Below are positions 1 through 64,000 of a stretch of 64,000 nucleotides of DNA, piece by piece. The position numbers and the translations under genes were made by a program. The notes below the pieces were generated by a model, which saw nothing but the letters and a program-made list of their open reading frames with translations, was not told where the DNA came from and searched no databases. Source of the DNA: Streptomyces sp. H39-S7 (lineage in GTDB: Bacteria > Actinomycetota > Actinomycetes > Streptomycetales > Streptomycetaceae); NCBI RefSeq assembly GCF_027158205.1, contig NZ_JAPVLU010000016.1:1-64000 (forward strand), written 5' to 3'. Every line of letters begins with the position of its first letter. Position 1 is the stretch's first letter.

Positions 1-855
1 CGCCGGCACCGTGGTCGGCCGGCGCCGGCGCCGGCGCTGCCACTCGGCGAGCAGGCCGAGCGGGTCGTGCTCGTCCTGGACCAGGGCGAGCGCGCGGCCG
101 GCGTCGGCGGTCTGCGGCCCGGCCGCGGCCAGCAGCCAGGCGACGGCGTCGGCGTAGGCACCGGGGTGGAGTTCGGCGACGCTCGACGGGGTCCGCTCCG
201 GCGGCCCGCCGGGGTACAGCTCGGCCAGGTCCTCCAGCAGGGCGTGCAGCAGCAGCGGGTTGCCGGCGGTCGCCGCGGCGAGGCCGGACGGCGGGTCGCC
301 GCCGAGCCGCTCACGGGCGATCGCGTCGACCGACGGCCCGCTCAGCGGCGGCAGTCGCACCGTGTGGACGAGCGAGGGGGCCAGGCCCCAGGCGATGCCG
401 CGCGGGGCGGCCGTCATGTCGTACTGGTGACGCTCGGTCAGGATCAGCAGCAGCGGCAGCCGGTCGAGCCGGGGCGCCAGCCGCCCGAACCAGGCGCGCG
501 AGGCCGGGTCCGCCAGGTGGACGTCGTCGACGGCCAGCGCGAGCGGCACGCCGCCGGGTGACAGTTCGTCGATGGACGCGGCCTCGGGGGCGCCGTCCAG
601 CAGCCGGTGCACGACGGCCGGCACGCCGTCCGCGTCCCGGTCATGCTCCGCGCAGCGGGTCCGCCGGACGTCCAGGCCCCGCCGCCGGGCGAGTTCGGCC
701 GCGGCGTCCAGGAGGGCGGTCCTGCCGCTGCCGGTGCCGCCGCGCACCACCAGCAGAGCGCCGGCGCCCGCCTCGGCCCGCTGGGCGAGGCGCGCCGCGA
801 CGGCCAGCTGGCCGTCGCGTTCCCGCAGACCGAGCTGCTCCCCCACCGTGGCCAC
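1..855 (-). CDS. LuxR-family/STAND ATPase regulator, N-terminal part (cut by window edge)
   Basis: This is the 5' part of a large AAA/STAND-type transcriptional regulator; 285 codons are inside the window and the gene continues past base 1. A Walker A motif (GGTGSGRT) lies near residue 40 and a Walker B-like stretch (LALAVDDVH) near residue 110. These are typical of the ATP-binding N-terminus of large LuxR (LAL-type) regulators, whose C-terminal HTH would lie outside the window. I chose the GTG at 855 because GGAAGGGG sits just upstream on the same strand. It is divergent from the small lipoprotein gene. The HTH is not visible, so assignment to LuxR rather than another STAND family is inferred from family architecture. 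Confidence 0.7.
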   Translation of the reverse strand, partial: MATVGEQLGLRERDGQLAVAARLAQRAEAGAGALLVVRGGTGSGRTALLDAAAELARRRGLDVRRTRCAEHDRDADGVPAVVHRLLDGAPEAASIDELSPGGVPLALAVDDVHLADPASRAWFGRLAPRLDRLPLLLILTERHQYDMTAAPRGIAWGLAPSLVHTVRLPPLSGPSVDAIARERLGGDPPSGLAAATAGNPLLLHALLEDLAELYPGGPPERTPSSVAELHPGAYADAVAWLLAAAGPQTADAGRALALVQDEHDPLGLLAEWQRRRRRRPTTVPA

Positions 856-990
856 CGCACCCCTTCCGCCGCCGCGGTCCCAGGATATGCCGTGGTGTTG
901 TCGTGGTTGATCTCGTGGTGGTCCACGATGGCCGGGCACCCCCGGTCCGGGCACTGTGGAGCTTGTAGCCGATCCACCGGGGGACCCCTC

Positions 991-1185
991 ATGCACAGGC
1001 CGAGCCTGCCCACCGCGGTAAGCCTGGCCGTGCTTGCCCTCTCCGTGTTCGTGCTGGTGACGGCGTGCGGCGCCACCAAGGACGCCGCCCGTCCGTCACC
1101 GACCCAGGACCTGCCGGGACACGCCTCCACGGCCAGGCCCGGCACGGCGCTGTCCGTGATGTTCGCGACGGTGCCGTCGCGTTAG
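991..1185 (+). CDS. small lipoprotein, unknown function
   Basis: A 64-residue protein with a charged start (MHR), a hydrophobic segment (residues 8-24) and a lipobox-like VTAC around residue 26. It is therefore probably a lipid-anchored protein exported by Sec. The mature part is about 39 residues, rich in Ala, Pro, Ser and Thr, with no recognisable domain. The upstream Shine-Dalgarno is weak. It ends just before a strong hairpin shared with the convergent amidohydrolase gene. Function unknown; whether it is expressed is uncertain. Confidence 0.5.
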   Translation: MHRPSLPTAVSLAVLALSVFVLVTACGATKDAARPSPTQDLPGHASTARPGTALSVMFATVPSR

Positions 1186-1223
1186 GGACGCGACCCGGAC
1201 CGCGACCGCGGTCCCCACAGTCT

Positions 1224-1263
1224 TCCGGCGGCGGGGTTCTCCCCCGTATTCCCCGCCGCCGGA
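1224..1263. terminator. bidirectional hairpin terminator
   Basis: Perfect 13-bp arms, TCCGGCGGCGGGG at 1224-1236 and its complement at 1251-1263, with a 14-nt loop. It lies between the convergent lipoprotein gene and the end of the amidohydrolase operon, so it can serve both directions. There is no U-tract, as is usual in high-GC actinomycetes. Confidence 0.75.
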
Positions 1264-1288
1264 GGTAACTCCCCGGCTGCCGCCGCCG

Positions 1289-2536
1289 TCACCACACGCG
1301 GACCGAGCCTCCCGGTGCGAACGCCGGGCTGGTCGCGTCGGCGGGCGGCTCCTTCAGCGGCTCGGCGATCTCCGCCACCGTGGGTCCGGACTTCGCGGCG
1401 ACCGCGTCCAGCAGCCCCAGGTCGAAACCGTAGACGCGGGCCGCGTTGCCGCCGGCCATCGCGGCGACCTCCTCGGCCGGCAGCCCGGCGAACGCGATCC
1501 GCAGGCCCTCCCTGGTGTAGGGGTACGTGCCCTCGTCGTGCGGGTAGTCGCTGCCCCACATGATCTTCTCCAGGCCGATCCGGTCGCGCAGCGGCACCTC
1601 GTGGGGGCGCATGAAGCTCGCGCCGACGAAGCAGTTGTCCCGCCAGACGGCCCGTGGGCCCTTGCCCATCGAATCGGCCAGCCCGGTACCGAACTTGGCC
1701 TCGGCGGTGGCCGCCCGGGTCGCGGCACTGACCAGCCGCCCGTGGTAGTACTCCAGCATGTCGAGCACGGCGGGGATCCACCCCGAGCCCTGCTCGGTGA
1801 GGACCAGCCGCAGCCCGGGATGGCGCTGGAACGCCCCGCCGAAGATCAGGTGCCACAGCGCCCGGTGCGAGAACCACGTCGTCTCGACCATGAAGACCGC
1901 GCGCGCCGCCGGTTCGTCGCCGAGCGGCGGGGAGGCCGAGCCGCCGTGGTGGTTCACCGGTACGTCCAGCTCGTCGCAGACCGCCCAGAGCGGGTCGTAG
2001 ACGCCCGAGTACAGCTCGGGGACGCCGGAGCCCGGTGGCGCTCCCGGCAGCAGGATGCCGCCGGTCAGCCCGTGCTCCTTGGCCCACCGCACCTCGCGGA
2101 CCGCCGCGTCCACGTCGTTGAGGAGGATCTGCGCGACGCCCGCGCGCCGGCCGGGGGCCCGCGCGCAGAAGTCGGCGAGCCAGCGGTTGTGGGCGCGCAG
2201 CCCGGCCCAGCGCAGCGCGAACTCCTCCTTCGTGGGCGCGGGGGCCAGCAGCGAGCCACTGGGGAAGAACGGCGGCACGGTGTTGGGGAAGACGACCTCG
2301 GCGACGATGCCGTCCGCCTCCAGCTCCGCGAGCCGGCGGTCGGAGTCCCAGTTGCGCGGCGCCTCGGGGGCGATCAGGTCCTCGTACGGGTTGACATACG
2401 TGGCCGCCCACGCGTCGAACTCCTCGTGGTGGCCGCTCTCCAGGTACGGCCGGTAGTCGAGCAGGTCGGCGCCGGCGTGGCAGTCCGCCGAGATCACCGT
2501 GTAGCGGTCGTCGGGACCGGGAGCGGGGGTCGTCAT
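1289..2536 (-). CDS. amidohydrolase-2 family metal-dependent hydrolase/decarboxylase (second paralogue)
   Basis: A 415-residue TIM-barrel enzyme of the amidohydrolase-2 superfamily, which includes ACMSD-like decarboxylases and C-C or amide hydrolases. Metal-ligand-type motifs are visible: DCHAG near the N-terminus, NHHGGSAS mid-protein and WGSDYPHDEG near residue 330. The substrate cannot be read from sequence. It is the last gene of a four-gene operon: its ATG overlaps the TGA of the upstream paralogue by 4 nt, so the two are probably translated together. It shares many motif positions with that neighbour (DCHAG, AEVVFP, HNRWLA, GSD-PH), indicating a tandem duplication that has diverged. It probably acts cytoplasmically; no signal peptide is seen. 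Confidence 0.85.
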   Translation of the reverse strand: MTTPAPGPDDRYTVISADCHAGADLLDYRPYLESGHHEEFDAWAATYVNPYEDLIAPEAPRNWDSDRRLAELEADGIVAEVVFPNTVPPFFPSGSLLAPAPTKEEFALRWAGLRAHNRWLADFCARAPGRRAGVAQILLNDVDAAVREVRWAKEHGLTGGILLPGAPPGSGVPELYSGVYDPLWAVCDELDVPVNHHGGSASPPLGDEPAARAVFMVETTWFSHRALWHLIFGGAFQRHPGLRLVLTEQGSGWIPAVLDMLEYYHGRLVSAATRAATAEAKFGTGLADSMGKGPRAVWRDNCFVGASFMRPHEVPLRDRIGLEKIMWGSDYPHDEGTYPYTREGLRIAFAGLPAEEVAAMAGGNAARVYGFDLGLLDAVAAKSGPTVAEIAEPLKEPPADATSPAFAPGGSVRVW

Positions 2537-3819
2537 GTGCCCGCCTCCATCCCGACATACGGGAAGTCGTGCCCGGTCAGCCAGTGCCGTCCGGTGTCGC
2601 GGGCGCGCGCCCAGGACGCCTCGACGGCCGACTGGTCGTCCGGCTGGCCCAGTTCCGCCGGGGTCGGGCCGATGCGGCGGGCGATCGGCGCCAGCGCCCC
2701 GGTGTCGAACCCGAAGACCTCCGCGGCGGCCAGCCCCAGCATCTGCCGGGTCTCGGTCACCGGGATGTCGTGGAAGGTGTTCCGCAGCCACTCCCGGGTC
2801 GCGGGCCAGGTCCCCTCCGGGTGCGGGAAGTCGCTGCCCCACAGGATGTTGCCGACCCCGATCTCGTAGCGCTGGGCCAGCTCGCGCCGCTTGGTGTTGG
2901 TCGCGCAGATGAAGACCTGGCGGTCCAGGTACTCGCTCGGCGGCCGCTTCAGTTCGGCGAACGGGGAGAGCTTCTTGCCGCCGTGCGCGCCGAGATAGAG
3001 CCGGTCCATGAACCACAGCTGGTTCGGCAGCCACCAGCAGCCGGACTCGGCGATGCCGAACTTCAGCCCGGGGAAGCGCTCGAAGACGCCGGCCCACAGC
3101 AGGAACCACAGCGGCCGGGACGGCCAGAACGTCACCTCGCTGACGTAGATGCCCAGGTGGTCCCCGTACTCGTGGTGCGGGGCCGACCCGGAGTGGGTCA
3201 CGATCGGCATCTCCAGTTCCTGCGCCACCGCCCATACAGGGTCGTAACGGGCGTCGTGGTAGGCCGCTTTGTCGACCCACCGGGCGGGGATCATCAGGGC
3301 GCCCAGGCCGGACGCCTTCGCCCTGCGGACCTCGGCCACCACCGCGTCGATCTCGCCGGTGATGGGCAGCAGCGCCACCCCGCAGCGGCGCTCGGGGCTG
3401 CGTTCGGCGCAGAACTCCGCCAGCCAGCGGTTGTGCGCCTGCGCGCCCGCCATGCCCAGCGCGGGGTCCTGGTCGCCGGAGAGCCCGAGGCCCACCCCGA
3501 AGGGCGCGGCGGTCTGGCTGTCGACGGCGTCGGCGTCGGGGAAGACGACCTCGGCCGCCACCCCGTCGCCGTCGAGCTCCTTGTCGCGCTGCGCGCTGTC
3601 CCAGCCGCCGCGCAGCCCTTCCTCGTTGTCGCTGAACCACTTCTGGGCGAACGCCTCGTTGCGCACCCCGAGCCGCGTCATCGCCTCGCGGCGCGCCTGG
3701 CGCTGCCCGAGGAACGCGTCGAACTCCGCGTGGAACGCACTGTCGAGATACGGCCGGTACTGCTCCGTCGGCAGGCCCGCGTGGCAGTCCGAGGAGATGA
3801 TCAGGTACGGATCCGTCAT
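2533..3819 (-). CDS. amidohydrolase-2 family metal-dependent hydrolase/decarboxylase (first paralogue)
   Basis: A 428-residue amidohydrolase-2 protein. It has SSDCHAG at the N-terminus, a mid-protein His motif (VTHSGSAPHH) and WGSDFPHPEG near residue 330, the expected metal and catalytic positions of this TIM-barrel family. It carries an extra insert relative to its neighbour in the first 90 residues (a charged stretch around residues 38-75). The start is well supported: AGGAG lies a few bases upstream of the ATG at 3819. The stop overlaps the next gene's start (ATGA). Two such paralogues in one operon may form a heteromeric enzyme or act on successive intermediates; that is inference. Substrate unknown. 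Confidence 0.85.
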   Translation of the reverse strand: MTDPYLIISSDCHAGLPTEQYRPYLDSAFHAEFDAFLGQRQARREAMTRLGVRNEAFAQKWFSDNEEGLRGGWDSAQRDKELDGDGVAAEVVFPDADAVDSQTAAPFGVGLGLSGDQDPALGMAGAQAHNRWLAEFCAERSPERRCGVALLPITGEIDAVVAEVRRAKASGLGALMIPARWVDKAAYHDARYDPVWAVAQELEMPIVTHSGSAPHHEYGDHLGIYVSEVTFWPSRPLWFLLWAGVFERFPGLKFGIAESGCWWLPNQLWFMDRLYLGAHGGKKLSPFAELKRPPSEYLDRQVFICATNTKRRELAQRYEIGVGNILWGSDFPHPEGTWPATREWLRNTFHDIPVTETRQMLGLAAAEVFGFDTGALAPIARRIGPTPAELGQPDDQSAVEASWARARDTGRHWLTGHDFPYVGMEAGT

Positions 3820-3839
3820 GGTGTCTCCTGTCCCCTCGT

Positions 3840-4724
3840 TCAGTCGAGGATGAAGTTCTCCAGGTAGCCCGGGTCGGCCCGGTCGAGCATCGACCGCGAG
3901 CGCGCCCTGATCTGGGCGTCGCTGCGGTCGCTGGCCGGCAGCATCCAGAAGCGGCCGGCGCGGATGCCGTCCACCACGAAGGCGGCGACCTCCTCCAAGG
4001 GGGTGAACGCCACCTCGTGCCCGGCCTCCTTCATCGCGGCCTCCCACTGGTCGAGGCTGCGGTAGGGGGTGCGGCGGGGCGCGGACTTGGCGTACCGCTC
4101 GGGGCGGTTGCGGTGCGACTCCCACAGGCCGGTGCGGAGCATGTGGGGGCCGGGGAAGAGCACGGAGGCGCCGACGGCCGCCCGCTCGGCCTTGAGGTGC
4201 GCGTACAGCGACTCCGTCATCGTCACCACGGCGGCCTTGGTGACGGCGTACACCGACGCGGTCGGGAGCGGGGCGATCCCGCCGTCGCCCGACGAGGTGT
4301 TGACGACGTGTCCGGGCTCACCGGCCGCGAGCATCCGGGGCAGGAACGCCTGGATGCCGTGGAAGACCCCCCACACGTTGACGGAGAACGCCCACTGCCA
4401 GTCCTTGGGGTCGTGCTCCCACATCCGGCCCTCGGCCCCGGAACCGACCCCGGCGTTGTTGCACAGCACGTGGACGGCGCCGAAGGCCCGGTACGCGGCC
4501 TCGGCGAGCGCTTCGACGGACGCGCGGTCGCTCACGTCGGTGAGCTGCCCGACGGCCTCGGCGCCGTTCTCGCGCAGCCGCCCGACGGCCTTGTCGAGCG
4601 CGCCCTCCTCCACGTCGGCGAGGACCACCCGCAGCCCTTCCGCGGCGAACCGTTCCGCCATGGCGTACCCGATGCCGCTCGCGGCGCCGGTCACCACGGC
4701 CGTCTGTCCGGCCAGCAGCTCCAT
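3840..4724 (-). CDS. short-chain dehydrogenase/reductase (classical SDR)
   Basis: A 294-residue NAD(P)-dependent oxidoreductase. It has the Rossmann motif TGAASGIG at residues 12-19, the NNAG motif, a Ser in the VNTSSGDGG segment and the catalytic YAVTK, so the full SDR catalytic set is present. It is somewhat longer than a typical 250-residue SDR, with an additional C-terminal helix region. It sits in the operon between the acetoacetate-decarboxylase-like gene (4-nt ATGA overlap) and the first amidohydrolase (20-nt gap). It probably oxidises or reduces a hydroxyl/keto group in the same pathway; substrate unknown. Confidence 0.88.
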   Translation of the reverse strand: MELLAGQTAVVTGAASGIGYAMAERFAAEGLRVVLADVEEGALDKAVGRLRENGAEAVGQLTDVSDRASVEALAEAAYRAFGAVHVLCNNAGVGSGAEGRMWEHDPKDWQWAFSVNVWGVFHGIQAFLPRMLAAGEPGHVVNTSSGDGGIAPLPTASVYAVTKAAVVTMTESLYAHLKAERAAVGASVLFPGPHMLRTGLWESHRNRPERYAKSAPRRTPYRSLDQWEAAMKEAGHEVAFTPLEEVAAFVVDGIRAGRFWMLPASDRSDAQIRARSRSMLDRADPGYLENFILD

Positions 4725-5518
4725 CAGGCCTCCCGGTGGGGCGCGTCGAGGATCTGCTGGACGTCGTCGTAGCGCTGGTGGATGTAGGGCAGCAGCGCCT
4801 GTGCGCTGACCCGTTCGACGACCTGGCCCGACTGGTCGCTGGTCTTCTCGCCGAGGGTGATCCCGACGAGGCGGCGCACCGTGAGGTCGGCGACCGGGTC
4901 GTAGGCGGACTCGCGCAGCACCACGCTGCCGGTCACCGCTTCGAGCTTGCGCACCCGTTCGTGCCGGGTGCAGCGCACGAGCACCGGGTCGCCGTCGAAG
5001 CCGTTGCCGTCGACCGCCGGGAGGAACTTGAAGTAGAAGTCGGTCTTCTCGGTGACGTCCGGCAGCGGCAGCGCGCCGCTGACCGCGCCGGCGACCTCGA
5101 CGAACGCGATGCCGTGCCGGGCCAGTCTGGCCATCACGACGTCGCCGACCCGCTCCACGGCGACCTCGCCGAGCTTCTTCGGCTCGCCGAAGACCTCCCG
5201 GCCGCCGATCAGCGCCCGTTCGGTCGTCATGGGCATCACCAGCGGGTACCAGCCCTCGACGCCGTCGTGCCGGGCGGAGACCGCGACGGAGCCGGCGCCC
5301 AGCGGGTGCCCGAACAGGTCGACGCGGCTGATGTTCGCCCGTACCAGGGGCCGTTCCCCCGGCTTGAGCGGCGGCGGCAGGACCTGCGCCACCACGTCCG
5401 GGTCGGTCTCCCAGACCGCCACCACCCCGGTGGACCAGATGTCGGGGAGCCTGCCGCCGGCCGCCTTCGCCGCCCGCATCTCCGCTTCGCTCCGCGGGCC
5501 GTACCGTACTCGCGCCAT
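4724..5518 (-). CDS. acetoacetate decarboxylase-family protein
   Basis: A 264-residue member of the acetoacetate decarboxylase (ADC) fold. The motif EVFGEPKKLGE (about residues 108-118) corresponds to the ADC active-site stretch in which a lysine forms a Schiff base with beta-keto acids, so the key lysine pair is kept. Members of this family also act as aldolase/dehydratase-like enzymes, so decarboxylation is not certain. I chose the ATG at 5518 because GAAGGGCGG precedes it; upstream in-frame ATGs at 5539 and 5548 lack a ribosome site. It is the first gene of the operon, divergent from the TetR gene. Confidence 0.8.
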   Translation of the reverse strand: MARVRYGPRSEAEMRAAKAAGGRLPDIWSTGVVAVWETDPDVVAQVLPPPLKPGERPLVRANISRVDLFGHPLGAGSVAVSARHDGVEGWYPLVMPMTTERALIGGREVFGEPKKLGEVAVERVGDVVMARLARHGIAFVEVAGAVSGALPLPDVTEKTDFYFKFLPAVDGNGFDGDPVLVRCTRHERVRKLEAVTGSVVLRESAYDPVADLTVRRLVGITLGEKTSDQSGQVVERVSAQALLPYIHQRYDDVQQILDAPHREA

Positions 5519-5581
5519 GTCGTGCCGCCCTTCGTTCATGTCAGTCACACGGGTGAGTCATGAGGGAATCGGGACGAGCTC

Positions 5582-5596
5582 TGTAACACAGTTACA
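5582..5596. promoter_or_regulatory. palindromic operator, probable TetR-family binding site
   Basis: TGTAAC-ACA-GTTACA, a perfect palindrome with 6-bp arms and a 3-nt centre. It lies in the 129-bp gap between the divergent catabolic operon (start 5518) and the TetR gene (start 5648). Size and position fit an autoregulatory TetR operator that could control both promoters; binding is inferred. Confidence 0.7.
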
Positions 5597-5647
5597 CCGA
5601 CGCGCTCGAAGGGTAAATAGGCGTGCACGGTCCACAATGGGAGCACC

Positions 5648-6265
5648 ATGCCGCGCACCGCCCTGACCCGCGACGACGTACTCGACGCCGCTGCCGCGCT
5701 CGTCCGGCAGCTCGGCCCCGAGGCGCTGACCATGCGCAAGCTCGCGGCGGAACTGGGCACCGCGGTCACCTCGATCTACTGGCACGTGGGCAACCGCGAA
5801 TCGCTGCTCGACGAGCTGGTGGCCCGTACCGTGCGGGAGATGGGCGCCATCGCGCCCAGCGGCCGCGGCCCGCTCGACCGGGTGCTGTCCATCGCCCGCG
5901 CCCAGCGCCGGATGCTGCGCGACCGGCCGCATCTGATCGCGATGGTGCACGAACGGGGCCTGACCGAGCTGATGTTCCTCCCCGCCCAGCAGGCCCTGGT
6001 ACGTGAGCTGCACGACGCGGGGCTGCGCGGGGCGCGGGCCGCGGAGGCGCTGCGCGCCATCGAGTTCCACGTCATCGGCTTCGTCCTGGTCGAACGCAAC
6101 CGCGACCGTTCCCCCGCCCAGAGCCCCGCGGAACAGGACTTGTGGGACACCGCCGCGGCCGGCCACGACCCGGCGCTGGCCCGCGCGCTGGCCGCCCCGC
6201 CCGACCCCGAACGCCTCTTCACCACCACGACGCGCGCCCTGGTCGGCTCACTGCTGCGTATCTGA
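5648..6265 (+). CDS. TetR-family transcriptional regulator
   Basis: A 205-residue regulator. The N-terminal HTH (about residues 8-50) has the classical TetR pattern: LTRDDVLDAA, then LTMRKLAAELG, then SIYWHVGNRESLLDEL. The rest is an all-helical ligand-binding/dimerisation domain. The ATG follows GGGAGCACC. It is divergent from the ADC/SDR/amidohydrolase operon and separated from it by a palindrome, so it most likely represses that operon until an inducer, perhaps a substrate of the pathway, binds. Confidence 0.9.
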   Translation: MPRTALTRDDVLDAAAALVRQLGPEALTMRKLAAELGTAVTSIYWHVGNRESLLDELVARTVREMGAIAPSGRGPLDRVLSIARAQRRMLRDRPHLIAMVHERGLTELMFLPAQQALVRELHDAGLRGARAAEALRAIEFHVIGFVLVERNRDRSPAQSPAEQDLWDTAAAGHDPALARALAAPPDPERLFTTTTRALVGSLLRI

Positions 6266-6282
6266 GTGTCAGCGGCGCCCCC

Positions 6283-6288
6283 TATTCT
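6283..6288 (+). promoter_or_regulatory. -10 element (TATTCT) of a probable leaderless promoter
   Basis: TATTCT matches the actinobacterial TANNNT -10 pattern. A start of transcription 6-8 nt downstream would fall at about 6295-6297, on the second of two in-frame ATGs (6291 and 6297). No Shine-Dalgarno is present, so leaderless translation from 6297 is plausible. Confidence 0.45.
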
Positions 6289-6290
6289 CA

Positions 6291-7301
6291 ATGACCATGC
6301 TGGACAACCGCACCGAGCCGACCGCCTCCCCGTCCCCGTGGCCCGCCGCGTACCCGGACGGATATGCCGTGGTCGACGTCGAGACCACCGGTCTCGGCCG
6401 CGACGACCGGATAGTGTCCGCCGCCGTCTACCGGCTGGACGCCCGGGGCGAGGTCCAGGACCACTGGTACTCACCGGTCAACCCGCTGCGCGATCCCGGT
6501 CCGGTGTGGATCCACGGACTGACCAGCGCGATGCTCGCCGACGCCCCGCTCTTCCCGGAGATCGCCGCCGAGCTGGCCGAGCGGCTGGCCGGCCGGGTCC
6601 TCGTCGCCCACAACGCGGTCTTCGACTGGTCCATGCTGGCCCGCGAGTACGCGCGGGCGAAGTCCACCGCCCCGGTCGAGCAGCGGTTGTGCACGATCGT
6701 GCTGGCCAAGGAGCTCCGGCTGCCGCTGGCCAACCACAAGCTGGAGTCGCTGGCCGCGCACTACGGCGTCATCCAGCAGCGCGCCCACCACGCCCTGGAC
6801 GACGCGCGGGTGCTCGCCGAGGCGTTCCGCCCGAGCCTGCATCTGGCGGCCGCGGCCGGGCTGCCGCTGCCGCTGCACGCCTGCCGGGCGCTGACCGAAT
6901 GGGTCGAGGGAAGCGTGCCGGCGGCCCGCCCCGCGCCGGCCGGCGGATCGTACGGCTCCCAGCGCCCCGGCAGCTGGCGCCCCGCGCGCAAGCGGCCGTC
7001 CTGCCCGTACCCCAACCCGGGCCGGCTGGCGCCCGACGGTGCGCTCGCGCAGGGGATGCGGGTCGCGTTCTCCGGCGACACCGGGATCGACCGCGAGCTG
7101 CTGGAGGACCGCGCGACCGACGCCGGACTGCATGTCGCGTCCAGTGTCAGCCGGCTCACCAGCGTGCTCGTCACCAACGACCCGGACTCCCCCACCGGCA
7201 AGTCCGTCAAGGCCCGCGCGTTCGGCACCCCCGTCATCGACGAGCGGCGCTTCGCGGAACTCCTCAAGGCGGTGACCCCCGCGCCCGGGGTACACGGCTG
7301 A
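6291..7301 (+). CDS. DnaQ-like DEDDh 3'-5' exonuclease with C-terminal BRCT domain
   Basis: A 336-residue protein (334 from the second ATG). The N-terminal half is a DEDDh exonuclease: VVDVETTGLG (Asp29, Glu31), LVAHNAVFDWSML (Asp) and HHALDDARVLAEAF (His and Asp). This resembles the DNA polymerase III epsilon proofreading fold. A proline-rich linker (about residues 210-245) is followed by a BRCT-like domain (GMRVAFSGDTGIDRE, then TSVLVTND, then GTPVIDERRF). BRCT domains mediate protein-protein or DNA-end binding, so a DNA repair role is likely. The start lacks a ribosome site; see the -10 entry. It is only 25 nt downstream of the TetR gene but probably has its own promoter. Confidence 0.88.
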   Translation: MTMLDNRTEPTASPSPWPAAYPDGYAVVDVETTGLGRDDRIVSAAVYRLDARGEVQDHWYSPVNPLRDPGPVWIHGLTSAMLADAPLFPEIAAELAERLAGRVLVAHNAVFDWSMLAREYARAKSTAPVEQRLCTIVLAKELRLPLANHKLESLAAHYGVIQQRAHHALDDARVLAEAFRPSLHLAAAAGLPLPLHACRALTEWVEGSVPAARPAPAGGSYGSQRPGSWRPARKRPSCPYPNPGRLAPDGALAQGMRVAFSGDTGIDRELLEDRATDAGLHVASSVSRLTSVLVTNDPDSPTGKSVKARAFGTPVIDERRFAELLKAVTPAPGVHG

Positions 7302-7372
7302 TCGAGTGGCGCGGCGGCGACGCGCCCGGCCGCCTGTTGCCCGCCGCCCCGCCGCGGCGCAATCTGTGCCCC

Positions 7373-7624
7373 ATGGCCCGATGTGAAGTGTGCGGAAACG
7401 ACTACGTCATGAGCTTCGAGGTGCACGCCCAGGGGGCGGTGCACGTCTTCGACAGCTTCGAATGCGCCATCCACCGCATGGCGCCCATCTGTGAGCACTG
7501 CCGGGTGCAGATCGTCGGCCACGGCGTCGAGGCCGACGGCCAGTGGTACTGCAGCGCGCACTGCGCCAAGGCCGAGGGCGCGCACGGCGTCGTCGACCGT
7601 GTCGGCTCCGCCCCCACCTCCTGA
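7373..7624 (+). CDS. small Cys-rich, probable zinc-binding (metallothionein-like) protein
   Basis: An 83-residue protein with seven cysteines and several histidines arranged as Cys4-x2-Cys7, Cys31-x2-His34, Cys40-x2-Cys43 and Cys60-x2-His63/Cys64. The pattern suggests two small treble-clef or zinc-ribbon-like metal sites, similar to proteins annotated as prokaryotic metallothioneins. No ribosome site precedes the ATG at 7373. It sits between the exonuclease and SURF1 genes. Whether it buffers metal or is a structural zinc protein cannot be told. Confidence 0.75.
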   Translation: MARCEVCGNDYVMSFEVHAQGAVHVFDSFECAIHRMAPICEHCRVQIVGHGVEADGQWYCSAHCAKAEGAHGVVDRVGSAPTS

Positions 7625-7669
7625 TCCGTCCCCCCTCGACCCGCTATCGGCAGGCATCCCGCGACCGAG

Positions 7670-7675
7670 TACGGT
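7670..7675 (+). promoter_or_regulatory. -10 element (TACGGT) of a leaderless promoter for the SURF1 gene
   Basis: TACGGT fits TANNNT and ends 6 nt before the GTG at 7682, with no Shine-Dalgarno in between. This is the usual geometry of leaderless actinobacterial genes, where transcription starts on the start codon. Confidence 0.5.
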
Positions 7676-7681
7676 CGTGGG

Positions 7682-8473
7682 GTGTACCGCTTTCTGCTGT
7701 CCCGCCAGTGGGTGATCCTCACGCTGCTCGGCCTGGTCATGATCCCCGCGATGGTCAAGCTGGGGTACTGGCAGCTGCACCGCCACGAGCACCGGGTGGC
7801 CAACAACCACCTGATCAGCCAGAACGTCGAGGCCGCCGCCGTGCCCGTCGAGGAGCTGGCAGCGCCGGGCAGGGCGGTACCCCGCAAGGACCTGTACCGG
7901 TCGGTCAGCGCGACCGGTCACTACGACACCGCGCACGAGGTCGTCGCCCGCCAGCGCACCGCGGCCGACGGGCAGAAGAACGGGTACCACGTCATCACCC
8001 CGCTGGTGCTGGACGACGGCCGGGCGATCCTCGTCAACCGGGGCTGGATCGACCCCGGCGGCGGGCTGACCACGCTGCCGCGGATCCCGGCCGCCGCGTC
8101 GGGTGAGATCACCGTCACCGGGCGGCTGCGCCCCGACGAGACGAGTGCGAGCACCGGCATCAAGAACAAGAGCGGCCTGCCGGACCGCATGATCATGCTC
8201 ATCAACTCCGCCGACCTGGCGGAGGCCGGCCCCCGGCCGCTGCTCGGCGGCTACCTGGAACTGGCCACCACCTCCCCCAAGCCCTCGGGACCCCAGCCCG
8301 AACTGATCCCCGAGCCGGACGACTCCAGCATCGGCCCGCACATGGCGTACGCGATCCAGTGGTGGCTGTTCTCGGCGATGGTCCCGGTCGGATGGATCAT
8401 TCTGGTGCGCCGCGAGCGCAAGGAGCGCGCCTCCGGGCAGGAGTCAGAGAAAGGCGTTCCGGTCGCGGTGTAG
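7682..8473 (+). CDS. SURF1-family cytochrome oxidase assembly protein
   Basis: A 263-residue membrane protein with the SURF1 layout. It has an N-terminal transmembrane helix (about residues 9-26, ending LGYWQLHRHE), a large extracytoplasmic domain with GYHVITPLVL and ILVNRGWI motifs, and a second helix near the C-terminus (about residues 222-240) followed by a basic tail. SURF1 proteins help insert heme/copper centres into aa3-type cytochrome c oxidase. The WQLHRH and NRGWID segments are the family landmarks. The GTG at 7682 appears to be a leaderless start. Confidence 0.9.
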   Translation: MYRFLLSRQWVILTLLGLVMIPAMVKLGYWQLHRHEHRVANNHLISQNVEAAAVPVEELAAPGRAVPRKDLYRSVSATGHYDTAHEVVARQRTAADGQKNGYHVITPLVLDDGRAILVNRGWIDPGGGLTTLPRIPAAASGEITVTGRLRPDETSASTGIKNKSGLPDRMIMLINSADLAEAGPRPLLGGYLELATTSPKPSGPQPELIPEPDDSSIGPHMAYAIQWWLFSAMVPVGWIILVRRERKERASGQESEKGVPVAV

Positions 8474-8522
8474 CCGCGTCCCCGGCACGCTACGAGCAGC
8501 AGTGTGTACGAAAGGCGGCCCC

Positions 8523-10310
8523 GTGCCAGGACTGATCGAGGACTACGCGCTCATCGGTGATCTGCAGACCGCGGCGCTGGTCGCCAAGGACGGCTCCATC
8601 GACTGGCTGTGCCTGCCCCGCTTCGACTCGGCCGCCTGCTTCGCGGCGCTGCTCGGGGACGAGGAGAACGGCCAGTGGCGGATCGCCCCGGCCGGCGCCG
8701 ACCAGTGCACCCGGCGCGCGTACCGCGGCGACACCCTGGTGCTGGAGACGTTCTGGGAGACGGAGACCGGAACGGTCAAGGTCACCGACTTCATGCCGCA
8801 GCGCGACCGCGCCCCCGACGTCATGCGGATCGTGGAGTGCGTCTCCGGCACCGTGCAGATGCGCAGCGAGCTGCGGCTGCGCTTCGACTACGGCAGCATC
8901 GTGCCCTGGATGCGGCGGGCCGACGGCCACCGCATCGCGGTCGCGGGACCCGACTCGGTCTGGCTGCGCAGCTACCCGACGCAGCTGCCGATGTACGGCA
9001 AGAACTTCTGCACCTACGCCGACTTCTCCGTCTCGGCCGGCGACCGCGTCGCCTTCGTCATCACCTGGCACCCGTCGCACGAGACGCGCCCGCGCCGCAT
9101 CGACCCGTACGACGCGCTCGCCACCAGCATCGAGGACTGGGAGAAGTGGTCGGCGCAGTGCACCTACGAAGGCCCCTGGCGCGACGCCGTGCTGCGCTCC
9201 CTGATCACCCTCAAGGCGCTCACCTACGCCCCGTCGGGCGGTATCGCCGCGGCCGTCACCACCTCGCTGCCGGAGGAGATCGGCGGGGTGCGCAACTGGG
9301 ACTACCGCTACTGCTGGCTCCGCGACGCCACCCTGACCCTCAACGCGATGGTCTCCAGCGGCTACCTCGAAGAGGCCTCGAAGTGGCGCAACTGGCTGCT
9401 GCGCGCGGTCGCCGGGGACCCGGCCGACCTGCAGATCATGTACGGGATCTCCGGTGAGCGGCGGCTGCCGGAGTACGAGGTGCCGTGGCTGGCGGGGTAC
9501 GAGGCGTCCGCCCCGGTCCGGATCGGCAACGCCGCGGCGGGACAGCTGCAGCTCGACGTCTACGGCGAGGTCCTCGACTCGCTCTACCTGGCGCGCGAGA
9601 GCGGACTCGCCGACGACAAGCACGCCTGGAGCCTGCAGCGCACCCTGATGGACTTCCTGGAGTCGAACTGGCGCGAGCCGGACGAGGGCCTGTGGGAGGT
9701 CCGCGGGCAGCGCCGGCACTTCACGCACTCCAAGGTGATGGCGTGGGTCGCCGCGGACCGCGCGGTCCGCACGCTGGAGGCGCAGCCGAAGCGCGGCGGG
9801 GACCTGGCCGGCTGGCGGGCCATGCGTGACCAGGTGCACCTGGAGGTGTGCAAGCGCGGCTACGACAACGAGCGCAGCACGTTCACCCAGTTCTACGGCT
9901 CCAGCCAGCTCGACGCGGCGACGCTGCTCATCCCCCAGGTCGGGTTCCTGCCGGCGTCCGATCCGCGCGTGATCGGCACGGTCGACGCGGTGCGCAGGGA
10001 TCTGGACCACGGTGGCCTCGTCCGCCGCTACACCCTGGACGAGAAGGCCGTGGACGGTCTGCCCGGCCAGGAGGGCGCCTTCCTGGCCTGCTCGTTCTGG
10101 CTGGCCGACGCGCTGCACTCGACGGGCCGCGAGCGGGAGGCCCGCGAACTCTTCGGGCACCTGCTGAGCCTGCGCAACGACGTCGGGCTGCTCGCCGAGG
10201 AGTGGGACCCGGTCTCCCGCCGCCAGCTCGGCAACTTCCCGCAGGCGTTCAGCCACATCGGACTCGTCAACACCGCACTGCACCTGTCCGGGGCGCGTAG
10301 GGGAGCATGA
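8523..10310 (+). CDS. glycoside hydrolase family 15 protein (glucoamylase/trehalase type)
   Basis: A 595-residue cytoplasmic (alpha/alpha)6-barrel hydrolase. It has the GH15 N-terminal beta domain (IEDYALIGD, then GSIDWLCLPRFDS) and catalytic-domain signatures NWDYRYCWLRDA (about residues 257-268) and EEWDPVSRRQLGNFPQAFSH near the C-terminus, which carry the general acid/base glutamates. Actinobacterial GH15 proteins of this size include trehalases as well as glucoamylases; substrate cannot be decided here, and no signal peptide is present. I chose the GTG at 8523 because GAAAGGCGG precedes it and the protein then begins PGLIEDYALIGD, as in homologues. Confidence 0.88.
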   Translation: MPGLIEDYALIGDLQTAALVAKDGSIDWLCLPRFDSAACFAALLGDEENGQWRIAPAGADQCTRRAYRGDTLVLETFWETETGTVKVTDFMPQRDRAPDVMRIVECVSGTVQMRSELRLRFDYGSIVPWMRRADGHRIAVAGPDSVWLRSYPTQLPMYGKNFCTYADFSVSAGDRVAFVITWHPSHETRPRRIDPYDALATSIEDWEKWSAQCTYEGPWRDAVLRSLITLKALTYAPSGGIAAAVTTSLPEEIGGVRNWDYRYCWLRDATLTLNAMVSSGYLEEASKWRNWLLRAVAGDPADLQIMYGISGERRLPEYEVPWLAGYEASAPVRIGNAAAGQLQLDVYGEVLDSLYLARESGLADDKHAWSLQRTLMDFLESNWREPDEGLWEVRGQRRHFTHSKVMAWVAADRAVRTLEAQPKRGGDLAGWRAMRDQVHLEVCKRGYDNERSTFTQFYGSSQLDAATLLIPQVGFLPASDPRVIGTVDAVRRDLDHGGLVRRYTLDEKAVDGLPGQEGAFLACSFWLADALHSTGREREARELFGHLLSLRNDVGLLAEEWDPVSRRQLGNFPQAFSHIGLVNTALHLSGARRGA

Positions 10311-10314
10311 GCGC

Positions 10315-11076
10315 ATGGATCTCGAACTGAAGGACCGGGTGTACATCGTCACCGGCGCCACCCGCGGGCTGGGCCTGGCTGCCGCTCGCGAGCTCGCGGC
10401 CGACGGCGCGAAGCTGGTCGTCACCGGCCGCTCGCAGGAGTCGGCCGACGCGGCGGCCGGCGCGCTGGGCGGCCCCGGGAACACCATCGGGCTGGCCGCC
10501 GACAACAGCGCCGCGGACACCCCCGACCGGCTCATCGGCGCCGCCCGCGAGGAGTTCGGACGGCTGGACGGGGTGCTGATCAGCGTCGGCGGCCCGGCCG
10601 TCGGCCTGTCGGAGAGCATCACGGACGACCAGTGGCGGGACGCGTTCGAGACAGTCTTCCTCGGCGCGGTACGGCTCGCGCGGGCCACCGCGGCGGCGCT
10701 CGGCGAGGGCGGCGTGATCGGGTTCGTGCTCTCCGCGTCGGTGTACGAGCCCATCCCGGGCCTCGCGGTCTCCAACGGGCTGCGGCCGGGGCTGGCCGGC
10801 TTCGCCAAGAACCTCGCCAACGAGCTGGGCCCGCGCGGCATCCGCGTCGTCGGGCTGCTGCCGTCCCGGATCGACACCGAGCGGGTGGCGGAGCTCGACG
10901 CCCTCAGCGGCGACCCGGCGGCCTCCCGCGCCCGGCACAGCGCCGCCATCCCGCTGCGCCGCTACGGAACCCCGGAGGAGTTCGGCCGGGCCGCGGCCTT
11001 CCTGCTCTCCCCCGCCGCCTCGTACCTGACGGGCGTCATGCTCCCGGTGGACGGCGGAGCCCAGCACGGCTTCTGA
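10315..11076 (+). CDS. atypical SDR-family protein lacking the YxxxK motif
   Basis: A 253-residue FabG-like SDR fold with a good cofactor motif (TGATRGLG, residues 13-20). The catalytic YxxxK position reads Ser153-Asn-Gly-Leu-Arg157, and the NNAG position reads SVGG. It resembles the described subgroup of BKR-like SDRs that keep the fold but lack the catalytic tetrad, so it may bind NAD(P) without classical dehydrogenase chemistry or use different residues. The C-terminal PVDGGAQHGF is typical. GGGGAG lies 9 nt before the ATG, 5 nt downstream of the GH15 gene, so the two are probably cotranscribed. Confidence 0.82.
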   Translation: MDLELKDRVYIVTGATRGLGLAAARELAADGAKLVVTGRSQESADAAAGALGGPGNTIGLAADNSAADTPDRLIGAAREEFGRLDGVLISVGGPAVGLSESITDDQWRDAFETVFLGAVRLARATAAALGEGGVIGFVLSASVYEPIPGLAVSNGLRPGLAGFAKNLANELGPRGIRVVGLLPSRIDTERVAELDALSGDPAASRARHSAAIPLRRYGTPEEFGRAAAFLLSPAASYLTGVMLPVDGGAQHGF

Positions 11077-11084
11077 CGTGGAAC

Positions 11085-11124
11085 ACCGGTGCGCGGCGGG
11101 TCGTCCGGCCCGCCGCGCACCGGT
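11085..11124. terminator. strong bidirectional hairpin terminator
   Basis: Perfect 16-bp arms (ACCGGTGCGCGGCGGG and its complement) with an 8-nt loop, between the convergent SDR gene and the Asp23 cluster. The right arm reaches the stop codon of the amaP-like gene. Confidence 0.85.
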
Positions 11125-11720
11125 CAGCTGACGCGGCTGGCCCGGTGCTTGACGGCCCGCAGCCGCGCCTCGGCCGGGAGGTGGTCGAGGCCCGCGGAGC
11201 TGCCCGCGCGCCGCAGGATCTCGGTGTCCAGGCGGGACACGACGGTGTCGGGGTCCGCGTGGGGGGCCAGCGCGAGCGTGAGGCGCGCGTGGGGCGCGGA
11301 GCGCTTGCCCGTCAGCGTGGCGCCGGCCCGGTCCACACCGTCCAGCGCCTCGGTCTCGGTGGCCAGCACGTCCTCCAGGGCCCGCCCGCGCAGGCCGGCC
11401 TCCTGGCCGTCGTGGCTGTCGACGCGCAACTGGCGCATCCGGTGGCTGCGGAACTGGGCGAGCAACCACCACAGGGCCGCCAGCACCAGCACGCCCAGGA
11501 CGGCGAGGACGGCGGGCCACCACCAGCCGTCGCCCCGGTAGCGGGTGCGCTCGTGGGCCGTGAGGAGCACGTCCTCGGGCCCGTCGAAGGGCCACTTGTC
11601 CGGCAGCGTGAATCCCCAGCGGCGCTGCAGGTCCAGGCTGCCGACCAGCACCGCGAGACCGGCGGTCAGCAGGATCAGGCCGGTCAGTGCCAGCAGGATC
11701 CGGTTGAGGGAGCTGCGCAT
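11124..11720 (-). CDS. amaP: AmaP-like alkaline shock response membrane-anchor protein
   Basis: A 198-residue protein with two transmembrane helices (about residues 7-29 and 66-89), joined by an extracytoplasmic loop and followed by a cytoplasmic C-terminal domain of about 105 residues. This matches AmaP, which in Gram-positive bacteria anchors Asp23-family proteins at the membrane. It is the last gene of a minus-strand cluster with two Asp23 proteins, a DUF6286-like protein and a small membrane protein, 7 nt after the DUF6286 gene. The role here, as envelope-stress anchor, is by analogy. Confidence 0.78.
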   Translation of the reverse strand: MRSSLNRILLALTGLILLTAGLAVLVGSLDLQRRWGFTLPDKWPFDGPEDVLLTAHERTRYRGDGWWWPAVLAVLGVLVLAALWWLLAQFRSHRMRQLRVDSHDGQEAGLRGRALEDVLATETEALDGVDRAGATLTGKRSAPHARLTLALAPHADPDTVVSRLDTEILRRAGSSAGLDHLPAEARLRAVKHRASRVS

Positions 11721-11727
11721 CGGCGGA

Positions 11728-12393
11728 TCAGCCCTTCTGGGCGCGCTGGACGTGGATGGTCAGGGCGGGCGAACGGGCCAGCCCGAGTTGGACGAGTCCC
11801 TCGGTCAGGGCGGTGTCCAGGTCGGCCCGTACTTCGTCCAGGTCGCGGAAGTGGGACGCGGCGCGGGCGCTGATACGGCGGCGGCCGACGCGGACCCGGA
11901 CGGTGTGCACGCCGGCGACCTCCATCGCCCGGTCGCGCAGCGTGAGTTCGGCCGCGTGCTTGTCGAGCCCCGCGCGCACCCCGGTCGTGCTGCGGCGCAT
12001 CGGCAGGATGTCGCGCAGACCAGGGGTCAGGGCCAGGACGATCAGCCACAGGCCGATCGCGGCGGCAACCGCCGCGCCGGTGATGACGACCCAGTTGTCC
12101 AGTGGCCGGGTGGCCAGTTCATGTGCCAGCCGGGGCCGCCAGCTCATCGCGGCGCGGTCGGTGCGGACCGCGGCGATGTCGTAGAGCAGGATCCCGGTGG
12201 CGCCCAGCACCACCAGCGCGGTCAGCGCCGACGGCACCCTGCGCTGCGACCAGAACCGCGGCGCGCGGCCGGCCGGCGGCTCGGCGGGGCGTCCGGTGGC
12301 GGACCCCTCGGGCCGGTCGGGCTCGGAGGACCCGATGACCGGCAGCTGCCGGGTCGTGCCCCCGGGTTCGGATTGCGCACCAGTCCCGGTCAC
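11728..12393 (-). CDS. DUF6286-like membrane protein of the Asp23 cluster
   Basis: A 221-residue protein. A proline/glycine-rich cytoplasmic N-terminus (residues 1-50) is followed by two transmembrane helices (about 55-73 and 101-124) and a soluble C-terminal domain with DRAMEVAGVHTVRVRVGRRR, a layout parallel to AmaP. It is typical of actinobacterial Asp23 clusters. It begins with a GTG that overlaps the TGA of the upstream Asp23 gene (GTGA), so the two are translationally coupled. Function unknown, presumably membrane recruitment of Asp23 proteins. Confidence 0.75.
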   Translation of the reverse strand: MTGTGAQSEPGGTTRQLPVIGSSEPDRPEGSATGRPAEPPAGRAPRFWSQRRVPSALTALVVLGATGILLYDIAAVRTDRAAMSWRPRLAHELATRPLDNWVVITGAAVAAAIGLWLIVLALTPGLRDILPMRRSTTGVRAGLDKHAAELTLRDRAMEVAGVHTVRVRVGRRRISARAASHFRDLDEVRADLDTALTEGLVQLGLARSPALTIHVQRAQKG

Positions 12394-12764
12394 AGCACCC
12401 TCCCCTCGCTCTGCTGCCGCACCGTCGCGGAGTGCAACCGCTCGATCTCGACGGCGACCTCGGGTACCTCCATACCCGTCAGCGCCCGCAACCGGTCCGC
12501 GACATGGCGGCGGACCGAGCCGCAGACCCGCCCGAGATCACCCGGATAGCCCAGTTCCACCGACAACCGCACCCGCGCGGTCTCCTTGCGCACCGAGACC
12601 GACGCGTGCGGCGTACGGTCCGCCGGCACCAGCCCGGACTCCGGGACGTCCGCGAGCACCTCGGACGCGGCCCGAGCGGCGATCTTGGCCACCACCCGGT
12701 CCGCGATCCTGAGCGCGCCGCGATCCGCGGCCGGCAGGGTGTCCGGGGCCGCTGCGGCCATCAC
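12390..12764 (-). CDS. Asp23/Gls24-family envelope stress protein (short paralogue)
   Basis: A 124-residue Asp23/Gls24 domain protein (RIADRVVAKIAARAASEV, then VSVRKETARVRLSVELGY, then RHVADRLRALTGMEV). These small soluble proteins form membrane-associated assemblies linked to alkaline/cell-wall stress. The start is the GTG at 12764 (GTGA overlap with the previous stop) or the immediately following ATG at 12761. It is coupled at both ends to its neighbours. It is more divergent than the larger Asp23 protein encoded at 13017-13532. Confidence 0.82.
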   Translation of the reverse strand: MMAAAAPDTLPAADRGALRIADRVVAKIAARAASEVLADVPESGLVPADRTPHASVSVRKETARVRLSVELGYPGDLGRVCGSVRRHVADRLRALTGMEVPEVAVEIERLHSATVRQQSEGRVL

Positions 12765-12943
12765 CGCCGCCGGTCGCGGCTGCGGAAGAACTCTCCGGGC
12801 TCCAGGTCGCCGTCCAAGAACTTCCCGGCCACGAACCCGACCGCGCCGAGCGCGGCCACCAGCAGGAAGGCACCGAATCCGCCGAAGTACCCGGCGAACC
12901 CGAGCGCCATGCCCACGATCAGTCCGACCAGTGACATCCTCAT
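12761..12943 (-). CDS. small membrane protein (DUF2273-like) of the Asp23 cluster
   Basis: A 60-residue protein, mostly one or two Gly/Ala-rich transmembrane segments (residues 4-41), with an acidic then basic tail (LDGDLEPGEFFRSRDRRR). Small DUF2273-type membrane proteins commonly accompany Asp23 and AmaP. ATGs at 12943 and 12937 are both possible starts. It overlaps the next gene. Probably a membrane partner of Asp23; inference from context. Confidence 0.72.
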   Translation of the reverse strand: MRMSLVGLIVGMALGFAGYFGGFGAFLLVAALGAVGFVAGKFLDGDLEPGEFFRSRDRRR

Positions 12944-13016
12944 CGTCCGTTCACCGTCCTCTCCTCACCGCTGTCGCCGGCGGCACCGGCCGCCGTCCCG
13001 CCTGTCCACACGGTCG

Positions 13017-13532
13017 TCACTGGACCCTCTGCTCGCGGTCGTCCTCGTCGTCCTCGTCCGGCAGCTTCACGTCGCCGACCGCGACGTTGACCTCGACGAC
13101 CTCCAGGCCGGTCATCCGCTCGACCGCGGCGATCACGTTCTCCCGCACCGCCCGGGCCACTTCGACGATGGACACCCCGTACTCGACGACGATGTCCAGG
13201 TCGAGCGCGGTCTGCACCTCGCCGACCTCCGCCTTCACGCCACGGGTGACGGACTTGCTGCCGGGCACCCGGTCGCGCACGGCACCGAAGGTACGGGCGA
13301 AGCCGCTGCCCATCGCGTGCACGCCGAGCACGTCACGGGCGGCCAGTCCGGCGATCTTCTCGACCACGCCGTCCGCGATGGTGGTCCGGCCGCGGGTCGC
13401 GGGGTCGCCCAGCGGCGCCCGCCGGCCGGGCGTTCCCGAACCCGCGCTCGTGCCCTTCTCCAACGTCCTGCCCTCGCCCACGGAATCGGGGCCGTCAGGC
13501 TCGGAAATGTTGCGCTGTGCCGCCTCGGTCAT
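13017..13532 (-). CDS. Asp23/Gls24-family envelope stress protein (main paralogue)
   Basis: A 171-residue Asp23/Gls24 protein. After a disordered N-terminus of about 50 residues comes the core (TTIADGVVEKIAGLAARDV, then VGEVQTALDLDIVVEYG, then ENVIAAVERMTGLEVVEVNV), ending in a very acidic tail (LPDEDDEDDRE). The ATG at 13532 follows GAAGGGAC. It is the first gene of the minus-strand Asp23 cluster and is divergent from the gene at 13669. The acidic tail may mediate interaction with the basic tails of its membrane partners; that is inference. Confidence 0.88.
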   Translation of the reverse strand: MTEAAQRNISEPDGPDSVGEGRTLEKGTSAGSGTPGRRAPLGDPATRGRTTIADGVVEKIAGLAARDVLGVHAMGSGFARTFGAVRDRVPGSKSVTRGVKAEVGEVQTALDLDIVVEYGVSIVEVARAVRENVIAAVERMTGLEVVEVNVAVGDVKLPDEDDEDDREQRVQ

Positions 13533-13668
13533 CGCGAGTCGTCCCTTCGTCTGGGCTGCTCCGTGCACCACACTATGTGCGCATGCCCTACCGCGCTGCG
13601 GAGATGCGGCCAGGAAGTGTGGGGCGCACCGCCGTTCGGGTGGCGCGCGACGAAGGAGGCGGAGACCG

Positions 13669-14475
13669 GTGACTGTGGACCGTTTGACCCGTGCGGTACG
13701 GGAGCAGATCGCGTTCGGGCGGGTGCTGCCGCTCGGCGGGGTGGGTGACGGTGCCTGGATCACCGAGAGCGCGGCCGCCGACGCGCTGCGCGGGGCGGTG
13801 GCCGGGCTCCCCGGCGTACGGGTCGGTGCCCTGCGCATCAGTCCGGAGGCGGGTGGGCCGGACCATCCGGAGCCGGCCGCGGAAGCGGAGCGGGCGGCGG
13901 GCGGGGCCGGTGCGTCGCTCGTACCGCCGAGTGCGGTGCCGTACGGACCGCTGTGCCTGTCCGCGTCCTTCGAGGCAGCCACCGACCGGCCGCTGCCCGC
14001 CACCGCCGAGCGGTTGCGGGCGGCTCTGTGGCGCGCGGCCCACGACCAGCTGGGGCTGCCCCTCACCACGGTGGACCACGACGTCACCGGCCTGATGGAT
14101 ACCCCGGCCGGACCCGGGGCGCTGCCCGCTTTCGATGCCGTCCCCCAGCCGGCCGTCGAGGGTCCGGCGGGCGCCTCCGGCCAGGACCCGGTGGAGGCCG
14201 GTCCCGCACCTGCCGCGAACGGGGTGGTCGTCGCCGCGCTCCTGGTGCCGGGCGTCGCCCGGGTCACCTCGCGGCTCGGCGGCTTCGCTTCCGGGATCCG
14301 CACGGCCGACGGCGGCGATCCGCCGGCCCGGGAGGTCCGGGTGCAGATCGCGGTGGTGCCCGGCCACCGCGCGCTGGACGTGGCCCGAGCGGTGGGCGCG
14401 GCGGTCACGGAGGCCGCGCAGCCGGGCGCGCCCGGCCCGGTGACGACGGCGGTCGTGGTCACCGCCAGCGGGTGA
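13669..14475 (+). CDS. hypothetical protein with two degenerate Asp23-like halves
   Basis: A 268-residue soluble protein. I do not recognise it as a named family. The N-terminal half (GAWITESAAADALRGAV, then GPLCLSASF, then ERLRAALWRAAHDQLGL) and C-terminal half (VPGVARVTSRLGGFASG, then REVRVQIAVVPGHRALDVA, then VTTAVVVTA) each show the helix-strand-strand-helix-strand rhythm of Asp23 domains. They are separated by an Ala/Pro/Gly linker. GTG at 13669 has GGAGG upstream. It is divergent from the Asp23 operon, sharing a 136-bp promoter region, which supports a related role. Confidence 0.7.
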   Translation: MTVDRLTRAVREQIAFGRVLPLGGVGDGAWITESAAADALRGAVAGLPGVRVGALRISPEAGGPDHPEPAAEAERAAGGAGASLVPPSAVPYGPLCLSASFEAATDRPLPATAERLRAALWRAAHDQLGLPLTTVDHDVTGLMDTPAGPGALPAFDAVPQPAVEGPAGASGQDPVEAGPAPAANGVVVAALLVPGVARVTSRLGGFASGIRTADGGDPPAREVRVQIAVVPGHRALDVARAVGAAVTEAAQPGAPGPVTTAVVVTASG

Positions 14476-14511
14476 CCACGACCGGACGGACCGGGCGTCG
14501 ATCGCGCGGAA

Positions 14512-15303
14512 CTACTCGCCGACCCCGGCGAGGTCGCGCAGCCGGCGGCCCTGGGCGGCGCGCTCGGCGGGGCGCTGCTCCTCGTAGGAACGGCCGACGG
14601 CGCCCTGGAGCAGGGCCTTGGTCTCGATGACGGCGTCGCGCGGCGCGGCGATCAGTTCGGCGGCGAGCGCCCGAACGGTGTCGTCCAGCTCCGCGACCGG
14701 GACCACAACGTTGGCGAGGCCCAGTTGCCACGCCTCCGAGCCGTGCACGAAGCGCCCGGTGGCGCAGATCTCCAGCGCCCGCGCGTAGCCGACGAGGTCG
14801 ACCAGCGGCTTGGTGCCACCGAGGTCGGGAACCAGCCCGAGGCTGGTCTCCCGCATGGCGAACTGCGCGTCGTCCGCGCACACCCGCAGGTCGCAGGCGA
14901 GAGCGAGCTGGAAGCCGGCACCGATCGCGTGGCCCTGTACGGCCGCGATGCTCACGATGTCGCTGCGCCGCCACCAGGTGAACGCTTCCTGGTACTCGGC
15001 GATGGTCGCGTCGAGCTGCTTGTCGGAACCGCGCGCGAGGTCGATGAACGACGGCTCGCCGTCGAAGCCCTCGGGCGTGAAGGCCTGCCGGTCGAGTCCC
15101 GCGGAGAAGGACTGGCCTTCGCCGCGGAGCACCACGACGCGTACGTCGCCCGGCAGGAGCCGGCCCGCTTCTGTCAGCGTCCGCCACATGGCGGGCGACT
15201 GGGCATTGCGCTTGGCCGGATTGCACAGTGTGACGGTCGCGACGGAGTCGTCGGCGGTGAGCCGTACTCCGTCACGCTCGAGCAGCACGGTGGGGTCGGG
15301 CAT
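14512..15303 (-). CDS. enoyl-CoA hydratase/isomerase family protein
   Basis: A 263-residue crotonase-fold protein. Oxyanion-hole segments GEGQSFSAGLD (about residues 61-71) and GHAIGAGFQLALACD (about 125-139) are present, followed by MRETSLGLVPDLGG. The glutamate found at the first catalytic site of classical hydratases is not obvious (the stretch reads GAGFQLALACD), so substrate and reaction are open. The ATG at 15303 has GGAGGTG just upstream. It is followed downstream by the gene at 13669, which converges on it with a gap of 36 nt. Confidence 0.85.
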   Translation of the reverse strand: MPDPTVLLERDGVRLTADDSVATVTLCNPAKRNAQSPAMWRTLTEAGRLLPGDVRVVVLRGEGQSFSAGLDRQAFTPEGFDGEPSFIDLARGSDKQLDATIAEYQEAFTWWRRSDIVSIAAVQGHAIGAGFQLALACDLRVCADDAQFAMRETSLGLVPDLGGTKPLVDLVGYARALEICATGRFVHGSEAWQLGLANVVVPVAELDDTVRALAAELIAAPRDAVIETKALLQGAVGRSYEEQRPAERAAQGRRLRDLAGVGE

Positions 15304-15352
15304 CGGGCACCTCCGAGCGAACCACGGAATTGATTACCGAAGAGTAACCACT

Positions 15353-15374
15353 CGGTCGACACGGTCGTCGACCG
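15353..15374. terminator. short hairpin, possible terminator of gbn
   Basis: Perfect 8-bp arms (CGGTCGAC and GTCGACCG) with a 6-nt loop, between the stop of the small HTH protein gene and the start of the enoyl-CoA hydratase gene, both on the minus strand. It is modest in size; a weak terminator or an operator are both possible. Confidence 0.4.
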
Positions 15375-15418
15375 GGTGGGCACGCCGGGAATCCGGTTCG
15401 CGGGAGATGCCCTGCCCG

Positions 15419-15643
15419 TCAGGCCGTAGCGGCCTTCGACTTGCCTCGTGTTGCTCCGCCGCGACCGCGCAGGGTCACGCCGGACTCGCTGAGCATCCGG
15501 TGCACGAATCCATAGGAGCGGCCGGTTTCCTCGGCCAACGCCCGGATGCTCGCACCGGAGTCGTACTTCTTCTTCAGGTCTGCCGCGAGCTTCTCGCGCG
15601 CGGCGCCGGTTACCCGGCTGCCCTTCTTCAGAGTCTCGGCCAC
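15419..15643 (-). CDS. gbn: Gbn-like small HTH nucleoid-associated protein
   Basis: A 74-residue basic protein. N-terminal ETLKKGSRVTGAAREKL is followed by a helix-turn-helix (GASIRALAEETGRSYGFVHRML, about residues 30-51) and a basic, Gly-rich tail (LRGRGGATRGKSK). It matches the Streptomyces GATC-binding nucleoid-associated protein Gbn (SCO1839 family) in size, sequence type and neighbourhood. The start is the GTG at 15643: GAGGAGG lies 6 nt upstream, whereas the longer reading to 15709 has no ribosome site. The 345-bp region upstream contains six GATC tetramers. Confidence 0.8.
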   Translation of the reverse strand: MAETLKKGSRVTGAAREKLAADLKKKYDSGASIRALAEETGRSYGFVHRMLSESGVTLRGRGGATRGKSKAATA

Positions 15644-15988
15644 CCGTGCCTCCTCTAGGGAAGTGCGCTCTGGACTCTCATGATCACCCCTAGGCGGCTT
15701 CCTGGCCACCCATTCGGCAAGGTCCGTACGACAACATTTGAACCGGGGACCTTTTTACGGCGGCCCGACAGCACGGGAGGATCCCCGAATGCGCCCGTCG
15801 CTTTCCGGACAATTGTCCGAGCGCCGCGAAAAGCGGCAGGTCATCCATGGTCGGTAAGGAGTTTGCCGACGTCACACCACTGATCGACTGCAGGACGAGC
15901 TCCTACCGCGCCACGTGCGGGCACGGTATGAGCTCGTCTCACACAGATGATGGATCACCCATAGGCCGAATGATCCACTGCCAAGTGA
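15644..15988. other. intergenic region with six GATC sites and an inverted repeat
   Basis: No gene is supported here. It holds the end of the ABC-F transcription unit and the promoter region of gbn. GATC occurs at 15682, 15780, 15882, 15953, 15972 and 15987. The 15953 and 15972 sites form an inverted repeat, TGGATCA at 15951-15957 and TGATCCA at 15971-15977. An unusually AT-rich stretch (CTTTTTA) lies around 15751. The GATC cluster may be an autoregulatory site for Gbn. Confidence 0.5.
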
Positions 15989-17587
15989 TCAGGCCAGCGA
16001 GACCAGGTCCGCGTAGTCCTCGCCCCACAGGTCCTCGACACCGTCGGGCAGCAGGATGATCTTCTCGGGCGACAGCGCGTGCACCGCGCCCTCGTCGTGC
16101 GTCACCAGGACGACGGCGCCGCTGAAGGTGTGCAGCGCGCCGAGGATCTCCTCGCGGCTGGCCGGGTCGAGGTTGTTGGTGGGCTCGTCGAGCAGCAGCA
16201 CGTTCGCGCTGGAGACCACCAGCGAGGCGAGCGCCAGCCGGGTCTTCTCACCGCCGGAGAGGACGCCGGCCGGCTTGTTCACGTCGTCGCCGGAGAAGAG
16301 GAACGAACCGAGGATCTTCCGGATCTCGACCAGGTCGGTGTCCGGGGCGGCCGAGCGCATGTTCTCCAGGACCGTGCGATCCGGGTCCAGGGTCTCGTGC
16401 TCCTGGGCGTAGTAGCCGAGCTTGAGGCCGTGGCCCGGCTCGATCTTCCCGGTGTCGGGCGTCTCGACGCCCGCCAGCAGGCGCAGCAGCGTCGTCTTGC
16501 CGGCGCCGTTGAGGCCGAGGATGACGACCCGGGAGCCGCGGTCGATGGCCAGGTCGACGTCGGTGAAGATCTCCAGCGAGCCGTACGACTTGGACAGCCC
16601 GGTCGCCATCAGCGGGGTCTTGCCACAGGGCGCGGGGTCCGGGAAGCGGAGCTTGGCGACCTTGTCCGAGACGCGGACGGCGTCGAGACCCGCCAGCAGC
16701 CGGTCGGCGCGCTTGGCCATGTTCTGCGCGGCGACCGTCTTGGTGGCCTTGGCGCGCATCTTGTCGGCCTGCGAGTTGAGCGACGCGGCCTTCTTCTCGG
16801 CGTTGCTGCGCTCGCGCTTGCGGCGCTTCTCGTCGGCCTCGCGCTGGGCCTGGTACAACTTCCAGCCCATGTTGTAGACGTCGATCTGGGTGCGGTTGGC
16901 GTCCAGGTAGAAGACCTTGTTGACGACCGTCTCCACGAGCTGGATGTCGTGGGAGATCACGATGAAGCCGCCGCGGTAGGTCTTGAGGTAGTCGCGCAGC
17001 CAGCCGATGGAGTCCGCGTCCAGGTGGTTGGTCGGCTCGTCGAGCAGCAGGGTGTCGGCGTCGGAGAACAGGATCCGGGCCAGTTCCACCCGGCGTCGCT
17101 GGCCGCCGGACAGGGTGTGCAGCGGCTGGCCGAGCACCCGGTCGGGCAGTCCGAGGGCGGCGGCGATGGTGGAGGCCTCGGCCTCGGCCGCGTAGCCGCC
17201 CTTGGTGAGGAACTCGGTCTCCAGGTTGGAGTACTTCCGCATCGCCTTCTCGCGGGTGGCGCCCTTGCCGTTCGCCATCCGCTCCTCGTTCTCCCGCATC
17301 TTGCGCAGGACGGAGTCCAGGTCGCGGGCGGAGAGGATGCGGTCGCGGGCGAGGGTGTCGAGGTCGCCGGTGCGCGGGTCCTGCGGGAGGTAGCCCACCT
17401 CGCCCGAACGGGTCACGGTGCCGCCGGCGGCCTGGCCCTCACCCGCCAGGACCTTGGTGAGGGTGGTCTTGCCGGCGCCGTTGCGGCCGACGAGGCCGAT
17501 GCGGTCGCCCTTGGCGATACGGAAGGAGGCGGACTCGATGAGGATGCGGGCTCCAGCACGCAGCTCGAGGCCAGTGGCAGTAATCAC
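15989..17587 (-). CDS. ABC-F family ATP-binding protein (ribosome-associated type)
   Basis: A 532-residue protein with two ABC domains and no transmembrane segments. Walker A GRNGAGKTT (about residue 34) and GLNGAGKTT (about residue 354), two LSGG signatures (LSGGQRRR, LSGGEKTR) and two LLLDEPTN Walker B motifs are visible. The inter-domain linker (about residues 240-300) is long, charged and Lys/Arg-rich, as in ABC-F translation factors. No antibiotic-resistance role can be claimed. GTG at 17587 has GGAG 8 nt upstream. It probably adjusts ribosome function in an ATP-dependent way. Confidence 0.9.
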   Translation of the reverse strand: MITATGLELRAGARILIESASFRIAKGDRIGLVGRNGAGKTTLTKVLAGEGQAAGGTVTRSGEVGYLPQDPRTGDLDTLARDRILSARDLDSVLRKMRENEERMANGKGATREKAMRKYSNLETEFLTKGGYAAEAEASTIAAALGLPDRVLGQPLHTLSGGQRRRVELARILFSDADTLLLDEPTNHLDADSIGWLRDYLKTYRGGFIVISHDIQLVETVVNKVFYLDANRTQIDVYNMGWKLYQAQREADEKRRKRERSNAEKKAASLNSQADKMRAKATKTVAAQNMAKRADRLLAGLDAVRVSDKVAKLRFPDPAPCGKTPLMATGLSKSYGSLEIFTDVDLAIDRGSRVVILGLNGAGKTTLLRLLAGVETPDTGKIEPGHGLKLGYYAQEHETLDPDRTVLENMRSAAPDTDLVEIRKILGSFLFSGDDVNKPAGVLSGGEKTRLALASLVVSSANVLLLDEPTNNLDPASREEILGALHTFSGAVVLVTHDEGAVHALSPEKIILLPDGVEDLWGEDYADLVSLA

Positions 17588-17811
17588 GGGAAAAGCTCCA
17601 GGGCATGGCGAACGACAGAAAGGGGCGCGGGAAGGTCGTACGCCGCCGGCTAATGAACGAGAGGGACTGCCATACAGGCCAGTCTACCGGGGTGTGGCAA
17701 GCCGGTTGTTGCCCAGGGCGGGGCGGTGAGGTGGTACACGCCCGAGGCCGCGGGGCGCGCCCGGGCGGCTCCCGGAGGGCCACTGTGGGGCAAATCACCC
17801 ATACTCGATCC

Positions 17812-18729
17812 ATGCAGTTCGACGACAACGCAGGGCTGGACACGTCGCAGGTGCAGGACCAGCGCGGTGGCGGCTCCTCCGGCGGCGGCCCGTTCGGCGG
17901 CGGCGGTCCCAGCGGCAAGGTGGTCGGCGGCGGCATCGTCGGCCTGATCGTCGCCGTGATCGGGATCGTCCTGGGCATCAGCCCCGACCAGATGGGCCTG
18001 TCCGGCGACGGCACGGACACCGCGCCGCGCACCGGCGCCGCCGCCGACCTGGCGCAGACCTGCGCGACCGGCCGGGACGCCAACACCCGGGACCAGTGCC
18101 GGATCGTCGCGGTGGTCAACAGCGTCCAGGCGTACTGGACGGACGAGTTCCGGAACCGCGGCGGGACCTATCAGCCCGCGCCGACCGTCTTCTTCGACCG
18201 GCCGCTGCGCACCGGCTGCGGGACCGCCGATCCGCGGACCGGGCCGTTCTACTGCCCCGTCGACCGCAAGGTCTACATCGACCTGAACTTCTTCGCCACG
18301 CTGCAGGACCAGTTCGGTGCCGAGGGCGGGCCGTTCGCGGAGAGCTACGTGGTCGCCCACGAGTACGGGCACCACGTGCAGAACCTGCTGGGGACGCTGC
18401 GTGCCGCCCAGGACGGGCGTACGGGGGCCGCCAGCAAGTCCGTACGGGTCGAGCTGCAGGCGGACTGCTACGCGGGCGTGTGGTCGAAGAACGCCACGAT
18501 GACCATCAACCCGTCCACCGGCAGGCCGCTGATCACGGCGGTGACGGCGGACGACATCGCCCGCGGCCTCGACGCAGCGGCCGCGGTCGGCGACGACGCG
18601 ATCCAGTCCCGGGCACAGGGCCGGGTGACCCCGGACAGCTGGACGCACGGCTCGTCGGCGCAACGGCAGCAGTGGTTCACGACCGGTCTGCGGACCGGCG
18701 ACATGGCGCGCTGCGACACCTTCGGCTGA
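17812..18729 (+). CDS. neutral zinc metallopeptidase (YpfJ/KPN_02809 family)
   Basis: A 305-residue protein. A Gly-rich cytoplasmic N-terminus (residues 18-38) is followed by one transmembrane helix (about 40-60) and an extracytoplasmic domain with the zinc motif HEYGHH near residue 183 and a downstream ELQADCYAGVW, matching the third ligand of the family. Cysteines at both ends of the domain may form disulfides. Family members are widespread, with poorly defined substrates. It is monocistronic, divergent from the ABC-F gene, and converges with the HEAT-repeat gene. Confidence 0.88.
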   Translation: MQFDDNAGLDTSQVQDQRGGGSSGGGPFGGGGPSGKVVGGGIVGLIVAVIGIVLGISPDQMGLSGDGTDTAPRTGAAADLAQTCATGRDANTRDQCRIVAVVNSVQAYWTDEFRNRGGTYQPAPTVFFDRPLRTGCGTADPRTGPFYCPVDRKVYIDLNFFATLQDQFGAEGGPFAESYVVAHEYGHHVQNLLGTLRAAQDGRTGAASKSVRVELQADCYAGVWSKNATMTINPSTGRPLITAVTADDIARGLDAAAAVGDDAIQSRAQGRVTPDSWTHGSSAQRQQWFTTGLRTGDMARCDTFG

Positions 18730-18775
18730 TCCCCGGAGCCGGGTCCGGCCCGGGGGCGGAACGGTGCCGGCGCTG

Positions 18776-20166
18776 TCAGACGCCGCCGGTGTGCACCTGG
18801 AAGGCGGCCCGCCGGACGGCCTTGGCCACGGCCGGGTCCGGGTGCGCGGCGGCCAGCGCCACCAGCACCTGGACGGTACGGGGGTGCCCCGCGCCGCGGA
18901 TCTCCACCAGCAGCGCACGCGCACCGAGCCCTCGACCGCCGCGTCGAGGTGGCTGACGAGCAGCTGCCCCTCGCCGTGGTCGGCCACGGCCGCGGCGGTG
19001 TCCACCCACAGCCAGGCCGTCTCCTCGCGGGTCAGCAGCCCCGCGACGGCCTCCGGGTCGCCGCCGTCCTGCTCGGCCAGCCACAGCAGCGCGTACGGGC
19101 GCAGCGTCGGCTCCTCCGACGCGGCGCGCACCGCGGGCTCGGCGGGCGCTCCCACCACCCGGAGCGCCTCGAAGGCCAGGCCGCGCAGCAGCGCGTCCTC
19201 ACCGCGGGCGGTCTCCAGCAGCTCGGCGACGGCCAGGCCGACGGGCCGGGCGGCGAGCCAGGCCCGGTACTCGGCGCGGGCCGGTCCCGGGGACAGCCGC
19301 GCACAGGCGCGCAGCATCTTCTCGGCGGGTTGCTCGATATGACCGGCCGGGCCCTGGGCGGCCACGCAGATCTGCTCCAGCTTGACCCAGACCGCCCAGT
19401 TGCCGAGCGGGGTGAGCGCGGCCTCCCGGGCGTCGGAGCCGGCGTCGCGCGGCTGCAGCGCCCCGACCCCGGCGACCGCGTCGAGCACCCAGTCCAGGAG
19501 GGCGGGCAGCGGGTCGTGGGCGCCGTCGGCGGGCGGCTCGTGCCGTTCGGTCCGCAGCTCCGCGACCCGCTGGCGCAGCAGGTCGAGCAGGGTGTCGACC
19601 GGCACCGGGCCCGAGGACAGGTGCAGGAAGGACAGCAGCTGGGGGGTGGCCTCGACGACCTCGGCCACCAGCGAGGGGTCCGCCTCGGCGGGGTCGCCGG
19701 GGGGATGCGCGAGGGACCAGGCGTCGAAGAGCGCGACCCAGCCGCGCAGGACGGCGGTGTTGTCGCGGTCCCAGGCGCGCAGCCGCCAGCCGGGGCGGGC
19801 GGTCCCCCGGTGGAGTTCGATCAGGCCGGCGAGCCGGGCCCGGTCCCAGCCGGACCGGATCTGCCGTTCCGTCAACTCCAGCTCGGCCGCGGCCTGCTGG
19901 ACGTCGGCGTCGGGAAGTATCCCGGTCGGGCCGGCGGTACCGGGGCCCGCTTCGGACCACCGCGCGAGGCGGACCGTGTCGGCGAGTTCGGCCCGCGCCT
20001 GGCGGGCGAGCTCGGACAGCGCGGGGGTGCCCTCGGGCGGCCGCGGCGGGCGGGAGCGCCGCGCCGTCGCCGTGGGGCGGGCGGCGGAGCCCCCCACGGC
20101 GAAGGCCAGGGAGGGTCGTCGGGGGACAAGACGGAGCGGAGTGTCTCGCGAAGTACGGGACGTCAC
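18776..20166 (-). CDS. HEAT-repeat protein with an apparent frameshift near its 3' end
   Basis: Reading from the GTG at 20166 gives about 415 residues of an Ala/Leu-rich helical protein. It has SELARQARAEL, a winged-helix-like segment (QQAAAELELTERQIRSGW) and HEAT-like helices toward the C-terminus. The frame breaks near 18912-18930: after VSHLDAAVEGS the sense continues in another frame as ALLVEIRGAGHPRTVQVLVA and ends at 18776 with FQVHTGGV. One missing base in GTGCGCGTGCGC (minus strand) would explain it. It is therefore a recent pseudogene mutation, a sequencing error, or much less likely a programmed shift. Start choice is uncertain. No catalytic function recognised. Confidence 0.65.
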
Positions 20167-20255
20167 TGGAGCAGTGTCCCGGGTGAGGCCCCAGAATCCC
20201 AAACGCGCTCCGGGGCGCCGCCCCTCACCCTGCGCTCCCGGCCCCGCGCCGAGCG

Positions 20256-21371
20256 CTACATCAGGGGGGTCAGGAACCGCCGCAGGGCCTCTTCGTACGA
20301 CTCCGGGTCGACGTTCCACATAGCGCCGTGGGAGGCGCCCTGGACGGTGTGCAGGGTGACCAGATCCGGTCGTCCCGCGGCGAGTTGGCGCGAGCCTGAC
20401 CAGGACGAGAGGGTGTCGTCCGGGCCGTGCACGACCAGCGTGGGAACGCTCAGCCGGCCGGGGTCGGCGGCGTCCGCGATCCGTTCCGCATGCAGCCCCG
20501 TGCGCCCTTCCGCGGCGCGGACCCCGAGGGGCACCAGCGCTCCCGGCACGCCGTGCGAAAACGCCGCGGCGCGCACGGTCGACTTCCAGTCCAGAACGGG
20601 CGAATCGAGGATCAGCCCGCTGATCCGGTCCCGCAGCGCCGAGTGGTCGGCGGCCCGCAGGGCCATCGTGGCGCCCGTCGAGAATCCGTAGAGCACGATC
20701 CGCTCGGCGCCGTACTCCACGGCGTACCGCATCGCCGCGTCCAGGTCGCGCCACTCGGTGTCGCCGAGGTGGCCGAGGCCGTCCGGGGAGGCCGGGGCGC
20801 CGGCATCGTTGCGGTAGGCGAGGTCGAGCACCGGGAAGCGGTGGCCGTTCAGGGCGGGCAGGACGTTGAGCGGGAGCTCGCGGGTGGTGCCCAGGCCGTG
20901 CACGGCGATCACCCATGTCGAGCGGGCCGCGGGGACGAACCAGGCGGGCAGCGGGCCGAGTTCACCGGGCACCAGCACCTCGGCGTAGTCCAGGCCGAGG
21001 GCGCCGCGCGGGTCGCCCTCGTGGACCTGGGCCGTCATCCGGACCTTGGTGCCGGGATCGAGCGCACCGCGGTAGACGCGGTCCAGGCGCCGGGCGACCG
21101 TGTCCGGTGTCGTCCACAGCACCTCGCCGACCGCGGCGTGCACGCCGTCGCCGGACAGGCCGTAGACACCCGGGCGCAGCGAGGCCAGGGCGCGCGTCAT
21201 GGTGACCTGTCCCGCCGCGGTGGCGTGGACGGTGAGCCGCTCGTCCGGCTCCGCGCTCTCGGGGGACGGTTTGAGAGCGAGGTCGGACACGTACCGTCCG
21301 GCCGCCACAGCGGCCGCCCCGGCACCGATCACGGTGGTGGCGGCCACGGCCGCCACGGTTCGCTTACGCAT
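20256..21371 (-). CDS. alpha/beta hydrolase, membrane-anchored or exported
   Basis: A 371-residue protein. MRKR followed by a hydrophobic, Ala-rich segment (residues 5-25) looks like a signal anchor. The hydrolase domain has VIAVHGLGTTRE (oxyanion region), the nucleophile elbow GFSTG, an acid in VVHGPDDTLS and a final His in QGASHG, so the Ser-Asp-His triad is complete. Substrate unknown; esterase- or peptidase-like. I chose the ATG at 21371 because it directly precedes the basic n-region; the longer reading to 21431 adds an unrelated stretch. Confidence 0.82.
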   Translation of the reverse strand: MRKRTVAAVAATTVIGAGAAAVAAGRYVSDLALKPSPESAEPDERLTVHATAAGQVTMTRALASLRPGVYGLSGDGVHAAVGEVLWTTPDTVARRLDRVYRGALDPGTKVRMTAQVHEGDPRGALGLDYAEVLVPGELGPLPAWFVPAARSTWVIAVHGLGTTRELPLNVLPALNGHRFPVLDLAYRNDAGAPASPDGLGHLGDTEWRDLDAAMRYAVEYGAERIVLYGFSTGATMALRAADHSALRDRISGLILDSPVLDWKSTVRAAAFSHGVPGALVPLGVRAAEGRTGLHAERIADAADPGRLSVPTLVVHGPDDTLSSWSGSRQLAAGRPDLVTLHTVQGASHGAMWNVDPESYEEALRRFLTPLM

Positions 21372-21449
21372 CGGTACCAGTGTCCGCGGAGCGGGGCGAT
21401 GCGGCCAGTGGACGTCGGCCGGTCGGGTCACGACCGGTCCCGGGGACCG

Positions 21450-22097
21450 TCAGCCGGGCTGGCCGTAGCCGCGCAGCCGCCCGCCCGCCTCGTCCATCTC
21501 CGCGTCCGACAGCAGGGCGGGCGTCAGCCCGGGGACCGAGCGGGCGGTGAGCCAGACCCGGCACATCCACTCCAGCTGCGCCGTGCGGTCGTACGCTTGG
21601 TCCAGTGTGTCGCCGTACGCGACCGTGCCGTGGTTGCGCAGCAGGCAGGCGCTGCGGTCGCGCAGCGCCTCCAGCACCCGCGCGGCCAGCTCGTCCGTCC
21701 CGTAGAGGGCGTATCCGGCGACCCGGATCCGGCCGCCCATCGCGGCGGCCATGTAGTGGATCGACGGCAGCTCGTCCACCAGTGTCGACACGGCCGTGGC
21801 GTGCACGGCGTGGGTGTGCACGACGGCCCGCGCGCCCGTGCCGCGGTAGACCGCCAGGTGCATCGGCAGCTCGCTGGTGGGGCGCAACCGCCCGGAGACC
21901 TGCCGGCCGTCCAGGTCGACGGCGACGGCGTCGACCGGGCCGAGGCGGTCGTACGGGACGCCGGTCGGGGTCACCAGCACCAGATCGCCCACCCGGACCG
22001 AGACATTGCCGGACGTACCGACCACCAGGCCGTCCGTGACCGTGCGCCGGGCCGTGGCGACCAGTTCCGACCAGGCTTTCTCCAGGGCATCGCGCAT
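21450..22097 (-). CDS. class II aldolase/adducin family protein
   Basis: A 215-residue zinc-dependent aldolase of the FucA/AraD type. TSGNVSVR and VTPTGVPYD form the phosphate-binding region. VVHTHAVHAT supplies a His-x-His metal pair, and LLRNHGTVAYG the third His. These enzymes cleave sugar phosphates such as fuculose-1-phosphate to dihydroxyacetone phosphate and lactaldehyde, or epimerise pentulose phosphates; the substrate here is not known. ATG at 22097 has AAGGA 8 nt upstream. It is divergent from the FAD oxidoreductase gene across about 290 bp. Confidence 0.85.
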   Translation of the reverse strand: MRDALEKAWSELVATARRTVTDGLVVGTSGNVSVRVGDLVLVTPTGVPYDRLGPVDAVAVDLDGRQVSGRLRPTSELPMHLAVYRGTGARAVVHTHAVHATAVSTLVDELPSIHYMAAAMGGRIRVAGYALYGTDELAARVLEALRDRSACLLRNHGTVAYGDTLDQAYDRTAQLEWMCRVWLTARSVPGLTPALLSDAEMDEAGGRLRGYGQPG

Positions 22098-22387
22098 CCG
22101 TCGATCCTTACAGGTTGGCCGTTGCCGCGTACTCGCGGGGCGCAGTACCGTCCCGCACACCACCGGCCGCACACTGGCCGTGTCTGGCGAATGGCGCCGT
22201 CCGCCCGGAGGGCGGGGCCCGCGGCGTCTGGTGCGTACGATCGCAAGGCGGAGGGCCGTCCTCGTACCGGGGTACGTGGATGAGCCCGACAACGCAGCGA
22301 GCGTGCGTGCCAGGCGTCGCGGGTCAGGCGGGATTCGTCAGACACGGCCTAGGCCGCACCGGCTCGCACACGGATTGCAGGGGCATC

Positions 22388-23779
22388 ATGACCACCGTCA
22401 ACGGCGGCATCTCCTTCTGGTACTCGCAGACCGGCGTGCCTGTGCCCCGCGAGCCGCTGCCGGGGGACGCGACCGCCGACGTCTGCATCGTCGGGGGCGG
22501 CTACACGGGGCTGTGGACCGCCTACTACCTCAAGAAGGCCGTGCCGTTCCTGCGCATCACGGTGCTGGAGCAGAAGTTCTGCGGCTACGGCGCGTCCGGG
22601 CGCAACGGCGGCTGGCTGTACAACGGCATCGCGGGCCGCGACCGGTACGCGAAGCTGCACGGCCGGGACGCCGCGGTCGCGCTGCAGCACGCGATGAACG
22701 ACACGGTCGACGAGGTGGTGCGGATCGCCGGCGAGGAGGGCATCGACGCCGACATCGTCAAGGGCGGGGTGCTGGAGGTGGCGCACTCCCCCGCGCAGCT
22801 CGCCCGGCTGAAGGCGTTCCACGAGGCGGAGGTGGCCTTCGGCGAGAAGGACCGGCTGCTGCTGGGGGCGCGCGAGTCCGCGGAGCGGATCAATGTCGCC
22901 GGGACCTCCGGCGGCACCTGGACGCCGCACGGCGCCCGTATACAACCGGTGAAGCTCCTGCAGGGGCTGGCGAAGGCCGTCGAGTCCCTGGGGGTGGTGA
23001 TCCACGAGTCCACCCCGGTGACCGAGATCAGGCCGAAACACGCGATCACCCCGTACGGAACGGTGCGCGCCCCGTACGTGCTGCGCTGCACGGAGGGCTT
23101 CACGGCGTCGCTCAAGGGCCAGAAGCGGTCCTGGCTGCCGATGAACTCCTCGATGATCGCCACCGAGCCGCTGCCGGCGCGGGTCTGGGACACCATCGGC
23201 TGGGACGGCCGCGAGAACCTCGGCGACATGGCGCACGCGTACATGTACGCGCAGCGCACCGCCGACGACCGGATCGCGCTGGGCGGTCGCGGGGTGCCCT
23301 ACCGGTTCGGTTCGCGGACCGACAACGACGGGCGCACCCAGCCGGCCACGGTCGAGGCGCTGCGGGAGATCCTGGTCCGCTTCTTCCCCGCCACCGCCGG
23401 GGTGGCCATCGACCACGCCTGGTCAGGGGTGCTGGGAGTGCCCCGCGACTGGTGCGCGAGCGTGGAGCTGGACCGGGCCACCGGCCTCGGCTGGGCGGGC
23501 GGGTACGTCGGCAGCGGCGTCGCGACGGCGAACCTGGCGGCGCGGACCCTGCGCGACCTGGTGCAACTGGACTCGGGCCAGGGGCACGGCACCGAACTGA
23601 CGGCGCTGCCCTGGGTGGGGCACCGGGTGCGGCGCTGGGAGCCGGAACCCTTCCGCTGGATCGGGGTGCACGGGATGTACGCGGCCTACCGCGGCGCGGA
23701 CCGCCGTGAGCTCACCGGACGCAGCGGCGAGACGGACCCCGTGGCGCGCGTCGCCGACCGGATCTCCGGACGGCACTAA
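22388..23779 (+). CDS. FAD-dependent amine/amino-acid oxidoreductase (DAO family)
   Basis: A 463-residue flavoprotein. The N-terminal dinucleotide-binding motif VCIVGGGYTGLWTAYYL (about residues 32-48) is followed by ASGRNGGWLYNG, a second FAD contact typical of glycine/D-amino-acid oxidase-like enzymes. GGYVGSGVATANLAART near the C-terminus completes the FAD domain. It oxidises a C-N bond in an unknown amine or amino acid. Start is the ATG at 22388. The 290-bp region upstream contains short GC-rich hairpins but no clear operator. A strong hairpin follows the stop. Confidence 0.85.
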   Translation: MTTVNGGISFWYSQTGVPVPREPLPGDATADVCIVGGGYTGLWTAYYLKKAVPFLRITVLEQKFCGYGASGRNGGWLYNGIAGRDRYAKLHGRDAAVALQHAMNDTVDEVVRIAGEEGIDADIVKGGVLEVAHSPAQLARLKAFHEAEVAFGEKDRLLLGARESAERINVAGTSGGTWTPHGARIQPVKLLQGLAKAVESLGVVIHESTPVTEIRPKHAITPYGTVRAPYVLRCTEGFTASLKGQKRSWLPMNSSMIATEPLPARVWDTIGWDGRENLGDMAHAYMYAQRTADDRIALGGRGVPYRFGSRTDNDGRTQPATVEALREILVRFFPATAGVAIDHAWSGVLGVPRDWCASVELDRATGLGWAGGYVGSGVATANLAARTLRDLVQLDSGQGHGTELTALPWVGHRVRRWEPEPFRWIGVHGMYAAYRGADRRELTGRSGETDPVARVADRISGRH

Positions 23780-23821
23780 GCGGAATCCGCGGGCGGTTCC
23801 GTAACAAATTTTCGGGTGGCG

Positions 23822-23854
23822 CCGGGTCCGGTTTCCGCGTGCTATCGGACCCGG
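23822..23854 (+). terminator. hairpin terminator after the FAD oxidoreductase gene
   Basis: Perfect 9-bp arms (CCGGGTCCG at 23822-23830 and CGGACCCGG at 23846-23854) with a 15-nt loop, 43 nt after the stop codon. A second short GC hairpin (GGCCCC-GT-GGGGC) follows immediately. Confidence 0.65.
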
Positions 23855-23941
23855 GCCCCGTGGGGCGCCTGAACCGTCCCAACACCCGTCATGGCCTGAA
23901 GAATCGGGTGCGCGGACACCGGCACCATGCGGCCGCCGCCA

Positions 23942-23963
23942 GTTAACCTTCCGTTCACCCAGG
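23942..23963 (+). promoter_or_regulatory. PHO box (two 11-nt direct repeat units)
   Basis: GTTAACCTTCC (23942-23952) is followed without a gap by GTTCACCCAGG (23953-23963). This fits the Streptomyces PhoP operator, tandem 11-nt units with a GTTCACC core; the second unit matches the core exactly. It lies about 50 bp upstream of the PiT transporter start, so phosphate-starvation control by PhoR-PhoP is expected. Confidence 0.7.
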
Positions 23964-24013
23964 CTCCGTACGGTCGCCATCGCCACTGTCCGATCAAACG
24001 ATTGCCTGGGTAA

Positions 24014-25258
24014 ATGGAACACATCACGCTCCTGATCGGAATCGTGATCGTGACCGCTCTCGTGTTTGATTTCACGAACGGTTTCCACGACACCGCCAAC
24101 GCGATGGCCACCACCATCTCCACCGGCGCACTCAAGCCCAAGACGGCGGTGGCCATGTCCGCCGTGCTGAACCTCGTCGGCGCCTTCCTGTCCGTGGAAG
24201 TCGCCAAGACCATCTCCGGCGGCATCATCGACGAGAGCGCCGGGATCCGGCCCGAAGTCATCTTCGCCGGTCTGGTCGGCGCCATCGTCTGGAACATGCT
24301 GACCTGGCTGGCCGGGCTCCCCTCCAGCTCCTCCCACGCACTGTTCGGCGGCCTCATCGGCGCCACCCTGGTCTCGGTCGGCGCCCACGGCGTCAACGGC
24401 GACAAGGTCGTCATGAAGGTCCTGATCCCGGCGCTCGCCGCCCCGATCGTCGCGGGCCTGGCGGCGATGCTCGCCACCAAGCTCACCTACCGGATCGGCC
24501 GCAACAGCGACCCGAAGGCGACCGCCAAGGGGTACCGGGCCGGGCAGATCGCCTCGGCCGGCCTGGTCTCGCTCGCGCACGGCACCAACGACGCGCAGAA
24601 GACCATGGGCGTCATCACCCTCGCGCTGATCACCGGCGGAGTCGTCGCCCCGCACGCCGACCCGCCGATGTGGGTCATCGTCTCGGCGGGCACCGCCATC
24701 GCGCTCGGCACGTACCTCGGCGGCTGGCGGATCATCCGCACCATGGGCAAGGGCCTCACCGACATCGAGGCGCCGCAGGGCTTCGCCGCCCAGACCGGCG
24801 CCGCGGCCACCATCCTGGCCTCCTCGCACCTCGGCTTCGCGCTCTCCACCACCCAGGTCTGCTCCGGCTCCGTGATGGGCTCCGGCGTCGGCCGCAAGGG
24901 CGCCGTGGTCCGCTGGAGCACCGCCGGCCGCATGGTCGCCGCCTGGGGCCTGACGCTGCCCGCCGCCGGTCTGGTGGCCGCCGGCGCCGCGCTGCTGGCC
25001 GACCAGGGCAGCTGGGGCATCACCGCGGTCGCCGTGCTGGCGCTCACCGCCTGCACCGCGATCTGGCTCGCCTCGCGCCGCAAGCCGATCGACCACAGCA
25101 ACGTCAACGAACTCCCGGCCGAGCCGCAGGGTGCGGTCACCGCCGCCATCGCGGCCGTCAGCCCGCCGCCCGCCGGCCTCGTCGCCCCGCTCTCCGCGAC
25201 CATCCCGGCCCTCGCGGTCGTCGCCACCCCCGCCGACGCCGCACCGGCCACGGCCTGA
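24014..25258 (+). CDS. pit: PiT-family inorganic phosphate transporter
   Basis: A 414-residue integral membrane protein of the PiT/Pho-4 family. It has the two inverted-repeat signatures: GFHDTANA (residues 23-30) and AHGTNDAQKTMG in the second half, each near an SSSSH or SSHLG motif. About ten hydrophobic segments are visible. PiT proteins import metal-phosphate complexes driven by proton symport. A PHO-box-like repeat precedes the gene. The C-terminal 45 residues are Ala/Pro-rich and probably cytoplasmic. It is followed 25 nt later by a small membrane protein gene, together making a two-gene unit closed by a terminator. Confidence 0.93.
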   Translation: MEHITLLIGIVIVTALVFDFTNGFHDTANAMATTISTGALKPKTAVAMSAVLNLVGAFLSVEVAKTISGGIIDESAGIRPEVIFAGLVGAIVWNMLTWLAGLPSSSSHALFGGLIGATLVSVGAHGVNGDKVVMKVLIPALAAPIVAGLAAMLATKLTYRIGRNSDPKATAKGYRAGQIASAGLVSLAHGTNDAQKTMGVITLALITGGVVAPHADPPMWVIVSAGTAIALGTYLGGWRIIRTMGKGLTDIEAPQGFAAQTGAAATILASSHLGFALSTTQVCSGSVMGSGVGRKGAVVRWSTAGRMVAAWGLTLPAAGLVAAGAALLADQGSWGITAVAVLALTACTAIWLASRRKPIDHSNVNELPAEPQGAVTAAIAAVSPPPAGLVAPLSATIPALAVVATPADAAPATA

Positions 25259-25283
25259 TCCCGGCCCGGAAGGAATCCGCACC

Positions 25284-25526
25284 ATGCAGATCGACTGGCA
25301 GGCCCTCGGCACCGTCCTCGGCGTCACCCTCGCGGTGACCATCGGGCTGGTGGGCGTCTTCACCCTCGGCATCGTCGGACTCGCCAAGCGGGAGTCCGCC
25401 CCGTCCGCCGAGGGCGGCGTCGCCGTCTCCGGCGGTTCCGCCGCCCTGACCCGGACCGGCGCCTACGCGTGCTTCGCGCTCTGCGCGGCGGCCGTCGCGT
25501 ACGGCATCTACCTGATCGTCGCCTGA
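25284..25526 (+). CDS. small membrane protein downstream of pit
   Basis: An 80-residue protein with two transmembrane helices (about residues 8-33 and 58-78), joined by a Gly/Ser-rich loop (ESAPSAEGGVAVSGGSAA). GGAAGGAATC precedes the ATG at 25284. Its position directly after the phosphate transporter gene, and the shared terminator, suggest an accessory or regulatory partner of PiT. No enzymatic motif is present. Confidence 0.8.
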   Translation: MQIDWQALGTVLGVTLAVTIGLVGVFTLGIVGLAKRESAPSAEGGVAVSGGSAALTRTGAYACFALCAAAVAYGIYLIVA

Positions 25527-25568
25527 TCAGCGCCTGATCGCCCCGCGATCACCGCGCGCGCCCGTCGC

Positions 25569-25601
25569 AGGCCCGCATCCGCGCACCGCGGGTGCGGGCC
25601 T
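25569..25601 (+). terminator. hairpin terminator of the pit operon
   Basis: Stem of about 15 bp with one T-G wobble: GGCCCGCA-T-CCGCG pairs with CGCGG-G-TGCGGGCC around a 3-nt CAC loop, 43 nt after the small membrane gene stop. It isolates the pit unit from the riboswitch-controlled cobalamin operon. Confidence 0.75.
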
Positions 25602-25659
25602 TCGATGTGGGCCTTCGCACATCTTCCGCCGCAGGTCAACAGTGAGTTGACGGGGTTCG

Positions 25660-25835
25660 CGGCACGTGGTGGACTGCCCGGTGCCATACGGCGGCAGGAG
25701 AGGAAGTCCGGTGCGAATCCGGCGCGGTCCCGCCACTGTCACCGGGGAGTGCACCCCAACCCGAACGTCACGGCCGAGCGATCGGCCGGACGGACCGGGG
25801 TGCGCGGATCCGGGAGCCAGGAGACTCTCCGCCGC
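25660..25835 (+). promoter_or_regulatory. cobalamin (AdoCbl) riboswitch
   Basis: Conserved elements of the cobalamin riboswitch are visible in order. GGTGCC is near 25680, and AGGAAGTCCGGTGCGAATCC begins near 25701. The conserved CCCGCCACTGT (B12-box core) lies at about 25729-25739, and the 3' element GAGCCAGGAGAC at about 25813. It precedes cobD and the whole cobalamin operon. Coenzyme B12 binding would lower expression, giving feedback control. Exact boundaries are approximate; a covariance-model scan would set them. Confidence 0.9.
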
Positions 25836-25882
25836 CGGTCACGTCGAAACCAGGGCGCGGACCCTGAGTGAGGACTCCTGCC

Positions 25883-25951
25883 ATGCCCGGCTGCCGTCGT
25901 ACCCCACCGGATCCCCAGGCCCTGTCCCGTCGAGGCGTGACGGCGGGCTGA
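25883..25951 (+). CDS. possible 22-residue leader ORF between riboswitch and cobD
   Basis: An ATG preceded by GAGGA opens a 22-codon frame (begins MPGCRRTPP) that stops 4 nt before the GTG of cobD. It starts about 48 nt after the riboswitch 3' element. Because cobD itself lacks a good Shine-Dalgarno, this short frame could deliver ribosomes to cobD by termination-reinitiation. Translation is unproven and the peptide has no recognisable features. Confidence 0.3.
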   Translation: MPGCRRTPPDPQALSRRGVTAG

Positions 25952-25955
25952 CGCC

Positions 25956-26918
25956 GTGCGAGCCGGACACGCCTTCGCTTGCGGCGCCGCTCTCGGCCAT
26001 CTCGGCGACCTGATCGCGGGCGATCCCCGCCGCGGCCACCCGGTCGCCGGGTTCGGACGTGCCGCGGCGGCCGCCGAACGGCACCTGTGGCGCGACCACC
26101 GCGGCAGCGGCGCGCTCTGGACGGCGCTGTGCGCGGGCGGCGCGACCGCCGCCGCCGCGCTCGCCGCCCGGGCCGTACGCTCCTCCCCCGCCGCCACCGC
26201 CGCCCTGACCGCGGCCGTCACCTGGTCGGTGCTGGGCGGCGCCTCGCTGGGCCGCGAAGCGCTGGCCATCGGCTCCGCGCTGGAGGCGGGCGACCTCGAC
26301 GCCGCCCGCGAGCGGCTGCCGAACCTGTGCGGCCGCGACCCGCACTCCCTGGACGCCGCGCAGATCGCGCGGGCCGTCGTGGAGTCCGTGGCCGAGAACA
26401 CCTCCGACGCGGTCGTCGGCGCCCTGGTGTGGGGCGCGGCCGCCGGCGTCCCGGGGCTCGTCGGCTTCCGCGCCGTCAACACCCTGGACGCGATGGCCGG
26501 CCACAAGTCGCCGCGCTACCGCCGGTTCGGCTGGGCCGCCGCCCGCCTCGACGACGTCGCCGGCTGGCCCGGCGCCCGGCTGACCGCCGTCCTCACCACG
26601 CTCGCCGGCCCGGACCCGCGCGGCGCGCTGCGCGTCTGGCGCGCCGACGCCGCCGGCCACCCCAGCCCCAACGCGGGCCCCGTGGAAGCCTCCTTCGCCG
26701 GCGCGCTGGGCGTCCGGCTCGGCGGCACACTCGCGTACGCCGGCCGCGTGGAGCACCGCGCCGTGCTCGGCGCCGCCAACCGGCCGCCCGAGGTCGCCGA
26801 CATCGCCCGCGCCGTCCGGCTCTCGCGGCGCGTCGGCGCGCTGGCGCTGGCGGTCTGCGCCGGCGGCCGGCTGGCCGTCACCGCACTGTCGGCATCCAAC
26901 GAGAAGGGTCCCCGATGA
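25956..26918 (+). CDS. cobD: adenosylcobinamide-phosphate synthase (CbiB/CobD)
   Basis: A 320-residue multi-pass membrane protein that joins (R)-1-aminopropan-2-ol phosphate to adenosylcobyric acid. Family landmarks are [19 protein letters not shown] at the N-terminus, [12 protein letters not shown] and [18 protein letters not shown] in the middle, and [20 protein letters not shown] near residue 240. It is the first gene of the cobalamin operon, behind the B12 riboswitch. The GTG at 25956 has no strong ribosome site, which may reflect coupling to a short leader frame. It ends with a 4-nt overlap with cobQ. Confidence 0.92.
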
Positions 26919-28489
26919 GCAGTACACGCGGTACTCGCGGCGCGAGCCGTACCGGCGGAGGGCTGCTGGTCGCCGGGACCACGTCCGACGCGGGCAAGAG
27001 CGTCGTCACGGCGGGCATCTGCCGCTGGCTGGTCCGGCAGGGCGTGAAGGTCGCGCCCTTCAAGGCGCAGAACATGTCGCTCAACTCGTTCGTGACGCGC
27101 GAGGGCGCGGAGATCGGGCGGGCGCAGGCCATGCAGGCGCAGGCGGCGCGGGTCGAGCCGACCGCGCTGATGAACCCGGTGCTGCTCAAGCCCGGCAGCG
27201 ACAGCAGCAGCCAGGTCGTGCTGCTCGGCAAGCCGGTGGGAGAGATGAGCGCCCGCGGTTACCACGGGGACGGCGGGCGCGGCAGGGCACTGCTCCCCGT
27301 CGTCCTGGAGTGCCTGACCGAACTGCGGGGCACGTATGACGCGGTGATCTGTGAAGGGGCGGGCAGTCCGGCCGAGATCAACCTGCGGCACAACGACATC
27401 GTCAACATGGGCCTGGCCCGCGCCGCCCGGCTGCCGGTCGTGGTGGTCGGGGACATCGACCGGGGCGGGGTCTTCGCGTCGTTCTTCGGCACGACGGCGC
27501 TGCTGAGCCCCGGGGACCAGGAGTTGCTCTGCGGCTACCTGGTCAACAAGTTCCGCGGCGACGTCTCGCTGCTGGAACCGGGCCTGGACATGCTGCGCGG
27601 GCTGACCGGCCGGTCGGTGTACGGGGTGCTGCCGTTCGCCCACGGGCTGGGCATCGACGAGGAGGACGGGCTGCGGGTCTCGATGCGCGGCGCCGTACGG
27701 GAGTCCGCCGTCGCCCCGCCGCACGGCGAGGACCTCCTGCGGGTCGCGGTCGTCGCGGTGCCGCTGATGTCGAACTTCACGGACGTGGACGCGCTGGCCG
27801 CAGAGCCGGGCGTCGTCGTGCGCTTCGTCGACCGGCCGCAGGAACTCGCCGACGCCGACCTGGTGGTGCTGCCCGGCACCCGGGGCACCGTCAGGGCGCT
27901 GGCCTGGCTGCGCGAGCGCGGGCTCGCCGACGCGATCGTCCGGCGGGCCGCCGAAGGCCGTCCGGTGCTGGGCATCTGCGGCGGCTACCAGATCCTCGGC
28001 GAGAGCATCGAGGACGACGTCGAGTCGCGCGCCGGCCGGGTCGACGGGCTCGGACTGCTGCCCGTGCGCGTCCGGTTCGCGGCGGAGAAGACCCTGGCCA
28101 GGCCGGTCGGCGAGGCGCTCGGCGAGCCGGTCGAAGGGTACGAGATCCACCACGGGGTCGCCGAAGTCCTGGGCGGCGAGGGGCCCTTCATGACGGACGA
28201 CGGCGGGCGCGCGCTGGACGGCTGCCGGGTGGGCGCCGTCTGGGGCACCCACTGGCACGGCTCGCTGGAGAGCGACGGCTTCCGCCGCGCCTTCCTGCGC
28301 CGGATCGCCCAACAGGCGGGACGGCGTTTCGTCCCCGCCCCCGACACCTCCTTCGGAACGCTGCGCGAGGAACAGCTCGACCGCCTCGGCGACCTGATCG
28401 AAGAACACGCGGACACCGCCGCGCTCATGCGGCTCATCGAGGACGGCGCACCCGCCGGCCTCCCCTTCCTTGCTCCGGGGGCACCGTGA
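26915..28489 (+). CDS. cobQ: cobyric acid synthase
   Basis: A 524-residue glutamine-dependent amidotransferase that amidates four carboxylates of adenosylcobyrinic acid a,c-diamide. The N-terminal dethiobiotin-synthetase-like ATPase domain has [11 protein letters not shown] (P-loop) and [10 protein letters not shown]. The C-terminal class I-like glutaminase domain has the nucleophile Cys in GICGGYQ and the His in GTHWHGSLE. The ATG overlaps the cobD stop (ATGA) and the gene's own stop overlaps the cobN GTG, so it is translationally coupled on both sides. Confidence 0.95.
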
Positions 28490-31400
28490 CCACCGTTCTG
28501 CTTCTGTCCACCGCCGACACCGACCTGCTGGCGGCCCGCGCCTCCGGTGCGGAGTACCGGATCGGCAACCCGACCCGGATCTCCCCCGACGAGCTGCCCG
28601 CGCTGACCGAGGGCGCGGACATCGCCGTCGTGCGGCTGCTCGGCGGCAAGCGCGCCTGGGAGGACGGACTCGCGGCGCTGCGCACGTCCGGCATCCCGAC
28701 GGTGCTGCTCGGCGGGGAGTCGGTGCCGGACGCCGAACTCATGGCGGAGTCCTCGGTGCCCGCGGGCGTCGTCGCGGAGGCGCTGCGCTACCTGGTCGAG
28801 GGCGGCTCGGCGAACCTGGTGGAGCTGGCCCGCTTCCTGTCGGACACGGTGCTGCTGACCGGCGAGGGCTTCGAACCCCCCGCCACCATGCCGCAGTACG
28901 GGACGCACGGCGCGTACCCGTTCACCGAGGGCCGCCCGACCGTCGGGGTGCTCTTCTACCGCGCCCACGAACTGTCCGGGAACACCGGCTTCGTGGACAC
29001 GCTCTGCGCCGCGATCGAGGCGAAGGGCGCCAACGCGCTGCCGGTGTACTGCGGGACGCTGCGCGGCGCCGACGACGGCCTGTACGCGCTGCTCGGCCGG
29101 GCGGACGCGCTGGTCGCGACCGTCCTGGCGTCCGGCGGCACCCGCGCCTCCGACGCCTCGGCGGGCGGCGACGACGAGGCCTGGGACATCGGCGCGCTCG
29201 CCGACCTGGACGTCCCGGTCCTCCAGGGCCTGTGCCTGACGTCGTCCCGCGCGGCCTGGGAGGCCTCCGACGCGGCCCTGTCGCCGATGGACGCGGCGAT
29301 GCAGGTGGCGATCCCGGAGTTCGACGGCCGGCTGATCACCGTCCCGTTCTCGTTCAAGGAGACCGGCGAGGGCGACGTGCCGGTCTATGTCGCCGACCCC
29401 GAGCGCGCCGCGCGCGTCGCCGGGATCGCGGTCCGGCACGCCGTGCTCAAGCACAAGCCGAACGCGGAGAAGAAGCTCGCGGTCGTCTTCACCGCGTACC
29501 CCACCAAGCACTCGCGGGTCGGCAACGCCGTCGGCCTCGACACCCCCGCCTCGGCGGTGGGCCTGCTCGACGCGCTGCGCGGCGCCGGATACGCCGTCGA
29601 CGGCTACCCCTCGGAGGGCGACGAGCTGATCCACCGGCTGATCGCCGCAGGCGGCCACGACGTCGAGTGGCTCACCGAGGAGCAGTTGTCCGCCGCCCCC
29701 GCCCGCGTCCCGCTCGCCGACTACCAGCGGTGGTTCGCGACGCTCGACCCTGGGCTGCGCGCGGGGATGCTGGAGCACTGGGGCGAGCCGCCGGGCTCCC
29801 TCTACCTCGACGGTGAGGACATCGTCCTGGCGTCCCTGCAGTTCGGGAACGTCGTGGTGATGATCCAGCCGCCGCGCGGCTTCGGTGAGAACCCGATCGC
29901 GATCTACCACGACCCGGACATGCCGCCCTCGCACCACTACATGGCGGCCTACCGCTGGCTCGACAACACGTTCGGCGCCGACGCGATCGTCCACATGGGC
30001 AAGCACGGCACCATGGAGTGGCTGCCCGGCAAGGGCCTGGGCCTGTCGGCGGGGTGCGCGCCGGACGCGGTGCTGGGCGAGCTGCCGCTCGTCTACCCGT
30101 TCATCGTCAACGACCCGGGCGAGGGCACCCAGGCCAAGCGGCGCGGCCACGCCACCGTCGTCGACCACCTGGTGCCGCCGATGGCCCGCGCCGACACGTA
30201 CGGCGACCTCGCCAAGCTGGAACAGCTCCTCGACGAGTACGCGCTCGTCTCCGACCTGGACCCGACGAAGACGCCGGCCGTCCGCAGCCAGATCTGGACG
30301 CTGGTGCGGGCCGCCGAACTCCACCACGACCTGCACGTCGACGACCAGCCCGACGAGGACGCCTTCGACGAGTTCGTCATGCACATCGACGGCTGGCTCT
30401 GCGAGATCAAGGACGTCCAGATCCGCGACGGGCTGCACATCCTCGGCGGCGGCCCCGTCGGCGACGCCCGCGTCAACCTGGTGCTGGCCATCCTGCGCTC
30501 CTCCCAGGTGTGGGGCGGCGTCGGCGCCGCACTGCCGGGTCTGCGGGCCGCGATGGCCGAGGCGTTCGGCCTGAACGAGAAGTCGCTGCTCGCCGAGCCC
30601 GGCGCCCGGGTCGCGGTGCCCGCCGCCCTGACGGCACTGGCCGACGGTCCCGCGCGGACCGCGGCCGACGCCGTCGACCTGCTGGAGACGCTCGCGCGCC
30701 GGCTGGCCGGGGCGATGGAGGAGTCCGGCTGGAGCCGGGCGGCGGTGCCCGCCATCGTGCGGGACGTACTGAGCACGGAGGTGGCCGACGCCGTCCGCAT
30801 CCTGGAGTTCGCCGCCGACGAGGTGGTGCCCCGCCTGGAGCGCACCACCGACGAGATCGACAACATCCTGCGCGCGCTGCGCGGCGGCTACGTGCCGGCC
30901 GGTCCTTCCGGGTCCCCGACCCGCGGCCTCGTCAACGTCCTGCCGACCGGCCGCAACTTCTACTCCGTCGACCCCAAGGCCATCCCGTCCCGGCTCGCCT
31001 GGGACGTTGGCACCGCCCTCGCCGACTCGCTGCTGGCCCGGCACCTCGCAGACACCGGCGCGTACCCGAAGTCCGTCGGCCTGACGGTGTGGGGCACGTC
31101 CTGCATGCGCACCCAGGGCGACGACATCGCCGAGATCCTGGCCCTGCTGGGCTGCCGCCCGGTCTGGGACGACGCCTCGCGCCGGGTGACGGGCTTCGAG
31201 GTGGTGGGTCCGGAGGAGTTGGGCCGCCCGCGCATCGACGTGACGGTCCGCATCTCCGGCTTCTTCCGGGACGCCTTCCCGCACGTCATCCAGCTCCTCG
31301 ACGACGCGGTGCAGGCCGTCGCGGAGCTCGACGAGCCGGCGGACACCAACTACGTCCGCGCCCACGCGGACGAGGACACCGCGGAACACGGTGACCGCCG

Positions 31401-32133
31401 CCGGGCCACGGCCCGCATCTTCGGCTCCAAGCCGGGCGCCTACGGGGCCGGCCTGCTGCCGCTGATCGACGCCCGCAACTGGCGCTCGGACGCCGACCTC
31501 GCCGAGGTCTACGCGGTCTGGGGCGGTTACGCGTACGGGCGCGGCCTGGGCGGGCGCGCGGCACGCGGGGACATGGAGCAGGCCTTCCGCCGCATCCAGG
31601 TCGCCGCGAAGAACGTCGACACCCGCGAGCACGACATCGTCGACGCCGACGACTACTTCCAGTACCACGGCGGCATGGTGGCGATGACGCGCCACCTGAC
31701 GGGCGTCTCCCCCGCCGCCTACGTCGGCGACAGCGCCACCACCGACCAGGTCAAGACCCGCACGCTGGGCGAGGAGACCCACCGCGTCTTCCGCGCCCGG
31801 GTGGTCAACCCGCGCTGGATGGCCGCGATGCGCCGCCACGGCTACAAGGGCGCCTTCGAGATGGCCGCGACCGTCGACTACCTCTTCGGGTACGACGCGA
31901 CGGCGGGCGTCGTGGACGACTGGATGTACCAGCGGCTCGCGGCGGAGTACGTGTTCGACAAGGAGAACCAGGACTTCATGAAGAAGTCGAACCCCTGGGC
32001 CCTGCGCGGCATCAGCGAGAGGTTGCTGGAAGCCGCCGACCGCGGTCTGTGGGCCGAGCCCGACCCGGAGACCCTGGACCAGCTCCGGGAGATCTATCTG
32101 CAGCTCGAAGGCGACCTGGAAGGCGACTCATGA
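28486..32133 (+). CDS. cobN: cobaltochelatase large subunit CobN
   Basis: A 1,215-residue protein, the usual length for CobN, the large subunit that inserts Co2+ into hydrogenobyrinic acid a,c-diamide using ATP. Recognisable family segments include [32 protein letters not shown] and [16 protein letters not shown]. The partner ATPase subunits appear to be supplied by the fused ChlI/ChlD-type gene immediately downstream rather than by CobS/CobT. It starts with a GTG overlapping the cobQ stop and ends with an ATGA overlap with the chelatase gene. Confidence 0.95.
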
Positions 32134-34130
32134 GCACCCCTTACCCGTTCACCGCGATCGTCGGGATGACCGACCTGCGGCTCGCGCTGCTGCTGAACGC
32201 CGTTTCGCCGGCGGTCGGCGGGGTGCTGGTGCGCGGCGAGAAGGGGACCGCGAAGAGCACCGCCGTGCGCGCGCTCTCGACGCTGCTGCCGGACGTCGCC
32301 GTCGTCGCCGGGTGCCGGTTCAGCTGCGATCCGGCGGCGCCGGACCCGGCGTGCCCGGACGGTCCGCACGCGGGCGGTGCGGGCACCGCCCGCGCGGCGC
32401 GGATGGTGGAGCTGCCGGTCGGGGCCTCGGAGGACCGGCTGGTCGGTTCGCTGGACATCGAACGCGCGCTGTCCGAGGGCAAGAAGTCGTTCGAGCCGGG
32501 GCTGCTGGCCGACGCTCACCGCGGCGTGCTCTACGTCGACGAGGTCAACCTGCTCCACGACCACCTGGTCGACCTCCTGCTGGACGCCGCCGCCATGGGC
32601 GCCTCCTACGTCGAGCGCGAGGGCGTCTCCGTACGGCACGCGGCCCGCTTCCTGCTCGTCGGCACCATGAACCCGGAGGAGGGCGAGCTGCGCCCGCAGC
32701 TCCTCGACCGGTTCGGGCTGACGGTGGAGGTCGCGGCGTCCCGCGAGACGGACGAGCGCGTCGAGGTCGTGCGGCGCCGGCTCGCGTACGACGAGGACCC
32801 GGCGGCGTTCGCCGGGAAGTGGGCCGGCGACGAGGACGCGCTGCGCGCGCGGATCGTGGCGGCGCGGACGCTGCTGCCGTCCGTGCTGCTCGGGGACCGG
32901 GCGCTGCGCCAGATCGCGGCGACCTGCGCGGCGTTCGAGGTCGACGGGATGCGCGCGGACATCGTGATGGCGCGGACCGCGACCGCGCTGGCGGCGTGGG
33001 ACGGGCGGACCGAGGTCATCGCGGAGGACGTCCGGCAGGCGGCGCTGCTGGCGCTGCCGCACCGGCGGCGCCGCAATCCCTTCGACGCGCCGGGCCTCGA
33101 CGAGTCGAAGCTCGACGACACGCTGGAGCAGAACAGCGGCGGTTCCGACCCGGAGGACGACCCGGATCCGGAGGGGCCCGACGACGGGGGCGGGCAGCCG
33201 CCGGAGGGCGGTCCGGACGACGGGCCGGACGACGGCCCGCAGGACGGCCCGGACTCCTCGGAGCAGCCGGAGCAGGAGCGCGGTGGCGCATCGGGCGGTG
33301 GCGAGCAGGGTGCCGCTCCGGCCGGCGAGCCTTTCAAGACCAAGGCGTTCACCATCCCCGGCATGGGCGAGGGCGCGGCAGGCCGCCGGTCGCGGGCGCG
33401 GACCGCGCACGGCAGGACGACCAGCGCGCGGCGCCCGCAGGGCCAGTTGACGAAGCTGCACCTGGCGGCGACGGTGCACGCGGCGGCCCCGCACCAGCGG
33501 GCGCGCGGGCGCAGCGGTCCCGGTCTGGTGATCAGGAAGGACGATCTGCGGCAGGCGGTGCGGGAGGGGAAGGAGTCGAATCTGGTGCTGTTCGTCGTCG
33601 ACGCCTCCGGCTCCATGGCCGCCCGGCAGCGGATGACCGCCGTCAAGGGCGCGGTCCTGTCGCTGCTGATGGACGCGTACCAACGGCGCGACAAGATCGG
33701 GATGATCACCTTCCGGGGTGCGGACGCCGAACTGGCGCTGCCCCCGACCTCGTCGGTGGAGGCGGGCGCGGCCCGGCTGCAGGTGCTGCCGACGGGAGGC
33801 AGGACGCCGCTGGCGGCCGGACTGCTGAAGGCGCGCGAGGTGCTGCGGATCGAGCGGCTGCGGGACGCGTCCCGCCGGCCGCTGCTGGTCGTGGTGACGG
33901 ACGGCCGGGCGACCGGCGGGCCCGAGCCCGTCCAGCTGGCCTCGCGGGCGGCGCGGCTGCTGAACGCCGAGGGTGTGGCGTCGGTCGTCGTCGACTGCGA
34001 GTCGGGGCCCGTGCGGCTCGGTCTCGCGGGCGCGCTCGCGGTCGATCTGGCGGGGACCGCCGTGACGTTGGAGGAACTGCGCGCGGACACCGTGTCCGCG
34101 CTCGTACGTGATGTGCGGAGGGCCGCGTAA
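32130..34130 (+). CDS. fused ChlI-ChlD-type chelatase ATPase subunit
   Basis: A 666-residue single-chain fusion. The N-terminal AAA+ ATPase (ChlI-like, residues 1-340) has Walker A GEKGTAKST, Walker B VLYVDEVNLL and MNPEEGELRPQLLDRF. A very acidic Pro/Gly/Asp linker (about residues 345-400) is followed by a von Willebrand A domain with the MIDAS motif DASGSM (about residue 490) and a TDGRAT segment, as in ChlD. In magnesium and cobalt chelatases the AAA+ and VWA parts drive metal insertion by the large subunit; with CobN next door it should power cobalt insertion. Its stop shares one base with the cobO start (TAATG). Confidence 0.9.
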   Translation: MSTPYPFTAIVGMTDLRLALLLNAVSPAVGGVLVRGEKGTAKSTAVRALSTLLPDVAVVAGCRFSCDPAAPDPACPDGPHAGGAGTARAARMVELPVGASEDRLVGSLDIERALSEGKKSFEPGLLADAHRGVLYVDEVNLLHDHLVDLLLDAAAMGASYVEREGVSVRHAARFLLVGTMNPEEGELRPQLLDRFGLTVEVAASRETDERVEVVRRRLAYDEDPAAFAGKWAGDEDALRARIVAARTLLPSVLLGDRALRQIAATCAAFEVDGMRADIVMARTATALAAWDGRTEVIAEDVRQAALLALPHRRRRNPFDAPGLDESKLDDTLEQNSGGSDPEDDPDPEGPDDGGGQPPEGGPDDGPDDGPQDGPDSSEQPEQERGGASGGGEQGAAPAGEPFKTKAFTIPGMGEGAAGRRSRARTAHGRTTSARRPQGQLTKLHLAATVHAAAPHQRARGRSGPGLVIRKDDLRQAVREGKESNLVLFVVDASGSMAARQRMTAVKGAVLSLLMDAYQRRDKIGMITFRGADAELALPPTSSVEAGAARLQVLPTGGRTPLAAGLLKAREVLRIERLRDASRRPLLVVVTDGRATGGPEPVQLASRAARLLNAEGVASVVVDCESGPVRLGLAGALAVDLAGTAVTLEELRADTVSALVRDVRRAA

Positions 34131-34726
34131 TGCCGCAGGGACAGCCGAGCAGCGTGCCGGACGACGGGCTCACAACGCGCCAGCGCCGCAACCGGCCGCT
34201 GACGATCGTGCACACCGGTATCGGCAAGGGGAAGTCGACGGCCGCCTTCGGGCTCGCGCTGCGCGCGTGGAACCAGGGGTGGCCGATCGGGGTGTTCCAG
34301 TTCGTCAAGTCGGCGAAGTGGAAGGTCGGCGAGGAGCGGGCACTGCGCGTCCTCGGCGACTCCGGCGAGGGCGGCACCGTCGCCTGGCACAAGATGGGCG
34401 AGGGCTGGTCCTGGGTGCAGCGCGACATCGCCGACAGCGAGGAGGCGGCGCGCGAGGGCTGGGAGCAGGTCAAGCGGGACCTGGCCGCCGAGACCTACCA
34501 ACTGTACGTGCTGGACGAGTTCGCGTACCCGATGCACTGGGGCTGGGTGGACACCGACGAGGTGATCCAGGTGCTCAACGACCGCCCCGGCACCCAGCAC
34601 GTGATCATCACCGGCCGCAACGCGCCGGAGAAGCTGGTCGAGGCCGCCGACCTCGTCACCGACATGTCGAAGGTCAAGCACCCGATGGACGCGGGGCAGA
34701 AGGGCCAGAGGGGCATCGAGTGGTGA
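34130..34726 (+). CDS. cobO: cob(I)yrinic acid a,c-diamide adenosyltransferase
   Basis: A 198-residue protein of the CobO/BtuR/CobA-type ATP:corrinoid adenosyltransferase family. It has the atypical P-loop TGIGKGKST (about residues 29-37) and the segments FQFVKSAKWKVGE, VLDEFAYPMHWGW and ITGRNAPEKL that are characteristic of the family. It transfers the 5'-deoxyadenosyl group from ATP to Co(I). It is coupled to the genes on both sides (TAATG upstream, GTGA downstream). Confidence 0.95.
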   Translation: MPQGQPSSVPDDGLTTRQRRNRPLTIVHTGIGKGKSTAAFGLALRAWNQGWPIGVFQFVKSAKWKVGEERALRVLGDSGEGGTVAWHKMGEGWSWVQRDIADSEEAAREGWEQVKRDLAAETYQLYVLDEFAYPMHWGWVDTDEVIQVLNDRPGTQHVIITGRNAPEKLVEAADLVTDMSKVKHPMDAGQKGQRGIEW

Positions 34727-36141
34727 CGTGCGTCCCCCGTCTGGTCATCGCCGCCCCGGCCTCGGGCAGTGGCAAGACCACCGTGGCCACCGGGCTGATG
34801 GCGGCCTTCACCGGGGCCGGCCTCGCCGTGTCCCCGCACAAGGTCGGCCCCGACTACATCGACCCGGGCTACCACGCGCTGGCCACCGGCCGCCCGGGAC
34901 GGAACCTCGACGCCTTCCTGTGCGGCCCCGATCTCGTCGCCCCGCTCTTCCTGCACGGCGCCGCCGGGACGGATCTGGCGGTCGTCGAGGGCGTCATGGG
35001 CCTGTTCGACGGGGCTGCCGGGCAGGGTGAACTGGCGTCGACCGCGCACGTGGCGAAGCTGCTGCGCGCGCCGGTGGTGCTGGTCGTCGACGCCTCGTCG
35101 CAGTCCCGGTCGGTGGCCGCGCTGGTGCACGGCTTCGCGTCCTGGGACCCGGAGGTGCGCCTCGCGGGCGTCATCCTCAACAAGGTCGGCTCCGACCGCC
35201 ACGAGGCGCTGCTCCGCGAAGCGCTGGACGAGTCCGGCGTCCCGGTCCTGGGCGCCCTGCGCCGGGCCGAGCAGGTCGACACGCCGTCGAGGCACCTGGG
35301 GTTGGTACCGGTCGCCGAGCGGCGCGAGGACGCGGTGAGCGCGGTCCGCGCGATGGCGGCCCAGGTCCGCGAGGGCTGCGACATGGACGCGCTGCTGGCG
35401 CTGGCGCGCAGCGCCCCGGTGCTGGACGCCGGCCCGTGGGACCCTGCGGGGCTCTTCCCCCACCCCGCCCCTTCCCGAAGTCCTCGGTCGCCGGACGGGC
35501 TGAACGCTGTGGGCGGGGTCGGGGGGACGGCCCGCCGCGGGCGCCCCGTGGTGGCCGTCGCCGGCGGGCCCGCGTTCACGTTCTCGTACGCGGAGCACGC
35601 GGAACTGCTGACCGCCGCCGGCGCGCAGGTCGTGACCTTCGATCCGCTGCGTGACGAGGTCCTCCCCGACAACACCGCCGGCCTGGTGATCGGCGGCGGC
35701 TTTCCCGAGATGTACGCGCCGGAGCTCTCGGCCAACGAGCCGCTGCGCGAGGCGGTGGCGGCGTTCGCCGCGTCGGGGGCGCCGGTCGCCGCCGAGTGTG
35801 CGGGGCTGCTCTATCTGGCGCGGGAGCTGGACGGCCGGCCGATGTGCGGGGTGCTCGACGCGACCGCGCGGATGTCGGAGCGGCTGACGCTGGGGTCTCG
35901 CGAGGCGGTGGCGGTCTCCGACAGTGTCCTGGCGGAGGCCGGGACGCGGGTGCGCGGACACGAGTTCCACCGCACGGTCGTCGAGCCGGGCGCGGGCACC
36001 ACGCCCGCGTGGGGGGTGACGCGGCCGGAGCGCCGTGTCGAAGGTTTTGTCCACGGGGGCGTGCACGCCTCGTATCTGCATGTGCACTGGGCCGCCGTTC
36101 CGAGCGTGGCCCGAAGACTGGTGGAGAGGTGTTCCGAATGA
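34723..36141 (+). CDS. cobB: cobyrinate/hydrogenobyrinate a,c-diamide synthase
   Basis: A 472-residue glutamine amidotransferase that amidates the a and c carboxylates. The N-terminal ATPase part has APASGSGKTTVATGL and KVGPDYIDPGYH. The C-terminal glutaminase part has PVAAECAGLLYLAREL with the active-site Cys and a His in FVHGGVHASYLHVHW. Between them (about residues 243-272) is a low-complexity Pro/Ser then Gly/Arg linker whose DNA resembles common Streptomyces intergenic repeats. GTG at 34723 overlaps the cobO stop; an adjacent in-frame GTG at 34720 is also possible. Confidence 0.93.
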   Translation: MTCVPRLVIAAPASGSGKTTVATGLMAAFTGAGLAVSPHKVGPDYIDPGYHALATGRPGRNLDAFLCGPDLVAPLFLHGAAGTDLAVVEGVMGLFDGAAGQGELASTAHVAKLLRAPVVLVVDASSQSRSVAALVHGFASWDPEVRLAGVILNKVGSDRHEALLREALDESGVPVLGALRRAEQVDTPSRHLGLVPVAERREDAVSAVRAMAAQVREGCDMDALLALARSAPVLDAGPWDPAGLFPHPAPSRSPRSPDGLNAVGGVGGTARRGRPVVAVAGGPAFTFSYAEHAELLTAAGAQVVTFDPLRDEVLPDNTAGLVIGGGFPEMYAPELSANEPLREAVAAFAASGAPVAAECAGLLYLARELDGRPMCGVLDATARMSERLTLGSREAVAVSDSVLAEAGTRVRGHEFHRTVVEPGAGTTPAWGVTRPERRVEGFVHGGVHASYLHVHWAAVPSVARRLVERCSE

Positions 36142-36866
36142 GCGGTCGGCTGATCGGGGTCGGGGTGGGCCCCGGCGATCCGGAGCTGGTGACCGTCAAG
36201 GGGGTGAACGCCCTGCGGGCGGCGGCGGTCGTGGTCGTCCCCGTCATGGACACCCTCGAACGCGGCCGGGCCGAGGCGACCGTGCTGCACTACGTGGAGC
36301 AGGAGAAGATCGTCCGGATCGTCTTCGCGCTCAACGAGCGGACCGACCGGGCACGGCGTGAGGCCGCGTGGGACGCGGCGGGCGAGCAGGTGGCCGCGCT
36401 GCTGCGGACGCACGGCACGGTGGCGTTCGCGACGATCGGCGACCCCAACGTCTACTCGACGTTCACCTACCTCGCGCTGACCGTCGGGGAGTTGGTCGAC
36501 GGCGTCGCCGTCGAGACCGTTCCCGGCATCACGGCGATGCAGGACCTCGCCGCGCGCAGCGGCGTCGTGCTGGCCGAGGGGACCGAGCCGCTGACGCTCG
36601 TGCCCGTCACGGCCGGGTCGGCGGTGCTGAAGGAGGCCCTGGAGGGTCCCGGCACGGTCGTGGCGTACAAGTTCGGGCGGCTGGCGGCGGAGGTCGCGAC
36701 CGCGTTGCGGGAGACCGGCAGGACCGAGGGCGCCGTGTGGGGTTCCGCGCTCGGGCTGCCCGAGGAATCGATCCGGCCCGCCGCCGAACTGCTCGAAGGC
36801 CCGCTCCCCTATCTCTCGACACTCATCGTCCCCGCTCGCCGGGACACCCGTGGAGGCAAGCTGTGA
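36138..36866 (+). CDS. cobI: precorrin-2 C20-methyltransferase
   Basis: A 242-residue SAM-dependent tetrapyrrole methylase. The N-terminal GVGVGPGDPELVTVKG is the family's glycine-rich SAM/substrate loop, followed by ATIGDPNVYSTFTYL and ETVPGITAMQDLAAR, specific for CobI/CbiL. It makes precorrin-3A (or the cobalt form) by methylating C20. Coupled to cobB (ATGA) and cobM (GTGA). Confidence 0.93.
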   Translation: MSGRLIGVGVGPGDPELVTVKGVNALRAAAVVVVPVMDTLERGRAEATVLHYVEQEKIVRIVFALNERTDRARREAAWDAAGEQVAALLRTHGTVAFATIGDPNVYSTFTYLALTVGELVDGVAVETVPGITAMQDLAARSGVVLAEGTEPLTLVPVTAGSAVLKEALEGPGTVVAYKFGRLAAEVATALRETGRTEGAVWGSALGLPEESIRPAAELLEGPLPYLSTLIVPARRDTRGGKL

Positions 36867-37663
36867 CCGGCAAGGTGACCATCGTGGGGGCGGGGCCCGG
36901 CGCCGCCGACCTGCTGACGTTCCGGGCGGCCCGCGCGATCGCGGCCGCCGACATCGTCATCTGGGCGGCGAGCCTGGTGCAGGCGGAGGTGCTGGAGCAC
37001 GCCCGTGAGGGCGCGGAGATCCTGGACTCGGCGACGATGTCGCTGGAGGACGTCGTCGCGGTCTATCAGCGGGCGCAGGCCGAGGACCTGCACGTCGCGC
37101 GGATCCACTCCGGCGACCCGGCCCTGTGGGGCGGCACCCAGGAGCAGGTCGACCGGCTCGACGGGCTCGGCATCGAGGTCGAGATCATTCCGGGTGTCTC
37201 GTCCTTCTCGGCGGTCGCGGCGATCGCGCAGCGCGAGCTGACGATCCCCGAGGTCGCGCAGTCCGTGATCCTGACCCGGCTGGGCGGCGGCAAGACGCCG
37301 ATGCCGCCGGGCGAGGAGGTACGGGAGTTCGCCCGGCACGGCACGACGATGGCGCTGTTCCTGTCGGCCGCCCGGTCGGGCCAGCTCGTCACGGAGCTGC
37401 TGGAGGGCGGCTATCCGACGGAGACGCCGGTGGTGATCGCGTACCAGGCGACGTGGCCGGAGGAGCTGGTGCTGCGCTGCACGATCGCGACGCTGGAGGA
37501 GACGGTCAAGGAGCACAAGCTCTGGAAGCACACCCTCTTCCTCGTCGGCCCGGCGCTCGCCGCGTCCGGCACCCGCTCGCACCTGTACCACCCGGGGCAC
37601 TTCCACGGTTTCCGCCGTGCGGACCCGGCGGCCCGGCGCGCGCTGCGCGAGTCCAAGGCATAA
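36863..37663 (+). CDS. cobM: precorrin-4 C11-methyltransferase
   Basis: A 266-residue tetrapyrrole methylase with TIVGAGPGAADLLTFRA at the N-terminus, RIHSGDPALWGGTQEQ and IIPGVSSFSAVAAIAQREL, matching CobM/CbiF, which methylates C11. Its GTG overlaps the cobI stop. A 31-nt gap with a Shine-Dalgarno separates it from cobL, one of the few non-overlapping joints in the operon. Confidence 0.93.
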   Translation: MTGKVTIVGAGPGAADLLTFRAARAIAAADIVIWAASLVQAEVLEHAREGAEILDSATMSLEDVVAVYQRAQAEDLHVARIHSGDPALWGGTQEQVDRLDGLGIEVEIIPGVSSFSAVAAIAQRELTIPEVAQSVILTRLGGGKTPMPPGEEVREFARHGTTMALFLSAARSGQLVTELLEGGYPTETPVVIAYQATWPEELVLRCTIATLEETVKEHKLWKHTLFLVGPALAASGTRSHLYHPGHFHGFRRADPAARRALRESKA

Positions 37664-37694
37664 CCCCCTTGCACCCCCGAACGAAGGGACGGCC

Positions 37695-39032
37695 TTGAGC
37701 CGGACGCCGTACGAGCCGTACGCCCAGCCCGGCCCCCGCGGGCCGGAACTGCCGCGTACCTCCGGCACGCCCACGCCCGGCGCGATCACCGTCATCGGCA
37801 CCGGCACGGGTACCGGCGTGGCCGCCACGGCTCCGCCGGGCGCCACGCTCGTCGTCGGCGCGCGCCGCCATCTGGAGGCGGCGGCGCTGCCGGACGGGGT
37901 GGAGCGGGTCGTCCTCGGCCCGCTCGCCCCGGCCCTCGATGCCATCGAGCGGCACCTCGGCTCACCGGAGGACCGGGACCGGCGGGTGGCCGTGCTCGCC
38001 TCCGGCGACCCCGGGTTCTTCGGGATCGTCCGGGCCCTCGGGGCGCGCTTCGGCCCGGCGGCCCTCGACGTCCGCCCGTCCTCCCCCTCCATCGCGGTGG
38101 CCTTCGCCCGGCTCGGTCTGTCCTGGGACGACGCGGTCGTCGTCAGCGCGCACGGCCGCGATCCGCGCACGGCCGTCAACGTGTGCCGCGCGCATCCCAA
38201 GACCGCAGTGCTGACCGGGCCGGGGGCCGGTCCCGCCGAGTTGGGCGCGGCGCTGGCCCGGACCGGTATCGAGCGCACGCTGGTGGTCGCGGCGGCCCTC
38301 GGGACGGCGGATGAGACGGTCGAGCGCCTCTCCCCCGCCGACGCCGCCGTCCGCGACTGGACCGGCACCGGGGTGAGTGTCGTGCTCTGTCTGGACGAGG
38401 CGCGGGTGCTGTCGCCGGTCCAGCGGATCGTCGCGGGACCGCCGGCCGCACCGGCCGGATGGGCGCTGCCCGAGGAGGCGTTCGGGTACCGCGACTCGAT
38501 GATCACCAAGTTCGAGGTGCGCGCCCTGGCCCTGTCCCGGATCGCCCCGCGCACCGGTGATCTCGTGTGGGACATAGGGGCCGGCTCGGGGTCGGTCGCC
38601 GTGGAGTGTGCCCGCTTCGGCGCTGCCGCGGTCGCCGTCGAGAAGACCGCCGACGGGATCGAGCGGATCCGGGCGAACGCGGCGGCCCACGGGGTGGACG
38701 TGCAGATCGTGCACGGCGCCGCCCCGACCGTGCTCTCCCAGCTCCCGGACCCCGACGCCGTCTTCATCGGGGGCGGCGGGCGCGATCTGCCCGCCATCGT
38801 CGGTGCCTGTGCCCGGCGCGCGCGCAGGACCGTGGTCGTGACCCTGGCGGCCGTCGACCGTGTCGGCGACGTACGCGACGCCCTGTCGGCGGCCGGTCTC
38901 GTGCCGGACGGCCTGCTGCTGCAGTCCTCCCGGCTGGCACCGCTGCCGGGTGGCGTCACCCGGCTCGCCGCCAACAATCCCGTATTCGTCCTGTGGGCCA
39001 CCCGGCCCGGCACCGAAGGAGCAATTCTGTGA
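37695..39032 (+). CDS. cobL: precorrin-6Y C5,15-methyltransferase (CbiE-CbiT fusion)
   Basis: A 445-residue bifunctional enzyme. The N-terminal CbiE part (ITVIGTGTGTG, then VLASGDPGFFGIVRAL) methylates C5 and C15. The C-terminal CbiT part (GDLVWDIGAGSGSVAVECAR, a class I SAM-binding motif at about residues 293-312) carries the C12 decarboxylase/C15 methylase activity. An unusual Pro-rich N-terminal extension of about 30 residues precedes the first strand. I chose the rare TTG at 37695 because GAAGGGAC lies 5-9 nt upstream and no ATG/GTG fits. Its stop overlaps the next gene's GTG. Confidence 0.9.
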   Translation: MSRTPYEPYAQPGPRGPELPRTSGTPTPGAITVIGTGTGTGVAATAPPGATLVVGARRHLEAAALPDGVERVVLGPLAPALDAIERHLGSPEDRDRRVAVLASGDPGFFGIVRALGARFGPAALDVRPSSPSIAVAFARLGLSWDDAVVVSAHGRDPRTAVNVCRAHPKTAVLTGPGAGPAELGAALARTGIERTLVVAAALGTADETVERLSPADAAVRDWTGTGVSVVLCLDEARVLSPVQRIVAGPPAAPAGWALPEEAFGYRDSMITKFEVRALALSRIAPRTGDLVWDIGAGSGSVAVECARFGAAAVAVEKTADGIERIRANAAAHGVDVQIVHGAAPTVLSQLPDPDAVFIGGGGRDLPAIVGACARRARRTVVVTLAAVDRVGDVRDALSAAGLVPDGLLLQSSRLAPLPGGVTRLAANNPVFVLWATRPGTEGAIL

Positions 39033-40738
39033 TCGGCCTGATTTCCGCCACGTCGGCGGGGCAGCGCGGCTGCGAACACCTGGCCGCCGCCTGGCCGGAC
39101 GAGGTCCGGGTCTACGACGGGCCGGTCCGCGAGGCGGTCGGGCGTGCCTTCGCCGAGTGCGGGCAACTCGTGGTCTTCCTCGCCACCGGCGCCGTCGTCC
39201 GCCTGATCGCGCCGCTGCTGCGGGGCAAGGACACCGACCCGGGCGTCGTCACGGTCGACGAGACGCACCAGCACGCGATAGCCCTGCTGGGCGGCCACGG
39301 CGGCGGTGCGAACGAGCTGGCGCAGCGCGTCGCGGACGTGCTGGGCTGCCGTCCGGTGGTCAGCACCGCCACCGACGCCGCCGGGGTGCCCGGCCTGGAC
39401 ATGCTGGGGTGGCCCGTCGAAGGCGCGGTCGCGGCCGTCAGCCGCGCGATCCTCGACGGCGACCCCGTGCGTCTGGACACCCCCCATGGCGTCCACCCCC
39501 TTCCCGCTCTGCCACCCAACGTAACCGCCGCCACTGACAGTGACGTCTCACTCACCGTCACCGACCGTGCGACCAGCGACGATGCGGCCGCCGGCACCAC
39601 CGTGCTGCTGCGCCCGCCGTCCCTGGTGGTCGGCGTGGGCGGCAGCCGGGGAGTGCCGGCCGACGAGGTGCTGACGCTGATCGGGAGCGCGCTCGCCGAC
39701 GCCGGTCTCTCGCCCGGCTCCGTCGCGGCGCTGGCGACCGTGGACGCGAAGGCGGACGAGGCGGGGATCGTCGAGGCCGCCGGGCGGCTCGGGGTGCCGC
39801 TGCTGACCTTCGGCGCGGACCGGCTCGCCGGGATCGACGTGCCGAACCCGTCGGACGCGCCGCTCGCGGCCGTCGGCACCCCGTCCGTCGCCGAGGCGGC
39901 GGCGCTCGCGGCGGCGCCCGGCGGCGAACTGCTCGTGCCGAAGCGGAAGTCCGCACCCGCTGAGGGGCCCGCCATGGCGACCGCCGCCGTGGCGCGGCGC
40001 CGGCCGCGCGGCCGGCTCGCGGTGGTCGGGCTCGGACCGGGCGCACGCGACCTGCTGACGCCGCGGGCCCGCGAGGAGCTGCGCCGGGCGTCGGTGATCG
40101 TCGGCCTGGACCAGTACGTCGACCAGATCAGGGACCTGCTGCGGCCCGGCACCCGGGTCCTGGAGTCCGGGCTGGGCGCCGAGGAGGAGCGGGCACGCAC
40201 CGCCGTGGAGCAGGCGCGTGCGGGGCACGCGGTGGCCCTGATCGGCAGCGGCGACGCCGGCGTCTACGCGATGGCCTCCCCCGCGCTCGCCGAGGCAGCG
40301 GACGACATCGACGTCGTCGGGGTCCCCGGCGTGACGGCCGCGCTCGCCGCCGCCGCGATCCTGGGGGCACCGCTCGGCCACGACCATGTGTCGATCAGCC
40401 TGTCGGACCTGCACACACCGTGGGACGTCATCGAGCGCCGGGTCCGCGCGGCGGCCGAGTCCGATCTGATCGTCACCTTCTACAACCCCCGCAGCCGGGG
40501 CCGCGACTGGCAGCTGCCGAAGGCGCTGTCGCTGCTCGCGGAGCACCGGGAGCCCGGTACCCCGGTCGGTGTCGTGCACGCCGCCTCCCGGCCCGACGAG
40601 CGCAGCGAGGTGACGACCATCGCGGCGCTGGACGTGACGACGGTCGACATGGTGACCGTCGTGACCGTCGGCAACACCGCCACCCGCAACGTGGCCGGCC
40701 GCATGGTGACGCCGCGCGGCTACCGGTGGCAGGCATGA
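39029..40738 (+). CDS. cobJ: CbiG-CobJ fusion (cobalamin hydrolase + precorrin-3B C17-methyltransferase)
   Basis: A 569-residue two-part protein. Residues about 1-310 are CbiG-like: GLISATSAGQRGCEHLAA, FLATGAVVRLIAPLL and DETHQHAIALLGGHGGGANELA, plus a CobE-type C-terminal part with VGVGGSRGVPADEVL. CbiG opens the delta-lactone in the anaerobic route. Residues about 330-569 are CobJ: VVGLGPGARDLLTPRA, GSGDAGVYAMASPAL and TFYNPRSRGRDWQL, the C17 methylase that contracts the ring. GTG at 39029 overlaps the cobL stop. The fusion links lactone opening to ring contraction. Confidence 0.92.
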   Translation: MIGLISATSAGQRGCEHLAAAWPDEVRVYDGPVREAVGRAFAECGQLVVFLATGAVVRLIAPLLRGKDTDPGVVTVDETHQHAIALLGGHGGGANELAQRVADVLGCRPVVSTATDAAGVPGLDMLGWPVEGAVAAVSRAILDGDPVRLDTPHGVHPLPALPPNVTAATDSDVSLTVTDRATSDDAAAGTTVLLRPPSLVVGVGGSRGVPADEVLTLIGSALADAGLSPGSVAALATVDAKADEAGIVEAAGRLGVPLLTFGADRLAGIDVPNPSDAPLAAVGTPSVAEAAALAAAPGGELLVPKRKSAPAEGPAMATAAVARRRPRGRLAVVGLGPGARDLLTPRAREELRRASVIVGLDQYVDQIRDLLRPGTRVLESGLGAEEERARTAVEQARAGHAVALIGSGDAGVYAMASPALAEAADDIDVVGVPGVTAALAAAAILGAPLGHDHVSISLSDLHTPWDVIERRVRAAAESDLIVTFYNPRSRGRDWQLPKALSLLAEHREPGTPVGVVHAASRPDERSEVTTIAALDVTTVDMVTVVTVGNTATRNVAGRMVTPRGYRWQA

Positions 40739-40773
40739 CCGGCCCGCGCCCACGCCTGCGCCCGCGCTTCACC

Positions 40774-40791
40774 GACAACGACAACGACAAC
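40774..40791 (+). repeat. (GACAAC)x3 short tandem repeat in cobJ-cobH spacer
   Basis: Three perfect copies of GACAAC lie in the 73-nt gap between the CbiG-CobJ and CobH genes, shortly before the GGGAGG ribosome site of cobH. The spacer is otherwise unremarkable. It may simply be slippage, or keep the ribosome site unstructured. Confidence 0.6.
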
Positions 40792-40811
40792 GGCAGACCG
40801 GGAGGTTCCCT

Positions 40812-41444
40812 ATGACCCGAACCGTCCATCCCATCGAGCAGGAGTCGTTCCGCAGGCTGCGCTCCCGGCTCGACACCTCGCACTTCCCGCCGCTGACGCG
40901 GGCCGTGGTCGAGCGGGTCGTCCACTCCAGCGCCGATCTGGAGTACGCCGGGGAACTCGTGTGCGACGAGGACGAGTTGCTGGCCGCGCATGCCGCGCTG
41001 CACGCGGGCGCCCCGATCGTCGCCGACGTCGAGATGGTCGCCGCCGGGATCACCACCCGGCCCGTCGTCTGCCGCCTCAAGGACGGCCGGTCGGGACCGG
41101 GGCTGACCCGCAGCGCGCACGCGATCCGGCTCGCCTACGAGCAGGTCGGGCCGGGCGCCGTCTGGGTGATCGGATGCGCGCCGACCGCCCTGGAGGAGCT
41201 GCTGACGCTGGACGCCGCGCCCGCCCTGGTGATCGGTCTGCCGGTCGGCTTCGTGGGGGCCGCCGAGAGCAAGGAGTCGCTGCGCATCTCCGGTCTTCCG
41301 GCCGTCAGCAACATCTCCGAGAAGGGCGGCTCGGCCGTCGCCTCCGCCGCGCTCAACGCCCTGCTCTACACCGAACTCCCCGGCGGCCCCTCCGTCGACC
41401 CGGGTTCCGCAACCACCCCCAGCAACAAGGAGAACTCCCTGTGA
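40812..41444 (+). CDS. cobH: precorrin-8X methylmutase
   Basis: A 210-residue protein that moves the C11 methyl group to C12, giving hydrogenobyrinic or cobyrinic acid. Family segments are HSSADLEYAGEL, the VADVEMVAAGI metal/substrate loop, VIGCAPTALEELL and GLPVGFVGAAESKE. GGGAGG 5-6 nt before the ATG gives it a strong independent ribosome site, fitting the 73-nt gap upstream. Its stop overlaps the cbiX GTG. The last 20 residues (Pro/Ser/Thr-rich) look like an extension. Confidence 0.94.
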   Translation: MTRTVHPIEQESFRRLRSRLDTSHFPPLTRAVVERVVHSSADLEYAGELVCDEDELLAAHAALHAGAPIVADVEMVAAGITTRPVVCRLKDGRSGPGLTRSAHAIRLAYEQVGPGAVWVIGCAPTALEELLTLDAAPALVIGLPVGFVGAAESKESLRISGLPAVSNISEKGGSAVASAALNALLYTELPGGPSVDPGSATTPSNKENSL

Positions 41445-42346
41445 TCCCGCCCGCACTCCTGCTCGTCGGCCACGGAACCCGTGACGAGGCCGGGGCCGAA
41501 GCCTTCCGCGCGTTCGTCCGGCAGCTCGGCGAGCACAACCCGGGACTGCCGGTCGGCGGCGGCTTCATCGAGCTGTCGCCGCCGCCGCTCGCCGACTCCG
41601 TCGCCGAGCTGGTGGGCCAGGGTGTCCGCAGCTTCGCGGCGGTGCCCATGGTGCTGGTCTCCGCCGGGCACGCGAAGGGCGACATCCCGGCGGCCCTGGC
41701 CCGCGAGGAGCAGCGGCACCCGGGCACGACGTACACCTACGGCCGGCCGCTCGGACCGCACCCGGGTCTGCTGACCATCCTGGAGCGGCGGCTGGACGAG
41801 GTGCTGGGCGACGACGACCGCTCGGACACCACCGTGCTGCTCGTCGGCCGCGGTTCGACGGACCCGGACGCCAACGCCGAGATCTACAAGGTGGCGCGAC
41901 TGTTGTGGGAGGGCCGCGGTTACGCGGGCGTGGAGACGGCGTTCGTGTCGCTGGCCGCGCCGGACGTGCCGTCGGGCCTCGATCGCTGCCGCAAGCTGGG
42001 CGCCGGCCGCATCGTCGTGCTGCCGTACTTCCTGTTCACCGGGATCCTGCCGGACCGGGTCCGGGACCAGGCCGCCGAGTGGGCCGCGGCGCACACGGAC
42101 ACCGAGGTGCGGCAGGCGGCCGTCATCGGCCCGGAGCCGGAACTGGCCGACCTGGTGATGGAGCGCTACCGCGAGACGCTCAAGGGCGATCTGCGGATGA
42201 ACTGCGACTCCTGTGTCTACCGCGTGAAACTGCCCGGTTTCGAGGACCGGGTCGGCATGCCGCAGCAGCCGCACCACCACCCCGACGACCCGTCGGGCGA
42301 TCACGGCCACGGCCACCACCACGGTCACCATGCCCACTCCCACTGA
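41441..42346 (+). CDS. cbiX: sirohydrochlorin cobaltochelatase CbiX (long form)
   Basis: A 301-residue two-domain chelatase. The first half has LLVGHGTRDEAG and VSAGHAKGD, with the catalytic His residues. The second half is a degenerate repeat, LLVGRGSTDPDAN. Near the C-terminus are MNCDSC, matching the MxCxxC iron-sulfur motif reported for Bacillus megaterium CbiX, and a tail with about a dozen histidines in the last 30 residues. These features favour true cobalt insertion into sirohydrochlorin rather than only siroheme formation. It overlaps cobH (GTGA) and, by 17 nt, cobC, so the His tail is encoded over the cobC start. Confidence 0.9.
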   Translation: MIPPALLLVGHGTRDEAGAEAFRAFVRQLGEHNPGLPVGGGFIELSPPPLADSVAELVGQGVRSFAAVPMVLVSAGHAKGDIPAALAREEQRHPGTTYTYGRPLGPHPGLLTILERRLDEVLGDDDRSDTTVLLVGRGSTDPDANAEIYKVARLLWEGRGYAGVETAFVSLAAPDVPSGLDRCRKLGAGRIVVLPYFLFTGILPDRVRDQAAEWAAAHTDTEVRQAAVIGPEPELADLVMERYRETLKGDLRMNCDSCVYRVKLPGFEDRVGMPQQPHHHPDDPSGDHGHGHHHGHHAHSH

Positions 42347-43430
42347 CCACGCCGGCGGTGACGGCTATGACCTGCGGCACCACGGCGACGCGGAGGTGCG
42401 CGACGACGGCGGGGTGCTGACCGACCTCGCCGTCAACGTCCGCGCCGGTACGCCGCCGGCCTGGCTGAAGGCCGTGATCGCCGGGTCGCTCGACGGCCTG
42501 GCCGCCTACCCCGACGGGCGGGCGGCCCGCGCCGCCGTCGCCCGGCGGCACGGCCGGCCGGTGGACGAAGTGCTGCTGACGGCGGGTGCGGCGGAGGCGT
42601 TCGTGCTGCTGGCGCGAGCGTTCGCGCCGCGCCACGCGGTCGTGGTGCACCCGCAGTTCACCGAGCCCGAGGCGGCGCTGTGCGACGCGGGACACCCGGT
42701 GCACCGGGTGGTCCTGGACGCCGCCGACGGCTTCCGCCTCGATCCGGCGGCCGTCCCGGAGGATGCCGACCTCGTCGTGCTCGGGAACCCGACGAACCCG
42801 ACCTCGGTGCTCCACCCGTCCGACGTTGTCGCCCGACTGGCCCGGCCGGGCCGGACCCTGGTGGTCGACGAGGCGTTCATGGACGCCGTGCCCGGCGAGT
42901 CCGCCTCGCTGGCCGCCCGGCGTGACGTGCCCGGCCTCGTCGTGCTGCGCAGCCTCACCAAGACCTGGGGGCTGGCGGGGCTGCGGATCGGCTACGTGCT
43001 CGCCGGCCCCGGGCACATCGCCCTGCTGGAGCGGGCGCAGCCGCTGTGGGCGGTCTCGTCGCCGGGGCTGGCCGCCATCGAGGCGTGCGTGGCACCGGAC
43101 GCGCTGGCGGAGGCGGACCGGGCCGCGGCCGACATCGCGGCCTGTCGCGCGTACCTGCTCGCCCGGCTGGGCGAGTTCGACGGCCTGAGGGTCGCGGGCG
43201 CGCCCGCCGGGCCGTTCGTCCTGGTCGAACTCGCGCAGGCGGCGGCCGTCCGTGAGCGGCTGCGCGACCTCGGCTTCGCCGTCCGCCGCGCCGACACCTT
43301 CCCCGGCCTCGACGCGCGGTGGCTGCGGATCGCCGTCCGCGACCCCGCCACCACGGACGCCTTCGTCGAGGCCCTGGCCAAGGCGCGGAGCACCGGACCG
43401 GGGCAGGTGAACCCCGCGCTCAGCCCTTGA
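42330..43430 (+). CDS. cobC: CobC-type PLP-dependent threonine-phosphate decarboxylase/aminotransferase
   Basis: A 366-residue fold-type I PLP enzyme of the HisC/CobC group. LTAGAAEAFVLLARAF, VLGNPTNPTS, LVVDEAFMD and the PLP lysine in RSLTKTWGLAGLRIGY (Lys211) are present. In cobalamin operons such proteins make (R)-1-aminopropan-2-ol phosphate from threonine phosphate for the nucleotide loop. It is the last gene of the operon. Its 3' end overlaps the convergent kinase/SBP gene by 11 nt, with no terminator hairpin between them. Confidence 0.88.
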   Translation: MPTPTDHAGGDGYDLRHHGDAEVRDDGGVLTDLAVNVRAGTPPAWLKAVIAGSLDGLAAYPDGRAARAAVARRHGRPVDEVLLTAGAAEAFVLLARAFAPRHAVVVHPQFTEPEAALCDAGHPVHRVVLDAADGFRLDPAAVPEDADLVVLGNPTNPTSVLHPSDVVARLARPGRTLVVDEAFMDAVPGESASLAARRDVPGLVVLRSLTKTWGLAGLRIGYVLAGPGHIALLERAQPLWAVSSPGLAAIEACVAPDALAEADRAAADIAACRAYLLARLGEFDGLRVAGAPAGPFVLVELAQAAAVRERLRDLGFAVRRADTFPGLDARWLRIAVRDPATTDAFVEALAKARSTGPGQVNPALSP

Positions 43431-46224
43431 CGCCGAGAGCCTGGAGGTCGACCCCGCCCAGCGCCGGATGGAGATAGACGTTGGTCAGCCGCGTCGACCG
43501 GTAGTTCAGCTCCCGCACGTACATGTACGGGATCAGGGTGCCCCGGTCCTGGGAGGTGGAGTCGACGGTCCGCCAGACGCTGTCGGCGGAGTTCCGGTCG
43601 GTCTTGGCGTCGGCCTCGTCCATCAGGTCCTTCAACTGCTGGTCGACGAGGGCCGCGTAGTTGTTCGGGCTGCCGTTCAGCAGCAGCGGGCGCAGGAGGC
43701 CGGCCGGGGTGGGCCAGTCGGCCTGCCACGTGGTGAGGACGATGCCCCACCCGCGCTCCTTGATCTTCTTCTGGTCGGGCAGCGTCGCGTAGAAGTCCGC
43801 GGCCTCGGGGTACTCGGCCTTGGCGGTGATCCCGACGGCGGCCAGCTGGGTGCGCAGGTTCTCCACGACGGCCTTGGTGTGGGGATTGCCGTTGGCCGTG
43901 ACGATCGTGGTCGAGAAGCCGGACGCGTGACCGCAGTCGGACAACTGACGTTTGGCGAGGTCGGGGTAGGTGCGGCCGGAGGCCGTCCCGTAGGTGTTCA
44001 GGTGCGGGTCGTAACCGCCGACCGTCGGCGGCAGCATCCCGCCCGCGACGTCCCCCGCCTCCTTGCCGCCGCCCGCGTCGCGCAGCGCCGTGCGGTTCGC
44101 GGCGTACTGCACCGCCCACCGGCAGCGGTAGTCGTTCAGCGGCGCGACGGCGGTCTGCAGGGAGAAGTACCGGACGGCCCCGATCAGGGCGGAGTCCGCG
44201 TTCGCCTTGAGGCTGTCGCTGGCGAGGATCTTGGTACGGGTGGCGTCCTGGACACCGACCTGGCCCGGATCCAGGTCGGCCTCCCCGTTCAGGAGCGCGG
44301 CGTCGACCGCGTCGACGCTCGCCGCGACCGTGAACTCGACGATGTCCGGCAGGGCCGTACGGATGCCGTCGGTGGCCGGATCCCACTTCTCGTTGCGCAC
44401 CAGGCGCAGCTTCTTGTCGCGGTCGTAGATGGCGATCTTGTAAGGGCCGCTGGCGACCGGCATCTTCTCGTAGTTGCCCTTGGTGTCTTTCGCCTGCGGC
44501 ACCGGCGAGGACATCGGCAGCGCCAGCACGTACGGGAAGTCGGCGAACGGCGCGTCGAGGTGGAAGACGATGGTCCGGTCGTCCGGCGTGAGCACGCTCT
44601 TGAGGCCCAGTTGATCCGGGTCGGTGTCCTTGTAGGGGCCCGGGTACGACTGCCCCTGGTCGAGCAGGTCCCTCAGGTGCGTGGGCCCGCCGCTGAACAG
44701 GTCGGTCGCGAACGTCCGCTCGATGCCGTACTTGATGTCCTTGGACGTGATGGCCGTGCCGTCCTCGAACGTCACGCCGTTCTTGAGGGTGTACGTGTAG
44801 GTGCGGCCGCCGTCGCTGATGGTGCCGGTGGTGGTCGCGAGGTCCGGCGCGAGCGTCGCGCCCGCCTGGCCGGGCTGCGGGGCGAAGTCCACGAGTTTGC
44901 GCAGCAGCAGCCGGTCCAGGTTGAAGGAGAGGGGTGAGTACGAGCGCGCCGGGTCCAGCGAGTCGGGGGCGTAGAACGACATCAGCTTGAGGGTGCCGCC
45001 CTTGACCGTGGACGGGTTGACGGTGCCCGTGACCGCCCCGTTGAATCCGGCGCCGGGGTGGCGCTGGTCGATGAGGTCCAGGGCCGAGACGGTGTGCTCG
45101 GGTGTGTGGGACGAGGAGCCGAGGCGGACGGCGACGACCGTGCCGACCGTCAGCACCACCGCCGCCGAGACCGCAATGAGGGCGCGCCGCCGTGCCTTGC
45201 CGCGCCGTGGACCGGCCGGTGGCGCGGCCCAGCGCTGCGCCGTGTACGCCTCTCCCGGGCGCCCGGGCGGTGGCATCAGCTGGCGGGCCGGGGCGGGGGG
45301 CGGCGTGTGGGGCGGGTTGTAGGCCGGGTGCAGCGGCACGAGCGGCCGCGGGGCGGGGGCCGGGGCGGGCGGCGCCGGCGTGGCGCCCCGGGGTGCCGCG
45401 AGCCACGCGTTCAGGTCGTCGCGCATGGCGGCCGCGCTGCGCGGGCGCAGCGCCGGGTTCTTGGAGAGGGCGGCGATGACGACCGCGTCCAGCTCGGGCG
45501 GTACGGCCGCGTTCCGCGCCGAGGGCGGATCCGGGGTGGAGTGGACGTGGGCGTACATCACCGTGAGCGGCGTCGGGCCGGGGAACGGGACGGTGCCGGT
45601 GAGCAGTTCGGTCAGCATGCAGCCGACCGCGTACAGGTCGCTGCGCGCGTCGACCTCGCGGTCCTCGATCTGCTCGGGTGACATGTAGCCGGGGGTGCCG
45701 AGGGCGGATCCGGTGCCGGTGATCCGGGTCAGCGAGTGCACGACCCGGGCGATCCCGAAGTCGGCGACCTTGACGGAACCGGTCGAGGTGATCAGGACGT
45801 TGGACGGTTTGACGTCCCGGTGGACCAGCCCGCGGGCGTGCGCGTGCGCCAGCGCGTCCAGGATGTCGCAGGTGATCCTGACGGCCCGCTCGATGTCGAG
45901 CCTGACCTGGCTGCGGGCCAGGTCGGCGAGGGTGCTGCCGTCCACGTACTCCATGACGAGGGACGGCACGATGTCCTCGTCCGTCCGCACCTCGTCCTGG
46001 TCGTGGACGGTGACGATGCCGGGGTGGTTGAGCCCGGCGGCGGCGCGGGCCTCGCGCGCGAAACGGCGCCGGGCCTCGGCGTCCCGGGCCAGCTCCGGCA
46101 GGAGGGTCTTGACGGCGACGGTCCTGCCGAGCCTCGTGTCGTACGCGAGATGCACCCGTGCCATGCCTCCGGAGCCGAGCAGCTCCCGGATCTCGTACCT
46201 GCCCCCGAACAGCGCGCTGTCCAT
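43420..46224 (-). CDS. Ser/Thr protein kinase fused to an extracellular peptide-binding (SBP_5) domain
   Basis: A 934-residue one-pass membrane protein. Residues 9-265 are a complete Hanks-type kinase: GSGGMARV (17-24), VAVK (Lys39), HRDVKPSN (Asp137), DFG (155-157) and GTPGYMSPEQ in the activation segment. A Pro-rich linker (about 270-345) leads to one transmembrane helix (about 350-370). The extracellular part is a solute-binding family 5 domain (KGGTLKLMSFYAPDSLDPARSY, then YTYTLKNGVTFEDG, then a NYRSTRLTNVYLHPAL ending), as in oligopeptide-binding proteins. It should sense a peptide or related solute outside and phosphorylate targets inside. ATG at 46224 has GGGGGACG upstream. Confidence 0.93.
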   Translation of the reverse strand: MDSALFGGRYEIRELLGSGGMARVHLAYDTRLGRTVAVKTLLPELARDAEARRRFAREARAAAGLNHPGIVTVHDQDEVRTDEDIVPSLVMEYVDGSTLADLARSQVRLDIERAVRITCDILDALAHAHARGLVHRDVKPSNVLITSTGSVKVADFGIARVVHSLTRITGTGSALGTPGYMSPEQIEDREVDARSDLYAVGCMLTELLTGTVPFPGPTPLTVMYAHVHSTPDPPSARNAAVPPELDAVVIAALSKNPALRPRSAAAMRDDLNAWLAAPRGATPAPPAPAPAPRPLVPLHPAYNPPHTPPPAPARQLMPPPGRPGEAYTAQRWAAPPAGPRRGKARRRALIAVSAAVVLTVGTVVAVRLGSSSHTPEHTVSALDLIDQRHPGAGFNGAVTGTVNPSTVKGGTLKLMSFYAPDSLDPARSYSPLSFNLDRLLLRKLVDFAPQPGQAGATLAPDLATTTGTISDGGRTYTYTLKNGVTFEDGTAITSKDIKYGIERTFATDLFSGGPTHLRDLLDQGQSYPGPYKDTDPDQLGLKSVLTPDDRTIVFHLDAPFADFPYVLALPMSSPVPQAKDTKGNYEKMPVASGPYKIAIYDRDKKLRLVRNEKWDPATDGIRTALPDIVEFTVAASVDAVDAALLNGEADLDPGQVGVQDATRTKILASDSLKANADSALIGAVRYFSLQTAVAPLNDYRCRWAVQYAANRTALRDAGGGKEAGDVAGGMLPPTVGGYDPHLNTYGTASGRTYPDLAKRQLSDCGHASGFSTTIVTANGNPHTKAVVENLRTQLAAVGITAKAEYPEAADFYATLPDQKKIKERGWGIVLTTWQADWPTPAGLLRPLLLNGSPNNYAALVDQQLKDLMDEADAKTDRNSADSVWRTVDSTSQDRGTLIPYMYVRELNYRSTRLTNVYLHPALGGVDLQALGVKG

Positions 46225-46266
46225 CGCGTCCCCCGACCCCCTGCCCGTTCAGAGGACCCCGTGACC

Positions 46267-46318
46267 CCTGAAACGAACTGCGAAACGAACCCTGAAACGA
46301 ATCTTGCGAAACCCTGCT
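46267..46318. repeat. imperfect tandem repeat with GAAACGAA cores upstream of the kinase gene
   Basis: CCTGAAACGAA occurs at 46267-46277 and 46291-46301 (period 24), and TGCGAAAC at 46279-46286 and 46305-46312. This gives four evenly spaced GAAAC cores in about 45 nt. It lies 43-95 nt upstream of the kinase start, where a promoter or operator array would be expected. Confidence 0.55.
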
Positions 46319-46339
46319 TGTTCTCCCCTGGAGACAACA

Positions 46340-46375
46340 GTAGAGGGCGACGCCGACAACGGCGCCGCCCTCTAC
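46340..46375 (-). terminator. strong hairpin terminator of the SCO1860-like gene
   Basis: 16-bp arms with one mismatch (GTAGAGGGCGACGCCG against CGGCGCCGCCCTCTAC) around a 4-nt ACAA loop, about 80 nt past the stop of the surface-protein gene and upstream of the kinase gene. It separates the two minus-strand transcription units. Confidence 0.75.
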
Positions 46376-46455
46376 TATTCCCCCTCCGGGACCCTCGGTC
46401 CCCCCTCACACCCCCTCGGGTCCCCATCCGGTCGTATCAAGACGTACCCGGACGT

Positions 46456-47667
46456 CTACGCGTCCGCTTCCGCGGCCGCCATCGCCTCCGCGGCCTTGCG
46501 GCGGCGCGACGCCAGATACAGCGCGCCCCCGCCGACCACCACGAGCGCGCCCGCGCCCGCGGCGAGCAGCGGGGTGTTGGAACCGCTGCCGGTCGCGGCG
46601 AGGTCCTGGGTGGTGGGGCCGGCCTGCGGCTCGGTCCCACCACTGCCGCCGGTGCCCCCGGAACCGCTCGCGGCGCTCGACCCGCCGCTGGCACCGGAGT
46701 TGCCGCCCGAGGCACCACCGGAATCGGCACCGGTCGACGACCCGCCGGACGACGCTCCCCCGGCGGAGGCCCCGCCGCTCGCAGCACCGCCGTTGGTGGA
46801 ACCGCCGTTGCCGGCACCGCCGTTAGTGGAACCGCCGTTCGCAGTGCCTCCGTTGCTCGCACCGCCGTGGGTGGCACCCCCGGCGCCGGTGCCGCCGGTC
46901 GTCGGGTCGACCACCTTCGGCGTCTCGCACGTCGCCCTGACGAGCGTCACGGTGCCGCTGACATCGGCGACGTTCAGATTGCCGGGATTGACCTTCACCT
47001 TCAGCTCCAGGGCGGTCGCGGCGGCCGTCCGCGTCGTGGTCCGGGTCTGCGTCAGGTCGAGGCCGACCACGCCGACCCCCGGCACCACCACCTTCGTCGC
47101 CGGCCCGGTGGCGGTCAGGGTGATCTTCTTGTTGAGCACCCACACGCCGGCCAGGGTGGCCGACGCGGTCGGCTTCCGGCCCGCCTCGCAGGTGGCCTTG
47201 GAGGTGGCCGCCTCGATCCTGATCAGGGACAGCAGCGGCAGACCGGGCAGATGCACCTCGGCGCGGACCAGGTTCGCGTAGCCCTCCGCCTTGCGCGCGC
47301 CGGCCGCCGCGCGGGCGGTGGCGACGTCCGCCCGCAGCATGGTGAACGGCTTGCCGTGGTCGACGCCGGCCAGCTTCGCCGTGAGCGCGGTCTCGTCGGC
47401 GCCGGCCGGCGCCTTCACATCGTTGAGGGAGACGTTGAGCGGGACGTCGACCGTCTTGTTGAGCAGCGACACGTCGAGACCCGCGCGCAGGACGGTCGCG
47501 GTCGACCTGCCGCTCTCCGGGCTGCTGCCGGAGGTGCCCCCGGAGGTGCCGGAGGGATGCGCCTGGGCCGCCGGGGCGACGGCCAGCGCACCTGCCGCGA
47601 GCGCGACGGCCGCGCCGATGGCGGCGGCCGAACGGCGTGCGGGCAGGCTGAAGTTGGAGCTGTACAC
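46456..47667 (-). CDS. SCO1860-family sortase-anchored surface protein
   Basis: A 403-residue exported protein. The N-terminal signal peptide has a hydrophobic core at residues 14-32 and a likely cut after AAQA. A folded domain (about 40-255) contains two lone cysteines. A Gly/Ser/Asn/Thr-rich stalk (about 258-340) consists of short repeats such as GGSTNGGAGN. At the C-terminus a sorting signal LAATG is followed by a hydrophobic segment and RRRK. This matches the Streptomyces SCO1860-type LAxTG-anchored proteins and suggests attachment to peptidoglycan by a class E sortase. GTG at 47667 has GGGGGT upstream. Confidence 0.85.
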   Translation of the reverse strand: MYSSNFSLPARRSAAAIGAAVALAAGALAVAPAAQAHPSGTSGGTSGSSPESGRSTATVLRAGLDVSLLNKTVDVPLNVSLNDVKAPAGADETALTAKLAGVDHGKPFTMLRADVATARAAAGARKAEGYANLVRAEVHLPGLPLLSLIRIEAATSKATCEAGRKPTASATLAGVWVLNKKITLTATGPATKVVVPGVGVVGLDLTQTRTTTRTAAATALELKVKVNPGNLNVADVSGTVTLVRATCETPKVVDPTTGGTGAGGATHGGASNGGTANGGSTNGGAGNGGSTNGGAASGGASAGGASSGGSSTGADSGGASGGNSGASGGSSAASGSGGTGGSGGTEPQAGPTTQDLAATGSGSNTPLLAAGAGALVVVGGGALYLASRRRKAAEAMAAAEADA

Positions 47668-47764
47668 GGTGGGACCCCCACGAGTGGCTTGGAGTCAGCG
47701 GCGACGCTTGCGGGGACAACGCGTCCGCCGGTGACCTCGGTCCCGCCATATTTACGCACTGAGA

Positions 47765-47795
47765 GTGAACTGGCGACTACCCGCAGCCAGTTCAC
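47765..47795. promoter_or_regulatory. perfect inverted repeat upstream of the surface-protein gene, possible operator
   Basis: GTGAACTGGC (47765-47774) and its exact complement GCCAGTTCAC (47786-47795), separated by 11 nt. It lies about 100 nt upstream of the GTG at 47667, next to an AT-rich stretch reading TAAATAT on the minus strand. The location fits a regulator site at a promoter; the regulator is unknown. Confidence 0.45.
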
Positions 47796-47950
47796 CCATA
47801 CGGGTGGTTTCCGGCACTGTCTTCGAATCTCGTTGCACGTCCGTTCCCACCCGTCACCCGCGCCACGTGGTGACGGCCTCCGCCACGTTGACGCGCCGAC
47901 GCGTACGCGATGGTGTCCAACGATCCGCGGCCCCTCCACGTAACGCTGCG

Positions 47951-49051
47951 TCAACCCACCACCCGCCCGCGCAGCACGATGCGCCGCGGAGCGGCCAGCA
48001 CCCGTACGTCCGCGCGCGGATCGGTGGCGTACACGACCAGGTCGGCGGAGGCTCCCTCGGTGAGCCCGTCGCGGCCGAGCCACTCCCGGGCGCCCCAGGT
48101 CGTGGCGGAGAGCGCCTCGACGGGCGGGAGGCCGGCCAGGACGAGCTCGGCGACCTCGTCCGCGATCAGGCCGTGGGCCAGCGAGCCGCCCGCGTCGGTG
48201 CCCGCGAAGATCCGGATGCCGGCGTCGTGCGCGGCGCGCACCGTGTCGTGCCGGCGCTCGTGCAGCCGGCGCATGTGGGCCGCCCAGCGCGGGAACCTGG
48301 CCTCGCCGCCGGCCGCCATCGCCGGGAAGTTCGCGATGTTGACGAGGGTCGGGACGATGGCGACGCCGCGTTCCGCGAAGAGCGGGATGGTGTCCTCGGT
48401 CAGTCCGGTCGCGTGCTCGACGCAGTCGATGCCCGCCTCCACGAGGTCGCGCAGCGAGTCCTCCGCGAAGCAGTGCGCGGTGACCCGGGCGCCCTCCTCG
48501 TGGGCGGCGGCGATGGCCTCCTCCAGGGCGCCGCGCGGCCAGCAGGCCGTGAGGTCGCCGGCCTCGCGGTCGATCCAGTCGCCGACGAGCTTCACCCAGC
48601 CGTCACCGCGCCGTGCTTCCCGGCGCACGTACGCCGTGAGATCCCCCGGCTCGATCTCGTGCGCGTAGTTGCGGATGTAGCGGCGGGTGCGCGCGATGTG
48701 CCGGCCGGCGCGGATGACGCGCGGCAGGTCCTCGCGGTCGTCGATCCAGCGGGTGTCGGACGGCGACCCGGCGTCGCGCAGCAGCAGAGTGCCGGCCTCG
48801 CGGTCGGTCAGCGCCTGCTTCTCCGCGGTCTCCGCGTCGACCGGCCCGTGCGTGTCGAGGCCGACGTGGCAGTGCGCGTCGACGAGGCCGGGCAGCGCCC
48901 AGCCCTCGACGGTGGTCACCTCACGCGGTCCGGCCGGCCGGTCGTAGGTGATCCGGCCGTCCAGCACCCACACCTCGTCCCTGACGTCCTCGGGCCCGAC
49001 CAGCACCCGGCCCTTGACGTGCAGCGCACCGCGATCACCCAAGACACTCAT
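47951..49051 (-). CDS. amidohydrolase (imidazolonepropionase-like / prolidase-type)
   Basis: A 366-residue metal-dependent hydrolase of the amidohydrolase-1 superfamily. The metal motif is GLVDAHCHVGLD (about residue 55), with further ligands in ARVTAHCF and CVEHATGL, and the catalytic Asp in FAGTDAGGSL. LTEGASADLVVYATDP near the end is the usual composite beta domain. Substrate unknown; homologues hydrolyse C-N bonds in cyclic amides or dipeptides. The ATG at 49051 follows GGTGCGGGG. It is divergent from the class V aminotransferase gene across about 100 bp. Confidence 0.85.
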   Translation of the reverse strand: MSVLGDRGALHVKGRVLVGPEDVRDEVWVLDGRITYDRPAGPREVTTVEGWALPGLVDAHCHVGLDTHGPVDAETAEKQALTDREAGTLLLRDAGSPSDTRWIDDREDLPRVIRAGRHIARTRRYIRNYAHEIEPGDLTAYVRREARRGDGWVKLVGDWIDREAGDLTACWPRGALEEAIAAAHEEGARVTAHCFAEDSLRDLVEAGIDCVEHATGLTEDTIPLFAERGVAIVPTLVNIANFPAMAAGGEARFPRWAAHMRRLHERRHDTVRAAHDAGIRIFAGTDAGGSLAHGLIADEVAELVLAGLPPVEALSATTWGAREWLGRDGLTEGASADLVVYATDPRADVRVLAAPRRIVLRGRVVG

Positions 49052-49153
49052 GCCCCGCACCCTAAAAGGTCGGAGGTACGCTCGCGACGGCACCCCAAGG
49101 CCCGCCACGGCACCCCGGCCCCCAGCCCCTCACCCGTACGGAAGAGACACCTC

Positions 49154-50197
49154 GTGACGCACCCCCTCCTGGACCTGCCCCCGCTGACCGCCGGCCGTTT
49201 CGCCGGGATCGAACGGCGGGTCGCGGCCCTGCTGGAGACCGAGCAGGACGTCGTCATCACCCAGGGCGAGGCGCTGCTGCCCCTGGAGGGCTGCATCCGC
49301 GGCGGGGCGCGGCCCGGCTCGGCGGCGCTCAACGTGGTGACCGGCCCCTACGGGAGGACGTTCGGCGACTGGCTGCGCGACGCGGGCGCCGACGTCACCG
49401 ACCTGGCCGTGCCGTTCCACGGGGCGGTGAGCGCCGAACAGGTGGAGCGCGCGCTGGCGGAGCGTCCGGAGATCGACTTCGTCTCGCTGGTGCACGCCGA
49501 GGCGGCCACCGGCAACACCAACCCGGTGGCGGAGATCGGCGAGGTGGTGCGCGCGCACGGCGCGCTGTTCCTGCTGGACGCGGTCGCGTCGGTGGCCGCG
49601 GAGCCGCTGCTGCCGGACGCGTGGGGCGTGGACCTGTGCGTCATCGGCGCGCAGAAGGCGATGGGCGGCCCCGCCGGCGTGTCGGCGGTCTCGGTCAGCG
49701 CCCGTGCCTGGGAGCGGATGGCGGCCAACCCGGCGGCGCCGCGCCGTTCGTACCTCTCCCTCCTGGACTGGAAGGAGCGCTGGATCGACACCGGGCGTGC
49801 CGCGCTGCCGCACGCGCCCGCGCAGCTGGAGATGCTGGCGCTGGAGGCGTGCCTGGAGCGGATCGAGGCGGACGGCCTCGACGCGGTGATGGCCCGGCAC
49901 CGGGCGGCGGCCATCGCGACCCGCGAGGGCGCGCTCGCGCTCGGCGGCGGCCTGGAGCCGTATGTGCACGAGGTGCGCGACGCCGCGCCCGTCGCGACGA
50001 CGCTGCGGGTGCCCGCGGGCACCGACGCCACCGCGCTCGTGGCGCGGGCGCTCGCCCTGGACCCGTCGGTACCGCTCGTCGCGGGCGGCGGCGCGCTCGC
50101 CAGGGAGATGGTCCGCGTGAACCACTACGGTCCTGCCGCGGATCCCGCCGTGGTCGCGCGGAGCCTGGCGGCTCTGGGCACGGCGCTCTCCGGCTGA
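49154..50197 (+). CDS. class V PLP-dependent aminotransferase
   Basis: A 347-residue fold-type I enzyme like serine-glyoxylate or alanine-glyoxylate aminotransferases. It has NVVTGPYGRTFGDWL, LVHAEAATGNTNPV, the Asp in FLLDAVASVAAEP and the PLP lysine in CVIGAQKAMGGP (about residue 168). The reaction is not fixed by sequence. GTG at 49154 is preceded by GGAAGAG. It lies upstream of ectA, separated by a 362-bp region, so it is probably not part of the ect operon. Confidence 0.83.
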   Translation: MTHPLLDLPPLTAGRFAGIERRVAALLETEQDVVITQGEALLPLEGCIRGGARPGSAALNVVTGPYGRTFGDWLRDAGADVTDLAVPFHGAVSAEQVERALAERPEIDFVSLVHAEAATGNTNPVAEIGEVVRAHGALFLLDAVASVAAEPLLPDAWGVDLCVIGAQKAMGGPAGVSAVSVSARAWERMAANPAAPRRSYLSLLDWKERWIDTGRAALPHAPAQLEMLALEACLERIEADGLDAVMARHRAAAIATREGALALGGGLEPYVHEVRDAAPVATTLRVPAGTDATALVARALALDPSVPLVAGGGALAREMVRVNHYGPAADPAVVARSLAALGTALSG

Positions 50198-50559
50198 CGC
50201 GAGCAGACGCAGGCAGCCGTTGACAGACATTGCCGGATATTGGACGGACATTGACTTCCGGGGAATTCGGCCTTTTCCTGGCACTCCCAGAGCGAATTTC
50301 CCGGAGGTATTCTTCCGGATGACTCCTGCCCAGCCCCCCGCAGGTTAAACGCACTAATTTGGCCCATGATTTCCGGGTGCTCCAACAATGTGACCGAGTC
50401 CACACCAAGATCAAATCGTCCGGTAATATCAGGACATAACACCAGCTCTCGCCACGGTTCTGGCCACCCGCACCCGCCCGCGCGATAACACGACGGGTTG
50501 GCCTCGTAAAGGCCTTTGCCCCATGCAATTCCACTTTCAGCTCGGTAGGTTCATTCCGC
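50198..50559. other. intergenic region upstream of ectA
   Basis: No gene is supported. It is noticeably more AT-rich than its surroundings. A probable terminator for the aminotransferase gene is an imperfect hairpin at 50260-50302 (GGGGAATTCG paired with CGAATTTCCC). A TAATAT at 50424-50429 could be a -10 element. A 10-bp palindrome AAAGGCCTTT at 50508-50517 lies about 43 nt before the ectA ATG. The ect promoter should be here, but I could not fix its position. Confidence 0.45.
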
Positions 50560-51075
50560 ATGAACGCCGCTACGGAATTGAAGGCGCCGATCGCCCCCGC
50601 ATTCCTCGACACCCCCACAGTCGACGACGGCGGAGCGATGTGGCGCATAGCCCGCGATTCAAAGACGCTCGATCTCAACTCCTCGTACAGCTATCTCCTG
50701 TGGTGCCGTGACTTCGCCGCCACCTCGGTGGTCGCCCGCGACGCCGACGGGGCCCCGGTGGGTTACGTGACCGGATACATCCGTCCCGAGGAACCGCGGA
50801 CGCTGGTCGTCTGGCAGGTGGCCGTCGACGCCGCACAGCGCGGCCGCGGCGTGGCCGCCGCCATGCTCGACCACCTCGCGGTACACACCGCTGCCGGCGG
50901 CGTCCGGCTGATCGAGACCACGATCACGCCCGACAACGCCGCCTCGCAGCGGCTGTTCCTGTCCTTCGCCGAGCGCCATGGCGCGCCGGTCGAACGCGAG
51001 GTCCTCTTCCCCGGCGCCCTGTTTCCCGACGGACACGACTCCGAGGTGCTGTTCCGCATCGGCCCGATGGCCTGA
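50560..51075 (+). CDS. ectA: L-2,4-diaminobutyrate N-acetyltransferase
   Basis: A 171-residue GNAT-fold enzyme that acetylates L-2,4-diaminobutyrate in ectoine synthesis. It contains SSYSYLLWCRDF (substrate side), the acetyl-CoA loop AQRGRGVAAAML (about residues 91-102) and LIETTITPDNAASQRLF. It is the first gene of ectABCD. The ATG is preceded only by a weak GGTAGG, and expression is presumably induced by osmotic or heat stress, as in other streptomycetes. Confidence 0.95.
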   Translation: MNAATELKAPIAPAFLDTPTVDDGGAMWRIARDSKTLDLNSSYSYLLWCRDFAATSVVARDADGAPVGYVTGYIRPEEPRTLVVWQVAVDAAQRGRGVAAAMLDHLAVHTAAGGVRLIETTITPDNAASQRLFLSFAERHGAPVEREVLFPGALFPDGHDSEVLFRIGPMA

Positions 51076-51142
51076 CGCGACCGCGTTCGACCCCCCGACT
51101 TCGCATCACCACCGTCGCCCCTCCCCCCGGAAAGCAGGCACA

Positions 51143-52423
51143 GTGACCATCACCACCCCCGACCTGACCGTTTTCGAGTCCCTGGAGTCGGAGGTCCGCA
51201 GCTACTGCCGCAGCTGGCCCGTCGTCTTCGACCGCGCCCAGGGCAGCGTCATGTACGACGAGGACGGCCGCGCCTACCTCGACTTCTTCTCCGGTGCCGG
51301 CGCGCTGAACTACGGGCACAACAACCCGGTGCTCAAACGCGCGCTGCTGGACTACCTGGAGCGCGACGGCGTCACCCACGGCCTCGACATGAGCACCACG
51401 GCGAAGCGCACCTTCCTGGAGCGCTTCCAGCAGGTGGTCCTGGAACCGCGCGGCCTGGACTACAAGGTGATGTTCCCCGGCCCGACGGGCACCAACGCCG
51501 TCGAGGCCGCGCTGAAGCTGGCCCGCAAGGTCAAGGGCCGCGAGTCGATCGTCTCCTTCACCAACGCCTTCCACGGGATGTCGCTGGGCTCGCTCGCCGT
51601 CACCGGCAACTCCATGAAGCGGGCCGGCGCGGGCATCCCGCTGGTGCACGGCACCCCGATGCCGTTCGACAACTACTTCGACGGCCGGGTGCCGGACTTC
51701 CTGTGGTTCGAGCGGCTGCTGGAGGACCAGGGTTCCGGCCTCAACCAGCCGGCCGCGGTGATCGTCGAGACCATCCAGGGCGAGGGCGGCATCAACGTCG
51801 CCCGTCCGGAGTGGCTGCGGGCGCTGGCCGACCTGTGCAAGCGCCGCGACATGCTGCTGATCGTCGACGACATCCAGATGGGCTGCGGCCGTACCGGCGC
51901 GTTCTTCTCCTTCGAGGAGGCCGGGATCACGCCGGACATCGTCACCCTCTCGAAGTCCATCAGCGGCTACGGCATGCCGATGTCGCTCGCGCTCTTCAAG
52001 CCGGAGCTGGACATCTGGGAGCCGGGCGAGCACAACGGCACCTTCCGCGGCAACAACCCGGCGTTCGTCACCGCCACCGCCGCGCTGGACGCCTACTGGG
52101 CCGACGGCCAGCTGGAGAAGCAGACGGTGATGCGCGGCGAAATGGTCGAGCGGGCGCTGCGGGAGATCTGCACCGCGCAGGCGCGCGCGGGCGCCGAGTA
52201 CCGGGGCCGCGGCCTCGCCTGGGGCCTGCAGTTCATCGACCCCTCGATCGCCGGCCGGGTCTGCGCCCGCGCCTTCGAGCTGGGGATGCTGCTGGAGACC
52301 TCGGGACCGCGCAGCGAGGTCGTCAAGCTGCTGCCGGCCCTGACCATCAGCCCCGACGAGCTGGACGAGGGGCTGCGCACCCTGACGCGGGCCGTGAGCG
52401 AAGCGGTCGCCGAAGCCGTCTGA
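51143..52423 (+). CDS. ectB: L-2,4-diaminobutyrate aminotransferase
   Basis: A 426-residue class III aminotransferase that converts aspartate beta-semialdehyde to L-2,4-diaminobutyrate. Landmarks are [61 protein letters not shown] and the PLP lysine in [10 protein letters not shown] (about residue 271). GTG at 51143 is preceded by GGAAAGCAGG. It lies 67 nt after ectA and is followed by a spacer containing a perfect 19-nt duplication. Confidence 0.96.
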
Positions 52424-52442
52424 GCGAGCACCCGCACCCGGC

Positions 52443-52480
52443 CGCGAACGGAACGAAAGCACGCGAACGGAACGAAAGCA
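52443..52480 (+). repeat. perfect 19-nt tandem duplication between ectB and ectC
   Basis: CGCGAACGGAACGAAAGCA occurs twice head to tail (52443-52461 and 52462-52480) with no mismatch, ending 11 nt before the ectC ATG. Each copy carries GGAACGAAAG, so it duplicates purine-rich sequence near the ribosome site. Confidence 0.85.
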
Positions 52481-52491
52481 GAGGCACGTAC

Positions 52492-52959
52492 ATGATCGTC
52501 CGATCCTTCAAGGACATCGAGGGCACCGACCGCGATGTGACCGCCGAGACCGGCACCTGGCGCAGCAAGCGCATCATCCTCGCCGCCGAGGGCGTGGGCT
52601 TCTCGATGCACGAGACCACGATGTACGCCGGTACCGAGACGTCCATGTGGTACGCCAACCACATCGAGGCGGTGCTCTGCGTCGACGGTGAGGGCGAGCT
52701 GACCAACGACGAGACCGGTGAGACCCACTGGATCTCCCCGGGCACGCTCTACCTGCTCGACGGCCACGAGCGGCACACCATGCGCCCCAAGACCGATCTG
52801 CGGTTCGTCTGCGTCTTCAACCCGCCCGTCACCGGGCGGGAGGTGCACGACGAGAACGGGGTCTACCCGCTGCTGACCGAGACCGGGGGCACGACGACCG
52901 CGACCCGTACCAGGAACCGAACCGAGACCGAGACCGAGACCGAGACCGAGGGAGCCTGA
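52492..52959 (+). CDS. ectC: L-ectoine synthase
   Basis: A 155-residue cupin that cyclises N-acetyl-diaminobutyrate to ectoine. [14 protein letters not shown], the metal-binding region [18 protein letters not shown] and [16 protein letters not shown] are present, with Glu, Tyr and His ligands as in characterised EctC. It exceeds the common length of about 130 residues by a Thr/Glu tail (TETETE) encoded by five ACCGAG hexamers, which probably does not touch the cupin core. The stop lies 4 nt before the ectD ATG. Confidence 0.96.
52921..52950 (+). repeat. (ACCGAG)x5 hexanucleotide repeat inside ectC
   Basis: Five perfect copies of ACCGAG encode alternating Thr-Glu at the very end of EctC. The unit is a multiple of three, so copy-number changes by slippage would alter tail length without breaking the frame. 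Confidence 0.85.
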
Positions 52960-52963
52960 CGCC

Positions 52964-53866
52964 ATGACGACGATCACCACCGACACCATCACCAGCCGGT
53001 ACCCGACGCGCGGCGCGTCCGAGGCCGTCACCCCGCGCCAGGACCCGGTCGTGTGGTCCGAGTACGGCACCCCGGGTCCGATCCAGCCCGCCGAGCTGCG
53101 CGGCTACGACCGGGACGGCTTCCTCACCGTCGACCAGCTGCTGATGCCGGGCGAGGTGGACCGCTACCGCCATGAGCTGGACCGGCTCATCGCCGATCCG
53201 GCGGTCCGGACCGACCCCCGCGCGATCGTGGAGCCGAAGTCCGGGTCGATCCGCTCGGTCTTCGAGGTGCACAAGATCAGCGAGGTCTTCGCCGAGCTGG
53301 TCCGCGACCCGCGGCTCGCGGACCGCGCGCGCCAGATCCTCGGCTCCGACGTCTACGTCCACCAGAGCCGGATCAACGTCAAGCCGGGCTTCGGCGCGTC
53401 GGGGTTCTACTGGCACTCGGACTTCGAGACGTGGCACGCCGAGGACGGTCTGCCCGGGATGCGGACGGTCTCCGTGTCGGTCGCGCTGACCGAGAACCAC
53501 GACACCAACGGCGGGCTGATGATCATGCCCGGCTCGCACCGCACGTTCCTCGGCTGCTCGGGCGAGACGCCGAAGGACAACTACAAGCAGTCGCTGCAGA
53601 TGCAGGACGCGGGCACCCCGTCCGACGAGGCGCTCACCGGGCTCGCCGGGGAGCACGGCATCAAGCTCTTCACGGGCGCCGCGGGTTCGGCGACCTGGTT
53701 CGACTGCAACTGCATGCACGGTTCCGGCGACAACATCACGCCGTTCCCGCGCAGCAACGTCTTCATCGTCTTCAACAGCGTGGAGAACGCGGCGGTCGAG
53801 CCCTTCGCGGCGCCGGTGCGGCGGCCGGAGTTCATCGGCGCGCGGGACTTCACGCCGGTGCGGTAG
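52964..53866 (+). CDS. ectD: ectoine hydroxylase
   Basis: A 300-residue Fe(II)/2-oxoglutarate dioxygenase that converts ectoine to 5-hydroxyectoine. The EctD signature region is visible: INVKPGFGASGFYWHSDFETWH with the His-x-Asp iron ligands near residue 150, and the second His in NCMHGSGDN near residue 251. MPGSHRTFLGC and a downstream Arg complete the 2-oxoglutarate site. It is the last gene of ectABCD, closed by a strong terminator. Confidence 0.96.
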   Translation: MTTITTDTITSRYPTRGASEAVTPRQDPVVWSEYGTPGPIQPAELRGYDRDGFLTVDQLLMPGEVDRYRHELDRLIADPAVRTDPRAIVEPKSGSIRSVFEVHKISEVFAELVRDPRLADRARQILGSDVYVHQSRINVKPGFGASGFYWHSDFETWHAEDGLPGMRTVSVSVALTENHDTNGGLMIMPGSHRTFLGCSGETPKDNYKQSLQMQDAGTPSDEALTGLAGEHGIKLFTGAAGSATWFDCNCMHGSGDNITPFPRSNVFIVFNSVENAAVEPFAAPVRRPEFIGARDFTPVR

Positions 53867-53878
53867 GGAGTGCGCTCC

Positions 53879-53909
53879 GGGGGCGGGCCGCTGCGGGCGG
53901 CCCGCCCCC
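53879..53909. terminator. bidirectional terminator after ectD
   Basis: Perfect 13-bp arms (GGGGGCGGGCCGC and its complement) with a 5-nt loop, in the 52-nt gap between convergent ectD and the DUF1349 gene. Confidence 0.85.
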
Positions 53910-53918
53910 GCGCCGGGT

Positions 53919-54548
53919 TCAGCTGCCGTCGCGCAGGTCGCCGGGCGCCCAGGGCCGGAAGACGATCCGGTCGAAGACCGCCGTGCACCCGTCGGCGTCC
54001 GGGGACGGGCACTGCGCCATGAAGCCGACGCTCGCGACCGCCGCCTCCCGCTCCGTGCCGAGGGTGAAGAGCCGGACGAACGTCCACCGCTCGCCGTCGT
54101 CCGAGGCGTGGAAGGCGAAGGCCCGCCCGGTGCGGGTGATCCGCAGCCAGACGTGGTCCCCCGGCACCTCATAGCTGTTGGCGTCGTCGGAGCGGCCCCG
54201 CGTGACGACCGAGACCACGGTGTACCGGGCGGGCGACAACTCCAGGCAGAGCTTGGCCCACTGGTCGTCGGCCACTTCAAGGCAGAGCGCTCCGGCGTCG
54301 CCCGCGGAACGCAACCGGGGCGTCACCCGGGCGATCAGCTGGAAGTCGCCCTCCGGCGGGGTGCCGAGCAGCCGGGGCGCGTCGGCCGCCGGCACCTTCG
54401 GCTCCCGGCCGGGGTGCACGAAGCGGTCCTGGCCGGGACCCGTGGTGATGACGAGCTCGCCGTCCTCGTACCCCGGGTCCGCGGCCGGGCCGTACGCCAG
54501 CAGCCCGAAGGGCAACTCCTTCGGTTCCCACAGCGGTTCACGCGGCAC
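53919..54548 (-). CDS. DUF1349-family protein (concanavalin-like fold)
   Basis: A 209-residue cytoplasmic protein of the DUF1349 group, related in fold to the C-terminal domain of beta-xylosidases. The central strands (DFQLIARVTPRLRSAGDAG, then CLEVADDQWAKLCLE) and the C-terminal FHASDDGERWTFVRLF are the recognisable parts. No catalytic role is established for the family. GTG at 54548 lies only 2 nt after the stop of the aldehyde dehydrogenase gene, so the two form one transcription unit, probably in carbohydrate-acid metabolism. Confidence 0.8.
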   Translation of the reverse strand: MPREPLWEPKELPFGLLAYGPAADPGYEDGELVITTGPGQDRFVHPGREPKVPAADAPRLLGTPPEGDFQLIARVTPRLRSAGDAGALCLEVADDQWAKLCLELSPARYTVVSVVTRGRSDDANSYEVPGDHVWLRITRTGRAFAFHASDDGERWTFVRLFTLGTEREAAVASVGFMAQCPSPDADGCTAVFDRIVFRPWAPGDLRDGS

Positions 54549-54550
54549 CG

Positions 54551-56083
54551 TCAGATTTCCAGCCGGCCGTCGAAGCGGCGCGGCAGGCGCAGCGGGTTCT
54601 CGTCGCGCAGCTCGGCGGGGAGCAGCGCGACCGGGGTGTCCTGGTAGGCGACCGGGCGCAGCCAGCGCTCGATGGCGGTCCCGCCGACGGAGGTGGACGT
54701 CGACGTGGTCGCCGGGTACGGGCCGCCGTGGTGCTGGGCGGGGGCGACGGCGACGCCGGTCGGCCAGCCGTTGACGAGCAAGCGGCCCGCCAGCGGGGTG
54801 AGTTCGGCGAGCAGCGCGGTGGCCGGGCCGTCCTCCTGTCCGGCCTCCTCGTCACCGATGTGGACGGTGGCGGTGAGGTTGCCGGGCAGCCGCTGCAGCA
54901 CGGCGGTGATCTGGGCGCGGTCCTCGTAGCGCGCCACGACCGTCACCGGCCCGAAGCACTCCTCCAGCAGCAGGTCGTGCGGCCCTTCCGCGGCCAGCCG
55001 GTCGGCGGGAACGGTGAGGTAGCCGGCGCTGACGGTGTGCTCGCCGCCGGAGCCCGGCGTCACCGGTGCCTCGACTCCGGGAAGGGCGGCCCTGGCCTCG
55101 ACGCCTGCGACGAAGGCGTCCCGCATCCGGGTGTCGAGCAGGACGCCCGCGTCCGAGTCGCTGACGGCGGCGGTGACGGCCTTGAGCAGCCGGTCGCCCG
55201 CCGCGCCGGCCGGGGCCAGCACCAGACCGGGCTTGACGCAGAACTGGCCGACGCCGAGCGTCATGGACCCGGCGAGCCCCGCGCCGATCTGCTCGGCGCG
55301 TTCGTCCGCCGCCGCTTCGGTGATCACGACCGGGTTGAGGCTGCCCAGTTCGCCGTGGAACGGGATCGGCTTGGGACGGGCCGCGGCCGCGTCGAAGAGC
55401 GCCCGGCCGCCGCGTACCGAGCCGGTGAATCCGGCGGCGCTGATCAGCGGGTGCTTGATGAGGTCTATTCCGGCCTGGAAGCCGTGCACGACGGAGACGA
55501 CGTCCGCCGGCAGTCCGACGCGGACGGCGGCGCGGCGCAGCACGCTCGCGCACAGCTCCGACGTGGCGGGGTGGTCCGGGTGCGCCTTGACGACGACCGG
55601 GCATCCGGCGGCCAGCGCGCTCGCGGTGTCGCCGCCGGGGACGGAGAACGCCAGCGGGAAGTTGCTGGCCGAGTAGACCGCGACCACGCCGAGCGGGATC
55701 TTGTAGCGCCGCAGGTCGGGGCGGGGGGCGGGCTTGGCGGCCGGGTCCGCGTGGTCGATGACGACGTCCAGGAAGGCGCCTTCGTCGACGATGTCGGCGA
55801 ACGCGCGCAGTTGGAAGGTGGTGCGGGCGAGCTCGCCGGTCAGCCGGCCGGGGCCGAGCGCCGTCTCGGCGTCGGCCGCCTCCAGTACCTGCGGACCGGC
55901 CTCCTCCAGGAGGTCGGCGGCGGTGCGCAGCAGCCGGGCGCGTACGCTGCGGTCGGCGAGCGCGGGGATCGCGGCGGCCGCGGCACGGACGGCGCCGTCG
56001 ATCTCGGCCGTGGTGGCCTCGTCCGCCACCTGCTCCCGCTGCTTCCCGGTACGGGGGTCGACGGACCAGACTGGAACAGCCAC
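54551..56083 (-). CDS. aldehyde dehydrogenase, 2-oxoglutarate-semialdehyde (2,5-dioxovalerate) type
   Basis: A 510-residue NAD(P)-dependent aldehyde dehydrogenase. It has the cofactor-domain segment VYSASNFPLAFSVPGGDTASAL, the catalytic Glu in PFHGELGSLNPV and the nucleophile Cys in GVGQFCVKPG. This sequence type is close to KGSADH enzymes that finish pentose, sugar-acid or hydroxyproline degradation. I chose GTG at 56083 because GGAGG lies 7 nt upstream; the longer reading to 56122 would run into the inter-promoter palindrome. It is divergent from the IclR gene, its probable regulator. Confidence 0.87.
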   Translation of the reverse strand: MAVPVWSVDPRTGKQREQVADEATTAEIDGAVRAAAAAIPALADRSVRARLLRTAADLLEEAGPQVLEAADAETALGPGRLTGELARTTFQLRAFADIVDEGAFLDVVIDHADPAAKPAPRPDLRRYKIPLGVVAVYSASNFPLAFSVPGGDTASALAAGCPVVVKAHPDHPATSELCASVLRRAAVRVGLPADVVSVVHGFQAGIDLIKHPLISAAGFTGSVRGGRALFDAAAARPKPIPFHGELGSLNPVVITEAAADERAEQIGAGLAGSMTLGVGQFCVKPGLVLAPAGAAGDRLLKAVTAAVSDSDAGVLLDTRMRDAFVAGVEARAALPGVEAPVTPGSGGEHTVSAGYLTVPADRLAAEGPHDLLLEECFGPVTVVARYEDRAQITAVLQRLPGNLTATVHIGDEEAGQEDGPATALLAELTPLAGRLLVNGWPTGVAVAPAQHHGGPYPATTSTSTSVGGTAIERWLRPVAYQDTPVALLPAELRDENPLRLPRRFDGRLEI

Positions 56084-56121
56084 CGGGGGAACCTCCAGAT
56101 TTGCCTCATGCGGATCAGCCA

Positions 56122-56141
56122 CTGTTCGATATGCTGAACAG
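56122..56141. promoter_or_regulatory. palindromic site, probable IclR operator
   Basis: CTGTTC-N8-GAACAG in the 135-bp gap between the divergent aldehyde dehydrogenase and IclR genes. It has perfect 6-bp arms and a short AT-containing centre, which fits an IclR-family operator controlling both sides. Confidence 0.6.
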
Positions 56142-56218
56142 CGTCTTCACTTATGAATCTTTGAACTATTCCGGAGCCTACTTGCAGGGTCCGGGGCCGA
56201 ACAAGAGGGGTCAGGACG

Positions 56219-56989
56219 ATGTCTGCTGGCGAGGGTGGCGGTTCCCAGGTCAAGTCCGCGGTCCGTACGGTCGAACTGCTGGAGTTCTTCGCGGGGCGCC
56301 CCGGTATGCACAGCCTCGCGGCCGTACAGGAATCCGTCGGCTACCCCAAGTCCAGCCTGTACATGCTGCTGCGCACCCTGGTCGAGCTCGGCTGGATCGA
56401 GACCGATGCCACCGGAACGCGCTACGGGATCGGCGTCCGCGCCCTGCTCGTCGGCACGTCGTACATCGACGGTGACGAGGTCGTCGCCGCGGCCCGCCCG
56501 ACCCTCGACCGGCTCTCCGACGACACCAGCGAGACGATCCACCTCGCCCGGCTGGACGGCACCAGCGTCGTCTACCTCGCGACCCGCCAGTCCCAGCACT
56601 ACCTGCGCCCCTTCACCCGGGTCGGCCGCCGTCTGCCGGCCCACTCCACCTCGCTCGGCAAGGCGCTGCTCGCCACGTACTCCGACGAACAGGTCCGCAA
56701 GCTGCTCCCCGAGACCCTGGAACCCCTCACCGAGCACACCCACACCGACCGCGAGAAGCTCATCGAGGAGCTCGCGGTCATCCGGGAGCAGGGCTTCGCC
56801 GTCGACCGCGAGGAGAACACCCTCGGCCTGCGCTGCTTCGGCATCGCCATCCCGTACCGCACCCCGGCCCGGGACGCGGTCAGCTGCTCGGTCCCGGTGG
56901 CCCGCCTCACCCCGGCCCACGAACAGATGATCAAAGACACCCTCTTCGACGCCCGTGACCGCCTGACCCTTGCCACCCGCCGCCTCTGA
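56219..56989 (+). CDS. IclR-family transcriptional regulator
   Basis: A 256-residue regulator. The N-terminal winged HTH (about residues 12-70) reads SAVRTVELLEFF, then SLAAVQESVGYPKSSLYMLLRTL. The C-terminal IclR ligand-binding domain follows, with RLPAHSTSLGKALLA and EENTLGLRCFGIAIPY. AGAGGGG precedes the ATG at 56219. It is divergent from the aldehyde dehydrogenase/DUF1349 unit and probably controls it in response to a small carboxylic acid. Confidence 0.9.
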   Translation: MSAGEGGGSQVKSAVRTVELLEFFAGRPGMHSLAAVQESVGYPKSSLYMLLRTLVELGWIETDATGTRYGIGVRALLVGTSYIDGDEVVAAARPTLDRLSDDTSETIHLARLDGTSVVYLATRQSQHYLRPFTRVGRRLPAHSTSLGKALLATYSDEQVRKLLPETLEPLTEHTHTDREKLIEELAVIREQGFAVDREENTLGLRCFGIAIPYRTPARDAVSCSVPVARLTPAHEQMIKDTLFDARDRLTLATRRL

Positions 56990-57092
56990 TCTCCTGATCG
57001 TCACAGAACGTCGACGACCTGCCCCTGGCCTCGTCACCCTGCCTCCCACAGTGCGAGAATCGACGCGGAGTTGATCACACACGGGGGGAAAC

Positions 57093-60000
57093 GTGGCGAA
57101 TCGTCCGACGGACTGGCATGTGCTGGATCTGGACCGGGACCCGGTGCCGGGTGATCCGTACGAGGTGAAGGAACTCGCCCGCAAGCTGGGCGACTTCGCC
57201 GACGACGTCTCGTCGGCCCTGAGATCGGTCAAGGGCCTGAGCGGGAACAACGCGGTCCAGGACTGGGCCGGGCTCGCGGGCGACGCGTACCGGGAGCAGT
57301 TCGGGGATCTGCCCGGCGAGCTGACCAAGCTGGAGAAGTCCTACCGGCTGGCGGGCACCGCGTTGGAGACGTACTGGCCGAAGCTGGAGACCGCGCAGGC
57401 GGATGCCGACCGGGCGCTCGCCCAGGGGCGTACCGCCCGGCACGACCTGGACGCCGCGAAGACCACCCAGGGCAACGCGGACGACTGGGTGAAGCGGGCC
57501 GGAGACAAGTCCAAGGAGTACCAGGCCGATCCGAAGCCGGGCGTGGAGCCGCCGTCCGCCGACGAGGTCCGCACCGCCACCCGCAACGCGCTGGATGCCT
57601 CGAACGCGCAGAAGTCCGCGAACTCCGCGGTCCACGAGGCCCAGCAGCGGCTGGACGCGGCCAAGGAGCTGGCCGCGCAGGCGGCGCATCTGCGGGACAC
57701 GGCCGCGTCGACGGCCGAACACGCGCTGCACGAGGCGTCGGACGCGGGCATCAAGAACAAGCACTGGTGGGAGAAGGCGGTCGACTGGGTCGCGGACCAC
57801 TGGGACGAGATCGTCGCGGTCTGCAAGGTCATCGTCGCCGTCCTCGGCATCATCGTGATGATCATCGGCGGGCCGCTCGCCTGGCTCGTGCTCGCCGCCG
57901 CCCTCGTCGTCCTCGCCGACACACTCGTCAAGTACGCGCAAGGAAAAGCCAGCCTGTGGGACGTCGCGTTCGCCGCCCTGGACTGCATACCGGGAATGAA
58001 GGGCCTGACCACCGCCGGCGGCCTGCTCAAGATGGCCAAGAGCCTGCCCAAGCTGATGAAGGGCATGGGCAGCCATCTCGGTGACATCGCCGGCGCCATG
58101 CGCAAGGGCGCCCAGAGCGTACGGCAGGCAGCGAAGCGCATGGGTGAGCGCCGGTGCAAGAGCGACCCGATCGACGTGGTCACGGGCGAGATGGTGCTGC
58201 CCCAGGTCGATGTCGACCTGCCCGGAATCCTCCCGGTGCTCCTGGAGCGCGCGCACATCTCCTCCTACCGGGCCGGCCGGTGGTTCGGCAAGTCCTGGGC
58301 CTCCACGCTCGACCAACGGCTTGAGCTGGACGGCCAGGGAGTCTGCTTCGTCGCCGACGACGGCATGCTGCTGCAGTACCCGGTGCCGGCCCGCGACGTG
58401 CCCGTGCTGCCCGTCGCCGGACCGCGCTGGCCCCTGGTCTGGGACGGCTCACCGGCCGGGATCGTCACCGTCACGGATCCCGACAGCGGGCGCACCCTGC
58501 ACTTCGACCCCAACGGGCCCACCCTTCCGACCGCCTCCGGGCAACCGGTACAGCTGCCGCTGCGCGCGCTCAGCGACCGCAACGGACAACGAATAGACAT
58601 CGACTACAGCGAGGACGGGGTGCCGACGGGGATCCGCCACGCGGCCTACCGCCTCCGCGTGGCCACCTCCGAGGGCCACATCGCGGCGCTGTACCTGCTC
58701 GACGGGACGCGCGAGGGGTCCGCGGAGCAGGGCGCGGACGGGCACGAGCGCCAGGAGCCGGCAGAGATCCTGCTCGGCCGGTTCGGCTATGAGAACGGCC
58801 ATCTCGCCGAGGTCTTCAACTCATCGGGCCGCGCTGCCCGCTTCGGCTACGACGACCACGGCCGGATCACCGGGTGGGAGGACCGCAAGGGGACCGGCTA
58901 CGCGTACCTGTACGACAGCGAGGGCCGCTGCGTGCGCACCACCGGATCCGACGGTTTCCTCAGCGGCACCTTCGACTACGACACCGACCGCCGGGTCACC
59001 GTCCACACCGACTCGCTGGGTCATACGACCACCTTCCACTACAACGAGGAGCTCCAGGTCACCCTGGAGACCGACGCTCTCGGCCACAGCACTGCGAGCG
59101 AGTGGAACAGCCGTGATCAACTCCTGGCCCACACCGACGCCCTCGGCCGTACCACCCGGTACACCCGCGACGCCGAGGGCAACCTGCTCGCGATCCGGCG
59201 CCCCGACGGCACGTCGACCACCGCGGAGTACAACGCCCTCCGGCTTCCCGAATCGATCACCGAACCGGACGGCAGCCGCTGGCGCTTCGGCTACGACGAA
59301 CGAGGCAACCTCCTCACGGTCACCGACCCGATCGAGGCCACGACCCGCCACACCTACGACGAGCTCGGGCGGGTCCGCGCCGTGACCGACGCGCTGGGAC
59401 ACACCCGGCGCATCGAGGCCGACGCCGCGGGCCGGCCGGTCGTCCTGACGGACGGCAGCGGGTCCTCCACCCGGTACGCGTACGACACGCTGGGCCGGGT
59501 GATCGCCATCACCGACCCCACCGGCGGCGTCACGCGCTTCACCTGGTCCGTCGAGGGCCTGCTGACCTCCCGCACCAGCGCGGCAGGCAACACCGAGCAG
59601 TGGGTGTACGACGGCGAGGGAAACCTGGTGCGGCACATCGAGCCCACCGGTGCCGTCAACCGCTTCGAGAGCACCCACTTCGAGTTGATGACCGCACGGA
59701 CCGCCCCGGACGGCTCCCGTATGGAGTTCGCCTACGACACGGAACTGCGCCTCACCCGGGTCACCAACCAGCAGGGCAGCACCTGGACCTACGAGTACGA
59801 CCCACTGGGCAACCTCCTGCGCGAGACGGACTTCAACGGCCGCGTCCTGTCCTACCGGTACGACGCGGCGGGGCAACTCGTCGAGCGCGTCAACGCCGCG
59901 GGACAGAGCGTCGAGTACCTCCGGGACGCCCTCGGGAACATCGCGGAGCAGAGCTGCGGCGGACTGGTCACGACGTTCCGCTACGACCGGCTCGGCCGGA

Positions 60001-61622
60001 TGGTCGGGGCCTCCAACGCCGACGTGGACGTCGCCTTCGAACTCGACGGAGCGGGCCGCGTCGTCGCCGAGACCTGCAACGGTCGCGTCCTGCGGAACAC
60101 CTATGACCTGCTCGGGCGCCGAACGCGGCGTCTCACCCCGGGCGAGGCCGTCAGCACCTGGGAGTACGACGCCGACCACCGTCCCACCGCACTGCGGGCC
60201 GCCGGGCAGGTGCTCCGCTTCGGCTACGACGCGACCGGCCGGGAAGTCGGCCGGCAACTCGGTTCGACCACTCTCCGCCGGGAGTGGGACGACGACCACC
60301 GTCTCACCGCGCAGACCCTGGCCGACGCGGACAGCCGGGTCACGCTGAGCCGCCGGTACACCTACCGTGCGGACGACTACCTGACGGCCGTCGACGACAG
60401 TGCCGGCGGCAGCCGCGGCTACGACCTGGACCCGGCGGGGCGGGTGACCGCCGTGCACGCCGGCACGTGGACCGAGCGGTACGCGTACGACGCGGCCGGC
60501 AATCTGACCGAGGCGCAGTGGCCCACCGGCCCGGACCCGGAGGATGCCGGTGTGCTGGGGGCTCGTACCTTCACCGCGGCACTGGTCGGCAGGGCGGGCC
60601 GGACGACGTTCGAGCATGACGCCCAGGGGCGCGTCGTGCGTCGCAGCCGCAAACAGCTCTCGGGTGGTTCCCGCACCTGGGAGTACCGCTGGGACGGCGA
60701 GGACCGGCTCACCGACGCGATCACCCCGGACGGCCGGCACTGGCGCTACCTCTACGACCCGCTGGGACGGCGGACGGCCAAGCAGTTGCTGGACGGGGAC
60801 GGCAGGGTGCTCGAACGGACCGACTTCACCTGGGACGGCACCGTGCTCGCCGAGCAGTGGAGTTCGGCGCAAGGCCGCACCCTGACGCTCGACTGGGCGC
60901 CCGACAGCGGACTGCCCGTGGCGCAGACCGATCGCGTTCCGCTCAGCGACGCGTCCCAGGGCGAGTTCGACGAGCGCTTCTACGGCATCGTCACCGACCT
61001 GCTCGGCACCCCGACGGAACTCGTCTCCCCGGACGGGCACATCGGCTGGAGCCTGGAAACCAGCCTCTGGGGAAACCCGCTCCCCACCCCGCGGGGCGAA
61101 ACCGAATGCCCGCTGCGGTTCCCGGGTCAATACCATGACGACGAGACGGGCCTGCACTACAACTATTTCCGTTACTACGATCCGACGGTCGGCCGCTTCC
61201 AGAGCCTCGACCCGCTCGGTCTCGCCGGGGGCCCGAATCCTGGTTGGTACGTCCCGAACCCGACGGCGTGGATCGACCCGTACGGCCTCGCCCTCTGCCG
61301 GCAGAAGCCGCGTATCGAGAACGGGAACGTCAAGGAGGGCTGGATACACATCGACGGCCGCCACATCTCGGGCACCATCCCCAACCACGGCGGCCTGAGC
61401 AGCCTGATGCCTCCCACCACCACACGCGAGCAGGTACTCAAGGCCGCTACGACGGCGGTACGAAAAGGAAATAGGATCTCCGACCCCGCCAAGCGCATGC
61501 AATTGTTCGAGAAGAAGATGACAGTCAACGGTTTCACCGCCAAGTACCATGTCCTGGTCGATTCACACGACGCGAACCGGGTGGTCACCTTCTTCCCCTT
61601 CGGAAAGAGTTTTGGGGCGTAA
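57093..61622 (+). CDS. RHS-repeat polymorphic toxin with T7SS-type N-terminus
   Basis: A 1,509-residue polymorphic toxin. Residues 1-115 form a helical T7SS-signal/WXG-like domain with coiled coils to about 230. A long hydrophobic region follows (about 240-283). A DUF6531-type segment (CKSDPIDVVTGEMVLPQVD) begins near 355. YD/RHS repeats (for example YDELGRVRAVTDALGHTR) span about 570-1,330. The RHS core ends with RYYDPTVGRFQSLDPLGLAG and a conserved DPYGL near 1,395, after which the variable tip starts. The tip of about 110 residues has GWIHIDGRHISGT and a Tyr/His/Asp-rich C-terminal sheet, perhaps a BECR-type RNase. GTG at 57093 has GGGGGAAAC upstream. Confidence 0.93.
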   Translation: MANRPTDWHVLDLDRDPVPGDPYEVKELARKLGDFADDVSSALRSVKGLSGNNAVQDWAGLAGDAYREQFGDLPGELTKLEKSYRLAGTALETYWPKLETAQADADRALAQGRTARHDLDAAKTTQGNADDWVKRAGDKSKEYQADPKPGVEPPSADEVRTATRNALDASNAQKSANSAVHEAQQRLDAAKELAAQAAHLRDTAASTAEHALHEASDAGIKNKHWWEKAVDWVADHWDEIVAVCKVIVAVLGIIVMIIGGPLAWLVLAAALVVLADTLVKYAQGKASLWDVAFAALDCIPGMKGLTTAGGLLKMAKSLPKLMKGMGSHLGDIAGAMRKGAQSVRQAAKRMGERRCKSDPIDVVTGEMVLPQVDVDLPGILPVLLERAHISSYRAGRWFGKSWASTLDQRLELDGQGVCFVADDGMLLQYPVPARDVPVLPVAGPRWPLVWDGSPAGIVTVTDPDSGRTLHFDPNGPTLPTASGQPVQLPLRALSDRNGQRIDIDYSEDGVPTGIRHAAYRLRVATSEGHIAALYLLDGTREGSAEQGADGHERQEPAEILLGRFGYENGHLAEVFNSSGRAARFGYDDHGRITGWEDRKGTGYAYLYDSEGRCVRTTGSDGFLSGTFDYDTDRRVTVHTDSLGHTTTFHYNEELQVTLETDALGHSTASEWNSRDQLLAHTDALGRTTRYTRDAEGNLLAIRRPDGTSTTAEYNALRLPESITEPDGSRWRFGYDERGNLLTVTDPIEATTRHTYDELGRVRAVTDALGHTRRIEADAAGRPVVLTDGSGSSTRYAYDTLGRVIAITDPTGGVTRFTWSVEGLLTSRTSAAGNTEQWVYDGEGNLVRHIEPTGAVNRFESTHFELMTARTAPDGSRMEFAYDTELRLTRVTNQQGSTWTYEYDPLGNLLRETDFNGRVLSYRYDAAGQLVERVNAAGQSVEYLRDALGNIAEQSCGGLVTTFRYDRLGRMVGASNADVDVAFELDGAGRVVAETCNGRVLRNTYDLLGRRTRRLTPGEAVSTWEYDADHRPTALRAAGQVLRFGYDATGREVGRQLGSTTLRREWDDDHRLTAQTLADADSRVTLSRRYTYRADDYLTAVDDSAGGSRGYDLDPAGRVTAVHAGTWTERYAYDAAGNLTEAQWPTGPDPEDAGVLGARTFTAALVGRAGRTTFEHDAQGRVVRRSRKQLSGGSRTWEYRWDGEDRLTDAITPDGRHWRYLYDPLGRRTAKQLLDGDGRVLERTDFTWDGTVLAEQWSSAQGRTLTLDWAPDSGLPVAQTDRVPLSDASQGEFDERFYGIVTDLLGTPTELVSPDGHIGWSLETSLWGNPLPTPRGETECPLRFPGQYHDDETGLHYNYFRYYDPTVGRFQSLDPLGLAGGPNPGWYVPNPTAWIDPYGLALCRQKPRIENGNVKEGWIHIDGRHISGTIPNHGGLSSLMPPTTTREQVLKAATTAVRKGNRISDPAKRMQLFEKKMTVNGFTAKYHVLVDSHDANRVVTFFPFGKSFGA

Positions 61623-62065
61623 TGCGATTCGTGTTCTCCGCCGATGACGTGCCGCCGCCTTCCGGGTTCGATCTCGGGCATCTGGAGGTGGCGGGGAACC
61701 TGGGTTCGTACTCCTCGCGCGGGCATGCCCCGGACCAGGCGATGATGATCTACGTTTCGCTCTCGCTGCTGCTCGACGGTCTGCGGTCGCTCGTCGAGGC
61801 CGGGCGCGGCGGGTACGCGTTCGGCGGGGTCGACTCCTCCTTCTCGCTGAAGTTCTCGCTGACGAAGGACGGGACGCTCACCACCCAGGCCCCCGGCACG
61901 CCGGTCGACCGGTCGGACGTACGGACGGTCGTCGCCGCGGCGTGGGCGGCGGCGGAGGGGTTCGCCGCCGCCCACCTGCCGGGCCTGCCGCCGGACGACG
62001 CCGGGCGGCAGGACCTCGAGATGTCGCTGGCCGCCTTCGCGCCGCTGGTCACGCGGGCCGGGTAG
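61622..62065 (+). CDS. candidate immunity protein for the RHS toxin
   Basis: A 147-residue soluble protein without a recognised family. It starts MRFVFSADDVPPPSGF, has a central strand-rich part (GGVDSSFSLKFSL) and ends in Ala-rich helices with acidic residues. Its ATG shares a base with the toxin stop (TAATG), the strongest sign that it is made with the toxin. Such overlapping small genes behind RHS toxins usually encode immunity proteins that bind and block the C-terminal tip. The immunity role is inferred from position alone. Confidence 0.7.
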   Translation: MRFVFSADDVPPPSGFDLGHLEVAGNLGSYSSRGHAPDQAMMIYVSLSLLLDGLRSLVEAGRGGYAFGGVDSSFSLKFSLTKDGTLTTQAPGTPVDRSDVRTVVAAAWAAAEGFAAAHLPGLPPDDAGRQDLEMSLAAFAPLVTRAG

Positions 62066-62086
62066 CCGGGTGGTGGCCGGCGACGG

Positions 62087-63364
62087 TCAGACGCGGGTGA
62101 CCTGGCCGCAGCCCTCCCCCGGGCCGACGGGCTTGCTGCGGTCGTAGGGGTCGACGGCGGAGGCGGAGGGAGCCGGGGTGGTGCTGGGGCCGCCGGTCGG
62201 TCCGATGCTCGGGTGCAGGAAGCCGTCGGTGATGTCGCAGGCCGAGTTGCCGAGGTCCTGGCGGTAGTCGGTGATCCAGAGCTTGCCCCTGGTCACCTGC
62301 TTGACCCGGGGGTCGGCGACGTCGAAGTCCAGCACGCGCCGCACGATGGTGCGGGAGACGGCCGACGAGTGGCCGTCGGCGGCGGTCACCCCGTAGACGA
62401 AGGTGACGTCGGCGTGCACGGTGACCGAACCGGACTTGCCCTCCTTGAAGGTGAGCAGACCGCGCGTCTTGACCACGTCGCCGACCATCCGCACCTCGGC
62501 CGGGGCGAACCGGCTGGCCACCGCCAGCGGGTTGTGGTTCTTGTCGGGCTTGCGGAAGGAGGTGTCCCACAGTGAGACGATCTCCGACTCCAGCGGGTCG
62601 ATCAGGCCCAGAGCGATCCGCGGGCGCTCCCCGCGCAGGGTCGCCGGGTTGAGGTTCGTGTCGATCAGGAACTGCTTGGTGCGCTCCAGCGCGTCCTCCA
62701 CCTGCGCGCGTGTCATCCGCCCCACCGCCTTCGCCGGGGGGACGACGATCCCGGTCGCGCCGTCCGCGTACAGGAGGGCCGGCGAGCCGCGGAAGGGCTC
62801 CGCGAGCGTCGGGGTGTCCGCCATCGGGTCGACGGACGGGGCAGCCGTGGGCGGCGCCGTCTCCGGCGGGAGGGCGGGGGGCCGGCCCGAGTCGTCGGAG
62901 CGGTACCCCGTCGTGTCGGCGGAGTCCGCGGAAGCGCCCGAGCCGCTGAAGTCGCCGCGCAGCCAGTCCAGCGCGGTGGACGGATTGAGTACCACCAGGA
63001 GGACCACCACCGCCAGAAGCACGCCCAGCCCTCCGCGCAGGCGCCGCCGGGTCGCGCGGCGTTCCCGGTCCTGCCAGGTGGGCCCGGTGCGCCAGCCCGC
63101 GGGCTCCGCGGGCACCGCCGGCTTCGCGCGGCGCCCCCACCGCTTGCCCTTCCGCTGCTGCAGCGCGGCGAGTTCCGCCTCGCGCCGGAACCGCTCCGTC
63201 ACCATCCGGGCGCGCGCCGAGGGTTCCTTCGGAGCCTGCGCCCTAATGTCCTGTTCGGTGTCCCGGACGAACTTCTCCCATACGTCGTCCGGTATAGCGG
63301 ACTTGTCCCCGGAAGCAGGTGGTTCAGCGGTCACGGAAGGGCCCCCCACAGGCTGTTCTGACAC
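62087..63364 (-). CDS. conserved membrane protein, unknown function
   Basis: A 425-residue bitopic protein. A charged cytoplasmic N-terminus (about 105 residues, rich in Arg/Glu, with REAELAALQQRKGKRW) is followed by one transmembrane helix (about 110-127). An extracytoplasmic part has a Pro/Ser/Thr linker and a mixed alpha/beta domain (ALERTKQFLIDTNLNPATLRG, then VHADVTFVYGVTAADG, then LDFDVADP). Two cysteines near the C-terminus (NSACDITDG, GEGCGQV) may form a disulfide. No catalytic motif seen. GTG at 63364 is the likely start. Confidence 0.78.
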   Translation of the reverse strand: MSEQPVGGPSVTAEPPASGDKSAIPDDVWEKFVRDTEQDIRAQAPKEPSARARMVTERFRREAELAALQQRKGKRWGRRAKPAVPAEPAGWRTGPTWQDRERRATRRRLRGGLGVLLAVVVLLVVLNPSTALDWLRGDFSGSGASADSADTTGYRSDDSGRPPALPPETAPPTAAPSVDPMADTPTLAEPFRGSPALLYADGATGIVVPPAKAVGRMTRAQVEDALERTKQFLIDTNLNPATLRGERPRIALGLIDPLESEIVSLWDTSFRKPDKNHNPLAVASRFAPAEVRMVGDVVKTRGLLTFKEGKSGSVTVHADVTFVYGVTAADGHSSAVSRTIVRRVLDFDVADPRVKQVTRGKLWITDYRQDLGNSACDITDGFLHPSIGPTGGPSTTPAPSASAVDPYDRSKPVGPGEGCGQVTRV

Positions 63365-63408
63365 GTGAGGGCAGTTCTACAGGCCAACGGCGCACCCTAC
63401 AAATCGGT

Positions 63409-64000
63409 TCAGGACCGCAGGGCGCCGAGGGCCGAGCGGACCGTTTCGAGGTCCGCGTCGGAGGCCAGGCCCGCGTGGTAGAGCCGGATCTCGGTGGCGC
63501 CGAGGCCCGCGGCGTGGGTGACGTCGGCGGCCAGGGTGCCGGGGCTGCCGCCCATGCCGGACACGACGGGGAAGTTGGCGGCGAGGACGGTGTCCGGACG
63601 CCGGTGGGGCGCGAAGGGGCTGAGTACGGCGGCCCGTTCGGCCGGGCCGCCGGCGCAGGGCAGGACGAGGCCGTCGGCGTGCGCGAGCACGTCCTCCGCG
63701 TCGACCCCGACGTTCGCGCCCGTGCGGTGCGGGCCGGGGTCCGCGTGCAGCAGGATCCGGAAGCCGGGGGCGGCCTCGGCGCGGACCGCCGAGACGACCT
63801 CCCGCTGGAAGTGCCGGGCCACCATGGCGCGCCAGGACAGCGTCGCGCCGGCCAGGTCCACGCCGAGCAGCTTCTCGACCTCGGCCCACTCGGCCGCGCG
63901 GTCACCGGGCGCCGGCTCCCGCTCGCCGGACCACACGGGCACCAGCGCGGTCCGTACGGCGACCTGCAGCGCGTCGGGATCCTGTCCGAGCCCCGCGTAG
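63409..64000 (-). CDS. hypothetical protein, TIM-barrel-like (5' end cut by window edge)
   Basis: The C-terminal 196 codons of a gene that continues beyond base 64000; the open frame reads through to the edge (YAGLGQDPDALQVAVRTAL). The alternating strands and helices (FRILLHADPGPHRTG, VLAHADGLVLPC, VLAANFPVVSGMGG, TEIRLYHAGL) suggest the second half of a TIM barrel, as in glycoside-hydrolase-like proteins, but I do not recognise a family. It ends 44 nt before the start of the membrane protein gene on the same strand. Confidence 0.6.
   Translation of the reverse strand, partial: YAGLGQDPDALQVAVRTALVPVWSGEREPAPGDRAAEWAEVEKLLGVDLAGATLSWRAMVARHFQREVVSAVRAEAAPGFRILLHADPGPHRTGANVGVDAEDVLAHADGLVLPCAGGPAERAAVLSPFAPHRRPDTVLAANFPVVSGMGGSPGTLAADVTHAAGLGATEIRLYHAGLASDADLETVRSALGALRS

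What the first reader, a model, noticed from the sequence alone, without database searches (positions are those of the whole stretch)
61280..62065. Unassigned RHS toxin tip with an overlapping, unrecognised immunity gene
The RHS core ends with a clear DPYGL boundary and about 110 residues follow that I cannot assign to a named toxin family. The GRHISGT motif, the following helix, and a C-terminal sheet ending in VVTFFPF resemble the layout of small BECR-fold RNases, but the match is weak. The next gene starts on the toxin stop codon (TAATG) and has no recognised domain. Toxin and immunity proteins that are both unassigned make this the best candidate in the window for an undescribed effector pair.
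Basis: partly seen in the sequence, partly recalled or inferred. Interest (0 to 1): 0.8.

Follow-up and report, generated by a model that had tools for sequence, protein, structure and literature searches.

The report
Unnamed RHS toxin tip and immunity
A soil actinobacterium carries a large secreted RHS protein whose tip looks like a small RNA-cutting toxin, followed directly by the gene that should protect the producer; the same unnamed pair recurs in at least four other bacterial phyla, so it is a real but uncatalogued weapon and shield of a well-known general kind.

Summary
In detail: the RHS gene (57093-61622) ends DPYGL plus a 110-residue tip, and a 147-aa gene starts on its stop codon (TAATG). 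It is most likely a genuine toxin-immunity pair. Homologous tips occur in Streptomycetaceae, Myxococcota, Lachnospiraceae, a planctomycete and a cyanobacterial plasmid, on unrelated carriers. All 15 intact tips found have a homologue of this 147-aa gene directly downstream; all 9 tip-positive genomes of 395 Streptomycetaceae also have it. At the same site in sister species the RHS core and tip are replaced while this gene survives as an orphan, or the RHS is deleted leaving a 40-codon stub. The tip is most likely a compact BECR-fold RNase: the family consensus reaches the EndoU_bacteria threshold over its C-terminal half only, and the modelled core ranks BECR toxins first among solved folds, at modest scores. 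Two N-terminal histidines and a C-terminal Thr/Ser are conserved. The immunity protein models very confidently as alpha+beta but matches no curated family. Neither half has a Pfam or NCBIfam name. RNase activity, target and neutralisation are inferred, not shown. This is a new member of a known kind (polymorphic toxin/immunity), not a new kind of system.

The parts
57093..61292 (+). RHS delivery part: N-terminal T7SS-type secretion signal/WXG-like domain, DUF6531, RHS/YD repeats, RHS-associated core ending DPYGL (61275-61289)
   Evidence: Pfam PF21725 42.3 bits (cut-off 27), PF20148, PF05593, TIGR03696; EccC of a type VII system elsewhere in the same genome
61293..61619 (+). Toxin tip, 109 residues; conserved H19 (61347-61349), H24 (61362-61364), R96 and T99 (61587-61589), F101-P102
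   Evidence: 16-member family alignment; EndoU_bacteria sub-threshold match; AlphaFold2 core; structural second look
61622..62065 (+). Cognate immunity gene, 147 aa, ATG overlapping the toxin stop codon
   Evidence: Adjacent homologue at all 15 intact tips; AlphaFold2 pLDDT 93.7, pTM 0.89
56219..56989 (+). IclR regulator gene: left flank of the exchange site, shared by sister species (not part of the toxin)
   Evidence: Pfam IclR; synteny with G027, G033, G004
62087..63364 (-). Conserved putative membrane protein: right flank of the exchange site (not part of the toxin)
   Evidence: Synteny with G027, G033, G004 at 83-88% DNA identity

Best explanation
A polymorphic toxin/immunity locus. The RHS protein carries a type VII secretion signal and a YD-repeat shell; [quoted passage not shown] Its N-terminal His pair (GWxHIxxRH) and the Thr/Ser of its last strand (RxxT-x-F-P) are the likely catalytic residues, and a tRNA the likely substrate by analogy with most characterised BECR toxins. 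The 147-aa product of the overlapping gene binds the tip in the producer and blocks it. The tip-immunity cassette moves between carriers and phyla and is exchanged at RHS loci, often leaving the immunity gene behind as an orphan. Shown here: anatomy, conservation, linkage, exchange at the site. Inferred: export route, RNase activity, substrate, blocking mechanism.
For: Linkage: all 15 intact tips are followed by the homologous gene; 9 of 9 tip-positive among 395 family genomes also have it, where 31 of 395 have it at all (hypergeometric 3e-11, ignoring relatedness). Carriers differ: T7SS-RHS, SpvB/TcdB-mid/RHS, HINT, short unassigned proteins. A cyanobacterial conjugative plasmid has the tip broken by an insertion sequence and the immunity homologue kept on its far side. 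Exchange: in G027 the flanks match at 86-90%, core and tip are replaced, this gene is retained at 80% aa; in G033 only a 40-codon stub remains. Purifying selection: dN/dS clearly below 1 in most pairs, lower in tip than immunity. Fold: consensus to EndoU_bacteria 2.1e-5; 8 of 16 members weakly match it; model helix 45-58 plus strands 69-78, 81-90, 96-103; best structural rows CdiA-CT Kp342 Z 6.6 over 89 residues and BrnT Z 5.1. T7SS signal and EccC.
Against: Z values below 8 can reflect a common arrangement, Foldseek alone gave no match at E<=0.001, and the N-terminal 35 residues holding both histidines are modelled at pLDDT about 35-55. The EndoU match does not cover the EndoU catalytic half. 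The consensus used for E=2e-5 is an artificial sequence; real members reach only 0.002. Twenty-two immunity-positive genomes lack the tip. No experiment.
Confidence: 0.72

Rival explanations
1. Real toxin-immunity pair, but the tip is not an RNase; it has a different enzymatic fold and target, and the EndoU/BECR resemblance is only an alpha-then-meander arrangement.
For: No Foldseek hit at E<=0.001; no Pfam match above gathering for any natural member; weak matches also to unrelated models such as MGS.
Against: Co-linear EndoU_bacteria match in 8 of 16 members and at threshold for the consensus; BECR RNase toxins fill most of the top structural rows; invariant His pair and [ST] in the last strand in all 15 complete tips, the commonest BECR configuration (PMC5512222, PMC3482391).
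Confidence: 0.18
2. The tip is a divergent member of an already described BECR clade (Tox-Barnase with motif H, H, [ST], FP, or Ntox35), merely too diverged for Pfam, so the toxin half is not new and only the immunity family is.
For: Residue pattern H, H, [ST], FP listed for Tox-Barnase, and its phyla and carriers (T7SS WXG, TcdB/TcaC, RHS), match what is seen here (PMC3482391); Ntox35 also has two N-terminal His plus C-terminal S/T.
Against: Those clades are tied to barstar or have no listed immunity; the neighbour does not match barstar or any other Pfam immunity family. No Pfam match to ribonuclease or Ntox35 models at E<=10 in 16 members.
Confidence: 0.2
3. The 147-aa gene is not the cognate immunity protein but a passenger of RHS loci (an orphan immunity of another toxin) that happens to sit behind this tip.
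For: Homologues occur in 22 sampled genomes without the tip, some fused to other domains.
Against: It is the immediate neighbour of every intact tip in four phyla on unrelated carriers, often with start and stop codons overlapping; no other gene is shared.
Confidence: 0.05

Closest known systems
EndoU_bacteria toxins (PF14436; e.g. CdiA-CT STECO31, MafB MGI-1 of N. meningitidis)
   Same: C-terminal half aligns co-linearly, ending in the [ST]xFP strand; polymorphic toxin tip with downstream immunity gene
   Different: Only about 106 residues; the N-terminal EndoU subdomain with its His-His-Lys set is absent, and the His pair is the compact HIxxRH instead
CdiA-CT Kp342 / BrnT-type BECR RNase toxins (6CP9, 3U97)
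   Same: Best structural matches of the model; if the last strand aligns without a gap, R96 and T99 fall on R252 and T255 of the Kp342 active site (inference from end points 105/261)
   Different: 6-11% identity, no sequence homology detected; different immunity protein
Tox-Barnase and Ntox35 clades of Zhang et al. 2012 (PMC3482391)
   Same: Two His plus [ST] (and FP for Tox-Barnase); same range of phyla and carriers
   Different: No barstar neighbour; no Pfam match to these families
LPD3 phage polyvalent-protein domain (PF18798)
   Same: Weak sequence (best 4e-4 in a member) and weak fold resemblance of tips
   Different: Function of LPD3 unknown; sub-threshold
Neisserial immunity protein NMB0503 (4Q7O) and CdiI of E. 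cloacae (4NTQ)
   Same: Among the top structural rows for the 147-aa protein (Z 6.7 over 99 and 5.9 over 96 residues)
   Different: 8-9% identity; unrelated PURA scores as high, so membership is not shown
Rhs orphan-immunity loci (Serratia, PMC10539506; Vibrio T6SS arrays, PMC5361080)
   Same: Tip-immunity exchange with retained orphan immunity genes
   Different: Here in actinobacterial, T7SS-type RHS loci

Membership tests
Polymorphic toxin/immunity systems (RHS class) | Conserved delivery part with a clear boundary, variable C-terminal tip | tested here: met
   RHS core to DPYGL; sister species carry other tips on the same N-terminal part
Polymorphic toxin/immunity systems (RHS class) | Cognate immunity gene directly downstream, co-inherited with the tip | tested here: met
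   15 of 15 intact tips
Polymorphic toxin/immunity systems (RHS class) | Tip toxic, neighbour neutralises it | not testable with these tools
   Needs expression assay
EndoU_bacteria (PF14436) | Score above the curated cut-off (25.3 bits) | tested here: not met
   Best natural members E about 0.002-0.005, 17.7 bits for the window tip; only an artificial consensus reaches 25.3
EndoU_bacteria (PF14436) | Two subdomains with His-His-Lys in the N-terminal one | tested here: not met
   Match covers profile 63-128 only; tip has about 30 residues before it
BECR fold RNases | Helix followed by four-stranded meander | tested here: inconclusive
   Helix 45-58, short strand near 60, strands 69-78, 81-90, 96-103, pLDDT 80-89 there; top rows BECR but Z at most 6.6
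BECR fold RNases | His in the N-terminal part and Ser/Thr in the last strand | tested here: met
   H19, H24 in all 16 members; T or S at 99 in all 15 complete ones; this shows the pattern, not catalysis
Ntox50 (YxiD, MafB2) | Second His in the last strand in place of S/T (HxVP) | tested here: not met
   Last strand has T/S; no PF15542 match
Tox-Barnase with barstar | Motif H, H, [ST], FP | tested here: met
   H19, H24, [ST]99, F101-P102 (motif from PMC3482391)
Tox-Barnase with barstar | Barstar-type immunity | tested here: not met
   No Pfam match to barstar in 23 members
WapI-like immunity (PF24716) | Match above cut-off | tested here: not met
   Consensus only, E=0.084, 13.5 of 27 bits
Type VII secretion substrates | T7SS signal domain and a T7SS in the genome | tested here: met
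   PF21725 42.3 bits; EccC E=2e-201; export itself untested

The most novel reading that the evidence does not exclude
The tip founds a separate, minimal EndoU-like BECR clade that kept the C-terminal unit and rebuilt the catalytic His pair as HIxxRH, which would also tie the functionless phage domain LPD3 to the BECR fold; its immunity protein is a new inhibitor family, and the cassette spread across at least five phyla without being catalogued.
Probability: 0.4. Interest if true: 0.55.

Novelty: new member of a known kind. Interest (0 to 1): 0.45.

Why it matters
It would add an unnamed but widely spread toxin family and its matching immunity family to the catalogue of bacterial competition weapons. 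It also gives a clear natural series of tip exchange in actinobacterial T7SS-type RHS loci (intact pair, tip replaced with orphan immunity kept, locus deleted to a stub). If the RNase reading is right, the compact His pair and Thr make a small, testable active site.

Tried and rejected
Pfam, NCBIfam, PADLOC and PHROGs scans of the window proteins and of family members gave no name. Sequence search of solved structures found nothing. No relative in viral contigs or phages. Profile-profile comparison with five local EndoU domains gave probability 49%, too weak to use alone. Foldseek of both models gave no match at E<=0.001. EndoU chains are not among the top structural rows, which excludes nothing. 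The groups of the Corallococcus, Lachnospiraceae and planctomycete genomes were sampled: 6 of 195, 1 of 295 and 1 of 149 genomes have the tip. The Mantel correlation of tip and immunity distances (r 0.76) is confounded by shared ancestry and not used as evidence. In the 395-genome scans only part of the first-look candidates were scored, so tip-negative counts are upper bounds; ten tip-less or tip-damaged immunity regions re-searched at full sensitivity held no tip apart from one fragment.

Full report
Observation. The ORF 57093-61622 is a 1509-residue RHS protein; after DPYGL (61275-61289) 110 residues follow, and the ATG of a 147-aa ORF (61622-62065) overlaps the stop codon. Both have strong codon-position bias. 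The tip is poorer in GC than the rest of the gene, 0.60 against 0.71, as expected for an acquired cassette. The N-terminal part has a T7SS signal domain (PF21725) and a weak WXG100 match, then DUF6531 and YD repeats. The genome has a full EccC ATPase, so export by a type VII system is plausible; it was not tested.

Relatives. A first look at 100 related genomes found the tip in two besides its own, and the downstream gene was next to both. A scan of 84,980 species genomes gave Kitasatospora, Corallococcus, a Lachnospiraceae MAG and a Phycisphaerae MAG, each with a homologue of the 147-aa gene directly downstream. Profile scans added five more Streptomycetaceae (G191, G216, G264, G333, G394) and four more Myxococcota, again all with the neighbour. 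That makes 15 of 15 intact tips, in four phyla. Three damaged cases exist: on a conjugative Oscillatoria plasmid an ISKra4-type element cuts the tip after residue 86 and the immunity homologue lies beyond the element; in G407 a tip fragment is fused in frame to the immunity gene; in G534 a partial tip has no detected immunity nearby. Carriers are T7SS-type RHS proteins, a 2117-aa SpvB/TcdB-mid/RHS protein, HINT proteins and short proteins without known domains. The one thing they share is the tip and the next gene.

Co-occurrence. In 395 Streptomycetaceae genomes the tip is found in 9 and the immunity family in 31; all nine tip genomes are among the 31 (hypergeometric 3e-11, not corrected for relatedness). 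Of the 22 without tip, 13 hold only fragments and nine a full-length copy. At least five full-length orphans lie within 13 kb of an RHS gene (G027, G366, G401, G132, G414) and two are fused to other domains.

Exchange at this site. In three species of the same genus both flanks (IclR gene; putative membrane protein) are conserved at 83-94% DNA identity. In G027 the similarity is 90% to about window 58495, then drops through the core; a different tip and a 111-aa gene follow, and from window 61623 on, the first bases of the immunity gene, it is 86% again. In G033 the RHS is gone and only about 40 codons of the immunity gene stand between the flanks. In G004 another RHS stands there without this immunity gene. 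This is tip replacement and loss caught at one locus.

Selection. In close pairs dN is well below dS for the tip (for example G047/G191: 0.023 against 0.61) and less so for the immunity gene (0.25 against 0.46). Both are maintained; the immunity protein changes faster. Immunity identity falls to 19% where tips still share 59% (Corallococcus/Lachnospiraceae).

What the tip is. The 16-member alignment has invariant R3, P6, G11, G16, W17, H19, I20, R23, H24, G27, R45, G59 and Q70; the last strand reads N-R-x-[IV]-[TS]-x-F-P (N for R in G264) with T or S at position 99 in all 15 complete members. Eight of 16 members weakly match EndoU_bacteria (best 0.002) and the consensus scores 2.1e-5, exactly at the cut-off, over profile 67-128. 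The EndoU N-terminal half, which carries the EndoU histidines, is not matched; local true EndoU domains show it as a separate 60-residue part. The AlphaFold2 model has helix 45-58 and strands 69-78, 81-90, 96-103 at pLDDT 80-89, while residues 14-35, which hold both histidines, are below 50. Foldseek alone gave nothing significant. Re-alignment of its candidates ranked CdiA-CT Kp342 first (Z 6.6, rmsd 3.2, 89 residues), BrnT second (5.1), then another CDI complex chain and CdiA-CT EC3006 (4.7-3.6). These scores are in the range where common arrangements occur, but four of the first six rows are known BECR RNases and a fifth is a CDI complex chain. If the last strand is aligned without a gap, R96 and T99 coincide with R252 and T255, two active-site residues of Kp342 (PMC9086364); that is inference from end points. 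Together: a BECR RNase is the best reading (about 0.75 given a toxin), a tRNA the likeliest substrate by analogy.

What the immunity protein is. The model is very confident (pLDDT 93.7, pTM 0.89): strands 2-7, 18-24, 29-31, helix 43-60, strands 63-68, 75-80, 85-90, 93-99, helices 100-121 and 127-146. No curated family matches; the consensus touches WapI-like at 0.084. Structural rows include the neisserial immunity protein NMB0503 (Z 6.7 over 99 residues) and the CdiI of E. cloacae (5.9), but also unrelated PURA (6.9). That is a hint, not membership.

Known versus new. The system type, overlapping toxin-immunity genes on RHS, tip exchange and orphan immunity are all known. The toxin family and the immunity family have no model in Pfam or NCBIfam. 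The published Tox-Barnase motif (H, H, [ST], FP) and its distribution resemble this family (PMC3482391), so it may be an offshoot of that clade with a non-barstar partner; this could not be settled here. Verdict: a new, well-supported member of a known kind.

Noticed in passing
L016:7293-12106 (G027, same site): The RHS at the same site in a sister species carries another tip (KCLDAADQARHD...FHAPHP) with a 111-aa downstream gene; neither matches Pfam, so a second unassigned pair.
   Followed up: partly
L033:5001-6951 (NC_019730.1, Oscillatoria plasmid): Tip broken by an ISKra4-family insertion, immunity homologue kept on the far side.
   Followed up: partly
L029/L055 (G407): Truncated tip fused in frame to the immunity gene with no stop between them.
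   Followed up: no
L087:5353-6621 and L092:6240-7016: Orphan immunity copies fused to a further N-terminal or C-terminal domain, probably multi-immunity proteins.
   Followed up: no
L077 and L079 (G033, G063): HINT-carried tips matching only the C-terminal half of EndoU_bacteria, with a compact HILxGH motif: perhaps another reduced EndoU-like clade.
   Followed up: partly
tip family members versus PF18798: Weak sequence (4e-4) and fold resemblance of tips to the phage domain LPD3 of unknown function, hinting that LPD3 may be BECR-like.
   Followed up: no
L086:5956-6393 (Streptomyces NBC_01201 plasmid): Plasmid-borne orphan immunity homologue between IS701 and IS5 transposase genes.
   Followed up: no
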